Shown: positions 1-38,877 of the stretch, piece after piece
Numbering within the stretch: the stretch's first letter is position 1
How the letters are laid out: every line of letters begins with the position of its first letter
Source of the DNA: Candidatus Methylomirabilota bacterium
Lineage (GTDB): Bacteria > Methylomirabilota > Methylomirabilia > Rokubacteriales > CSP1-6
Direction of reading: 5' to 3'
DNA length: 38,877 bases
Assembly: GCA_035936835.1 (NCBI GenBank)
Contig: DASYVT010000092.1
Location: 1-38,877 of the forward strand
Program-made: the position numbers and the translations under genes
Notes under the pieces: generated by a model
What the model was told of the DNA's origin: nothing
The model's database searches: none
The model's input: only the letters and a program-made list of their open reading frames with translations

Positions 1-627
1 CGCGCGCTCGGCGGCCCTCGCGGGCACCACGGCCTTATCTTGAAGACAGCGAATATATGTGCGGGGCACGCGCATCCCGTAGAAGACGCGGAAGTCCACG
101 GTCTCGACGAATGGCCGGAGGGCCTGCGGCGTGAGGAGCGAGATCGCGCTCGATACGCGCGGGTCGCTCCGCGGCATGTCGCCCATCCAGCGCGCCCAGG
201 CGAACTCGGCCGGGTAGAGGAAGGTGCCGTCGCCGCGCGCGGCGGCGTTGCCGGTCATCATCGCGCGGCCGGCGGGCGTCATCAGCGTCGCGGCCAGGTT
301 TCCGCCATCGGGCACGACCACGGCCGCCAGGAAGACCAGGTGGGCGACGCGCGCGGGGGCCAGCTCAGCGGCTTTCGGGATCACGAGTCCGCCCATGGAG
401 TGGCCGACCAGCACTCCACGGCTGATGCCCTCGAGCGCCATGGCATTCGCCACCGCACGCCCGTACGCTTCCACTCCCGCGTGACGCACCTCGGCAGCCC
501 GCCTCCCGTGACCCGGCAGGTCGAGGGTGACCACGCGGTGCCCCTTGGCGCGAAGCCGCGCCGCCACCTCATCCCAGCACCACGCGCCGTGGCAGGCGCC
601 GTGGACGAGCACGTACTCGTTCGCCAT
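1..627 (-). CDS. Alpha/beta hydrolase, C-terminus cut by the window edge
   Basis: The reading frame starts at ATG 627 on the minus strand, with an AGAGG ribosome site about seven bases upstream, and stays open to base 1, giving 209 visible residues. It opens with MANEYVLVHGACHGAWCW, which supplies the oxyanion-hole HG and the cap-side HGAW typical of the small plant-SABP2/MES-like esterase and EstA group. The nucleophile elbow GHSMGG lies near residue 97, and a late Cys-Leu-Gln-Asp-Lys-Ala stretch matches the acid region of this group. The catalytic His would lie beyond the window. The substrate cannot be told; a small ester or lactone is likely from the family. It diverges from ridA across about 120 bases. 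Confidence 0.88.
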   Translation of the reverse strand, partial: MANEYVLVHGACHGAWCWDEVAARLRAKGHRVVTLDLPGHGRRAAEVRHAGVEAYGRAVANAMALEGISRGVLVGHSMGGLVIPKAAELAPARVAHLVFLAAVVVPDGGNLAATLMTPAGRAMMTGNAAARGDGTFLYPAEFAWARWMGDMPRSDPRVSSAISLLTPQALRPFVETVDFRVFYGMRVPRTYIRCLQDKAVVPARAAERA

Positions 628-648
628 GTCCGATCCTCTTATTGGGGG

Positions 649-677
649 TTGACTGTCACGCCCGGGGCCACTAGCGT
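649..677 (+). promoter_or_regulatory. Sigma-70-type promoter of ridA
   Basis: TTGACT at 649-654 and TAGCGT at 672-677 are separated by exactly 17 bases. Transcription would begin near 684 and leave a leader of about 62 bases before ridA. The same two hexamers with the same spacing recur at 30942-30970, which supports a real promoter class. This is inferred from sequence only. Confidence 0.55.
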
Positions 678-745
678 ATGGAGCAGCGGACCCGCGCGGC
701 GTCGTCATATTCGCCCAAGACCCGGCGTCCCTCAAGGAGATTCGC

Positions 746-1138
746 ATGGCCAAGATCGAGCGGTACTGCGCTCCCGGCGTCTTCGACCCTCCCACCTACT
801 CTCAGGGCGTCAAGGTCACGGGCGCCCAGACCATCCTCTTCCTCGCGGGACAGGTCGCGTACGACGAAAAGGGCCAGCCGGCCCACCGCGGCGACCTCGC
901 GGCTCAGGCGCGGGAAGCGTTCCGGGCCATCAAGGCCCAGGTGGAGGCGGGAGGCGGCACCATGGCCTCCATCGTCAAGATCAACACCTATCTGACCGAT
1001 ATCCGGCACCGGCAGGAGTTGATCCCGGTGCGAGAGGAGTTCTTCGGCAAGAAGGGCCCCGCCTCGACGCTGGTCGCCGTCGCGGCGCTCGCCCACCCCG
1101 ATTGGCTCATCGAAGTCGAAGCTATCGCCGTCGTCTGA
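746..1138 (+). CDS. ridA: RidA family enamine/imine deaminase
   Basis: This is a 130-residue protein of the YjgF/YER057c/UK114 (RidA) family, at the family's usual length. Family members form trimers and hydrolyse reactive enamine/imine intermediates made by PLP enzymes, in the cytosol. The family pattern is visible: the PxxYSQGVKV segment near residue 15, the FLAGQVAYDEKG strand, the QAREAFRAIKAQVEAGG helix, and V-K-I-N-T-Y-L-T-D followed by P-A-S-T-L-V-A-V. The usual strongly conserved Arg near residue 105 is not evident in its normal context, so the exact substrate is open. An AAGGAG site stands just before ATG 746. A phosphohexomutase gene follows 57 bases downstream and may be cotranscribed. 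Confidence 0.9.
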   Translation: MAKIERYCAPGVFDPPTYSQGVKVTGAQTILFLAGQVAYDEKGQPAHRGDLAAQAREAFRAIKAQVEAGGGTMASIVKINTYLTDIRHRQELIPVREEFFGKKGPASTLVAVAALAHPDWLIEVEAIAVV

Positions 1139-1195
1139 AGGCGGACTTGATGTTCGAGCCGAAACGCTAGCGGTGAGGCGAGGGCTGAATAGATC

Positions 1196-2569
1196 GTGAC
1201 CGACTTCAACCCGTTCATTTTCCGCGCGTATGACGTCCGCGGCAAGGTCGGCATCGACATCACGCCGGACGTCTTCGGGGAAGTCGGGCGCGCCTACGGC
1301 ACGCTCGTCCGCCGGCGGGGCGGTCGCGCCGTCGCGCTCGGGATGGACAACCGCACGACGTCGCCGCCTCTCAAGGAGGCCTTCGCCACCGGCATGCTGT
1401 CGACCGGGCTCGACGTCGTGGACATCGGGGTCAACCACACCCCGCTCCTCTACTTCGCGGTCGCGCACTGGAAGCTCGACGGCGGCGCCACCGTCACCGG
1501 CAGCCACAACCCCGTCTCCGACAACGGCGTCAAGATGGTCCTTGCTCGCGCCGCGCCGCTGACCGAGGAGGAGATCCAGGGCCTCCTGGCGACGATCACG
1601 AGCGGAGATTTCGAGCGCGGCGCGGGCGCGAGAACCACGCGAAACCCCCGCAATGACTACTTCGACGCCATCACCTCGAGCGTGAAGCTCTCGCGCCGGC
1701 TCAAGGTCGTGGCCGATGCCGGCAACGGCATCGCGGGCAGCTTCGCCCCCGAGCTGCTGCGCCGGCTGGGCGCAGACGTGATCGAGCTCTACTGCGAGTC
1801 CGACGGTACCTTCCCCAACCACCTGCCCGATCCCGAGATGGAGGAGAACACGCGCGAACTCGTCGCCAAGGTGCTCGAGACGCGCGCGGACATCGGGCTC
1901 GCCTACGACGGCGACGCCGACCGCGTGGGCGTCGTGGACGAGCGCGGCCGCCGCCACGAAGCCGACCTCATCCTGGCGCTCTTAGCCCGAGACCTGCTGA
2001 CCCGCCATCCCGGCGCCCAGGTAGTCTTCGACGTCAAGTCCTCGCAGGCGCTCGTGGACGACGTGCGGGCCCACGGCGGGAAGCCCGTCATGTGGAAGAC
2101 AGGCCACTCCCACCTCAAGCGCAAGATGCGGGAGGACGGGATCCTGCTGGGCGGCGAGGTCTCGGGGCACATGTTCTTCGGCGAGAACTGGTACGGCGTG
2201 GACGACGGCATCCTGGCCTCGTGCAAGATCCTCGAGCTGATGGCGCGCGACCCGCTGCCGGTCTCCGCCCACTTCGACACGCTGCCGCATTTCCACTCGA
2301 CGCCGGAGCTCAAGGCCGCCTGCCCTGACGACCGGAAGTTCGCCGTGATCGCCGCGCTTACCGCCGAGTTCAAGCGGCGCTACGAGATCGTCGACATCGA
2401 CGGCGCGCGCATCCTCTTCCCCGACGGGTGGGGGCTCGTGCGCGCGTCGAACACCAACCCGTACCTGACCCTGCGCTTCGAGGGCCGGAGCGCCGAGGCC
2501 GTCCTACGCATGAAGGCCGAGGTCTTCGACGCCCTCCGCCGCTACCCCTTCGTGACCCTCCCTACCTAG
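1196..2569 (+). CDS. Phosphomannomutase/phosphoglucomutase (alpha-D-phosphohexomutase)
   Basis: This 457-residue enzyme is a complete alpha-D-phosphohexomutase of the AlgC/ManB type, interconverting hexose 6- and 1-phosphates for sugar-nucleotide and polysaccharide synthesis. The four signature loops are visible in order: the phosphoserine loop TGSHNP with Ser at residue 103, the magnesium loop DGDADR at 238-243, the sugar loop GEVSGHMFF near 321, and the C-terminal phosphate-binding RASNTNPYLTLRFEG. The start is GTG 1196, chosen because the conserved N-terminal FRAYDVRG begins eight residues later. Its TAG stop lies in a CTAG that also supplies the stop of the convergent cytochrome gene, so the two genes overlap by four bases. 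Confidence 0.93.
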   Translation: MTDFNPFIFRAYDVRGKVGIDITPDVFGEVGRAYGTLVRRRGGRAVALGMDNRTTSPPLKEAFATGMLSTGLDVVDIGVNHTPLLYFAVAHWKLDGGATVTGSHNPVSDNGVKMVLARAAPLTEEEIQGLLATITSGDFERGAGARTTRNPRNDYFDAITSSVKLSRRLKVVADAGNGIAGSFAPELLRRLGADVIELYCESDGTFPNHLPDPEMEENTRELVAKVLETRADIGLAYDGDADRVGVVDERGRRHEADLILALLARDLLTRHPGAQVVFDVKSSQALVDDVRAHGGKPVMWKTGHSHLKRKMREDGILLGGEVSGHMFFGENWYGVDDGILASCKILELMARDPLPVSAHFDTLPHFHSTPELKAACPDDRKFAVIAALTAEFKRRYEIVDIDGARILFPDGWGLVRASNTNPYLTLRFEGRSAEAVLRMKAEVFDALRRYPFVTLPT

Positions 2570-3120
2570 GGCTTTTCGATTGGGTTGCGGCGCACGGTGG
2601 GCAGGCCGATCTTGATGAAGGCGTGCTTCTCGGCCGCGTGGCAGCCAGTGCAGGCGGCGCGCAGCCCCTCGATCCGCTGCTTGAAGAGCGCCTGGTCCTT
2701 CTTCTTGATCGCCTCGCCGACCTGCGGCAGCGTCGTTTTGAGGACGAACGTCTCCGCGCTCTGGCGGTACTCCGGCCGCCGCTCGAGCCCGAGCTCGATC
2801 GCCTTACCCAGCTCCTCGTACATGTGCTCGGCGTAGCCCCAGTTGCCGTCCACCCCGCCCCAGTACATTTCGCCGTAGCGGTAGGCAACCTCGGCCATCG
2901 TCGTCTCGAAGCCGCGCAGCTGACGCTGGATCGCCTCGGTGCGGGCCGCGGGGGCGAGCTTCGCGAGCCACCCGGCCTTCTCGGGCGCCGCGGCCTGCTG
3001 GTGCTGGTGCGTCTGCGCCGTCGCCGCGGTCCAGGCGGCCGCGGCCCCCGCCCCGACAAGCGCGGCGGCGACGAGCACGGCGAGGAGCGAGCGTCGCAGC
3101 GATGTCGTGCCTCGGTTCAT
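2566..3120 (-). CDS. Periplasmic cytochrome c with C-terminal CxxCH (c'-like)
   Basis: The 184-residue product has an N-terminal signal or anchor segment (about residues 11-30), then a His/Gln-rich linker and a mainly helical body. The single heme-attachment site, Cys157-Thr-Gly-Cys160-His161, is near the C-terminus, which is the layout of class II (c'-type) cytochromes. No Met axial ligand can be assigned with confidence. It should act in the periplasm as an electron carrier or gas/metal-responsive heme protein. The ATG overlaps the stop of the upstream HAD gene (ATGA), so the two are translationally coupled. It lies back to back with the copper/redox operon, and a link to that operon is plausible but unproven. 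Confidence 0.8.
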   Translation of the reverse strand: MNRGTTSLRRSLLAVLVAAALVGAGAAAAWTAATAQTHQHQQAAAPEKAGWLAKLAPAARTEAIQRQLRGFETTMAEVAYRYGEMYWGGVDGNWGYAEHMYEELGKAIELGLERRPEYRQSAETFVLKTTLPQVGEAIKKKDQALFKQRIEGLRAACTGCHAAEKHAFIKIGLPTVRRNPIEKP

Positions 3121-3854
3121 GACTGCTCCTTTCTGATCGTTCCCCCAGCCGTTCCCAAGATGAGCCCGGTCGCCTCGAGGAGATCCCGGGCCGTGACGCA
3201 ATCGCGCGGGCCCCAGAAGCCGCGCGGGTCGAGGAGGATGGCGCCGAGACCCGCGGCGCGGGAGCCCAGCACGTCCACGGAGTAGAGGTCGCCGACGTAT
3301 ACGGCCTCGTGGGCGGCGACGCCCGCCTGCTCGAGGCCCAGGCGGAAGATCTTCGGATCCGGCTTCTCGACGCCGACGACGGCCGAGTCGATGACGAAAT
3401 CGAGCGCGTCCCCGAGCCCCGCGCCGGCGAGGAGCGCACGCGCCCACCCGTTGGAGTTCGACACCACGCCCGCCACGAGGCCGGCCGCCTTCACCCGAAG
3501 GATCGCCGCCAGCGCGTCCGGGTCCGCGACGTTGAAAAGCCCGGCGGGCGCGTTGTAGCTCCGGCGGAAGCCCGCGGCGGCCTCGATCTCGGTAGGCGCA
3601 GTGATGCCGAGACCTTCCAGTAGGTAGGCGAGGTAGGAGTCCTGGGCCGTGCGCCCCTCGGTCGAGGCGCCGCGCGCGAGGTCGGCGTCGAGCCGCACCC
3701 GGGCGCGAAGCTCCGCCTCTTCGATCGCCTCGATCGAGACCTCGCGACCTCGGCTCTTCAGGTGGTCGGCGATCGCCGGGTAGTTCATCCGCATGAGCGT
3801 GTTGCCGGCATCGAAGAGGACAGCGCGGGGCCGGCTGGGAGCGGGAGGGGTCAT
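3117..3854 (-). CDS. HAD-superfamily hydrolase
   Basis: This 245-residue protein belongs to the haloacid-dehalogenase superfamily, probably a subfamily-I phosphatase. Motif I is LFDAGNTL near residue 14, with the nucleophile Asp present and the usual second Asp replaced by Asn, a common variant. Motif II is the VSNSN segment, the motif III Lys is in EKPDPKIF, and motif IV is YVGDLYSVD. ATG 3854 is chosen over upstream alternatives because it lies six bases after a perfect TATAAT and immediately precedes conserved sequence, which points to a leaderless message. The substrate is unknown. The gene is coupled to the downstream cytochrome by an ATGA overlap. Confidence 0.85.
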   Translation of the reverse strand: MTPPAPSRPRAVLFDAGNTLMRMNYPAIADHLKSRGREVSIEAIEEAELRARVRLDADLARGASTEGRTAQDSYLAYLLEGLGITAPTEIEAAAGFRRSYNAPAGLFNVADPDALAAILRVKAAGLVAGVVSNSNGWARALLAGAGLGDALDFVIDSAVVGVEKPDPKIFRLGLEQAGVAAHEAVYVGDLYSVDVLGSRAAGLGAILLDPRGFWGPRDCVTARDLLEATGLILGTAGGTIRKEQS

Positions 3855-3860
3855 ACCCCC

Positions 3861-3868
3861 ATTATAAT
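3861..3868. promoter_or_regulatory. Palindromic bidirectional -10 element (ATTATAAT)
   Basis: ATTATAAT is its own reverse complement, so it gives a perfect TATAAT on both strands. On the plus strand TATAAT ends six bases before GTG 3875; on the minus strand TATAAT ends six bases before ATG 3854. The two starts are therefore exactly symmetric about the element (10.5 bases each side), and both transcripts would begin on the start codon. No good -35 is seen on either side. Bidirectional promoters with a shared symmetric -10 are a known bacterial phenomenon; the use here is inferred. Confidence 0.65.
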
Positions 3869-3874
3869 GATGCG

Positions 3875-4078
3875 GTGATGGCCTCACGCCTACTCCTCGC
3901 TCTCCCGCTCCTCCTGTCCGCCGCGCCCGCTTCGGCGGACCACGGCGGTCCTCTCGCATCGGCGCCGATGAGCCCCATCACCGTGGCCCTGCTGGCGGGC
4001 GGCCTGGCCTTCGTCACCGTCCTGCTGCTGGTCCTGATCGTGCGACTCCTCGCGCGCCCCGCGCACAGGCCCGAATGA
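3875..4078 (+). CDS. Small exported single-pass membrane protein, first gene of the copper/redox operon
   Basis: This is a 67-residue product (66 if the adjacent ATG 3878 is used). It has a signal peptide ending Ala-Ser-Ala, a short His/Gly segment beginning Asp-His-Gly-Gly, a hydrophobic span at about residues 36-59 and a basic tail. After cleavage the mature N-terminus would carry His at position 2, a possible copper ligand, though that is inference. I do not recognise the family. It is translationally coupled to copC by a four-base ATGA overlap and sits directly after the shared -10 element, so it is likely the leader gene of the operon, perhaps an assembly or anchoring subunit. Confidence 0.72.
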   Translation: MMASRLLLALPLLLSAAPASADHGGPLASAPMSPITVALLAGGLAFVTVLLLVLIVRLLARPAHRPE

Positions 4079-4470
4079 CCAGGGGCCGCGCGATCCTGTT
4101 CGCCGCCCTGGCCGGGGCCGGCGCGCTCTCGGCTGTCGGGCTCTCCCCCGGCGCCGCGCCCGCGCATTCGCTGCTCGTGCGCTCCGAGCCCGGACGCAGC
4201 GCGACGGTCACCCGCGCGCCCGAGCGCGTCAGGCTCTGGTTCAGCGAGCGGATCGAGCCCGCCTACGCCAAGCTGTCGGTCTGGAGCGAGGCCGGCACGC
4301 AGGTGGATGCGGGCGACGCCGCGGTCGATTCGAATGACCCGACCCTCCTTTCGGTGAGCACGCCCAACCTCGGCCCCGGGCGCTACACCGCGCGGTTCCG
4401 CGTGCTGTCGGTGGACGGCCATGTCGTCGAGTCGAGCTTCGCCTTCACCGTCAAGGCCGCCGCCCGATGA
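4075..4470 (+). CDS. copC: CopC-type periplasmic copper-binding protein
   Basis: This 131-residue protein is a single CopC domain behind a signal peptide. Cleavage after Ala-Pro-Ala would leave His31 as the mature N-terminus, and the Asp114-Gly-His116 pair near the C-terminus completes the known CopC Cu(II) site of N-terminal His, Asp and His. The beta-sandwich pattern is present: HSLLVRSEP, then VRLWFSERIEP, then YTARFRVLSVDGHVV. It should bind copper in the periplasm and pass it to the CopD-domain protein encoded next, with which it overlaps by four bases (ATGA). The length and residues fit the family well. Confidence 0.9.
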   Translation: MTRGRAILFAALAGAGALSAVGLSPGAAPAHSLLVRSEPGRSATVTRAPERVRLWFSERIEPAYAKLSVWSEAGTQVDAGDAAVDSNDPTLLSVSTPNLGPGRYTARFRVLSVDGHVVESSFAFTVKAAAR

Positions 4471-6485
4471 GCGGGGTCGGCGTCGGGATCCGCGCGCTCT
4501 CCACGGGCGCCGGCCTCCTCATCGTCGGCGTCATTGCCATGAGTCTTCTCGCGGGCCCGAGCGACAAGCCGACGGCGCGCCGGTGGCACCGACGCCTCGC
4601 GCGCTCCACGCGCTGGCTCGCCGCGCTTCTCCTCGTCTCGGGCGTGGCGGCGCTTGGATGGCAGGTCACCGTCGTGACGGGCCGGGTCGACGGCGCCGCC
4701 GACGGCACGGCGTGGCTGCGCCTCCTCGGGGCGACGCAGTTCGGGACGGTGTGGCTCCTTCGCCACGCGATCCTCCTGCTGCTGGCGGCCCTCGTCCTTC
4801 TCCGTGAGAGTGACGAGTCGCCTCCCGACTGGCTCGCCTGGCGTATCGAGGCGGGACTCCTCGCCGCCGCGGGCGTGGGCCTATCGGCATGGGCCGGTCA
4901 CGCGGTAGGGGTGGATCCCGGCAGCGCACTGCCCGCGCTCGTCAACGCCGTCCACCTGGTCGCCACCGGCGCCTGGCTCGGGGCCTTGCCGGCCCTCGCC
5001 CTGCTCCTGGTCGCGGCCTCGCGCGAGGCCGGCGCCGACTCGCGGCCCTTCGCGGTGCTGGCCACGCGCCGCTTCTCGACCTGGGCGCTCGCCGTGATGA
5101 CGGTCATCGTCGCCACCGGCGTGTGGAATGCCTGGAACGAAGTCGGCGGCGTCCCGGGCCTCGTGGGCACGGGCTACGGCCGGCTGGTCCTGCTCAAGGT
5201 CGCGCTGCTCCTCCCCGTGCTGGGGCTGGCCGGCTGGAACCGCGGCAGCCTGCTGCCTCGCCTGGGGGGCGACGGCTCCACCGTGGGCCGGCCCGCCATG
5301 AGGAGCCTCGCGGGTTTCGTCGGGGTCGAGGCCATCGTCGGCGCGGCGCTCGTGGTCGTGGCCGCGGTGCTGGCGTTGACGCCACCGGGCCGCCATATGA
5401 CACCCGAGTGGCCCTTCAGCTTCCGCCTGGCCCCCGACGTCACGTGGAACTTCCCCGGCGTCAAGACCCGCGTCTTCATCGGCGCCCAGACCGCCTTCGT
5501 CGGCGTGCTGGTCTTGGTCGCGGGCTGTCTCCTCCGGCGCTGGCGCCCGCTCATGCTTGCCGGCGCGGCGGTGCTCGTTGTCGCGGGGGCGCAGCAGGCG
5601 CTGCCACCGCTCGCCGTCGACGCCTACCCGACGACCTACCGGCGGCCCGCGGTCCCCTACAACGTCGCCTCGGTCGCTCATGGGTCCGCCCTCTACCGAA
5701 TCCACTGCGCCGGCTGCCATGGCCCGACGGGCCGCGGGGACGGACCTGCGGCGGCGGGGCTGCTTCGGCGACCGGCCGACTTGACCGCGCCACACACCAA
5801 TGACCACACAGCCGGCGACATCTTCTGGTGGCTCACCCACGGCGTCGGCATCGTCATGCCGGGCTTCGGCGTCCAGCTCTCGGAGGACGGGCGCTGGGAC
5901 CTGATCAACTTCCTTCGCGCGCTGTCGGCCGGCGAAGCGGCCCGCAGTCTCACCGACATCGACGAGCCCGAGCGCCCGCGCCTGGCGGCCCCCGATTTCA
6001 CCTTCGCCACGGGACCCGCGCAGATGAGCCTCAAGGACTACCGCGGCCGGCAGCCGGTCTTGCTCGTGCTGTTCACCCTGCCCTCGTCGCGCGCACGGCT
6101 CAGCGAGCTCGCCCAGGCCTACTCCGATCTCCGGAGCTTCAACGCGGCCGTCATCGCCGTGCCCATGGACGGTGGAGAAAAAATCCTGTCGCGCATCGGG
6201 GCATCTCCCCGCATCCTGTTCTCCGTGGCCACCGAGGGCGCGGCAGAGATCGTCTCGACCTACGCCCTGTTCCGGCGCACGCGGGCTCCCGAGGGCGCCC
6301 TGCCCAACTCGCCCATGCCCGCCCACATGGAGTTCCTGATCGATCGCTCGGGCTACTTCCGCGCGCGGTGGCTGCCGGGGGGACCTTCGCCGGGCTGGTC
6401 GGACATCAAGGTGCTGCTGGCCGAGATCCAGACGCTCAACCAGGAGACCGCGGTCGCGGCGCCTCCCGACGAGCACGTGCACTGA
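4467..6485 (+). CDS. CopD membrane domain fused to cytochrome c and a redoxin-like domain
   Basis: This 672-residue protein has three parts. Residues 1 to about 390 are a polytopic membrane region of the CopD (PF05425-like) type with His-rich helix ends, preceded by CopC as usual. Residues about 395-490 are a class I cytochrome c with Cys414-Ala-Gly-Cys417-His418 and the probable distal ligand Met464 in VMPGF. Residues about 505-660 resemble an AhpC/TSA or SCO-like thioredoxin fold (APDFTFATGPAQMSLKDYRG, VLLVLFTLPSS), but the redox CxxC is replaced by Pro-Ser-Ser-Arg, so it cannot do ordinary dithiol chemistry. The likely role is copper transport or delivery coupled to electron transfer at the membrane. 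It overlaps both neighbours. Confidence 0.85.
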   Translation: MSGVGVGIRALSTGAGLLIVGVIAMSLLAGPSDKPTARRWHRRLARSTRWLAALLLVSGVAALGWQVTVVTGRVDGAADGTAWLRLLGATQFGTVWLLRHAILLLLAALVLLRESDESPPDWLAWRIEAGLLAAAGVGLSAWAGHAVGVDPGSALPALVNAVHLVATGAWLGALPALALLLVAASREAGADSRPFAVLATRRFSTWALAVMTVIVATGVWNAWNEVGGVPGLVGTGYGRLVLLKVALLLPVLGLAGWNRGSLLPRLGGDGSTVGRPAMRSLAGFVGVEAIVGAALVVVAAVLALTPPGRHMTPEWPFSFRLAPDVTWNFPGVKTRVFIGAQTAFVGVLVLVAGCLLRRWRPLMLAGAAVLVVAGAQQALPPLAVDAYPTTYRRPAVPYNVASVAHGSALYRIHCAGCHGPTGRGDGPAAAGLLRRPADLTAPHTNDHTAGDIFWWLTHGVGIVMPGFGVQLSEDGRWDLINFLRALSAGEAARSLTDIDEPERPRLAAPDFTFATGPAQMSLKDYRGRQPVLLVLFTLPSSRARLSELAQAYSDLRSFNAAVIAVPMDGGEKILSRIGASPRILFSVATEGAAEIVSTYALFRRTRAPEGALPNSPMPAHMEFLIDRSGYFRARWLPGGPSPGWSDIKVLLAEIQTLNQETAVAAPPDEHVH

Positions 6486-6865
6486 TGCGGCTCTGGCGCG
6501 TGGTCCTCCTGCTCAACCTGGCGGTGGGCGTCGGCGTCCTCGCGGGCTGGCTCGCCTGGGGGCAGCAGATTCCGCGCCTCGAGCGGCGGCTGCTGGAGAG
6601 CCGGCAGCGGGTCCTGGTCGTCGGCGGCGAGCAGACGTGGATCGTCAAGGGCGTCGTGCGGGCCGTGATCCCGGAGATCCAGGTCGTGGTGCTGACCCAC
6701 GACGAGATCCCCGGCTTCATGCCGGCCGGGATGACGATGGGCTTCAAAGTTCAGAACCCGAAGACCCTCGAGCGCGCCCGCCCCGGGGATGTCGTGCGCT
6801 TCACGCTCACGGGCACCCCGCCGGATGTCCAGATCACCGCGCTCGTCAAGGAGGGGCAGTCATGA
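6485..6865 (+). CDS. Membrane-anchored CusF-like copper-binding protein
   Basis: This 126-residue protein has an N-terminal membrane anchor (about residues 5-25) followed by a small beta-barrel of the CusF/copper-chaperone type. The signature HDEIPGFMPAGMTMGF contains His72, Met79, Met83 and Met85, matching the His/Met Cu(I) site of that family. The closing RPGDVVRFTL strand is also typical. It probably takes copper, likely Cu(I), on the periplasmic face and exchanges it with the CopC/CopD proteins. ATG 6485 shares one base with the preceding stop (TGATG), and its own stop overlaps the next small gene by four bases. A longer in-frame extension to 5828 is rejected because it runs through copD. 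Confidence 0.88.
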   Translation: MRLWRVVLLLNLAVGVGVLAGWLAWGQQIPRLERRLLESRQRVLVVGGEQTWIVKGVVRAVIPEIQVVVLTHDEIPGFMPAGMTMGFKVQNPKTLERARPGDVVRFTLTGTPPDVQITALVKEGQS

Positions 6866-6960
6866 TCGGCGAACTCAGGCGGCTGCACCGGCACATCTGG
6901 ATCGCGTGGCTGCTTGTCGTCGCCACCGTGGTCACCTTCATCGTCTTCATGCAGCCGTGA
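6862..6960 (+). CDS. 32-residue single-span membrane peptide
   Basis: A short gene of 33 codons reads MIGELRRLHRHIWIAWLLVV and continues through a hydrophobic span to a Met-Gln-Pro end. It has a basic/His-rich cytoplasmic start and one transmembrane helix of about 20 residues. It overlaps the gene before it by ATGA and the gene after it by GTGA, so the coding call rests on precise coupling on both sides. Its size and shape resemble small accessory subunits of heme-membrane complexes such as CydX or CcoQ, but no homology is claimed. A role as accessory subunit of the following heme-b/Rieske protein is inference. Confidence 0.7.
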   Translation: MIGELRRLHRHIWIAWLLVVATVVTFIVFMQP

Positions 6961-7913
6961 CCTTCACGTCGAAACGGCGGTTCGACGCCGTGCTGGCCAT
7001 GATCGTGGCCGCGTGGTTCTTCGGTGGCCGTGCGCTCTGGAGCGGCCCCGACCTCGACGTCTTCCTCGTCAAGGCGACCGCCCTCCTGGCCTTCCTCTTC
7101 CTCTCCGCTGCGATCAGCCTGGGCCCGCTCGCCCGGCTCTGGCGCCCGGCCACCCGCTTCATCTACAACCGGCGCCACCTCGGCGTGACCACGTGGGCGC
7201 TCGCCGTCTTCCACGCGACCGTCGTCATGCACTACGGGAACAGCTGGAAGCCCGCGAACCTCCTCGAGGTGCTGCCGGGGCAGACCTTCCTCCGCATCCC
7301 CTTCACGCTCTTCGGCGTCGGGGCGCTCACCATCCTGACGGTGATGGCGCTGACCTCGTGGGACTACTTCCTCCACGCCTGGACGCCTCCCGGCTGGAAG
7401 CGCCTGCACATGGCGGTCTACGCCGGTTACGCCCTCGTCGTCGTCCACTTCACGGTCCGCTTCGCGGGCGACCCGCCGGTGAACTGGCGGCTCCTCGGGC
7501 TGCTGTGGCTCATTGCGCTCCTCGTGGCCGCGCTGCACCTTGCCGCGGCGATCAAGGAGTCCCGGGGCGATCGCCCGGCGCCCGCCAGCGCCGACGGTCT
7601 CATCCTCCTCGGCACCTTCACCGAGCTTGAAGAGGGCCGCGCGGTCACCGTGCACGTCAGGGGCGAGCACAACGGGGGCGAGCGGATCGCCGTGGTCCGC
7701 AAGAATGGCGCGCTGTGCGCCATCTCCAACGTCTGCCCGCACCAGAACGGCCCGCTCGGCGAAGGTGTCGTGCGGGACGGCTATCTCGAATGCCCGTGGC
7801 ACGGCTACCAGTTCGACCCCTGCACGGGGCTGGGTCCGCCGGGCTTCTCCGACTCAGTCCCGCGCTACGATCTGGTGACCAAGGGCAACCAGACGTATCT
7901 GCGGACCCCGTAA
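6957..7913 (+). CDS. Ferric-reductase-like heme-b membrane protein fused to a Rieske domain
   Basis: The 318-residue product begins at GTG 6957, which overlaps the preceding stop (GTGA). Residues 1 to about 198 form a multi-helix domain of the ferric reductase/YedZ type; candidate heme ligands are His86, His92, His151 and His164. Residues about 212-318 form a Rieske domain with Cys260-Pro-His262 and Cys279-Pro-Trp-His282, the complete [2Fe-2S] ligand set. The CPWHGYQF form resembles the soluble NirD/dioxygenase-ferredoxin type more than the bc1 type. The protein could pass electrons between quinol or a cytosolic donor and the periplasmic cytochrome c encoded in the same operon. Direction and partner are inferred. 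Confidence 0.87.
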   Translation: MTFTSKRRFDAVLAMIVAAWFFGGRALWSGPDLDVFLVKATALLAFLFLSAAISLGPLARLWRPATRFIYNRRHLGVTTWALAVFHATVVMHYGNSWKPANLLEVLPGQTFLRIPFTLFGVGALTILTVMALTSWDYFLHAWTPPGWKRLHMAVYAGYALVVVHFTVRFAGDPPVNWRLLGLLWLIALLVAALHLAAAIKESRGDRPAPASADGLILLGTFTELEEGRAVTVHVRGEHNGGERIAVVRKNGALCAISNVCPHQNGPLGEGVVRDGYLECPWHGYQFDPCTGLGPPGFSDSVPRYDLVTKGNQTYLRTP

Positions 7914-7926
7914 CGCGCCCGATTTC

Positions 7927-7955
7927 TTGCAAATTTCCACGGGCTCGCGTATACA
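7927..7955 (+). promoter_or_regulatory. Candidate promoter of the zinc-type operon
   Basis: TTGCAA at 7927-7932 and TATACA at 7950-7955 are separated by 17 bases, and ATG 7968 follows 12 bases later with no clear Shine-Dalgarno site. The sequence is AT-rich compared with its surroundings. I looked for a Zur- or Fur-type dyad and did not find a convincing one. The call is tentative. Confidence 0.4.
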
Positions 7956-7967
7956 GATAGCCCAGCC

Positions 7968-8273
7968 ATGAAGAGCTTGCGGCCTCGGAGCTATCGCGCC
8001 GCCATCGTCCTGCTGCTGGCCCTGCTGGCCCTCACCTTCGCCGTCGAAGGCAGCCAACCGAGCCACAGTCACGAGGACGGACGCCTCGGGCTTTACAACG
8101 CCGAGTGTCCCCTGGCGGAGCTATCCGCCGTCCACACCGCCGGCTGGGCGCCCGAACCGCTTGCGATCGCGTCGCCTGAACTGGTCGCCCTGCCGATCGC
8201 CGTCACGTCGTCGGGATGGGTGCCGAGCCCATTCCTCAGCTTCACCGATAGTCGCGCTCCCCCTCTCGTCTAG
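7968..8273 (+). CDS. Small exported protein of unknown function, zinc operon leader gene
   Basis: This 101-residue product has an N-terminal signal or anchor helix (about residues 11-27) followed by a short His-containing stretch, SHSHEDGRLGLYNAECPL. The remainder is hydrophobic and Pro/Ala-rich without a clear domain. His-x-His-Glu-Asp and a nearby Cys could bind a metal, but this is inference. I do not recognise the family. Its position as first gene before an outer-membrane channel and metal transporter genes suggests a part in metal handling in the periplasm. Confidence 0.65.
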   Translation: MKSLRPRSYRAAIVLLLALLALTFAVEGSQPSHSHEDGRLGLYNAECPLAELSAVHTAGWAPEPLAIASPELVALPIAVTSSGWVPSPFLSFTDSRAPPLV

Positions 8274-8364
8274 CCCGCCCCGCTGATTCCTTGGTAGTCG
8301 GCCAGCGCCCGGGAGTTATTCCGCGCGCGCGCCCGCTCATTCGCCGCACCAAAAGGAGAAGGCC

Positions 8365-9801
8365 ATGCGTGCATTCGTCGCAGTCGTGCTCGTGCTGGGC
8401 CTGCTCGCCCCGGCCACGTCCGCCGCCGCGCAGGACGCTCTAGCGCTGCGCCGCGAGATGGAGCAGATGCGCAAGCAGTTCGAAGCCATGCAGGAGCAGT
8501 ACAAGAAGACCTTGGACTCGATGGCAGAACGCCTCGACCGCGTCGAGGCGCGCCCGCAGCCGGCCGCCACGGCCGCGCCGGCGACCGTGCAGCCGGCGGC
8601 CGCACAGCCTGCGCCCGGCGCACCGCCCGCGATCGGGCTGACCGCGCAGCGGCCGCCCGGCAGCGAGCCGACGGCCCTCGACCTGATCAGGCCCCGCCAA
8701 CCTTACGCGCTCTACGAGCGCCGAGGCCCGGGCCAGCTCCTCTTCGACATGGGCGTGACGGGTGACTTTGTCGGCAACCTGACCCAGCACAACGTCCAGA
8801 AGAACCAGGGCGGCAGCTTCCCAGGCCTCGAGAACCTCTTCTTCCTGCGCGAGGGAGAGGTGTCGTTCTTCGGGCAGATCGACCCGTATGCCCGCGCCGA
8901 GGTGCGGATCGAGGCGGGGCAGGATCAGCGAGGAGAGGGCCTCACCGTATCGGTGGCCGAGGCCAACCTCACGCTCACGGCCCTCCCATACGGCACGCAG
9001 CTCAAGATGGGCCAGATGCGCAACCGCTTCGGCTACCTGAACCAGATCCACGCCCACGACTGGCCATTCATCGACAACCCGAACGTCCTCCAGCAGTTCT
9101 TCGGCAAGGGGGGCCTGGTCGACGCGGGCTTTGAGGCAACCTGGGTGCCGCCCCTGCCGTTCTACCTCGAGCTGCTCGGCGGCGTCTTCAACGGCCAGAA
9201 CAACGTCGCCTTCGGCCGTGACCAGATCTCGAATCCGCTCGTGACCGGCCGGCTGCGGACGTTCTTCGACCTTGACGACTGGGGCGCCATCCAGCTGGGC
9301 TCCTCGGTCGCGGCCGGACAAACGCCCCAGCAGAAGAGCAGCACCATCGTCGGCTTCGACGCCAAGTACAAGTACACGCCGCCGGGCTGGCAGCGCGCGG
9401 CGTTCACCCTCCTGGGCGAGTACCTCCTCTCATTCCGGGACGTCGTCATGACCGACGCGGACGGGTTCGATGGGACGCGCCATCGCAACAGCCAGGGCTT
9501 CTACGTCGGCGGCGAGCTGCGGCCCTTCAACCACGGAGAGCTGTCAAAGTGGCTCCTGGGCTTCCGCTACGACAGGACCCAGTACCCCGCCGCCTCCGGC
9601 ACGGAGTGGGCCGTGCAGCCCTTCCTCACGTACTATCCCTCGGAGTTCCTGCGCTTCAGGCTCGGATACAAGCAGACGACCCGGAGCCAGTGCTGCCGCT
9701 ACCTGGACTTCCAGGACAACGGCGGCAGCGCCAGGCAGCTGAGCGAGTATTTCCTCCAGGCCACCTTTATAATGGGCGCCCACCCGGCGGACCGATTCTG
9801 A
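8365..9801 (+). CDS. Outer-membrane beta-barrel channel with N-terminal coiled coil
   Basis: The 478-residue protein has a signal peptide ending Ala-Ala-Ala-Gln, a coiled-coil segment (about residues 28-63, heptad-like with EQMRKQFEAMQEQYKKTL), a Pro/Ala linker and a long amphipathic beta-strand region that ends in Phe, as outer-membrane barrels do. The architecture matches phosphate/zinc-type porins with trimerising coiled coils. An AAAAGGAG ribosome site precedes ATG 8365. Its stop shares a base with the next start (TGATG), tying it to a metal-binding protein gene, so it is probably the outer-membrane entry route for that operon's metal. Specificity is not shown by the sequence. Confidence 0.82.
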   Translation: MRAFVAVVLVLGLLAPATSAAAQDALALRREMEQMRKQFEAMQEQYKKTLDSMAERLDRVEARPQPAATAAPATVQPAAAQPAPGAPPAIGLTAQRPPGSEPTALDLIRPRQPYALYERRGPGQLLFDMGVTGDFVGNLTQHNVQKNQGGSFPGLENLFFLREGEVSFFGQIDPYARAEVRIEAGQDQRGEGLTVSVAEANLTLTALPYGTQLKMGQMRNRFGYLNQIHAHDWPFIDNPNVLQQFFGKGGLVDAGFEATWVPPLPFYLELLGGVFNGQNNVAFGRDQISNPLVTGRLRTFFDLDDWGAIQLGSSVAAGQTPQQKSSTIVGFDAKYKYTPPGWQRAAFTLLGEYLLSFRDVVMTDADGFDGTRHRNSQGFYVGGELRPFNHGELSKWLLGFRYDRTQYPAASGTEWAVQPFLTYYPSEFLRFRLGYKQTTRSQCCRYLDFQDNGGSARQLSEYFLQATFIMGAHPADRF

Positions 9802-10739
9802 TGCGGACAGGACCGACGACCATGCGACGACTCCTGACTCTGACCCTGTCTCTCGCGGCAGTGTGGGCAGTGCTCGGCGCCCCCGCCGCGAGCGCCCAGA
9901 AGCTTCGCGTCGTCACCAGCACCACCGACTTGAAATCGCTGACCGAGGCGGTCACTGGGGATCTCGCTGACGTTGAGGCCATGGCACGGCCCAACCAGAC
10001 CGCTCACGACGTGGAGGTCCGCCCGAGCCTCATGGTCAAGGTGCGCCGCGCGGACGCCATGATCGTCAACGGCCTCGGTCTCGACGACTGGGCCGACGTG
10101 GTCGCCCAAGGCGCGAATAATGCGAACGTCAACCCGGGCGCCCCGGGACGCATCGACGCCTCCCGCGGCATCCTCGTCCTCGAGGTGCCGAAGACCCGCG
10201 TGGACCGCTCGATGGGAGACGTCCACCCGTCCGGCAACCCGCACTACAGCCTCGACCCGGAGATGGCTCCCGCCGTCACGCAGAACATCCTCGAGGGGCT
10301 CACGCGCGTCGCGCCCCAGCACCGCGCCGCCTTCGAGCGCAACCGCCAGCAGTTCCTGGCGCGCCTCGACGAGGCGATGGGCCGCTGGAACAAGATGCTC
10401 GCGCCCTACAAGGGTTCTCCCGTCGTCGTGAACCACGCGCAGTGGATCTACCTGCTCACCCGCTTCGGCCTCGTCCAGGTCGGCACCGTCGAGGAGCGGC
10501 CCGGCATTCCGGCGACCGCGAACCACATCATCAAGCTCGTCAACCTGATGAAAGAGGACCGTGTGAAAGCGATCATCGCGGAGCCGTGGAGCGACTTCAA
10601 GCTGGTGGAGCGGATCGCCCAGGAGGCCGGGGCCCAGGCGGCCATCCTGGCGTCCTCGGTAGGCGCCCTGAAAGGCACCGACACGTTCATCGAGGCCGTC
10701 GATTTCAACGTGAAGACGCTCGCCCAGATGCTTAAATAG
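9801..10739 (+). CDS. Metal ABC transporter substrate-binding protein (cluster A-1)
   Basis: This 312-residue periplasmic protein belongs to the TroA/ZnuA superfamily. After a signal peptide ending Ala-Ser-Ala it shows the three expected ligand histidines: in TAHDVEVRPS, in NPHYSLDPE and in VVNHAQWIYL. A fourth acidic ligand probably lies in the AEPWSDFK segment. It lacks a His-rich loop. ATG 9801 overlaps the porin stop; ATG 9822 is an alternative start that would shorten the signal peptide. It is followed four bases later by a permease gene. It differs clearly from the more classical ZnuA-like protein at 11574, so the operon carries two distinct binding proteins, perhaps for different metals or affinities. 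Confidence 0.88.
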   Translation: MRTGPTTMRRLLTLTLSLAAVWAVLGAPAASAQKLRVVTSTTDLKSLTEAVTGDLADVEAMARPNQTAHDVEVRPSLMVKVRRADAMIVNGLGLDDWADVVAQGANNANVNPGAPGRIDASRGILVLEVPKTRVDRSMGDVHPSGNPHYSLDPEMAPAVTQNILEGLTRVAPQHRAAFERNRQQFLARLDEAMGRWNKMLAPYKGSPVVVNHAQWIYLLTRFGLVQVGTVEERPGIPATANHIIKLVNLMKEDRVKAIIAEPWSDFKLVERIAQEAGAQAAILASSVGALKGTDTFIEAVDFNVKTLAQMLK

Positions 10740-10743
10740 AGCC

Positions 10744-11577
10744 GTGGCCCACGACCTCCTCGCGCTGATGTGGGTGCCGTTCCTGATGTGCCTGGTGCTG
10801 ACGGGCATCCACGCTTATCTCGGTCTCCACGTCATCGCGCGGGAGGTCGTGTTCGTGGATATCGCCCTCGCGCAGATCGCCGCGCTCGGCGCGACCGCGG
10901 CGTTCCTCTTGGGGTACGATCTCGAATCGTGGGGCTCGTACGCCTTCGGGCTCACCTTCACGATCCTGGGCGCCTCCGTGTTCGCGCTCACGCGGAGCCG
11001 CGAGCGGCGCGTGTCCCAGGAAGCGGTCATCGGAGTCGTCTACGCCGTCTCCGCCGCGGCCGCCGTCCTCGTCGCCGACCGCACGCCGCACGGGGCCGAG
11101 CACCTGCGGAGCATGCTGGTCGGCAGCATCCTGGCCGTGAGAGGCAGCGAGGTCATCAAGGTCGCGTGCCTGTACGCCGTCGTCGGGCTCTTCCATTGGC
11201 TGTGCCGGCGCCCCTTCCTGCTCATCTCGACCGATCCCGACAAAGCCTACAGCGACGGCTGGCGAGTGCGCCGGTGGGACTTTCTCTTCTATGCGTCCTT
11301 CGGCGTCGTCGTGACGAGCTCGGTGCGGATCGCCGGGGTGCTGCTGGTCTTCTCGTACCTGATCGTGCCGACGCTGGCGGCCAATCTTCTGGGGGGCACC
11401 GTCTCCAGACGGCTCGCCGTGGCCTGGGGCTTCGGCACCTTCGTGAGCGTTGTGGCCATGGTCGCCTCGGCCATCCTCGACCTCCCCACCGGCGCGACGG
11501 TCGTTTGCGCCTTCGGGCTCATCCTGCTCGTCCTGGCCGTGGTCACACGGGCGACCGGCAGCGCGGCCCCGGCGTGA
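10744..11577 (+). CDS. Metal ABC transporter permease (ABC-3 family), first copy
   Basis: The 277-residue protein is a polytopic inner-membrane permease of the ABC-3 (ZnuB/MntB) family. The conserved early segment with VIAREVVFVDIALAQIAALG and the later RIAGVLLVFSYLIVPTLAANLL are diagnostic. GTG 10744 is used; no better start precedes the first helix. No ATPase is encoded next to it; the only ATPase of the locus is at 13272, so it may share that subunit. Its stop overlaps the next start by four bases (GTGA). It has an extra insertion around residues 155-180 relative to short ZnuB proteins. Confidence 0.88.
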   Translation: MAHDLLALMWVPFLMCLVLTGIHAYLGLHVIAREVVFVDIALAQIAALGATAAFLLGYDLESWGSYAFGLTFTILGASVFALTRSRERRVSQEAVIGVVYAVSAAAAVLVADRTPHGAEHLRSMLVGSILAVRGSEVIKVACLYAVVGLFHWLCRRPFLLISTDPDKAYSDGWRVRRWDFLFYASFGVVVTSSVRIAGVLLVFSYLIVPTLAANLLGGTVSRRLAVAWGFGTFVSVVAMVASAILDLPTGATVVCAFGLILLVLAVVTRATGSAAPA

Positions 11578-12476
11578 GGGCACCCGCGCGCTCCTGGCTC
11601 CTGCTGGTCGTCCTCGCGCCCCTGGCCTCCGCCGGCTGCCAGCAGGCGTCCCCGCCCGAGGGCAAGCCACTCGTCGTCGCCAGCTTCTACCCGATGTACG
11701 AGTTCGCGCGCCAGGTGGCGGGCGAGCGCGCGCAAGTGCTCTCGCTGGTGCCGCCCGGTGTGCACGGGCACGACTGGGAGCCCTCGCCGCAAGACGTCGC
11801 ACAGGTGCAGCGGGCGCGAGTCTTCGTGTACAACGGCGCCGGCTTCGAGCCGTGGGCCGAGAAGTTGATCAAGGAAGCCGCGAGGCCCGCGACCGTGGTG
11901 GTTGCCGCGAGCGCGGGACTGACGGTCGCGCGCGCCGGGGCGAGCGGCGACGTGGATCCCCATGTCTGGCTCGATCCCGTGCTGGCCCGGAGCGAGGTCG
12001 AGGCGATCCGCGCCGCGCTCGAGCGGAGCGACCCGGCCGGCAAAGCCCCCTACGCCGACAACGCCAGCGCCTTCAACGCCAGGCTCGAGGCGCTCAACGT
12101 GAGCTTCGAGACGGGGCTCCGCGACTGCGCGCGGCGCGAAGTCGTGGTGTCGCACGCGGCATTCGGCTATCTGACGCGCCGCTATCGACTCGAACAGATA
12201 CCGGTGATGGGGCTCACCCCGGAGGCCGAGCCGAGCCCGGCCGCGCTGGTTGGGATCGTCCGGCAGGCCAGGCAGCGCAAGGTCACGGCGATCTTCCTCG
12301 AGCCCCTGGTCAGCCCGCGGCTGGCCGAGACGCTCGCGCGCGAGGTCGGCGTACGGATCCTGCCGCTCAACCCTGTCGAGGGCGTCACAACCTCGGAGGC
12401 CAAGGCGGGCACGGGCTACGTCGAACTCATGATGGCCAACCTCACGAGCCTCCGCGACGGCCTCGGCTGCCGCTAG
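11574..12476 (+). CDS. znuA: ZnuA-like zinc-binding lipoprotein
   Basis: The 300-residue product starts at GTG 11574, overlapping the permease stop. Its signal sequence ends in Ala-Ser-Ala-Gly-Cys, a plausible though not ideal lipobox, so it is probably membrane anchored. Ligands typical of zinc-specific proteins are visible: His in GHDWEPSPQD, His in DPHVWLDPV, His in VSHAAFGYLTRRY and Glu in IFLEPLVSPRLAETLA. The His-rich loop seen in some ZnuA proteins is absent. It should deliver zinc to an ABC-3 permease. The gene is followed by a 193-base gap holding an inverted-repeat element before the operon resumes. Confidence 0.88.
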   Translation: MRAPARSWLLLVVLAPLASAGCQQASPPEGKPLVVASFYPMYEFARQVAGERAQVLSLVPPGVHGHDWEPSPQDVAQVQRARVFVYNGAGFEPWAEKLIKEAARPATVVVAASAGLTVARAGASGDVDPHVWLDPVLARSEVEAIRAALERSDPAGKAPYADNASAFNARLEALNVSFETGLRDCARREVVVSHAAFGYLTRRYRLEQIPVMGLTPEAEPSPAALVGIVRQARQRKVTAIFLEPLVSPRLAETLAREVGVRILPLNPVEGVTTSEAKAGTGYVELMMANLTSLRDGLGCR

Positions 12477-12496
12477 GCCGGATGCTGAGAACCTCA

Positions 12497-12651
12497 GAGG
12501 TTGCTCAAAAAGGTCCAGATGCGAGGCGGACAATTGTCTCAGCCCTCGCCTCGGGGCTCCGCCCCTCAGCTCGAACTGCCACGAGCGTGCGGCCGAGGGC
12601 GCCCCAACGGGCTTTGCTAAATGATGCAGATGGGCCTTTTTCAGCAGCCTC
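12497..12651. repeat. 155-bp MITE/REP-like element with imperfect terminal inverted repeats
   Basis: The left arm 12497-12522 and the reverse complement of the right arm 12626-12651 agree at 21 of 26 positions, both beginning GAGG and containing an A5 run in the left arm mirrored by T5 in the right. The interior is GC-rich, with a smaller GGGGC-TCC-GCCCC hairpin, and has no coding potential. It lies in the only sizeable gap of the zinc operon. No second copy exists in this window. It looks like a dispersed nonautonomous repeat or a large transcript hairpin; mobility is inferred. Confidence 0.6.
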
Positions 12652-12655
12652 CGAG

Positions 12656-12661
12656 TACAAT
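12656..12661 (+). promoter_or_regulatory. Candidate -10 box before the PAP2 gene
   Basis: TACAAT at 12656-12661 ends eight bases before ATG 12670. No matching -35 and no Shine-Dalgarno site were seen. It could restart transcription downstream of the inverted-repeat element, giving a nearly leaderless message. Confidence 0.35.
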
Positions 12662-12669
12662 CTGAGGTC

Positions 12670-13272
12670 ATGGAGGCACATCCTGCCCGCCATTGGCGCG
12701 CGCTCTCCCTGGGAGGCGCCGCGCTGTTCCTGGGGCTCGGAGTCTTGGTCTTTGCCGTCGGCCTTCTGCCCGGCGACTCGACGCTCTACGAGGAGGTCAT
12801 GGCGCACCGGACTCCGGCTATCCTCGAGTTCTTCTCCTGGGCCAACATGTTCGGCTCGTGGACTGGCCTCCTGCCTGCCTCTCTCGTGCTCCTTGCCATC
12901 TCGCCAGAGGCGAGGAAGCGCTGGTGGCTCATCGTGCTCGTGCTCCTCGGGGCGCCGCTGATCGAACAGGTGGCCAAGCACCTCGTCGGGCGGACGCGGC
13001 CGCGCGGATCGGCCATGGGCTTTCCGAGCGGCCACATGACCGGGGCCGCGGCCTTCGCCGTCATCGCCATCTACTTCGCCATCAAGGAGCCGTGGAGCCG
13101 TGTCCAGCGGCTCGGGCTCACCGCCGTGGTGACCGTCATGGTGGTCCTGGTCGGCGTCGCGCGCCTCGTGCTGAACGCGCACTGGCCGTCCGACATGCTG
13201 GGCGGCCTGCTCCTCGGCTCCACCTGCGCGGCGGCCGGCGCGTGGTGGGATGCGAGGCGGAGCGCGGCCTGA
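12670..13272 (+). CDS. PAP2-family membrane phosphatase
   Basis: This 200-residue integral membrane protein has about six hydrophobic segments and the three PAP2 phosphatase motifs in order: Lys-x6-Arg-Pro in KHLVGRTRP, Pro-Ser-Gly-His in FPSGHMTG, and Arg-x5-His-x3-Asp in GVARLVLNAHWPSD. All catalytic residues are present. Family members dephosphorylate lipid phosphates such as undecaprenyl pyrophosphate or phosphatidic acid on the outer face of the inner membrane. Its stop shares a base with the next start (TGATG), coupling it to the zinc ABC ATPase gene, an uncommon association. Its role in the operon is unclear. Confidence 0.9.
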   Translation: MEAHPARHWRALSLGGAALFLGLGVLVFAVGLLPGDSTLYEEVMAHRTPAILEFFSWANMFGSWTGLLPASLVLLAISPEARKRWWLIVLVLLGAPLIEQVAKHLVGRTRPRGSAMGFPSGHMTGAAAFAVIAIYFAIKEPWSRVQRLGLTAVVTVMVVLVGVARLVLNAHWPSDMLGGLLLGSTCAAAGAWWDARRSAA

Positions 13273-14015
13273 TGCGCCCTTTCGTCGAGCTCGAGGGCGT
13301 GGGCGTCTCCTACGGCGAAGTCCGCGTGCTCGACGGCATCAACCTCACCGTCGAGCCCGGCGACTTTCTCGGCATCATCGGCCCCAACGGCTCGGGCAAG
13401 ACCACCCTCCTGCGGGTGATGCTGGGGCTGCTGGAACCCCAGGAAGGCTCGGTGAGGCTCTTCGGCCAGCCGCCGTCCGCATTCCGCGAGTGGCGGCGAT
13501 TGGGCTATGTCCCGCAGCGGGCCGCGCTCGATCCTTCCCTGCCCGTGACCGTGCGGGAGGTGGTCGCCTCCGGCCTCGTGGCGAGCCTTGGTCTTCTCCA
13601 GCGTATCGGCCGGGCGCAGAGAGCCCGCGTTTCGGACGCGCTGGCCCGCGTCGGCATGGAGGCGCACGCGCGGGCGCGCATCGGCGCGCTCTCAACCGGG
13701 CAGCAGCAGCGCGTGCTGATCGCCCGCGCGCTCTGCTCCGACCCCGAGCTGATCATCCTGGACGAGCCCACGGGCGGCGTGGACCCCGAGGCGCAGACCT
13801 CCTTTTACGCCATGCTCCACCACTTGAACCGCGAGCGCGAGGTCACCCTCGTCCTCGTCAGCCACGACATCGGCGTCGTCGCCAAGCAGGTCACGAAGCT
13901 CGCCTGCCTCAACCGGCGGCTCATCTTCCACGGCCGCCCCGGCGATTTCCTGAGCGACGCGGCCCTGACGGCCCTGTACGGGCCGTCAGTGCGCATCGTG
14001 AGCCACGACCACTAG
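13272..14015 (+). CDS. znuC: Metal ABC transporter ATPase (ZnuC-like)
   Basis: The 247-residue protein is a complete ABC ATPase of the ABC-3 metal transporters. Visible are the Walker A GPNGSGKTT at about 37-45, a Q-loop in YVPQRAA, the signature LSTGQQQR, the Walker B LIILDEPTGG and the switch His in LVSHD. It ends Val-Ser-His-Asp-His. It is the only ATPase at the locus, so it probably powers both permeases (10744 and 14020), or the first permease has a partner elsewhere. ATG 13272 overlaps the PAP2 stop. The next gene starts four bases after its stop. Confidence 0.93.
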   Translation: MRPFVELEGVGVSYGEVRVLDGINLTVEPGDFLGIIGPNGSGKTTLLRVMLGLLEPQEGSVRLFGQPPSAFREWRRLGYVPQRAALDPSLPVTVREVVASGLVASLGLLQRIGRAQRARVSDALARVGMEAHARARIGALSTGQQQRVLIARALCSDPELIILDEPTGGVDPEAQTSFYAMLHHLNREREVTLVLVSHDIGVVAKQVTKLACLNRRLIFHGRPGDFLSDAALTALYGPSVRIVSHDH

Positions 14016-14019
14016 CCCC

Positions 14020-15309
14020 ATGCCCGACTTCCTCCAGTTCGGCTTCATGCAGCGCGCGTTCGTGGCGGGCGCCGTCATGGCCGTGGTCTGCCCGCTGATC
14101 GGCGTCTTCCTCGTGCCGCGTCGGCTCTCCCTGATTGCGGACACGCTGGCGCACGTCGCGCTGGCGGGCGTGGCGCTCGGGCTCCTCGTGGGCGCCTCGC
14201 CGGTCCTTGGCGCCCTCGTCGTGACCGTGGCCGGCGCGCTCGGCATGGAGCGGCTCCGATCCCGCGGGGCGCTCCAGGGGGACGCGGCGCTGGCGGTCTT
14301 CCTCTCCGGCGGCTTCGCGCTGGCCGTGGTGCTGATCAGCCTCGCGCGCGGTTTCAACGCCGATCTCTTCGCCATCCTCTTCGGCAGCATCCTGACGGTC
14401 AGCCCCGCGGACGTCTGGCTCATCCTGGCCTTGGGCGCCGTGGTGGTGACGACCATCCTGCTCTCCTACCGGCAACTCTTCGCCATCACGCTCAACGAGG
14501 ACCTGGCGCGGACGAGCGGCGTCCCGGTCACCGCGCTCAACATGCTGCTGACCGTGCTGACCGCGCTCACCACCGTGGTCGCCATGCGCATGGTGGGCGT
14601 CCTGCTCGTCAGCGCCATGATCGTGATTCCGACGCTCACGGGCTTCGCCCTCGGCCGGAGCTTCCGCCGCGCGACGGCCCTGGCCATCGCGATGGCGCTC
14701 GCGTCAGTCGGAATCGGCCTCACCGCCGCCTACTACCTGCGCCTGGCCGCCGGCGGCGCCGTGGTGCTGACGGCGCTCCTGCTCTTCGCATTGGCGTCGC
14801 TCGCCCGGCGCGTGCCGTGGGGCCCACGCGCGCGCCTCGCCGCCATCACGCTGCTCTGCCTGTCCGTCGCCGGGGGCGCCTCGGCGCAGGACGGCGAGTG
14901 CAAGCGCTGGCGCGCGGCCTTCGCGTCCATGCCGATCCGCATGGTGACAGTCCAAATGGGCGCCAAGACCGTCGCCATCCGGGTGAAGGTGGCCGAGAAT
15001 TCCGAGCAGGCGGCGGCCGGCTTCCAGTGCTCGACTCCGCAGGAGATCCAGAACACGCTCATCCTTTTCGACTTCGGCCGCGAGATCAACACCCAGTTCC
15101 ACATGCAGAACGTCCCGGCCGCCCTCGACATCGCCTTCGTGAAAGCGAACGGCACCATCTTCTCCATCCTCAAGATGGACCCGAGCCCCACCGCGCTGTA
15201 CGGCCCGATGGGCGACTTCCGCTTCGCGCTCGAGGCCCGGGCGGGCTTCTACGAGAGCCAGGGCGTCCGCCAGGGAGAAGCGCGCCTGCTGGTCCCGGCC
15301 GCCAAATAG
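14020..15309 (+). CDS. ZnuB-like permease fused to an exported DUF192 domain
   Basis: The 429-residue product joins two units. Residues 1 to about 262 are a typical eight-helix ABC-3 zinc permease (LSLIADTLAHVALAGVALG near the start, MRMVGVLLVSAMIVIPTLTG later). Residues about 270-288 form a hydrophobic stretch ending Gly-Ala-Ser-Ala-Gln, which looks like a signal peptide that now serves as a ninth helix. Residues about 290-429 are a DUF192 (PF02643) domain, with QFHMQNVPAALDIAFV, then KMDP, then a closing G-E-A-R-L. The frame is continuous. An in-frame GTG at 14812 could be a second start, but no ribosome site precedes it, so a true fusion is favoured. DUF192 would face the periplasm. Confidence 0.86.
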   Translation: MPDFLQFGFMQRAFVAGAVMAVVCPLIGVFLVPRRLSLIADTLAHVALAGVALGLLVGASPVLGALVVTVAGALGMERLRSRGALQGDAALAVFLSGGFALAVVLISLARGFNADLFAILFGSILTVSPADVWLILALGAVVVTTILLSYRQLFAITLNEDLARTSGVPVTALNMLLTVLTALTTVVAMRMVGVLLVSAMIVIPTLTGFALGRSFRRATALAIAMALASVGIGLTAAYYLRLAAGGAVVLTALLLFALASLARRVPWGPRARLAAITLLCLSVAGGASAQDGECKRWRAAFASMPIRMVTVQMGAKTVAIRVKVAENSEQAAAGFQCSTPQEIQNTLILFDFGREINTQFHMQNVPAALDIAFVKANGTIFSILKMDPSPTALYGPMGDFRFALEARAGFYESQGVRQGEARLLVPAAK

Positions 15310-15312
15310 GCC

Positions 15313-16203
15313 GTGCACCACCGCCACACGCATGCCTCGCGTCACAAGCATCGCCTCTGGGTGGTCTTCGCGCTCAGCGCGACTTTCATGGTGGTGCAGG
15401 TCGGGGTCGGCTGGTGGGCGAACTCGCTCGCGCTCCTCGCCGACGCGGCCCACCTCTTCGTCGACGCGGCGGGGGTGGGGTTCTCGCTCCTCGCCGTCTG
15501 GTTCGCCGAGAAGCCGGCGACGGCGGAGAAGACGTACGGGTACTACCGCGTCGAGATCCTGGCGGCTCTCGTCAACGGTGTCGTCCTCTGCGTGCTGGCC
15601 ATCGCCATCCTGGTCGAGGCGTGGGATCGCCTGCGGGTGCGCCACGAAGTCTCGGCGGGGCCCGTGCTTGTGGTCGCGGTGGCGGCGCTCGGCGTCAACC
15701 TGCTGGCGGCGTGGCTGCTGCACGCCGGCGCCGGCGAGAGCCTGAACGTGCGCGGGGCCTACCTCGAGGTGCTGGGCGACGCGCTCTCCTCAGGGGCGGT
15801 AATCGTGGCGGCGGCGGTGATCCTGGTCACGGGCTGGACCGCGGCGGACGCTCTCGCGAGCGCCGCCATCGGCCTCCTGATCCTGCCGCGCACGTTCGCG
15901 CTGCTCAGGCAGGCGGTCAACGTGCTGCTCGAGGGCGTGCCGGCCCACCTCGACCTGGCGGAGATCGAAACGGCGCTCCGCAGCGCCCAGGGAGTCAAGC
16001 GGGTGCACGATCTCCACGTGTGGACGCTCACGTCGGGGCGCGAGGCCATGAGCGCCCACGTTGAGGTGGAGGCGGGGACGCCCGCGGACCGGATCCTGGA
16101 CGAGCTGCACGTGGTGCTCCACTCCCGCTTCGGCATCGATCACACCACCATCCAGATCGAAACCGAAGCGCCGTCGCTCCTCCAGATCACCCCGCGCTCA
16201 TAG
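15313..16203 (+). CDS. Cation diffusion facilitator (zinc-type exporter)
   Basis: This 296-residue CDF-family protein starts at GTG 15313, three bases after the preceding stop. It has a His-rich cytoplasmic N-terminus (MHHRHTHASRHKH), six helices and a C-terminal ferredoxin-like domain with KRVHDLHVWTLTSG. The helix 2 site DAAHLFVDA has the expected acidic residues. In helix 5 the usual His-x3-Asp is Glu-x3-Asp (YLEVLGDALSS), which may alter selectivity. It exports divalent metal in exchange for protons. Its place at the end of an uptake operon is unusual. Only six bases separate its stop from the convergent methyltransferase gene. Confidence 0.9.
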   Translation: MHHRHTHASRHKHRLWVVFALSATFMVVQVGVGWWANSLALLADAAHLFVDAAGVGFSLLAVWFAEKPATAEKTYGYYRVEILAALVNGVVLCVLAIAILVEAWDRLRVRHEVSAGPVLVVAVAALGVNLLAAWLLHAGAGESLNVRGAYLEVLGDALSSGAVIVAAAVILVTGWTAADALASAAIGLLILPRTFALLRQAVNVLLEGVPAHLDLAEIETALRSAQGVKRVHDLHVWTLTSGREAMSAHVEVEAGTPADRILDELHVVLHSRFGIDHTTIQIETEAPSLLQITPRS

Positions 16204-16209
16204 CCCCTC

Positions 16210-16956
16210 TCACCGGCTGGCGCAGATCTCGGCCGCAATCACCCGGGGGTCCTTGCATCGAGCATTGCTCGTGGCCCGCAAGATCGTGACCTCCCGAAAT
16301 CCTTGCTCTCGAAACTCGTCCAGGAAGGCACCGCCTTCCTTGGCCCCGGCAATTCAGGCAAACCACTCGGCTTCGGTGAACGTGCCCGATGTGGTCACGG
16401 CCTCCTGCGCGATGAGCTCTGCAGCATAGACGACGCCACCAGGCCGCACCACCCTCGCGAGCTCCCGAAAGATCTGGGTGCGGGCCGGGTTCAGGTTGAA
16501 GATGCCGTTGACGAGCGCCACGTCAATCGACCCGGGCTCCAGCGGGAGGTGCTCCGCATCTCCGCGACAAAAGGTCACGTTGATCCCGAGTGCGGCCGCG
16601 GCCTGTCCCGCCCTGGTCAGCATGGAGTCGCTGAAGTCGATCCCGATCACCCGGCCGGTCGGTCCCACCCGCCGCGCCGCAATCAGGCTGTCGAGGCCTG
16701 CCCCACAGCCGAGGTCAAGTACCCGGGCGCCGGGCGGGAGAGAGGCGAAGACGGCCACGTTGGAGACCCCGGCAAAGGCCTCGACCGCCATGGCCGGCAA
16801 GCTGTCCAGAAGTTCGGATGGGTATCCGAGTCGCTCGGCTAGGACTCGTCCAACGGGGAAGGCGTGCTTTTCCTCGGGCCGTGCCGCGGCTGCGGAATAG
16901 GCCCGCTGGACGGCGCTTCGCAACTGCAGGCCCCGATCAGCGGGAAGTCGGACCAA
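16210..16956 (-). CDS. ArsM-like SAM methyltransferase, probable selenoprotein (Sec at in-frame TGA)
   Basis: The gene reads from TTG 16956 (AGGGGGG site seven bases upstream) for 200 codons to a TGA at 16356-16354, then stays open for 47 more codons to TGA 16212-16210. The first part is a class I SAM methyltransferase with motif I VLDLGCGAGLDS (about 79-90), GIDFSDSML, and VNGIFNLNP. The frame after the TGA reads IAGAKEGGAFLDEFREQGFR and on, which is the normal closing region of this fold. The TGA follows TEAEWFA, where ArsM-type arsenite methyltransferases carry a conserved substrate-binding Cys before a small-residue-Gly-Ala segment. Translation as selenocysteine at 201 gives 248 residues. 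A SECIS-like hairpin follows. The substrate could be arsenite or another thiophilic metalloid. Confidence 0.82.
16322..16340 (-). promoter_or_regulatory. Bacterial SECIS-like hairpin downstream of the in-frame TGA
   Basis: On the minus strand AGGAAGGC (16340-16333), loop GGT (16332-16330) and GCCTTCCT (16329-16322) form a perfect eight-base-pair stem with a three-base loop beginning with G. The loop starts 22 bases after the TGA. As I recall it, the bacterial SECIS model asks for a 3-14 base loop with a G in its first two positions, a stem of 4-16 pairs and a loop 16-37 bases after the UGA; all are met. It lies inside the coding sequence, as bacterial SECIS elements do. Confidence 0.72.
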
Positions 16957-17016
16957 AGGGCCACCCCCCTATACATCCAAAACGGCGGCGAGCCCAGGAA
17001 CAGGCTATCGTCGATA

Positions 17017-17045
17017 ACGATACATTGGTCTGTCTGTAATGGCAA
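17017..17045 (-). promoter_or_regulatory. Candidate promoter of the selenoprotein methyltransferase
   Basis: On the minus strand TTGCCA (17045-17040) is followed after 17 bases by TATCGT (17022-17017). Transcription would start near 17010, about 54 bases before TTG 16956. The -10 lies in a small interrupted dyad (TATCG...CGATA at 17006-17022) that could be an operator for a metalloid-responsive repressor, which is speculation. Confidence 0.45.
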
Positions 17046-17069
17046 CCCCTATATCTCGGATACTGCGAA

Positions 17070-17483
17070 CTACCACCAACCCCGCCACCAGACAAAGAAA
17101 CCGGTGATCACGAGCAGTGCCGCGAGGTAGATCCACCAGCTCTCGTACCAGGTCGTGACCTCGAGCCGCTCCCGATCCTCGTCCCAGCGCAGGCCTTCGC
17201 GCCAGCCCGGCTCGCCGCGATAATACTGGTGAAAGGCCTGGGTCACCCGCGCGAGCGGCAGCGCCGTCTCGGCGCTCCGGTAGCGATGCTCGAGTGAGCC
17301 GTCCTGGTAGACGAGCGTGAAGCCCGTCGCGGCGCTGCCGGTGGCCTGGAGATACGTCGCCTCCTCACGTGCCAACGTCGCGACGAGGTTACGCTTCCCG
17401 TCGAGGCCGGCCAGCACCTTGCCGATGGTGCCGCCGTCGGGGGCGTCGTAGGCGTAGTCGAGGGTGCTGAGCGTGAAGGGCAT
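17070..17483 (-). CDS. Tail-anchored protein of unknown function
   Basis: The 137-residue product starts at ATG 17483, which shares a base with the stop of the upstream acyl-CoA dehydrogenase (TGATG), so the pair is coupled. The soluble part (residues 1 to about 112) is polar, with a YQDGSLEHRYRSAET segment and mixed alpha/beta character. A single hydrophobic span near the C-terminus is rich in Trp (WWIYLAALLVITGFFVWW). This arrangement suggests a C-terminally anchored cytoplasmic protein. I do not recognise the family. It may tether or modulate the dehydrogenase. An upstream in-frame extension would overlap the dehydrogenase gene and is not favoured. Confidence 0.72.
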   Translation of the reverse strand: MPFTLSTLDYAYDAPDGGTIGKVLAGLDGKRNLVATLAREEATYLQATGSAATGFTLVYQDGSLEHRYRSAETALPLARVTQAFHQYYRGEPGWREGLRWDEDRERLEVTTWYESWWIYLAALLVITGFFVWWRGWW

Positions 17484-18646
17484 CAGTACGAGCGGGGCAG
17501 GCCCAGGACGTGCTCGCTGAGATAGTTCAGCGCCATCTCCTGAGAGATGGGCGCGATCTTGTAGAGGCGGATCTCGCGCCACAGGCGCTCGACGTAGAAC
17601 TCCTTGGCGTAGCCGTAGCCGCCGAAGGTCTGGAGCGCGGCGTCGCAGGCCTGGAAGCCCGCCTCAGCCGCGAGCAGCTTGGCCGCATTGGCCTCGCGGC
17701 CGCAGGGCCGGCCCGTGTCGAAGAGCCACGCGGCCTTGAGGCACATCAGCTCGGCGGCGTCGAGCTGGGCCATCGCCAGGGCCAGCGGATGGGCGATCGC
17801 CTGGTTCTTGCCGATGGGCCGGTCGAAGACGATGCGCTCCTTGGCGTACTGGACGGCGCGCTCGAGGGCCGCCCGCCCGATGCCGACGGCCTCGATGCCG
17901 ACCACGATGCGCTCCGGATTGAGCGAGTCGATCAAGTGGTAGAAGCCGTCGCCCACCGTTCCGACGACATCGACCTCGGGCACTTCCATGTTGTCGATGA
18001 AGATCTCGTTGGAGTCCACGGCCGCCCGCCCGAGCTTTTCGATCTCGCGAACCGTGATCGCCTTGCGATTGAACTCGGTGAAGAACAGCGTCATGCCCTT
18101 CAGCGGCTTGGCGGGGTCGCGGTCGCTGGTGCGGGTGAGGAGCAGGATGCGGTTGGCGTGCTGGGCGTTGGTGGTCCAGACCTTGCGGCCGTTGACGATC
18201 CAGCGATCGCCCTTCTTCTCGGCGCGCGTCTGGATGCGGGAGGTGTCGGTGCCCGAGTTCGGCTCGGTGACGCCGAAGGACATGATGGTCTCGCCCGTCA
18301 CGATCTTCGGCAGCTCGCGGCGCTTCAGCTCCTCCGTGCCGTAGCGCACCACCGGCTCGGGCGGAAAGCAGTAGAAGTGAATGGGCGAGGCGCCGGAGGT
18401 GCCGGCGCCCGACGCGCAGATCTCGTGGAGCATGATGGCGGCCTCGGTGACGCCGAGCCCGGCGCCTCCGTAAACCTCGGGGATCATGAGGCCGAGCCAG
18501 CCGTTGTCCGCGAAGGCCTTCACGAACTCGTCCGGGTACTCGTGCTTCCGGTCCTTCTCGAGCCAGTAGTCCAGCGAGAAGTTCCGCGCCAGCGCGGCGA
18601 CCTCCTTGCGGATCAGCTCCTGCTGCTCGGTGAGCGCGAAGTCCAT
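17483..18646 (-). CDS. Acyl-CoA dehydrogenase
   Basis: This 387-residue FAD enzyme has the full acyl-CoA dehydrogenase fold: an N-terminal helical domain with LGLMIPEVYGGAGLG, the FAD/substrate segment MSFGVTEPNSGTDTS, the middle beta domain with KVWTTNAQHANRIL, and the C-terminal helices with QTFGGYGYAKEF. It would oxidise an acyl-CoA to a 2-enoyl-CoA and pass electrons to ETF. The position of the usual catalytic Glu near the end (MCAD Glu376) reads Ala-Pro-Ile-Ser, so the base may instead be the Glu in NPERIV, as in isovaleryl-CoA dehydrogenase, or the activity may be altered. A GGAGG site precedes ATG 18646. Confidence 0.92.
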   Translation of the reverse strand: MDFALTEQQELIRKEVAALARNFSLDYWLEKDRKHEYPDEFVKAFADNGWLGLMIPEVYGGAGLGVTEAAIMLHEICASGAGTSGASPIHFYCFPPEPVVRYGTEELKRRELPKIVTGETIMSFGVTEPNSGTDTSRIQTRAEKKGDRWIVNGRKVWTTNAQHANRILLLTRTSDRDPAKPLKGMTLFFTEFNRKAITVREIEKLGRAAVDSNEIFIDNMEVPEVDVVGTVGDGFYHLIDSLNPERIVVGIEAVGIGRAALERAVQYAKERIVFDRPIGKNQAIAHPLALAMAQLDAAELMCLKAAWLFDTGRPCGREANAAKLLAAEAGFQACDAALQTFGGYGYAKEFYVERLWREIRLYKIAPISQEMALNYLSEHVLGLPRSY

Positions 18647-18679
18647 CGTGGCCTCCCTGTGCGTCTAACGGCTGGCGGA

Positions 18680-18688
18680 AGAATAGCA
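18680..18688 (-). promoter_or_regulatory. Extended -10 promoter of the acyl-CoA dehydrogenase gene
   Basis: The minus strand reads TGCTATTCT at 18688-18680, an extended -10 (TGnTATTCT) that can work without a -35. It would give a leader of roughly 25-30 bases containing the GGAGG site. It lies back to back with the DtxR gene promoter, so the two may interfere or be co-regulated. Confidence 0.45.
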
Positions 18689-18693
18689 CGGAC

Positions 18694-18723
18694 TTGCTCG
18701 CGCGAGAGCCCCGGGGGTATCCT
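18694..18723 (+). promoter_or_regulatory. Leaderless promoter of the DtxR-type regulator
   Basis: TTGCTC (18694-18699), an 18-base spacer and TATCCT (18718-18723) are followed by exactly six bases and then GTG 18730. The transcript would therefore begin on or beside the start codon. No Shine-Dalgarno site is present, which supports the leaderless reading and the choice of start. Confidence 0.5.
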
Positions 18724-18729
18724 CAAGGC

Positions 18730-19452
18730 GTGGAAACCACCCACGCCATCCAGGACTACCTGGGCGCCATCTACGATCTGGCCGGCAGCGACAAGCCGGT
18801 GATCGGCGCGCGACTCGCGCGGCACATGCACCTCTCGGCGCCCTCCATCACCGAGGCGCTCCGGCGCATGCAGCGCGAAGGCTACGTCAAGGTCGCGAGC
18901 AAGAAGGAGATCCGCCTCACCTCCAAGGGTCTCGACATGGCGCGCATCATGGCGCGGCGCCACCGCCTGCTCGAGCGCTGGCTGACCGATGTCCTCGGGC
19001 TCGACTGGTCGCGCGCCCACGACGAGGCGCACCGGCTCGAGCACGCGCTCTCCCCTGTCGTCGAGGAGCGCCTGGCCGAGATGCTCGGCATGCCCTCGAC
19101 CTGCCCGCACGGCAACCCCATCCCGGGCATGCCCCAGCCCGAGGCGCACAACCCGATCCCGCTCTCGCAGGCGACGAAGGGCCAGGCGCTCGTGGTGGAG
19201 CGCATCACCGAGGAGGCCGAGGCCGACCGCCAGCTGCTCAACTTCCTGTGGGAGAGCGGCGTCCGGCCGGGCAGCCGGCTGACCGTGTCCGAGGTGGCGC
19301 CCTACGCCGGCACCATCTCCGTGCTGCTCGACGGGCGGACGGTCACGATGGGGCTCGCCGCCTCGCACAAGATCTGGGTCTACGACCCGCAGCAGCTCAC
19401 GCCCCTCCGCAAGCCCGCGCGCGCCCGGGCGGCGCGCAAGACCGCCGGGTAG
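18730..19452 (+). CDS. DtxR/MntR-family metal-dependent regulator
   Basis: The 240-residue protein has an N-terminal winged helix (residues about 5-65, with SAPSITEALRRMQREGYV as recognition region), a dimerisation/metal domain and a C-terminal FeoA/SH3-like domain (about 150-225). Ligand positions of the DtxR type are visible as RRHRLLERWL and DEAHRLEHALS; the Cys102 of DtxR is His here, while the MntR-like Asp near residue 9 is present and the MntR Glu11 is not. It should repress metal-uptake genes when Fe or Mn is bound. No uptake gene is adjacent, but the zinc-type operon lies 2.5 kb away. The start is supported by the leaderless promoter. Confidence 0.88.
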   Translation: METTHAIQDYLGAIYDLAGSDKPVIGARLARHMHLSAPSITEALRRMQREGYVKVASKKEIRLTSKGLDMARIMARRHRLLERWLTDVLGLDWSRAHDEAHRLEHALSPVVEERLAEMLGMPSTCPHGNPIPGMPQPEAHNPIPLSQATKGQALVVERITEEAEADRQLLNFLWESGVRPGSRLTVSEVAPYAGTISVLLDGRTVTMGLAASHKIWVYDPQQLTPLRKPARARAARKTAG

Positions 19453-20208
19453 ATGGCCGTCAAGGGGCTGTACGCGCTCCAGAACGGCTTCCTGGGGTTC
19501 GAGAAGACCGGCCTCTTCTTCGGCGAGCGATCGGCCGAGAAGGTCCGCATCCCCGTCTCCTGCTATCTCGTCCGCACGGGGGACACGACGATCCTCTTCG
19601 ACACGGGCGTCTCCCCCCGCGCCGTGCCGGGGCTCCTGCGCACCGATCCCATGGCGGGCTTCACGGAGGCCGACCTCCTCGTCCACCGTCTGGATTCAAT
19701 CGGGCTCGAGCCCAAGGACGTGGACCTGGTCGTGCTCTCGCACCTGCACTACGACCACGCCGGCGGCGCCTTCCTCTTCCAGAACTCGGAGCTGGCCGTC
19801 CAGCAGGACGAGTACGCGTACGCGAACTACCCCGCGGGCTTCTTCGCGGGCTTCTACTACAAGAAGAACTTCGACCTGCCCGGCTATCGCTGGCGGCTGC
19901 TCGACGGCGACGCGGAGATCGTGCCCGGCGTGACGGCGCTGCGGAGCGACGGCCACACGCCGGGGCACCAGTCCCTGCTGGTCGAGCTGCCGGAGACGGG
20001 CCCGGTGATCCTAGCGGGCGACTGCTGCTACTGGCAGGAATCGATCGACAAGGAGATTCCGCCCGGAGTCGTGTGGGATCCGACGCGGGCTATGCATTCG
20101 ATCAAGCGGCTCAAGACGGTCGCCCGGCTCATGGGCGGCCGCATCTTCCCGAGCCACGACCCGGTGTTCTGGGCGTCCGCCGTCAAGGCGCCCGACGCCT
20201 ACAGGTAG
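19453..20208 (+). CDS. Metallo-beta-lactamase-fold hydrolase (AHL-lactonase-like)
   Basis: The 251-residue enzyme begins at the base after the regulator's stop. It has the full dinuclear metal set of the AiiA/AttM lactonase group: HLHYDH (His97, His99, Asp101, His102), the SDGHTPGHQS His, the Asp of AGDCCYW and the late SHDP His. Family members hydrolyse lactones, including N-acyl-homoserine lactones, but many act on other esters, so quorum quenching is only a possibility. No signal peptide is present. It is followed 14 bases later by a CoA-transferase, which suggests a catabolic role on a lactone or ester that yields an acid for CoA activation. Confidence 0.87.
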   Translation: MAVKGLYALQNGFLGFEKTGLFFGERSAEKVRIPVSCYLVRTGDTTILFDTGVSPRAVPGLLRTDPMAGFTEADLLVHRLDSIGLEPKDVDLVVLSHLHYDHAGGAFLFQNSELAVQQDEYAYANYPAGFFAGFYYKKNFDLPGYRWRLLDGDAEIVPGVTALRSDGHTPGHQSLLVELPETGPVILAGDCCYWQESIDKEIPPGVVWDPTRAMHSIKRLKTVARLMGGRIFPSHDPVFWASAVKAPDAYR

Positions 20209-20222
20209 GCAAGGAGAGACCG

Positions 20223-21413
20223 ATGGGAGTCCTCGACGGCATCAAGATCCTGGAACTCGCCCGCGTGCCGCCGGCCGAGCTGCCCGGCATGATGTTCGCG
20301 GACATGGGCGCCGACGTCCTCAAGATCGAGACGCCGTCCGAGACGCAGGAGGACCCCGACTGGCAGCGGCGCTCGGCCTTCGTCTACGTCAACCGCAATA
20401 AGCGCTCGCTGGCGCTCAACATGAAGGCGCCCGAGGGTCAGGCGCTCTTCAAGAAGCTCGCGGCGGGTGCTGACGTGGTCATCGAGGGATTCCGCCCGGG
20501 CGTGATGAAGCGGCTCGGCGCCGACTACGAGGCGATCCGCGCGATCAACCCGCGCATCGTCTACTGCTCCCTCTCGGGTTTCGGCCAGAACGGCCCCTAC
20601 CGCGACTACCCGGCGCACGACATGAACTACCTCTCGCTGGCCGGCATCCTCGCGCTGATCGGCGAGCCCGACCGCAAGCCCGCGATCCCGCTCAACCTCG
20701 TCGCCGACTACGCGGGCGCGAGCATGCACGGCGCGCTCGGCGTCATGTACGCCCTCTTCGCCCGCGAGCGCACAGGCAAGGGCCAGCACGTGGACGTCTC
20801 CTATCTCGACACGTCGGTCGCGCTCCTGGCCGCCACGCCGAACATGCGCTTCTTCTTCAGCGACGGCCTGGCGCCCAAGCGCGGCGAGGGCTTCCTCGGC
20901 GGCTCGTATCCCTACTACGCGATCTACGAGACCAAGGACGGCAAGCTCCTCACCATCGGCTGCACCGAGCCCTGGCTGTGGGAGAACTTCTGCAAGGCGA
21001 TAGGCCGCCCCGACTTCGTGCGCTTCGCGCGCAAGCACGACCAGTTCGTCCGCGCGGCCAACGCGGAGGAGGTCAAGGCGCGCGAAGAGATCGAGGCCAT
21101 CATTCGCACGAAGAACCGCGACGAGTGGTACGAGCTCCTCGTCAAGGCCGACGTCTGCGTGGGCAAGGTCTACGACCCCGAGGAGATGGTCGCCGACCCG
21201 CAGGTGCAGGCCCGCGACATGGTCGTCGAGGTCAAGCACCCGACCCTCGGCACCATCAAGGAGTTCGGCATCCCCATCAAGCTGTCGGCGACGCCCGGCA
21301 CCGTGCGCACCGCGGCGCCGCACGCCGGCGAGCACACCGAAGCCGTCCTGCACGAGCTTGGGCTGACCGCCGAGGACATCAAGGCGCTGCGGGAGAAGAA
21401 GATCGTTTCCTGA
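20223..21413 (+). CDS. CaiB/BaiF family (class III) CoA-transferase
   Basis: This 396-residue protein is a class III CoA-transferase moving CoA between carboxylic acids. The N-terminal MGVLDGIKILELARV, the FADMGADVLKIE strand, the GFGQNGPYRDYPAHD loop and the RTGKGQHVDVSYLD segment are all typical. The catalytic Asp that forms the aspartyl-CoA intermediate is most likely Asp162 in LVADYAGAS. An AAGGAGAG site precedes ATG 20223. It forms a probable operon with the lactonase-like gene. Its TGA directly abuts the reversed stop of the convergent kimA gene (TGATCA), leaving no space for a terminator. Confidence 0.92.
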   Translation: MGVLDGIKILELARVPPAELPGMMFADMGADVLKIETPSETQEDPDWQRRSAFVYVNRNKRSLALNMKAPEGQALFKKLAAGADVVIEGFRPGVMKRLGADYEAIRAINPRIVYCSLSGFGQNGPYRDYPAHDMNYLSLAGILALIGEPDRKPAIPLNLVADYAGASMHGALGVMYALFARERTGKGQHVDVSYLDTSVALLAATPNMRFFFSDGLAPKRGEGFLGGSYPYYAIYETKDGKLLTIGCTEPWLWENFCKAIGRPDFVRFARKHDQFVRAANAEEVKAREEIEAIIRTKNRDEWYELLVKADVCVGKVYDPEEMVADPQVQARDMVVEVKHPTLGTIKEFGIPIKLSATPGTVRTAAPHAGEHTEAVLHELGLTAEDIKALREKKIVS

Positions 21414-23243
21414 TCAGCGTTTCAACAGGTACGGCACGTCGGCAACGACAATGTTCTTGTGAAACAGGAGCGCGCCCTTGACCAGCAGGGCCGTCTGGTT
21501 GTGCAGCGCGTGCTGCCACCACCTCCGAGGAAGGAACTCCGGCAGGACTATCGTCACGATCTGATCGTCGCCGCGCGATTGAATCTGGTCGATGTACTCC
21601 AGCAATGGGCGCAGGATCGACCGATAGGGCGACGTCAGGACCACGAGGGGCACGCCCAGTCCCCAGGCGGCCCATCTCTCCTCGACTCTCAGCGTGCGTG
21701 CCGGGTCTGTCTCCACGTAGACGGCCCGCACAGCGGCGTCCGGCGCCGCGAGGGTCCTCGCGTACTGTACAGCCCGTACGACGCCGCGATGGACGTCGCC
21801 GACGAGCACCAGCACCGTGTGCTGGAACTTCGGCGGGCCCTCGAGACCTTCGAGCGACAGCTCATCGGCCACTCCTTCGTAGTGGCGATGCATCACCACG
21901 AACACGAGGACCAGCAGCGGGACGACCACGACCACGATCCAGGCGCCCTCCTTGAACTTCGTCACCGCCAGGGTCAGGAGGACGATGCCGGTCACGACGG
22001 CTCCAACGCCGTTGACGCACATCCGCCAGCGCCACCCCTTCTCCCGGAGCCGCAGCCAGCGGCGCACCATGCCGCTCTGGGAGAGCGTGAAGGAGATGAA
22101 CACGCCGATTGCGTAGAGCGGTAGGAGCGCGTGGGTATCGCCCCCGAAGATCACGAGCAGGGCGATGGCGAAGCCGCTCAGGATCATGATGCCGTTCGAG
22201 AACACGAGCCGGTCGCCCTGGCTGGCGAGCTGTCTCGGCATGAAACGATCGCGCGCGAGGATCGACGAGAGGCGCGGGAAATCGGCGTATGACGTGTTGG
22301 CCGCCAGGAGCAGGATGAGCATGGTCGCAACCTGGACCGCGTAGTACGGGGGCCCGGTCCCAAACACGCGCCGGGCGATCTTCGAGACGACCGTCTCATC
22401 ACCTCCCAGAATGATCCCGAAGTCGAAGGCGAGGTACGTGATCCCGAGGAACATGGCGATCGAGACGATGCCGAGCCAGGTCAGGACGATCTGAGCGTTG
22501 CGCCCCTCGGGCGCCTTCAGGGCCTGCACGCCGTTGGAGACGGCCTCGACGCCCGTCAGCGCCGTGCAGCCGGCGGAATAGGCCCTCAGTACCAGGAACA
22601 GTCCGATGCCCTCGAGCCCGGGGGGATGAGGCTCGTAGCGCGCCTCGGGCAGCCAGCCGAACGCCGCGGCGATGAGACCGTAGCCGACCATGCCGAGAAT
22701 GCTGACGACGAAGAAATAGGTCGGCGCGGCGAACAGCCGGCCGGATTCGCGGACTCCTCGCAGGTTCGCCAGTGCGATCATGACGATCGCCGCGACGCAC
22801 AGGGCGATTCGATACGGATGGAGCGCGGGGAGCGCCGACGTCACCGCGTCGATGCCGGCCGCGACCGACACGGACACCGTCAGGACGTAATCGATCAGCA
22901 GGGCCGCCGCGGCCGTCAACGCGGGAGACCGGCCGAGGTTGTCCTTGGCGACCAGGTAAGCGCCGCCTCCCTGAGGGTAGGCGTGGACCGTCTGGCGGTA
23001 CGAGACGACGACGATCGCCAGCAGGAGGGCAATGCCGAGCGCGATCGGCAGCGAGTAGCTGAGGGCTGCGCTGCCGGCCAGGATCAGCACCAGGAGAATC
23101 TCTTCGGTCGCGTACGCCACCGACGACAGCGGGTCGGAGGCGAACACCGCCAGCGCCACCGCCCTGCCCAGCCGCTCGTGCCGCGCCTGGGACAGTGGCA
23201 TCGGCACGCCGACCAGCAGCCGTTTCACACCGTCAAGTCGCAT
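21414..23243 (-). CDS. kimA: KimA-type high-affinity potassium importer
   Basis: The 609-residue protein matches Bacillus subtilis KimA (formerly YdaO) in length and along its sequence. The N-terminal SDPLSSVAYATEEIL carries the Asp37/Tyr44 pair equivalent to the K+-binding residues of KimA, and AYPQGGGAYLV, FSNGI and HNQTALLVKGALLF are shared. About twelve helices are followed by a cytoplasmic USP-like domain from about 460 to the end. KimA is a K+/H+ symporter; in Firmicutes it is inhibited by c-di-AMP. It diverges across 141 bases from the degraded kdp operon and lies 2.2 kb from the intact kdpDE pair, so it may be the functional replacement for KdpFABC. Confidence 0.93.
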   Translation of the reverse strand: MRLDGVKRLLVGVPMPLSQARHERLGRAVALAVFASDPLSSVAYATEEILLVLILAGSAALSYSLPIALGIALLLAIVVVSYRQTVHAYPQGGGAYLVAKDNLGRSPALTAAAALLIDYVLTVSVSVAAGIDAVTSALPALHPYRIALCVAAIVMIALANLRGVRESGRLFAAPTYFFVVSILGMVGYGLIAAAFGWLPEARYEPHPPGLEGIGLFLVLRAYSAGCTALTGVEAVSNGVQALKAPEGRNAQIVLTWLGIVSIAMFLGITYLAFDFGIILGGDETVVSKIARRVFGTGPPYYAVQVATMLILLLAANTSYADFPRLSSILARDRFMPRQLASQGDRLVFSNGIMILSGFAIALLVIFGGDTHALLPLYAIGVFISFTLSQSGMVRRWLRLREKGWRWRMCVNGVGAVVTGIVLLTLAVTKFKEGAWIVVVVVPLLVLVFVVMHRHYEGVADELSLEGLEGPPKFQHTVLVLVGDVHRGVVRAVQYARTLAAPDAAVRAVYVETDPARTLRVEERWAAWGLGVPLVVLTSPYRSILRPLLEYIDQIQSRGDDQIVTIVLPEFLPRRWWQHALHNQTALLVKGALLFHKNIVVADVPYLLKR

Positions 23244-23296
23244 ATGTCACCGGGACTCTAGCGCAGATCGGTCTCGCCCGGACTCGATCGAGGATA

Positions 23297-23335
23297 TTTT
23301 TACGGCCCTTTAACAGGCTGAGCCCGCCTTTTTGC
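23297..23335. promoter_or_regulatory. Candidate KdpE-type direct repeats between kimA and the kdp remnant
   Basis: TTTTTAC at 23297-23303 and CTTTAAC at 23308-23314 are spaced 11 bases start to start, one helical turn, as OmpR-family regulators such as KdpE prefer. A third T-rich copy, TTTTTGC, lies at 23329-23335. This is the most AT-rich part of the divergent gap. T-tract operators are known for KdpE; use at this site is inferred. Confidence 0.4.
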
Positions 23336-23384
23336 ACCGCCGTGAGCCATGGGCGTGCCACGCTTCGGCCAGGAGGACTGAACC

Positions 23385-23438
23385 ATGGACTTGCTCTACC
23401 TCGGGCTGGTGCTCGCGTTCTTCGGCGCGTCGCGCTGA
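23385..23438 (+). pseudogene. Remnant of the small kdp membrane subunit (KdpF-like)
   Basis: A perfect AGGAGG ribosome site precedes ATG 23385, which opens a frame of only 17 codons reading [17 protein letters not shown]. The start resembles the one-helix peptide that commonly precedes kdpA, but it stops before the helix is complete. The next frame continues ALRLA and then stops, so a frameshift near 23430 is possible. Neither kdpA nor kdpB follows. With the shortened kdpC downstream this reads as the 5' scar of a deleted kdp operon. The identification rests on a short match and on context. Confidence 0.5.
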
Positions 23439-23452
23439 GACTGGCCTAGGCC

Positions 23453-23851
23453 ATGTGCGCCACCCGGACGTCGTCCGGAAAGACTCTGGCCCCTCGCTGG
23501 GGACGGCTTTACCTCCTGGCCACGCTCGCGTTGGGGCTGTCCGGGGCAGCCGAGACTGCGCTCCAGGCCCGGCCGTGGCACACGGTCATGGAGTCCGTCG
23601 TGGTCGGGGCCATCTTCGGCACGATGGCCGCCTGGGTACGCGCGAACCGGGCCGCGCTCGATCAGGCCGACTGCTGCGACTGTGCCGCGGACCGCGTCAC
23701 CGTGCGCGTGCTTCATTCACGCTCGGCGGCGCGGTATGTCATGCGCGACCCAGAGCCTGGACCGCTCCGACTCTACCTGACCGGCCTCGGCGGGATCGAT
23801 ACCGGCGAGAGGGAGACGGCGGAATGCTCGGCCACGTCAGACCGGCCTTAG
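23453..23851 (+). CDS. Small membrane protein of unknown function inside the kdp remnant
   Basis: The 132-residue product has two hydrophobic segments (about residues 19-33 and 45-62) followed by a Cys-rich stretch, [17 protein letters not shown], and a polar tail. It overlaps the kdpC remnant by 28 bases. I do not recognise the family. It sits where kdpA and kdpB would be expected, either as an insertion that accompanied their loss or as an accessory gene retained from the operon. The four clustered residues Cys-Cys-x-Cys with Asp could bind a metal, but this is only inference. The tail after about residue 85 may be non-native. Confidence 0.5.
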
Positions 23852-24096
23852 TGTCGCTGCTGCTCCTCACGGCGGTGACGGATGTGGCGTACCCTGTCCT
23901 GGTGACCGTCATCGCCCAGGTCGTCTTCCCCCACCAGGCGAACGGCTCCCTCATCGTGCGGGGCGGCAAACGGCAGAGCTCGACGCTGAACGGGCGGCAG
24001 ATGGTCGAACGCCATAGGGAGGGGCGCGTGCTCGGCTTCCTCGGCGAGGCGCGGGTCAACGTGCTTGAGCTCAACCTGGCGCTGGACGCCAAGTAG
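23824..24096 (+). pseudogene. kdpC: kdpC with internal in-frame deletion
   Basis: The 90-residue frame starts with a clear KdpC N-terminus: [18 protein letters not shown], its single helix, and [11 protein letters not shown]. It ends with a clear KdpC C-terminus: [20 protein letters not shown]. The roughly 100 residues between, including the conserved FxGRPS and N-P-x-I-S segments, are missing; normal KdpC proteins are about 190 residues. The junction falls near residue 60. Without kdpA and kdpB the product cannot serve as the chaperone subunit of a K+ ATPase, so it is treated as a pseudogene, though the frame is intact and could be translated. Confidence 0.82.
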
Positions 24097-24122
24097 CCGC
24101 GGGATCGAGCGCGGGCACCTCG

Positions 24123-25355
24123 ATGAAGCGCCTGCTCGGATTCGGTCTCTGCGCGACGGCATTGGTCGCTGCGCTGGCGGGTCCCACGTCGGCCCAGACC
24201 TCGCTCGCCGAGCTCCGCGGCAGGCAGGCCGCACCGGAGGGCCAGCCTAAGACCCTCCTCGAGGAGATGTTCCTCTACGGCTACGTCGAGAACAGCTATG
24301 TGGTGAATCTCGGGCGCGCGAGCCCTCACAATGTCAACGACCTGCGCTTCTACGACCACGACACCGACTACTCGTGGAACGCGCTCGAGCTGTCCTTCAA
24401 GAAGGACCCGTCCGAGCGCTATCCGTGGGGCTTCGGGGTCGTCGCGACGGCGGGCATGGACTCCCAGAAGAACCACTCGCTGGGCATCTTCCGGGATCTC
24501 GACGACGGGGCGCCGTACTACCGAAACACGGCCAAGTACGATCTGGTGGAGGCCTACGGCTCGGTGCTGCTGCCGCTCGGCCGGGGGCTGACCGTCAAGG
24601 CGGGAAAATGGGGGACCCCGATCGGCTACGAGGTCTACGAGAATCCGAAGAACCTCAACTTCTCCCGCGATTTCCTCTACACCCTCGGCACCCCGTACAC
24701 CCACACGGGCCTTCTGGTCACCTATCCCTTCGCCACGTGGCTCTCCGCGACCCTCGGCTTCACCAACGGGTGGGACAACTCCGACAATCCCAACGGCTAC
24801 CTCAAGGCCATCGGGCAGGTCGCCTTCACGCCGTCCGACAAATTCTCGATCACGACCGCCTTCCACGTCGGCCCCGAGCAGCTTCGCGCGCAGATGACCG
24901 GGCACGTCAACCAGCGCTGGATCGTGGACACGACCGTCCTCTACACAGGCATCGACAAGCTGACGCTCGCCGTCAACTTCGACTTCGCGGGGGAGCAGAA
25001 TGACCCGGTCCTGGTCCTGCTCGGCACGCGCAAGCACAACGCGTCGTCCTGGAGCGGCGCCGCGGGATATGCCGCCTACGACTGGACCCGGGCCCTCCGT
25101 ACCGTGCTCCGTCTCGAATACTTCGCCGATCCGCAGGGCGTGCGGAACGGCATCACCGCGCCCGGGCACAATGTTGACTACTACTCGATCACGCCGATTC
25201 TCGCGGTCAAGATCTGGCGGGGGCTCGTCGGCAGGCTCGAGTACCGCCACGACCAGGCGAGCCGTGGGTCCTTCAGCCTCCAGCACTTCGGCACGACGCC
25301 CACCTCCCGGGCGCAGGACACGATCACGCTCGCCGCGCACTACGCGTTCTTTTGA
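24123..25355 (+). CDS. Outer-membrane beta-barrel porin (BBP2/OmpL-like)
   Basis: The 410-residue protein has a signal peptide ending Ser-Ala-Gln, a short periplasmic lead and a series of alternating amphipathic strands, ending Tyr-Ala-Phe-Phe, with a terminal aromatic as expected for barrel insertion. The VKAGKWGTPIGYEVYENPKN and FTNGWDNSDNPNGY segments resemble the putative beta-barrel porin-2 family. It follows the kdpC remnant by 26 bases and precedes kdpD, so it is probably part of the old kdp operon, perhaps an outer-membrane path for potassium. It looks intact, unlike the kdp genes just upstream. Confidence 0.82.
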   Translation: MKRLLGFGLCATALVAALAGPTSAQTSLAELRGRQAAPEGQPKTLLEEMFLYGYVENSYVVNLGRASPHNVNDLRFYDHDTDYSWNALELSFKKDPSERYPWGFGVVATAGMDSQKNHSLGIFRDLDDGAPYYRNTAKYDLVEAYGSVLLPLGRGLTVKAGKWGTPIGYEVYENPKNLNFSRDFLYTLGTPYTHTGLLVTYPFATWLSATLGFTNGWDNSDNPNGYLKAIGQVAFTPSDKFSITTAFHVGPEQLRAQMTGHVNQRWIVDTTVLYTGIDKLTLAVNFDFAGEQNDPVLVLLGTRKHNASSWSGAAGYAAYDWTRALRTVLRLEYFADPQGVRNGITAPGHNVDYYSITPILAVKIWRGLVGRLEYRHDQASRGSFSLQHFGTTPTSRAQDTITLAAHYAFF

Positions 25356-25426
25356 GGACCGGAACCGCGTGCCCGCCAGCATCTGACTAGGCTACACTTG
25401 ATCCGAGAGTCCGGAGGAGAGCTAAG

Positions 25427-28117
25427 TTGGCTGAGCGGCGACCCGATCCCGATGCCTTGCTCGCGCGCGCGCTCGAGGAGGAGACGCGGGCCTCCCGGGG
25501 CCGCCTGAAGCTCTTCTTCGGCGCAGCCGCCGGCGTCGGGAAGACCTACGCCATGCTCGAGGCCGCGCGCGCGCAGCGCGCCAGCGGCGTCGATATCGTC
25601 GCAGGCTACATCGAGGCCCATGGGCGCTCCGAGACCGAGGCGCTTCTCGAGGGCCTCGAGATCCTCCCGCCGCGCCTCGTCGACTACCGGGGCTCGACGC
25701 TGCGCGAGCTGGACCTGGACACGGCCCTGGCGCGCCGTCCCACCCTGATCCTGGTCGACGAGCTGGCGCATACCAACGCAGCAGGCTCACGCCACGTCAA
25801 GCGATGGCAGGACGTGCTCGAGCTGCTCGGTGCCGGCATCAACGTCTACAGCACCGTCAACGTCCAGCACGTCGAGAGCCTCAACGACGTCGTCGCCAGG
25901 ATCACCGGCGTGCCCGTGCGGGAGACGGTGCCGGACTCGGTCTTCGAGCAGGCCGACGAGGTCGAGCTGATCGACCTACCGCCCGACGACCTCCTGCAGC
26001 GCTTCAAGGAGGGCAAGGTCTACGTGCCCGCCCAGGCGGAGGACGCGATCCGGCACTTCTTCCGGAAAGGCAACCTGATCGCCCTTCGCGAGCTTGCGCT
26101 CCGCTGCACGGCGGAGCGGGTGGACGCGCAGATGCGCGTCTACATGCGCGAGCATGCCATCGAGTCGGTGTGGCCCGCCGTCGAGCGCCTGCTCGTGTGC
26201 GTCGGCCCGAGCCCGTCGTCGGCCCGGCTGGTCCGGGCCGCGAAGCGGATCGCCGAGCGGCACGGCGCGCAATGGATCGTCGCCTATGTCGAGACGCCCG
26301 CCCAGCTCCACCTCCCGCCGGAGGCCCGGGATCGCGTGGTGCAGATGCTGCGGCTGGCTGAGCGGCTCGGCGCGGAGACCATCACGCTCAGCGGAGAACG
26401 GATGAGCGAGGAGATCCTCGCCTTCGCGCACACCCGCAACGTCACTAAGATCATCGTGGGCAAGCCGACCCGCTCTCTGTGGAAGAGGATCCTCATCGGC
26501 TCCATCGTCGATGCGCTCGTCGAGGGCAGCGGCGGCATCGATGTCTACGTCATCACCGGCGAGTCCGACGACGCCGCGCCGGCCGCGCCCGCCCGCCGGC
26601 GGGCCATCCCGACGGGCTGGCGGGCCTACGGCGGCGCCACCGCCGTCGTTGGGGCCGCGACCGGCGTGGCCTGGCTGATGTTCCCGCTCTCCGAGCTGTC
26701 CAACGTCATCATGGCGTATCTCCTCGGGATTGTCGCCGTCGCCATGCGCCGCGGCCGCGGCCCGTCACTCCTGGCGTCTGTCCTCAGCGTCGCCGCGTTC
26801 GATTTCTTCTTCGTGCCGCCCTACTACACGTTCGCCGTCGCCGATGTCCGGTACCTCTTCACGTTCGCGGTCATGCTGGCCCTCGGCCTCGTGATCAGCG
26901 GCCTGACTGTCCGAATCCGGGCGCAGGCGTCGTCCGCGCGCCACCGCGAGCAGCGGACGGCGGCGCTCTACGCCATGAGCCGGGAGCTGGCCGGCACGCC
27001 GGGCGTCGACGCGCTCCTGAACATCGCGCTCCGCCACATGGGAGACGTCTTTCACGGCCGGATCGTCGCCCTGTTGCCGGACAACACAGGATGTCTGGTC
27101 CGGCGGGGCGAGTCCCCCAATCAGTTCGACCTGGACACCAACGAGCTGGCTGTCGCGCGCTGGGTCGTCGATCACCGCCAGTCGGCCGGACTCGGCACGG
27201 GGACGCTGCCGGGCGCATCGGCGCTCTACCTGCCCCTGGTCGCCTCGCGGGGAGCCGTGGGCGCGCTCGGAGTCCAGCCCGCCGACCAGCACGCGTTCGA
27301 AACTCCGGAGCAGCTCCACCAGCTCGAGACCTTCGCCAACCAGACCGCGCTTGCCATCGAGCGCGCGCTTCTCGTCGAGGAGGCCGAGGACGCGCGGGTG
27401 CGGATCGAGAACGAGCGGCTGCGAAGCTCCTTGCTCAGCTCCGTGTCGCATGACCTCCGGACGCCGCTCGCCACCATTACGGGCGCCGCCACGACGATTC
27501 TGGAGAGCGGAGCACACCTGGACCACCGGACCCAGCAGGAGCTGCTCGAGTCGGTCCGGGACGAGGCCGACCGACTGAACCGGCTCGTCCAGAACCTGCT
27601 GGAGATGACGCGGCTCGAGTCGGGCGCCCTCCAGCTTCGCCGCGACTGGCACCCGCTCGAGGAGGTGGTCGGCGCGGCGCTTGGACGGCTGGCGAAGAGT
27701 CTCGGCACCCGAAGGGTCACGGTGAACATCCCGCCGGACCTGCCGCTCGTAGCGATCGACGACGTGCTCATCGAACAAGTCTTCGTCAACCTTCTCGAGA
27801 ACTCCATCAAATACACGCCGCCGGATAGCGCGATCCGCATCCTCGTGAGCGCGACCGACCAGAGCGTCACCGTGGAGGTCGCGGATCACGGCCCAGGGCT
27901 TCCGAAGGGGCACGAGGCGCGCGTGTTCGAGAAATTCTACCGCGCGGCGTCGGACGGCCGGCGAGGCGCCGGGCTCGGCCTGGCGATCTGCCGCGGCGTC
28001 GTCACCGCGCACGACGGACGCATCTGGGCGCACAATCTCCCCGAAGGCGGCGTCGCATTTCTCTTCACCCTGCCTCTCACCGATGCGCCGCCGGCCTCGC
28101 TCCCCCCCGATGCCTGA
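25427..28117 (+). CDS. kdpD: KdpD potassium/turgor sensor histidine kinase
   Basis: The 896-residue protein has the full KdpD architecture: an N-terminal KdpD domain with Walker A GAAAGVGKT (32-40) and Walker B ILVDELAHTN, a USP domain (about 245-380), four helices of the DUF4118 region (about 400-500), a GAF domain, HisKA with phospho-acceptor His675 in SVSHDLRTPL, and the HATPase with N, G1 and G2 boxes (NLLENSIKYTPP, GPGLPKG, GAGLGLAIC). TTG 25427 is used because GGAGGAG lies seven bases upstream. It senses K+ limitation and phosphorylates KdpE. The usual target operon kdpFABC is missing here, so it may control kimA or distant genes. Confidence 0.95.
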   Translation: MAERRPDPDALLARALEEETRASRGRLKLFFGAAAGVGKTYAMLEAARAQRASGVDIVAGYIEAHGRSETEALLEGLEILPPRLVDYRGSTLRELDLDTALARRPTLILVDELAHTNAAGSRHVKRWQDVLELLGAGINVYSTVNVQHVESLNDVVARITGVPVRETVPDSVFEQADEVELIDLPPDDLLQRFKEGKVYVPAQAEDAIRHFFRKGNLIALRELALRCTAERVDAQMRVYMREHAIESVWPAVERLLVCVGPSPSSARLVRAAKRIAERHGAQWIVAYVETPAQLHLPPEARDRVVQMLRLAERLGAETITLSGERMSEEILAFAHTRNVTKIIVGKPTRSLWKRILIGSIVDALVEGSGGIDVYVITGESDDAAPAAPARRRAIPTGWRAYGGATAVVGAATGVAWLMFPLSELSNVIMAYLLGIVAVAMRRGRGPSLLASVLSVAAFDFFFVPPYYTFAVADVRYLFTFAVMLALGLVISGLTVRIRAQASSARHREQRTAALYAMSRELAGTPGVDALLNIALRHMGDVFHGRIVALLPDNTGCLVRRGESPNQFDLDTNELAVARWVVDHRQSAGLGTGTLPGASALYLPLVASRGAVGALGVQPADQHAFETPEQLHQLETFANQTALAIERALLVEEAEDARVRIENERLRSSLLSSVSHDLRTPLATITGAATTILESGAHLDHRTQQELLESVRDEADRLNRLVQNLLEMTRLESGALQLRRDWHPLEEVVGAALGRLAKSLGTRRVTVNIPPDLPLVAIDDVLIEQVFVNLLENSIKYTPPDSAIRILVSATDQSVTVEVADHGPGLPKGHEARVFEKFYRAASDGRRGAGLGLAICRGVVTAHDGRIWAHNLPEGGVAFLFTLPLTDAPPASLPPDA

Positions 28118-28802
28118 TCCAGTCGTCGTCCTTGTCGAGGACGAGCCGCAGATCCGCCGCTTCCTCAGGGCCACGCTGACGGGACAGGGCTACCGCCTCT
28201 TCGAGGCGCCGACGGGCACCGACGGCATCATCGAAGTGGGCTCACGCCAGCCGGATGTCGTCATCATCGACCTGGGATTGCCGGACATGGACGGCATCGA
28301 AGTCATCCGCCGGCTGCGCGAGTGGACCGCCGTGCCGATCATCGTCCTGTCGGCGCGGGGCCAGGAGCGGGACAAGGTCACGGCGCTGGACGCGGGCGCC
28401 GATGACTACGTCAGCAAGCCCTTCGGTGCCAGTGAGCTTCTGGCGCGCATCCGGGTGTCCCTTCGGCACGCCGCCGGGGCCTCCCACGAGGCCGACGAGG
28501 CGGCGTTCCGAGTCGGCGAGCTGCACGTGGATCTGCTCCGTCGGCACGTGGCCGTTGGCGCCGCGGAGGTGCGCCTGACACCGACCGAATACAAGCTCCT
28601 CACGACCCTTATCCGCCACGCGGGAAAGGTCGTCACACACCAGCAGCTCCTCCGCGAAGTGTGGGGACCGACGCACACCGACCAGGCCCACTACGTGCGC
28701 ATCTACATGGCCCACCTTCGTCACAAGCTCGAGGCCGAGCCGGCCCGTCCCCGTTATTTCCTGACAGAACCGGGTGTCGGCTATCGGCTGGCAGTCGACT
28801 GA
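28110..28802 (+). CDS. kdpE: KdpE response regulator
   Basis: This 230-residue OmpR-family regulator has a receiver domain with Glu10/Asp11, the phospho-acceptor Asp54 in IIDLGLPDMDG, a conserved Thr/Ser switch in VLSARG and Lys in VSKPFG, followed by a winged-helix domain (LTPTEYKLLTTLIRHAGKVV, then YIRIYMAHLRHKLE-like helix 3). ATG 28110 is chosen over 28083 because conserved sequence starts at once; it overlaps the kdpD stop by eight bases. It should bind T-rich direct repeats upstream of K+ uptake genes; a candidate site lies between kimA and the kdp remnant. Confidence 0.94.
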   Translation: MPDPVVVLVEDEPQIRRFLRATLTGQGYRLFEAPTGTDGIIEVGSRQPDVVIIDLGLPDMDGIEVIRRLREWTAVPIIVLSARGQERDKVTALDAGADDYVSKPFGASELLARIRVSLRHAAGASHEADEAAFRVGELHVDLLRRHVAVGAAEVRLTPTEYKLLTTLIRHAGKVVTHQQLLREVWGPTHTDQAHYVRIYMAHLRHKLEAEPARPRYFLTEPGVGYRLAVD

Positions 28803-28829
28803 GGCGCCTCAGCAGTGCGGGGCTTCCCG

Positions 28830-30023
28830 CTACCGCATGTTCCCGGTATGGCCGAGCGAGTAGCGACCCGGCTGGGGCCAGACCGTCAGGCCGTGGGGCT
28901 CCTTGCCGACGGCAATCTTCCGCACTTCGCCCGACGTGGTGTCGATCGCGTAGACGACATCGTCGTACCGGCCTGAGAGCCACAAGACCTTTCCGTCCGC
29001 GCTCACATTGCCCATGTCCGGGCTTCCCCCGCCGGGTATGGACCACGTGGCCACGATGTTCCGGGTGGCGAAGTCGACGACGGACACGCTCCCCTTCCCG
29101 TGCGGCTTGCCGCGGATATGGTTCGAGCCGCGGTTGGCGACGTAAAGCTTCGTGCCGTCGCGGCTGGGGTACAGCCCATGCGTGCCGATTCCGGTCGGGA
29201 TGAAGCCGATCTCCTTGAAACTGTCGCCGTCTACCACAAAGACGCCGTCCGCCTTCATGTCGGCTACATAGAAGGTCTTCCCGTCCGGGGACACGCGGAT
29301 GTCCTGCGGCATGCCGCCCCTCGAGAGCTTGAGATAGCCGAAGACCTTGCGCCCGACCAGGTCGATCTTCGCCAGGCTGCCCTGGAACTCGCAGGTGAAG
29401 ATGACGAAGTGGCCGTCGATGGAGAAATCCGCGTGGTTGATCCCGCCGCACTGCGGCACCGGGAGCGAGGCCTGCAGGGCCATGGTATGGGGATCGCGGA
29501 AGTCGAGCCGCTTGAGCGCCTCCGCGACCACGATGGCCGAGCGCCCGTCGGGCGAGAAGTACATGTTGTAGGGGTCGTCGACGGCGATCGACTTGCCCGG
29601 CTTGCCGGTCGCCGGGTCGATCGGCGTCAGGCTCCCGTCGGTGCGCCCTTCGGCGTTGTTGGTGACCCAGAGCGTCTTGAGGTCATACGACGGCACGATG
29701 TGCTGCGGGTTGATGCCCACCCGGAACCGGTCGACCACCTTGAGCGTCGCCGGATCGATCACGTAGACGTCATTGGATTTGAGATTCGGGACATAGACTC
29801 GCGGCAGCGCGTTCGAGACGGCGGCGCTCAGCTTCTCCGGCCGCGTCTCGCTGTAGAGGTTCTTGCGATCGGCCACCGGGGGCATGCCGGGAATCGTCTC
29901 GATGGGACGGGTGCCCTGCTGAGCGGCGGCGGGAAAAACCGAAAGACCTACCGCTACCGCCAGTCCGAGTGTGAGACCCGCACGCGCGACGGCACGACGT
30001 CGAGCGCGATTCGCAATCCGCAC
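28830..30023 (-). CDS. Periplasmic YncE/cytochrome-d1-like beta-propeller protein
   Basis: The 397-residue product carries a signal peptide (basic start, hydrophobic run, Ala-Ala-Ala-Gln cleavage region) and at least six propeller blades of the YVTN type, with repeated SPDGKT-, DPATLK- and VANRGSNH-like units. GTG 30023 is preferred because GGGAGG lies just upstream; GTG 30053 would add ten residues. No heme c motif is present, so it is not a nitrite reductase; the similarity to cytochrome d1 is in the propeller only. It follows a periplasmic creatininase-family gene by 31 bases and probably works with it, perhaps as a binding scaffold. Function is unknown. Confidence 0.83.
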   Translation of the reverse strand: MRIANRARRRAVARAGLTLGLAVAVGLSVFPAAAQQGTRPIETIPGMPPVADRKNLYSETRPEKLSAAVSNALPRVYVPNLKSNDVYVIDPATLKVVDRFRVGINPQHIVPSYDLKTLWVTNNAEGRTDGSLTPIDPATGKPGKSIAVDDPYNMYFSPDGRSAIVVAEALKRLDFRDPHTMALQASLPVPQCGGINHADFSIDGHFVIFTCEFQGSLAKIDLVGRKVFGYLKLSRGGMPQDIRVSPDGKTFYVADMKADGVFVVDGDSFKEIGFIPTGIGTHGLYPSRDGTKLYVANRGSNHIRGKPHGKGSVSVVDFATRNIVATWSIPGGGSPDMGNVSADGKVLWLSGRYDDVVYAIDTTSGEVRKIAVGKEPHGLTVWPQPGRYSLGHTGNMR

Positions 30024-30054
30024 GGAAGCCTCCCGGGAATGAGGTTGTGCCACG

Positions 30055-30864
30055 TCAGCGACGGGCGATCGACTTCCTGACAGCGTCTGCCGTCCTGGTC
30101 ACGATCATCTCGACGCCGAGCTGGCCCAATTCGGCGTTGGCCCGGGTGGGATCGCCCGACACCCCGCTCGCCTCCTGCGGCCCGGGAGCCGGCCGCAGGC
30201 GATCCGAGCGCACCATGCGCGGATCGACGGCCAGCATCAAGGATGTATCGGCGAGCCCGGCGTGGCTGCCCACCTCATCCTCCCGGTAGCCGCGCGCCCT
30301 GAGCAGGCGCGGAAACTCCACGTCGGCCGCCCGGTAGTATTCCTCGATCGAGTGGACCCGGACGGAGGTCGCGGCCCACTCTCGATTCAGCCGGCCGGCG
30401 ACTGTCTTCTGGTCCGCCTGGGTGCCTCCGTGGTCGCCAAGGAAGACGATGTCACGGAAGCCGTGGGCCTTGAAGCTCCGCGCCGCGTACTCGAGGACCT
30501 TCCGGAAGGTCTCGTCCGGAATGGTCACCGTGCCGGGGAACCGCATGTGTCCCGTGGCAGGGCTGAGGCCTCCCTCCGGGACATACCCGATGACCGGCGC
30601 CACGAGCGTGCTGCCGAGCGCGCGCGCGATCTTCTCCGACAGAACCTTCACCCGCGCGTTGTGCTTGCCGAGCGTCATGTGGGGGCCGTTCTGCTCCGTG
30701 CCGCCGACGGGCACGATGATCGTCGTGCTCTTGGCCCCGATCAGGTCACGGAGTTCCGTCCAGGTCAATTCATCGAGGAGCACGGTATCAGGCGTCTGGG
30801 CGCACACGGGACCCGCGCAGATCAGCACCAGGCACACGGCCGCCGCCAGCGCTTTCGATCTCAT
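30055..30864 (-). CDS. Exported creatininase-family protein
   Basis: The 269-residue protein has a signal peptide (MRSKALAAAVCLVLICAG, cleavage near Cys-Ala-Gln) and a creatininase-fold body. The metal-site regions are VPVGGTEQNGPHMTLGKHN, FLGDHGGTQ and SHAGLADTS. Compared with classical creatininase the second ligand His is Asn59, the Asp45 position is His68, and the late Glu is Asp, so the metal site is altered though rich in ligands. The family covers amidohydrolases, including the mycofactocin peptidase MftE, but those are cytosolic. ATG 30864 is chosen over GTG 30870 because it lies six bases after a -10 box. The substrate is unknown. Confidence 0.85.
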   Translation of the reverse strand: MRSKALAAAVCLVLICAGPVCAQTPDTVLLDELTWTELRDLIGAKSTTIIVPVGGTEQNGPHMTLGKHNARVKVLSEKIARALGSTLVAPVIGYVPEGGLSPATGHMRFPGTVTIPDETFRKVLEYAARSFKAHGFRDIVFLGDHGGTQADQKTVAGRLNREWAATSVRVHSIEEYYRAADVEFPRLLRARGYREDEVGSHAGLADTSLMLAVDPRMVRSDRLRPAPGPQEASGVSGDPTRANAELGQLGVEMIVTRTADAVRKSIARR

Positions 30865-30870
30865 CGCCAC

Positions 30871-30899
30871 AGCCTAGGTTCGCCCTCGCGTCAAGTCAA
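30871..30899 (-). promoter_or_regulatory. Leaderless promoter of the creatininase gene
   Basis: On the minus strand TTGACT (30899-30894), 17 bases, TAGGCT (30876-30871), six bases, then ATG 30864. The -35 begins exactly where the tandem repeat array ends. Spacing and hexamers mirror the promoter on the other side of the array. Confidence 0.6.
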
Positions 30900-30938
30900 G
30901 CAACGCCGGGTAGCAACGCCGGGTAGCAACGCCGGGTA
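30900..30938. repeat. Three perfect 13-bp tandem repeats between divergent promoters
   Basis: GCAACGCCGGGTA occurs three times without change at 30900-30912, 30913-30925 and 30926-30938. The array fills the space between the -35 of the leftward promoter (ending at 30899) and that of the rightward promoter (starting at 30942). The flanks AGTCAAG (30894-30900) and CTTGACT (30941-30947) are inverted copies. It may be an operator array or a slippage-prone spacer. Confidence 0.9.
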
Positions 30939-30941
30939 GCC

Positions 30942-30970
30942 TTGACTGGGCCCGGCCCGGCTGTTAGCGT
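30942..30970 (+). promoter_or_regulatory. Leaderless promoter of the methyltransferase gene
   Basis: TTGACT (30942-30947), 17 bases, TAGCGT (30965-30970), six bases, then GTG 30977. Both hexamers and the spacing are identical to the ridA promoter at 649-677. No Shine-Dalgarno site precedes the start, consistent with a leaderless transcript. Confidence 0.6.
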
Positions 30971-30976
30971 GCCCGC

Positions 30977-31765
30977 GTGACGACTTTCAGCGCTCCCCTG
31001 CTCGAGCGGACCTATTCCACGGCCGATGTGGTGGAGCAGCGCGCCCGCATCCGGGCCAAGGTGGTGCCCACGCGCGGCGAGCACGGGCTCGACATCGGCT
31101 GCGGCCCCGGCCTCCTGGCCTGCGAGCTGGCGCGCGACATCGGCCCAACGGGCCGGATGGCCGGCATCGACACCAGCCCCGACATGGTCACCATGTCGGG
31201 CGAGCGCGCGCGCCGCTCGGCGCTGGCCGGGCGCACGGAGTTCGCCGTCGGCGACGCGGTGGAGCTCCACTTCCCCGCGCAGAACTTCGACTTCGTGACC
31301 GCGGTCCAGGTCTACGAGCACGTCGCCGACCTGCCGCGGGCTCTCAGCGAGGCGTACCGCGTGCTGAGACCGGGTGGGCGCCTCATCGTGATGGACAGCG
31401 ACTGGGACTCATGCGTCTGGCAAGCGGATGACGGCGACCGGCACGCACGCGTGCTGCGGGCGTGGGAGGCGCAGTTCGTCCACCCGCACCTGCCCGCGCT
31501 GCTGCCGCGGCTCCTGGGCCAGGCCGGCTTCGCGTTCAAGAGCCTCTCCGTGGTGCCGATGGTCAACCTCCACTCGGACGACACGACCTATAGCGGCAGT
31601 CTGATCGACGTGGTCGCGCGCTTCGTGAGCCGCACATCGGGCATTCCCGAGGACGTGGCGCAGGCCTGGGCGGACGATGTCCGAGGGCAGGATCTCCACG
31701 GGCGCTATTTCTTCAGCCTCTCGCGCTTTCTCTTCCTGGCCGAGCGGCCGATGACGGGAGGCTAG
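30977..31765 (+). CDS. SAM-dependent methyltransferase (UbiE-like class I)
   Basis: The 262-residue protein is a class I methyltransferase. Motif I is GLDIGCGPGLLACEL near residue 37, the acidic end of strand 2 is GIDTSPDM, motif II region GDAVELHFPAQNFDFV, and the post-motif AYRVLRPGGRLIVMDSD is typical of UbiE/MenG-like small-molecule methyltransferases. The substrate is unknown. The start is GTG 30977, supported by the promoter six bases upstream. Three bases after its stop a 58-residue peptide gene begins, which in turn overlaps a CoA-transferase gene, so these form one transcript unit. Confidence 0.88.
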   Translation: MTTFSAPLLERTYSTADVVEQRARIRAKVVPTRGEHGLDIGCGPGLLACELARDIGPTGRMAGIDTSPDMVTMSGERARRSALAGRTEFAVGDAVELHFPAQNFDFVTAVQVYEHVADLPRALSEAYRVLRPGGRLIVMDSDWDSCVWQADDGDRHARVLRAWEAQFVHPHLPALLPRLLGQAGFAFKSLSVVPMVNLHSDDTTYSGSLIDVVARFVSRTSGIPEDVAQAWADDVRGQDLHGRYFFSLSRFLFLAERPMTGG

Positions 31766-31768
31766 GCG

Positions 31769-31945
31769 GTGCGCATCGAAGTGGACCTGGTCCAGGAGGA
31801 GGGCGGCCTCTTTCGCGCCACGGCCGTCGCCTACCCGCGCGTCACCGTTACCGGGCGCATTGAGAAGGAGGCGCTTGGCCTGCTCGTCCAGGCGATGGAG
31901 AAACACATGAAGGAGGAGGCCCGGAAGGCCGCTTCCGGCTCATGA
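31769..31945 (+). CDS. 58-residue HicB-fold-like small protein
   Basis: A short frame from GTG 31769 encodes 58 residues: two or three beta strands (VRIEVDLVQEEGGLFRATAV, then a V-T-V-T-G strand), followed by a helix EKEALGLLVQAMEKHMKEEA. The pattern of strands ending in Gly, then a Glu-rich helix, resembles the HicB/partial-RNase-H antitoxin fold, but no HicA partner is present. It lies three bases after the methyltransferase stop and its own stop overlaps the next ATG by four bases (ATGA), which supports translation. A regulatory or CoA-binding accessory role cannot be separated from sequence alone. Confidence 0.65.
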   Translation: MRIEVDLVQEEGGLFRATAVAYPRVTVTGRIEKEALGLLVQAMEKHMKEEARKAASGS

Positions 31946-33135
31946 GCGATCGCGGTGGGGCGCTAGGCGATCTGCGCGTCGTGGACTGCTCGCGCCTCAT
32001 CGCCGGCGGTGTGCTGGCCACGATGCTGGCCGACCTCGGCGCGGACGTCATCAAGGTCGAGAACCCCAAGGGCGGCGACCCGCTGCGCACCTGGTCCAAG
32101 TCGCTCGGCGAGCTGTGGTGGAAGGTCTACGCGCGCGGGAAGCGCGCGATCACGCTCAACCTGACCAAGCCCGAAGGCCAGGCCCTCCTCCGCCGCCTCG
32201 TCACAACCGCCGACGTCTTGATCGAGAACTACGTCCCCGGCACGTTCGAGAAGTGGGGGCTCGGCTGGGACGCGCTCTCGAAGGAGAACCCGCGCCTCGT
32301 CATGGTGCGCGTCTCCGGCTGGGGACAGGACGGCCCCTACCGCGACCGGCCGGGCTTCGGCACCATGGTCGAGGCCATGTCGGGCTTCGCCGCGACGACG
32401 GGCCCCGCGGAGTCGCCCACCCTGCCCTCCTTCCCCATGGCCGACATGGTCGCCGCGCAGGCGGGCGCCGTCGCGGTGCTCGCGGCGCTCCGCCACCGCG
32501 ACCGCGTCTCGGGACGCGGGCAGATGATCGACGTGCCGCTCTACGAGCCGCTGCTGGCCATCCTCGGCCCGAACGCGCTCGAGTACCGCGCGCATGGAAT
32601 CGTCCGCGAGCGCATCGGCAACCGCTCCCACAACGCGAGCCCGCGCGGCACGTACAAGACGCGGGAAGGGAAATGGGTCGCGCTCTCCGCCTCGACTCCC
32701 GCCTCGGCGGACGCCATGTTCAAGGCGCTCGGCATCGGGCACCTCCTGGCGGACCCGCGCTTCGCCACCAACGACGCGCGCATCGCCAACGGCGAAGCCG
32801 TCGACCAGGCGATCGCCGAGGCCATCGGCAGGCGCTCGCGCGAAGAAATCGTCCGGCTCTTCGAGACCGAGGGCCTGACCGCGGCGCCCGTCTACGACAT
32901 CGCCGACATCATGGAAGACCCGCACTTCAAGGCGCGGCGCACCTTCGTGGAGCTGCCCGACCCGGAGCTCGGCACAGTCACCATGAGCGCGCCCACGCCG
33001 CGCCTGTCCGAGACGCCGGGCTCCATCCGCTGGGCGGGCCCGGCGCTGGGCGCCCACAACCGCGAGGTCTTTGCTCACGAGCTGGGCCTCTCCGACCACG
33101 AGATCGAGAAGCTGAAGGCCAACGGAATCATCTGA
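31942..33135 (+). CDS. CaiB/BaiF family (class III) CoA-transferase, second copy
   Basis: The 397-residue protein is a second class III CoA-transferase. Typical parts are LGDLRVVDCSRLIAGGVLAT, the LADLGADVIKVE strand, VSGWGQDGPYRDRPGFG and RVSGRGQMIDVPLYE. The catalytic Asp is most likely Asp168 in FPMADMVAA, the position equivalent to Asp169 of formyl-CoA transferase. It is about as long as the copy at 20223 but clearly diverged, so the two probably act on different acids. It is coupled to the small gene before it and is followed by an acyl-CoA ligase with its own promoter-like box, so the pair may offer two routes to CoA activation. Confidence 0.92.
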   Translation: MSDRGGALGDLRVVDCSRLIAGGVLATMLADLGADVIKVENPKGGDPLRTWSKSLGELWWKVYARGKRAITLNLTKPEGQALLRRLVTTADVLIENYVPGTFEKWGLGWDALSKENPRLVMVRVSGWGQDGPYRDRPGFGTMVEAMSGFAATTGPAESPTLPSFPMADMVAAQAGAVAVLAALRHRDRVSGRGQMIDVPLYEPLLAILGPNALEYRAHGIVRERIGNRSHNASPRGTYKTREGKWVALSASTPASADAMFKALGIGHLLADPRFATNDARIANGEAVDQAIAEAIGRRSREEIVRLFETEGLTAAPVYDIADIMEDPHFKARRTFVELPDPELGTVTMSAPTPRLSETPGSIRWAGPALGAHNREVFAHELGLSDHEIEKLKANGII

Positions 33136-33164
33136 CGTCGAGCCCGTATGGCGAGCCGGAGTGC

Positions 33165-33170
33165 TAGCAT
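33165..33170 (+). promoter_or_regulatory. Candidate -10 box of the acyl-CoA ligase gene
   Basis: TAGCAT at 33165-33170 ends seven bases before ATG 33178, the spacing seen at other leaderless starts in this window. No convincing -35 lies upstream. Confidence 0.35.
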
Positions 33171-33177
33171 GAGGCCC

Positions 33178-34839
33178 ATGCGGCCGAAGGCAGGCCCCAA
33201 TCCCTTTCTCGACGCGACGGCGGGCCAGATGCTGGCGCGCGTCGCCGCCCGTTTCCCAGACCGCGAGGCCATCGTCGCGGCAGACCGGCGCATCACGTAC
33301 AAGGACTTTCTGCGCGAGAGCGAGCGCGTCGCGCGCGGGCTACTCGCGCTCGGCATCGCGAAGGACGACAAGGTCGCCCTGTGGCTGCCCAACCGCCCGG
33401 CCTGGCTCGCCGTCCAGCAGGCCTGCGCGATGATCGGGGCCGTCGCGGTCGCGCTCAACACGCGGTACAAGGCGCACGAGCTCGCGTACATCCTCGGCCA
33501 GTCGGATGCGACGACGCTGATCCTGGCTGATCACCTCGGGCCGGTAGATTTCCTCGAGACGCTGAACGAAGTGCTGCCGGGCCTGCGCAACGGCGAGCCG
33601 GGCGAGCTCGCGCTGCCCGAATTCCCGAAGCTCACGCGCGTGATCGTTGACGCTGAGGATCCCTACCCAGGCTGTCTGCGCCTCAGCGACGTCGTCGAGG
33701 CAGGTGACGAGCCCGAGTGGCAGGCCGCACTCGAGCGGACGCGCGCGAACGTGACACCGGACGACCCGTGGACCATTCTCTACACCTCGGGCACGACATC
33801 GTTCCCGAAGGGCGCGGTCATCAGCCACCGGAACGCGGTGCCTCACGGCTGGTACGCGGGCGAGGCGCTCCGCGTTACGGAAGGCGACCGCGTGCTCCAC
33901 GCGCTCCCGATGACGGGCACCTGGGGCGGTCTCTGCATCCCCCTCTCGACCTTCTCCCACGGCGCCTGCCTCGTGGTCATGGAGAGCTTCGACGCGGGCG
34001 TCGTGCTCCACCTCATCGAGCGCGAGGGCATCACGATCTGGAACGCCGTCGACGCCATGGCTATCGCAGTGCTGGACCACCCGGACCTGGCGCGCCGCAA
34101 GCACTCGACGCTCCGCACGGGCGGCTTCGGCATGACGGGCGGCGGGCGCGACGGGCTCTTCGAGGACATCGTTCGCACACTCGGGGTGCCGCAGGCCTAC
34201 GAGCCCTACGGCATGACGGAGCTGAACGCGCTCTCCATGCTCCACGACCTCGACGAGAGCGACGTATCCCGCGCGCTGCCCGGCGTCTGGCCCGCCGACG
34301 GGCTCGAGGTGCGCGTCGTGGATCCCGAGACGGGCGATGACATGCCCGTTGACCGCGAGGGCGAGCTCTGGTTCCGCGGTCGGCTCGTCACGCGCGGCTA
34401 CTACAAAAAGCCCGAGGAGACAGCCAAGGCCTTCACCGCCGACGGCTGGTTCAAGTCAGGCGACCTCGCGGTGCGCGACGCCGAGGGGCGCACCGTCTTC
34501 AAGGGGCGCCTGCGCGAGGTGCTGCGAATCAGCCACTTCATGGTGGCGCCGGCGGAGATCGAGGCGTTCATCATGACGCACCCGACGGTGTCACAGGCCT
34601 TCGTGATCGGCGTGCCCGACCCGAAGCTCAACGAAGCCGCCGTCGCCTACATCATCCCCAAGCCCGGCGAGCTCCTGACCGAAGCCGACATCATCGCCCA
34701 CTGCAAGGGCAAGATCGCCTCCTACAAAATCCCCCGCCACGTCCGCATCGTCGCCGACGTCCCCCGCACCCCAGGCCCCCACGGCGACAAAGTCCAAAAA
34801 ACGAAGCTCCGCGAAATCTTCCTCGCCGAGCAGAAGTAG
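33178..34839 (+). CDS. AMP-dependent acyl-CoA synthetase/ligase
   Basis: This enzyme of about 553 residues belongs to the ANL superfamily and activates a carboxylic acid to its CoA thioester via an acyl-adenylate. The P-loop is ILYTSGTTSFPKGAV, the A5 motif is YEPYGMTE, the A7/A8 hinge is WFKSGDLAVRDAEGR, and the A10 Lys region is DKVQKTKLRE. The body resembles medium- or long-chain fatty-acid or aromatic-acid ligases. Possible starts are ATG 33148, 33169 and 33178; the last is preferred because of the TAGCAT box and because conserved sequence begins soon after. The last 40 codons are strikingly rich in C-ending codons. Confidence 0.9.
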   Translation: MRPKAGPNPFLDATAGQMLARVAARFPDREAIVAADRRITYKDFLRESERVARGLLALGIAKDDKVALWLPNRPAWLAVQQACAMIGAVAVALNTRYKAHELAYILGQSDATTLILADHLGPVDFLETLNEVLPGLRNGEPGELALPEFPKLTRVIVDAEDPYPGCLRLSDVVEAGDEPEWQAALERTRANVTPDDPWTILYTSGTTSFPKGAVISHRNAVPHGWYAGEALRVTEGDRVLHALPMTGTWGGLCIPLSTFSHGACLVVMESFDAGVVLHLIEREGITIWNAVDAMAIAVLDHPDLARRKHSTLRTGGFGMTGGGRDGLFEDIVRTLGVPQAYEPYGMTELNALSMLHDLDESDVSRALPGVWPADGLEVRVVDPETGDDMPVDREGELWFRGRLVTRGYYKKPEETAKAFTADGWFKSGDLAVRDAEGRTVFKGRLREVLRISHFMVAPAEIEAFIMTHPTVSQAFVIGVPDPKLNEAAVAYIIPKPGELLTEADIIAHCKGKIASYKIPRHVRIVADVPRTPGPHGDKVQKTKLREIFLAEQK

Positions 34840-34852
34840 GCCCCTCACCCTA

Positions 34853-34875
34853 CCCTCTCCCCAGAGGGGAGAGGG
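34853..34875. repeat. Short perfect hairpin (CCCTCTCCCC/GGGGAGAGGG)
   Basis: CCCTCTCCCC (34853-34862), loop AGA, and GGGGAGAGGG (34866-34875) form ten perfect base pairs just after the ligase stop. No T-run follows, so it is not a standard intrinsic terminator. It resembles the CCTCTCCCC-type intergenic palindromes found in many genomes and may stabilise message 3' ends. Confidence 0.6.
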
Positions 34876-34957
34876 GTCGAGAAGGGTTGAAGCACACGAA
34901 GCGCTCGCGTATGCTTCGGGGGCACCGCAGCCCAGCGCCGAGACAAGGAGACCCACC

Positions 34958-35974
34958 GTGAAGCTCGACATCGGCATGCTCACCCACGACCTCAAGACCC
35001 TCCCCGACTACGCCCGCAAGGTCGAAGCCATGGGCTACGACTGCCTCTGGTCGGCGGAGACCCAGCACGACCCCTTCCTGCCGCTGGCCGTCGCCGCCAC
35101 CGTCACCTCCACGATCACGCTCGGCACCAACATCGCCACAGTCTTCTCGCGCAGTCCCATGATCACGGCCATGATCGCCTGGGACCTCCAGAAGGCCTCG
35201 GGCGGCCGCTTCATGCTTGGGCTCGGCAGCCAGGTCAAAGCGCACAACGAGCGGCGCTTCTCCGTCAAGTTCGAATCCCCCGGGCCCAAGATGGCCGAGG
35301 CCGTCCGCGCCATCCGGGCCATCTGGGACTGCTGGCAGAACGGCACGAAGTTAGCTTTCAAGGGCCAGTTCTACACCTTCGACGTGATGACGCCCTTCTT
35401 CAACCCGGGCCCCATCGAGCACCCGAAAATCCCGATCATGATCGCCGCGGTCAACGCCTACATGTGCGGCGTGGCAGGCGAGTTCTGCGACGGCATGCAC
35501 GTGCATCCGTTCAACAGCCCCAAGTATCTGCGGGAGGTCGTGCACCCCACGGTTGAAGCGGGCCTGAAGAAGTCCGGGCGCGCGCGGAAGGACTTCACCT
35601 ACGCGACCGCCACCTTCGTCGTCGTTGGCGACAATTCGAGCGAACGGAACGAACAGGCCCAGATGGTCAAGCAGCAGATCGCCTTCTACGCGTCTACGCG
35701 CACCTATCAGCCGGTCCTCGATGTCCACGGCTGGGGCGGCCTGACGGCGCAGCTACACAAGAAGAGCGTCGAGGGGGACTGGAAGGGCATGGCCGAGCTC
35801 ATCACCGACGAAATGCTGGACACCTATGCGGTGACGGCGACCTACGACAACCTCCACGACAAGATCATGGAGCGCTACAAGGGACTGCTCGACCGCACGT
35901 CTCTCTACCAGCCCTACCAGCCCAACGTCGGTGACCCGCGGCTTCCCGCGCTGGTCAAGCAGTTCAACGGTTAG
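34958..35974 (+). CDS. LLM-class flavin-dependent oxidoreductase (probable F420 type)
   Basis: The 338-residue protein is a bacterial-luciferase-like (LLM) TIM-barrel oxidoreductase. MKLDIGMLTHDLKTLPDYAR, GYDCLWSAETQHDPFLPLA, LGTNIATVFSRSPM and GRFMLGLGSQVKAHNERRF are characteristic of the TIGR03617-type F420-dependent subgroup, as I recall it. It would use F420H2 or FMN for a hydride transfer or monooxygenation. GTG 34958 follows an AAGGAG site. The gene is nine bases from the enoyl-CoA hydratase gene and belongs to the acyl-CoA cluster. Whether the organism makes F420 cannot be judged from this window. Confidence 0.88.
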   Translation: MKLDIGMLTHDLKTLPDYARKVEAMGYDCLWSAETQHDPFLPLAVAATVTSTITLGTNIATVFSRSPMITAMIAWDLQKASGGRFMLGLGSQVKAHNERRFSVKFESPGPKMAEAVRAIRAIWDCWQNGTKLAFKGQFYTFDVMTPFFNPGPIEHPKIPIMIAAVNAYMCGVAGEFCDGMHVHPFNSPKYLREVVHPTVEAGLKKSGRARKDFTYATATFVVVGDNSSERNEQAQMVKQQIAFYASTRTYQPVLDVHGWGGLTAQLHKKSVEGDWKGMAELITDEMLDTYAVTATYDNLHDKIMERYKGLLDRTSLYQPYQPNVGDPRLPALVKQFNG

Positions 35975-35983
35975 GCGCGCGCG

Positions 35984-36790
35984 ATGACGAGCAAGGTGCA
36001 GGTTGAGATCAAGGCGCCCGTCGCCACCATCACGCTGAACAAGCCGGAGCGGCTGAACGCGCTCGACATCGAGGTCTGGGAGGGCATACGCGACGCGGCC
36101 GAAGCGGTCGACGGGGCGGCGGGCGTGCGCGCCGTCATCCTCCAGGGCGCGGGCGGGGCTTTCTGCGCGGGGCTCGACGTCAAGGCGGGCTCGACGCTCG
36201 GCGCGGTCTACGAGGCGCCGCCGGCCGTCGCCATGCAGCAGATCCGCGCACACATCGAGCACCTCCAGGAGTGCTTCACGCGCCTCGAGCGCGTCCGCGT
36301 GCCCGTGATCGCCGCCATAGAGCGCGTCTGCATGGGCGCGGGCATGGAGCTTGCGCTCTGCTGCGACATCCGGATCGCCGCCGAGGGCACGCTGTTCTCC
36401 ATCCCTGAAGTCCAGCTCGGCATCATCCCCGACATGGGCGGCACCCAGCGGCTGCCGCGCACGATCGGCGTCGGCATGGCCAAGGAGCTGATCTACTCCG
36501 CCCGGCGCTTCGACGCGGCCGAGGCGCTCAGGATCGGCTTCGTGAACCACGTCTACCCGGCCGGGGAGATCGGGACGCGGGCGGCGGAGCTGGCCGCGGA
36601 GATCGCGGCCAACGGGCCGCTGGCGGTGCAGGCGGCCAAGCAGTCCATTGACGGAACCTACTGGCGCGAGCGCGAGGCCTGGCTTCTCTGGGAAGCCGAG
36701 CGGGCCGTCGGCCCCCTGCTGTCCGAGGACCGCAAGGCAGGCATGCGGGCCGCGGCAGAGCGCAAGCGCGCCGATTTCCAAGGCAAGTAA
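35984..36790 (+). CDS. Enoyl-CoA hydratase/isomerase
   Basis: The 268-residue protein has the crotonase fold. The first oxyanion-hole segment GAFCAGLDVK, the second CMGAGMELALCCDIRIA with one catalytic Glu, and IPEVQLGIIPDMGGTQRLPR with the second Glu are all present, so hydratase chemistry on a 2-enoyl-CoA is expected. It has a slightly longer loop before the first motif than short-chain hydratases. It lies nine bases after the LLM gene and 18 bases before the Ccr-like gene, and probably shares their transcript. Confidence 0.92.
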   Translation: MTSKVQVEIKAPVATITLNKPERLNALDIEVWEGIRDAAEAVDGAAGVRAVILQGAGGAFCAGLDVKAGSTLGAVYEAPPAVAMQQIRAHIEHLQECFTRLERVRVPVIAAIERVCMGAGMELALCCDIRIAAEGTLFSIPEVQLGIIPDMGGTQRLPRTIGVGMAKELIYSARRFDAAEALRIGFVNHVYPAGEIGTRAAELAAEIAANGPLAVQAAKQSIDGTYWREREAWLLWEAERAVGPLLSEDRKAGMRAAAERKRADFQGK

Positions 36791-36808
36791 GCCCAACCGG
36801 AGGCCTTC

Positions 36809-38047
36809 ATGGCTGATCTTTTCGACCTGGGCGTCAAGCCGCCGCTCGGCCTAGTGCCGGCGCGGATGCACGCGTACCTCGTCCGGCAGAACCGCTTCGG
36901 CCAGCCGCGGGAGGCCTGGAAGCGCGAGGTCATTCCCACGCCCACGATCGGCCCCGACGAGGTGCTGATCTACGTGATGGCCTCCGGCATCAACTTCAAC
37001 AACGTCTGGGCCGCCCTCGGCCAGCCGCTCGACGTCATTGCCGAGCGACAGAAGCTGGGCGAGCCCGAGGACTTCCACGCGGGCGGCAGCGACTGCTCGG
37101 GCATCGTCTGGGCCGTGGGTAAAGCTGTGAAGAGCGTCAAGGTCGGCGACGAGGTCATCGTTCACAGCGGCTGGTGGCGTCCCGACGACCCGTGGGTGCT
37201 GTCCGGCAAGGACCCGATGCTGGCCGAGAGCACGCGCATCTGGGGCTACCAGACCAACTACGGCAGCTACTGCCAGTTCGCGCGCGCCCAGGCGCATCAA
37301 TGCGTCCCGAAGCCGAAACGCCTCAGCTGGGAAGCCGCGGGCTGCTTCCTCCTCTGCGCCTCGACGGCGTACCGGATGCTCATGGGCTGGGAGCCTCACA
37401 CCGTGGAGCGCGGCGACGTGGTGCTGGTCTGGGGAGCGACGGGCGGGCTCGGCAGCATGGCGCTCGAGATCACGCGGGCCCAGGGCGGGCGGGCCGTCGC
37501 CGTCGTCTCCGACGAAGCGAAGCGCAAGTTCTGCGCTGAGCACGGCGCCGCCGGCGTCATCAACCGGACGCAGTTCGACCACTGGGGGCCCATGCCCGAC
37601 ACGAAGGACGCCAAGGCCTACGGCACGTGGGCCAAGGGCGCGCGCGCCTTCGGCAAGGCCATCTGGGACGCGCTCGGGGAGAAGGTGAGCCCGCGCATCG
37701 TCTTCGAGCATCCGGGCGAGGCGACGCTGCCGACTTCCGAATTCGTCTGCGCCACGGGCGGCATGATCGTGATCTGCGCCGGCACCACCGGTTACAACGT
37801 CACGCTCGACCTGCGCTATCACTGGATGCGGCAGAAGCGCTTCCAGGGCAGCCATCTCTCGAACGACCAGCAGGCCGCGGCCGTCACCAGGCTCGTTGCG
37901 GAGGGCAAGGTGGATCCGTGTCTCTCGCAGACCTACGTCTTCGACGACATCGCCCTTTGCCACCAGCTCATGCTCGAGAACAAGCACCCGTACGGCAACA
38001 TGGGCGTGCTGGTCAACGCGCCCGGGCCCGGGCTCGGCGCCTCCTAG
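36809..38047 (+). CDS. Crotonyl-CoA carboxylase/reductase-like MDR enzyme
   Basis: The 412-residue zinc-independent MDR protein resembles crotonyl-CoA carboxylase/reductase (Ccr) along its length: INFNNVWAALGQP, the RIWGYQTNYGSYCQFARAQ loop, the nucleotide-binding VLVWGATGGLGSMALEI, FGKAIWD, EHPGEATLPTSEFV, and YHWMRQKRFQGSHL. Of the four residues reported for CO2 binding in Ccr, Asn (Asn64), the aromatic (Tyr147) and His (His301) are present, but the Glu is Gln148. It would reduce a 2-enoyl-CoA with NADPH, with or without CO2 fixation. A GGAGG site precedes ATG 36809. The Gln change makes carboxylase activity uncertain. Confidence 0.86.
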   Translation: MADLFDLGVKPPLGLVPARMHAYLVRQNRFGQPREAWKREVIPTPTIGPDEVLIYVMASGINFNNVWAALGQPLDVIAERQKLGEPEDFHAGGSDCSGIVWAVGKAVKSVKVGDEVIVHSGWWRPDDPWVLSGKDPMLAESTRIWGYQTNYGSYCQFARAQAHQCVPKPKRLSWEAAGCFLLCASTAYRMLMGWEPHTVERGDVVLVWGATGGLGSMALEITRAQGGRAVAVVSDEAKRKFCAEHGAAGVINRTQFDHWGPMPDTKDAKAYGTWAKGARAFGKAIWDALGEKVSPRIVFEHPGEATLPTSEFVCATGGMIVICAGTTGYNVTLDLRYHWMRQKRFQGSHLSNDQQAAAVTRLVAEGKVDPCLSQTYVFDDIALCHQLMLENKHPYGNMGVLVNAPGPGLGAS

Positions 38048-38058
38048 GAGGGAGCTCC

Positions 38059-38814
38059 ATGCCGGCGGATACCGCGACGGCGCAGTTCAACAACGTGGCG
38101 CGCTACGAGGCGCTGATGGACGTGGCGCGCAACCGGATGACCAACCGCGCCTTCGCGCCCTGGGACATCCCGCGCGAGCACTTCGAGATGATCCTGGAGG
38201 CCGCGCGGCATGCGCCCTCTGGCGCCAACGCCCAGCCGTGGCACTACATCGTCGTGACGGATGCCGACGTCAAGCAGACGATCGGCCAGTGCTTCGTGGA
38301 CGAGCAGCAGCACCGGGCCAAGCTCCGCATGGGCTTCCCCACGCCGAACTACAACGGCGTGAAGACCGCGCCCGGTCTCATCGTCATCGTGGCCGACTTC
38401 CGCTTCATCAAGGCGTTTCCGGTGCTGAACGACGGCTCGGAGCTCGACCGCCTCTACAAGCAGAACGCCGAGCGCATCCTGCTTCAGTCGGTGGCGGCCT
38501 CGACGATGTCCGCCCACCTGGCCGCCGCGGCGCTGGGCTACGCCGTGTGGTGGATCACGGCCATCGGGCAGGAGGACATCCAGAGCCGGATCAAGCCGCT
38601 CCTGGGCGTGCCCGACGAGCTCGCCGTCATCGACGTCATGTGCTTCGGCCCGCCGCTCAAGCCCTCCTACAAGCGCTGGAAGAAACGCCTCGACCAGATC
38701 ATGAGCTGGGACCGCTTCAACCCGGAGCACTCCATGACCGACGCCCAGATCGACGAGTGGGTCAAGACCACCCGCCACAAGGTCATGTACAAGGACGAGT
38801 CGAAGATCGACTGA
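38059..38814 (+). CDS. Nitroreductase-family flavoprotein
   Basis: The 251-residue protein is an FMN-dependent nitroreductase-family enzyme: RNRMTNRAFAPWDIPREHF, EAARHAPSGANAQPWHYIVV, then the later Ser-Ala-His-Leu-Ala helix and Gly-Tyr-Ala-Val-Trp-Trp, as in the NfnB/BluB/RutE-like fold. The RxxNRxF start and the APSGANAQPW phosphate-binding turn are clear. The substrate is unknown; in acyl-CoA clusters such enzymes often act as enoyl or flavin reductases. A strong AGGAGGG site stands just before ATG 38059. It is the last gene of the acyl-CoA cluster seen in the window. Confidence 0.88.
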   Translation: MPADTATAQFNNVARYEALMDVARNRMTNRAFAPWDIPREHFEMILEAARHAPSGANAQPWHYIVVTDADVKQTIGQCFVDEQQHRAKLRMGFPTPNYNGVKTAPGLIVIVADFRFIKAFPVLNDGSELDRLYKQNAERILLQSVAASTMSAHLAAAALGYAVWWITAIGQEDIQSRIKPLLGVPDELAVIDVMCFGPPLKPSYKRWKKRLDQIMSWDRFNPEHSMTDAQIDEWVKTTRHKVMYKDESKID

Positions 38815-38877
38815 CGCTCGCCAGGTCCACGATCTCCATGATCATGGGCCGACTTTCAACATGCCGGTCGGCGCAAG
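38815..38877. other. Trailing 63 bases, unassigned
   Basis: Nothing can be called with confidence. On the minus strand one frame ends at 38842 after APTGMLKVGP and another stays open through the whole stretch, so a convergent gene could end here. There is no terminator hairpin. Confidence 0.3.

Follow-up and report, generated by a model that had tools for sequence, protein, structure and literature searches.

A predicted stand-alone selenocysteine methyltransferase of the ArsM fold in Methylomirabilota

An interrupted methyltransferase frame

A methyltransferase-like gene on the minus strand of the window (the whole 38,877-nucleotide stretch of a Candidatus Methylomirabilota contig analysed here) is interrupted by an in-frame TGA, which raises two questions: whether this codon is read as selenocysteine (Sec), and what the resulting enzyme might do. 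The frame (16210-16956) opens at a TTG codon (16956-16954), preceded by a possible Shine-Dalgarno sequence, AGGGGGG (16964-16970, minus strand), runs for 200 codons to the TGA at 16356-16354 and continues for another 47 (16213-16353) before a TGA stop at 16212-16210. A sequence-only reading of the locus had described the frame in these terms, and re-reading agreed exactly, including the motifs U-I-A-G-A and F-R-E-Q-G-F-R-E-V. It had also anticipated truncation at 200 residues by gene prediction, and standard gene calling does stop at the TGA.

The readthrough product of 248 residues, with Sec at position 201, is a class I SAM methyltransferase (Pfam Methyltransf_31, E 3e-27), and its AlphaFold (AF2) model has a pLDDT of 92.1 and a pTM of 0.91. 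In this model, the part beyond the TGA forms a helix (208-217) followed by two strands (221-229 and 239-247). The expectation that the fold would lose its last strands without the 47 codons is thus borne out, but the closing helix that the same reading had described is not, the model ending in the two strands.

Conservation of the TGA and of the codons after it

Two orthologues in a sister genome (97% and 77% identity) both carry TGA at the Sec codon, and orthologues in six further genomes (~64-67% identity) keep it as well. More distant Sec homologues occur in other families of the phylum, with the TGA kept down to ~40% identity. A protein scan of the genome contigs detected only four distant relatives, and all matches among plasmid records were below 60% identity. 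The sister genome also holds a third copy, a fragment at a contig end (G001 contig 65, 106448-106672), 95-96% identical over 75 residues.

For codons 202-248, most of the pairs in which dS was usable gave dN/dS values of 0.04-0.20, resembling codons 1-200; a value of 0.36 came from one near-identical pair differing at two sites only. Coding therefore continues past the UGA under purifying selection, and the UGA sits where homologues have Cys. Homologues ending naturally at this position had been named as a possible refutation, but they have U or C at this point and extend beyond it. Given that independent assemblies share both the TGA and 47 codons under purifying selection, the TGA column is beyond chance.

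These data bear on the simplest alternative, that the TGA is a true stop and the product either a 200-residue protein or a decayed copy. Standard gene calling ends there, and damaged-looking copies do exist. One such copy is a Sec-type homologue with TAA at the Sec codon and one broken pair in its hairpin (L088; G061 contig 265, 3404-4168). Neither selA nor a tRNA-Sec was found in its source genome, which is 76% complete, and its TAA may represent decay, an error or an odd form of recoding, which are not distinguishable. Set against a true stop are the presence of the 47 codons, under selection, in all intact homologues, the helix and two strands with which they complete the modelled fold, and the retention by independent species of TGA rather than of random stops, so we consider a true stop very unlikely. 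The idea that sequencing or assembly turned a TGC or TGT into this TGA is for practical purposes refuted, because independent assemblies share the TGA across the whole range of identity given above. A matching hairpin, which Cys homologues lack, also accompanies the TGA, and we leave this explanation next to no probability.

Selenocysteine machinery of the genome

The source genome (4.1 Mb, 99.94% complete) encodes the components needed to decode UGA as Sec. SelB (373 bits) and SelA (584 bits) adjoin each other on contig 235, which also carries a tRNA-Sec with anticodon UCA. SelD (348 bits) is itself a selenoprotein, with an in-frame TGA in the site CAGUASKM. The genome check proposed in the sequence-only reading thus returned selA, selB, selD and tRNA-Sec. 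The use of selA as a contrast between genomes with Sec and Cys forms was dropped, because 56 of 60 relatives have this gene.

A hairpin specific to the Sec homologues

Downstream of the UGA lies a candidate bSECIS apical hairpin, AGGAAGGC-GGU-GCCUUCCU (16322-16340, minus strand), whose GGU loop begins 21 nt past the UGA and whose 8 bp stem has an energy of -15.8 kcal/mol. It falls within the published bSECIS model, which specifies a loop of 3-9 nt with G in the first two positions, an upper stem of 4-16 bp, a distance of 16-37 nt from the UGA and an energy of <= -7.5 kcal/mol (PMC13188914). Within the window alone the hairpin is unremarkable: its energy does not stand out against shuffles (z -0.5), nor does the hairpin against synonymous shuffles (P 0.33), and an Rfam search of the window gave nothing above threshold. 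The case for the hairpin therefore rests on comparison.

The best-energy hairpins of Sec and Cys forms did not differ (P 0.32); what told the two forms apart was a perfect stem at the right distance. All 21 Sec homologues first compared have a perfect stem of 7-10 bp and a loop of 3-4 nt with an early G, located 17-23 nt after the UGA, whereas 21 of 21 Cys homologues have a stem of only 1-5 bp (Mann-Whitney P = 9e-9, with rows that are not independent). In a wider set of Cys homologues, 3 of 71 reach 6-7 bp; two of these have their loop at +37, the third at +24. Among the ten sequences of the window's clade, stem codons 206-208 and 210-211 show little or no variation at their third positions, while loop codon 209 uses GGT, GGC, GGG and GGA and the neighbouring codons vary. 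A subgroup whose loop lies at +17 shows compensatory changes at pairs 2, 3 and 6: both partners are exchanged (C-G to G-C, T-A to A-T), and pairing is kept.

One further possibility is that an unusual tRNA recodes the UGA as Cys. Cys homologues do have Cys at this column, but the genome has the whole standard Sec set and the gene a SelB-type hairpin, and we regard Cys recoding as highly improbable. The selenoprotein reading is instead supported by the Sec genes, the kept TGA, the dN/dS values and the hairpin confined to Sec forms. SelB and tRNA-Sec would decode the UGA at 16356-16354, aided by the hairpin, to give the 248-residue protein. As far as sequence comparison can tell, the case for selenocysteine at position 201 is strong, and the gene very probably encodes a selenoprotein, a class I SAM methyltransferase with the ArsM fold; this level of confidence covers selenoprotein and fold, not the substrate.

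Relationship to ArsM and the arsenic ligands

The top 11 Foldseek matches in the PDB all come from ArsM (E 1e-16 to 1e-14). When the protein is aligned by sequence with 5eg5, and residues are counted from the printed alignment, position 201 corresponds to CmArsM Cys224, in agreement with the earlier claim that the TGA replaces a conserved ArsM Cys, and Gly151 (codon 16504-16506, minus strand) takes the place of the As(III) ligand Cys174. We tallied the ligand columns in matches from 95 genomes of the phylum, which comprised 27 complete Sec and 71 Cys homologues. The Cys174 column holds Gly in 27 of 27 complete Sec homologues, whereas in the Cys homologues it is Cys in 70 of 71 and Ser in the other. 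An N-terminal CC-type motif was found in none of the 27 complete Sec homologues; a CC or CxC motif was present, in the stretch read, in 63 of the 71 Cys homologues, the remainder possibly being cut short. Among the CmArsM ligands Cys72, Cys174 and Cys224, only Cys224 therefore has a counterpart in the window protein, and this counterpart is Sec.

Mutational data indicate how much these residues matter. CmArsM C174A and C224A have no activity on arsenite or MMA, C72A is inactive on arsenite only, and the equivalent of C174A in human AS3MT, C156S, likewise acts on neither arsenite nor MMA; dimethylarsenite is described as binding a single cysteine (PMC3877260). Without a Cys174 equivalent and the N-terminal cysteines, the Sec proteins do not have what ordinary arsenite methylation requires. 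The As(III)-binding role implied in the sequence-only reading does not find support in its present form, since none of the complete Sec homologues examined has the partner ligands.

It is nevertheless conceivable that the protein is a Sec version of an ordinary arsenite methyltransferase, converting As(III) to MMA and DMA. By both sequence and structure, ArsM enzymes are its best relatives of solved structure, Sec201 falls on the Cys224 ligand, and NCBI names related fusion families arsenite methyltransferases. Apart from the Gly at the Cys174 position, the lack of a detected CC motif and the inactivity of the C174A and C156S mutants, this proposal has to contend with a score of 157.4 bits against the cut-off of 263 of NF008823 (arsenite methyltransferase ArsM), with a canonical Cys ArsM that the same genome already encodes on contig 99 (343.9 bits in the same model) and with the absence of arsenic genes among the annotated neighbours in the window. 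We consider it unlikely.

Known relatives

The presence of Sec in ArsM-like methyltransferases is already catalogued (PMC13188914), and the idea is accordingly less novel than first implied. Table 1 of that work, with reference to Fomenko et al. 2007, places a Sec 'arsenite methyltransferase' with the motif UxxG, WP_011987699.1, among the experimentally verified cases; the work also notes 63 predicted selenoproteins for one Methylomirabilota genome (PMC13188914). Likened by motif description, WP_011987699.1 and the window protein are both ArsM-related with Sec in U-x-x-G, in the window protein as U-I-A-G, but the family of the former is filed under NF008823, below whose cut-off the latter falls. 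NF041537 (ArsM_AhpD_UU), NF041536 (ArsM_DUF2284_UU) and NF047649 (MTase_UXPK_star) are among the best-scoring models for the window protein and related Sec proteins, and the Sec site motif of these families is likewise UxxG (PMC13188914). Their members are multi-Sec proteins with a second, C-terminal Sec domain, whereas the window protein is a methyltransferase alone and scores far below the respective cut-offs (170 of 510, 157 of 575 and 158 of 460 bits). With canonical ArsM and AS3MT (NF008823; CmArsM 4fr0 and 6cx6; CrArsM 5evj), it has in common the fold, the SAM site and the Cys224 position, but it has Sec for Cys224 and lacks the Cys174 equivalent and the N-terminal cysteine pair. What our comparisons appear to add is a stand-alone line below the fusion-model cut-offs, the hairpin evidence and the rule that Sec goes with Gly, although this rule may have been described earlier.

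Two Sec methyltransferases found elsewhere (L074 1529-2791, and L073) carry a C-terminal extension that by eye resembles a zinc ribbon with a TusA-like domain after it.

Evolution of the Sec-Gly type

In a quick tree, the Sec-Gly proteins fall in two groups. This split prompted the idea of two independent origins, but a single Sec-Gly group is not rejected (p-AU 0.54). It follows that the count of 27 of 27 does not represent 27 independent events, and the Sec-Gly pairing may be one old event retained since.

Gene neighbourhoods

The neighbours of the Sec methyltransferase genes, in the window and at the homologue loci, include no consistent partner and point to no agreed function. In the window, a single ORF (14020-15309, plus strand) fuses an ABC-3 transporter permease with a DUF192 domain. 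In two genomes, LysR-type regulators that are 74% identical to each other lie divergently beside a Sec methyltransferase (L064 1339-2292 and L079 6932-7936), and, likewise in two genomes, sigma-70 family (ECF-like) factors adjoin Sec methyltransferases of the LAGULAGTL type (L182 802-1428 and L185 60-590); L182 also has a DsrE-like gene between two Sec methyltransferases. An ABC ATPase and a UPF0014 permease, together FetAB-like, are encoded directly upstream of the Sec methyltransferase at L077 (4857-6505), G049 contig 105 and G055 contig 75, with selA ~8 kb away on these contigs. At L177, a DUF1326 gene and a PpoB2 copper-chaperone gene (~3092-4471) follow the Sec methyltransferase, and the locus holds a partial second one, of which only the C-terminal part is present, with the fragment WFAUIAGAK in the same frame.

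Proposed function

Judging from the ligand columns, the protein probably methylates something other than arsenite, or works by another route. Sec201 would be the only conserved soft ligand of this ArsM-fold enzyme. A selenolate at the Cys224 position could hold a soft substrate beside the methyl group of SAM or, alternatively, could itself become a short-lived intermediate there. With the partner thiolates lost, single-ligand binding of a substrate is likelier than three-ligand binding of arsenite; a dimethylated arsenical would be one example, a different soft metalloid or chalcogen species another. Ordinary arsenite methylation would then fall to the canonical ArsM encoded elsewhere in the genome. 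As a guess, the substrate may be a metalloid other than arsenic, a chalcogen or a metal, somewhat less probably an arsenical, and less probably again something else.

We tentatively propose, at a confidence a little short of even, that the proteins combining Sec with Gly at the Cys174 site form a separate enzyme line of the ArsM superfamily, in which a single selenolate, rather than a three-thiolate cage, holds or relays the methyl acceptor, and which is not an arsenite methyltransferase and coexists with ordinary ArsM in the same genomes. Most known selenoenzymes carry out redox work, and a methyltransferase with selenium at its substrate site would therefore be unusual. Ordinary gene calling truncates stand-alone Sec methyltransferases at the UGA, and they reach the cut-off of no curated model tested. 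The strict split between Sec-Gly and Cys-Cys proteins would make it possible to test directly what selenium contributes in the ArsM fold and whether the label 'arsenite methyltransferase' suits their Sec relatives.
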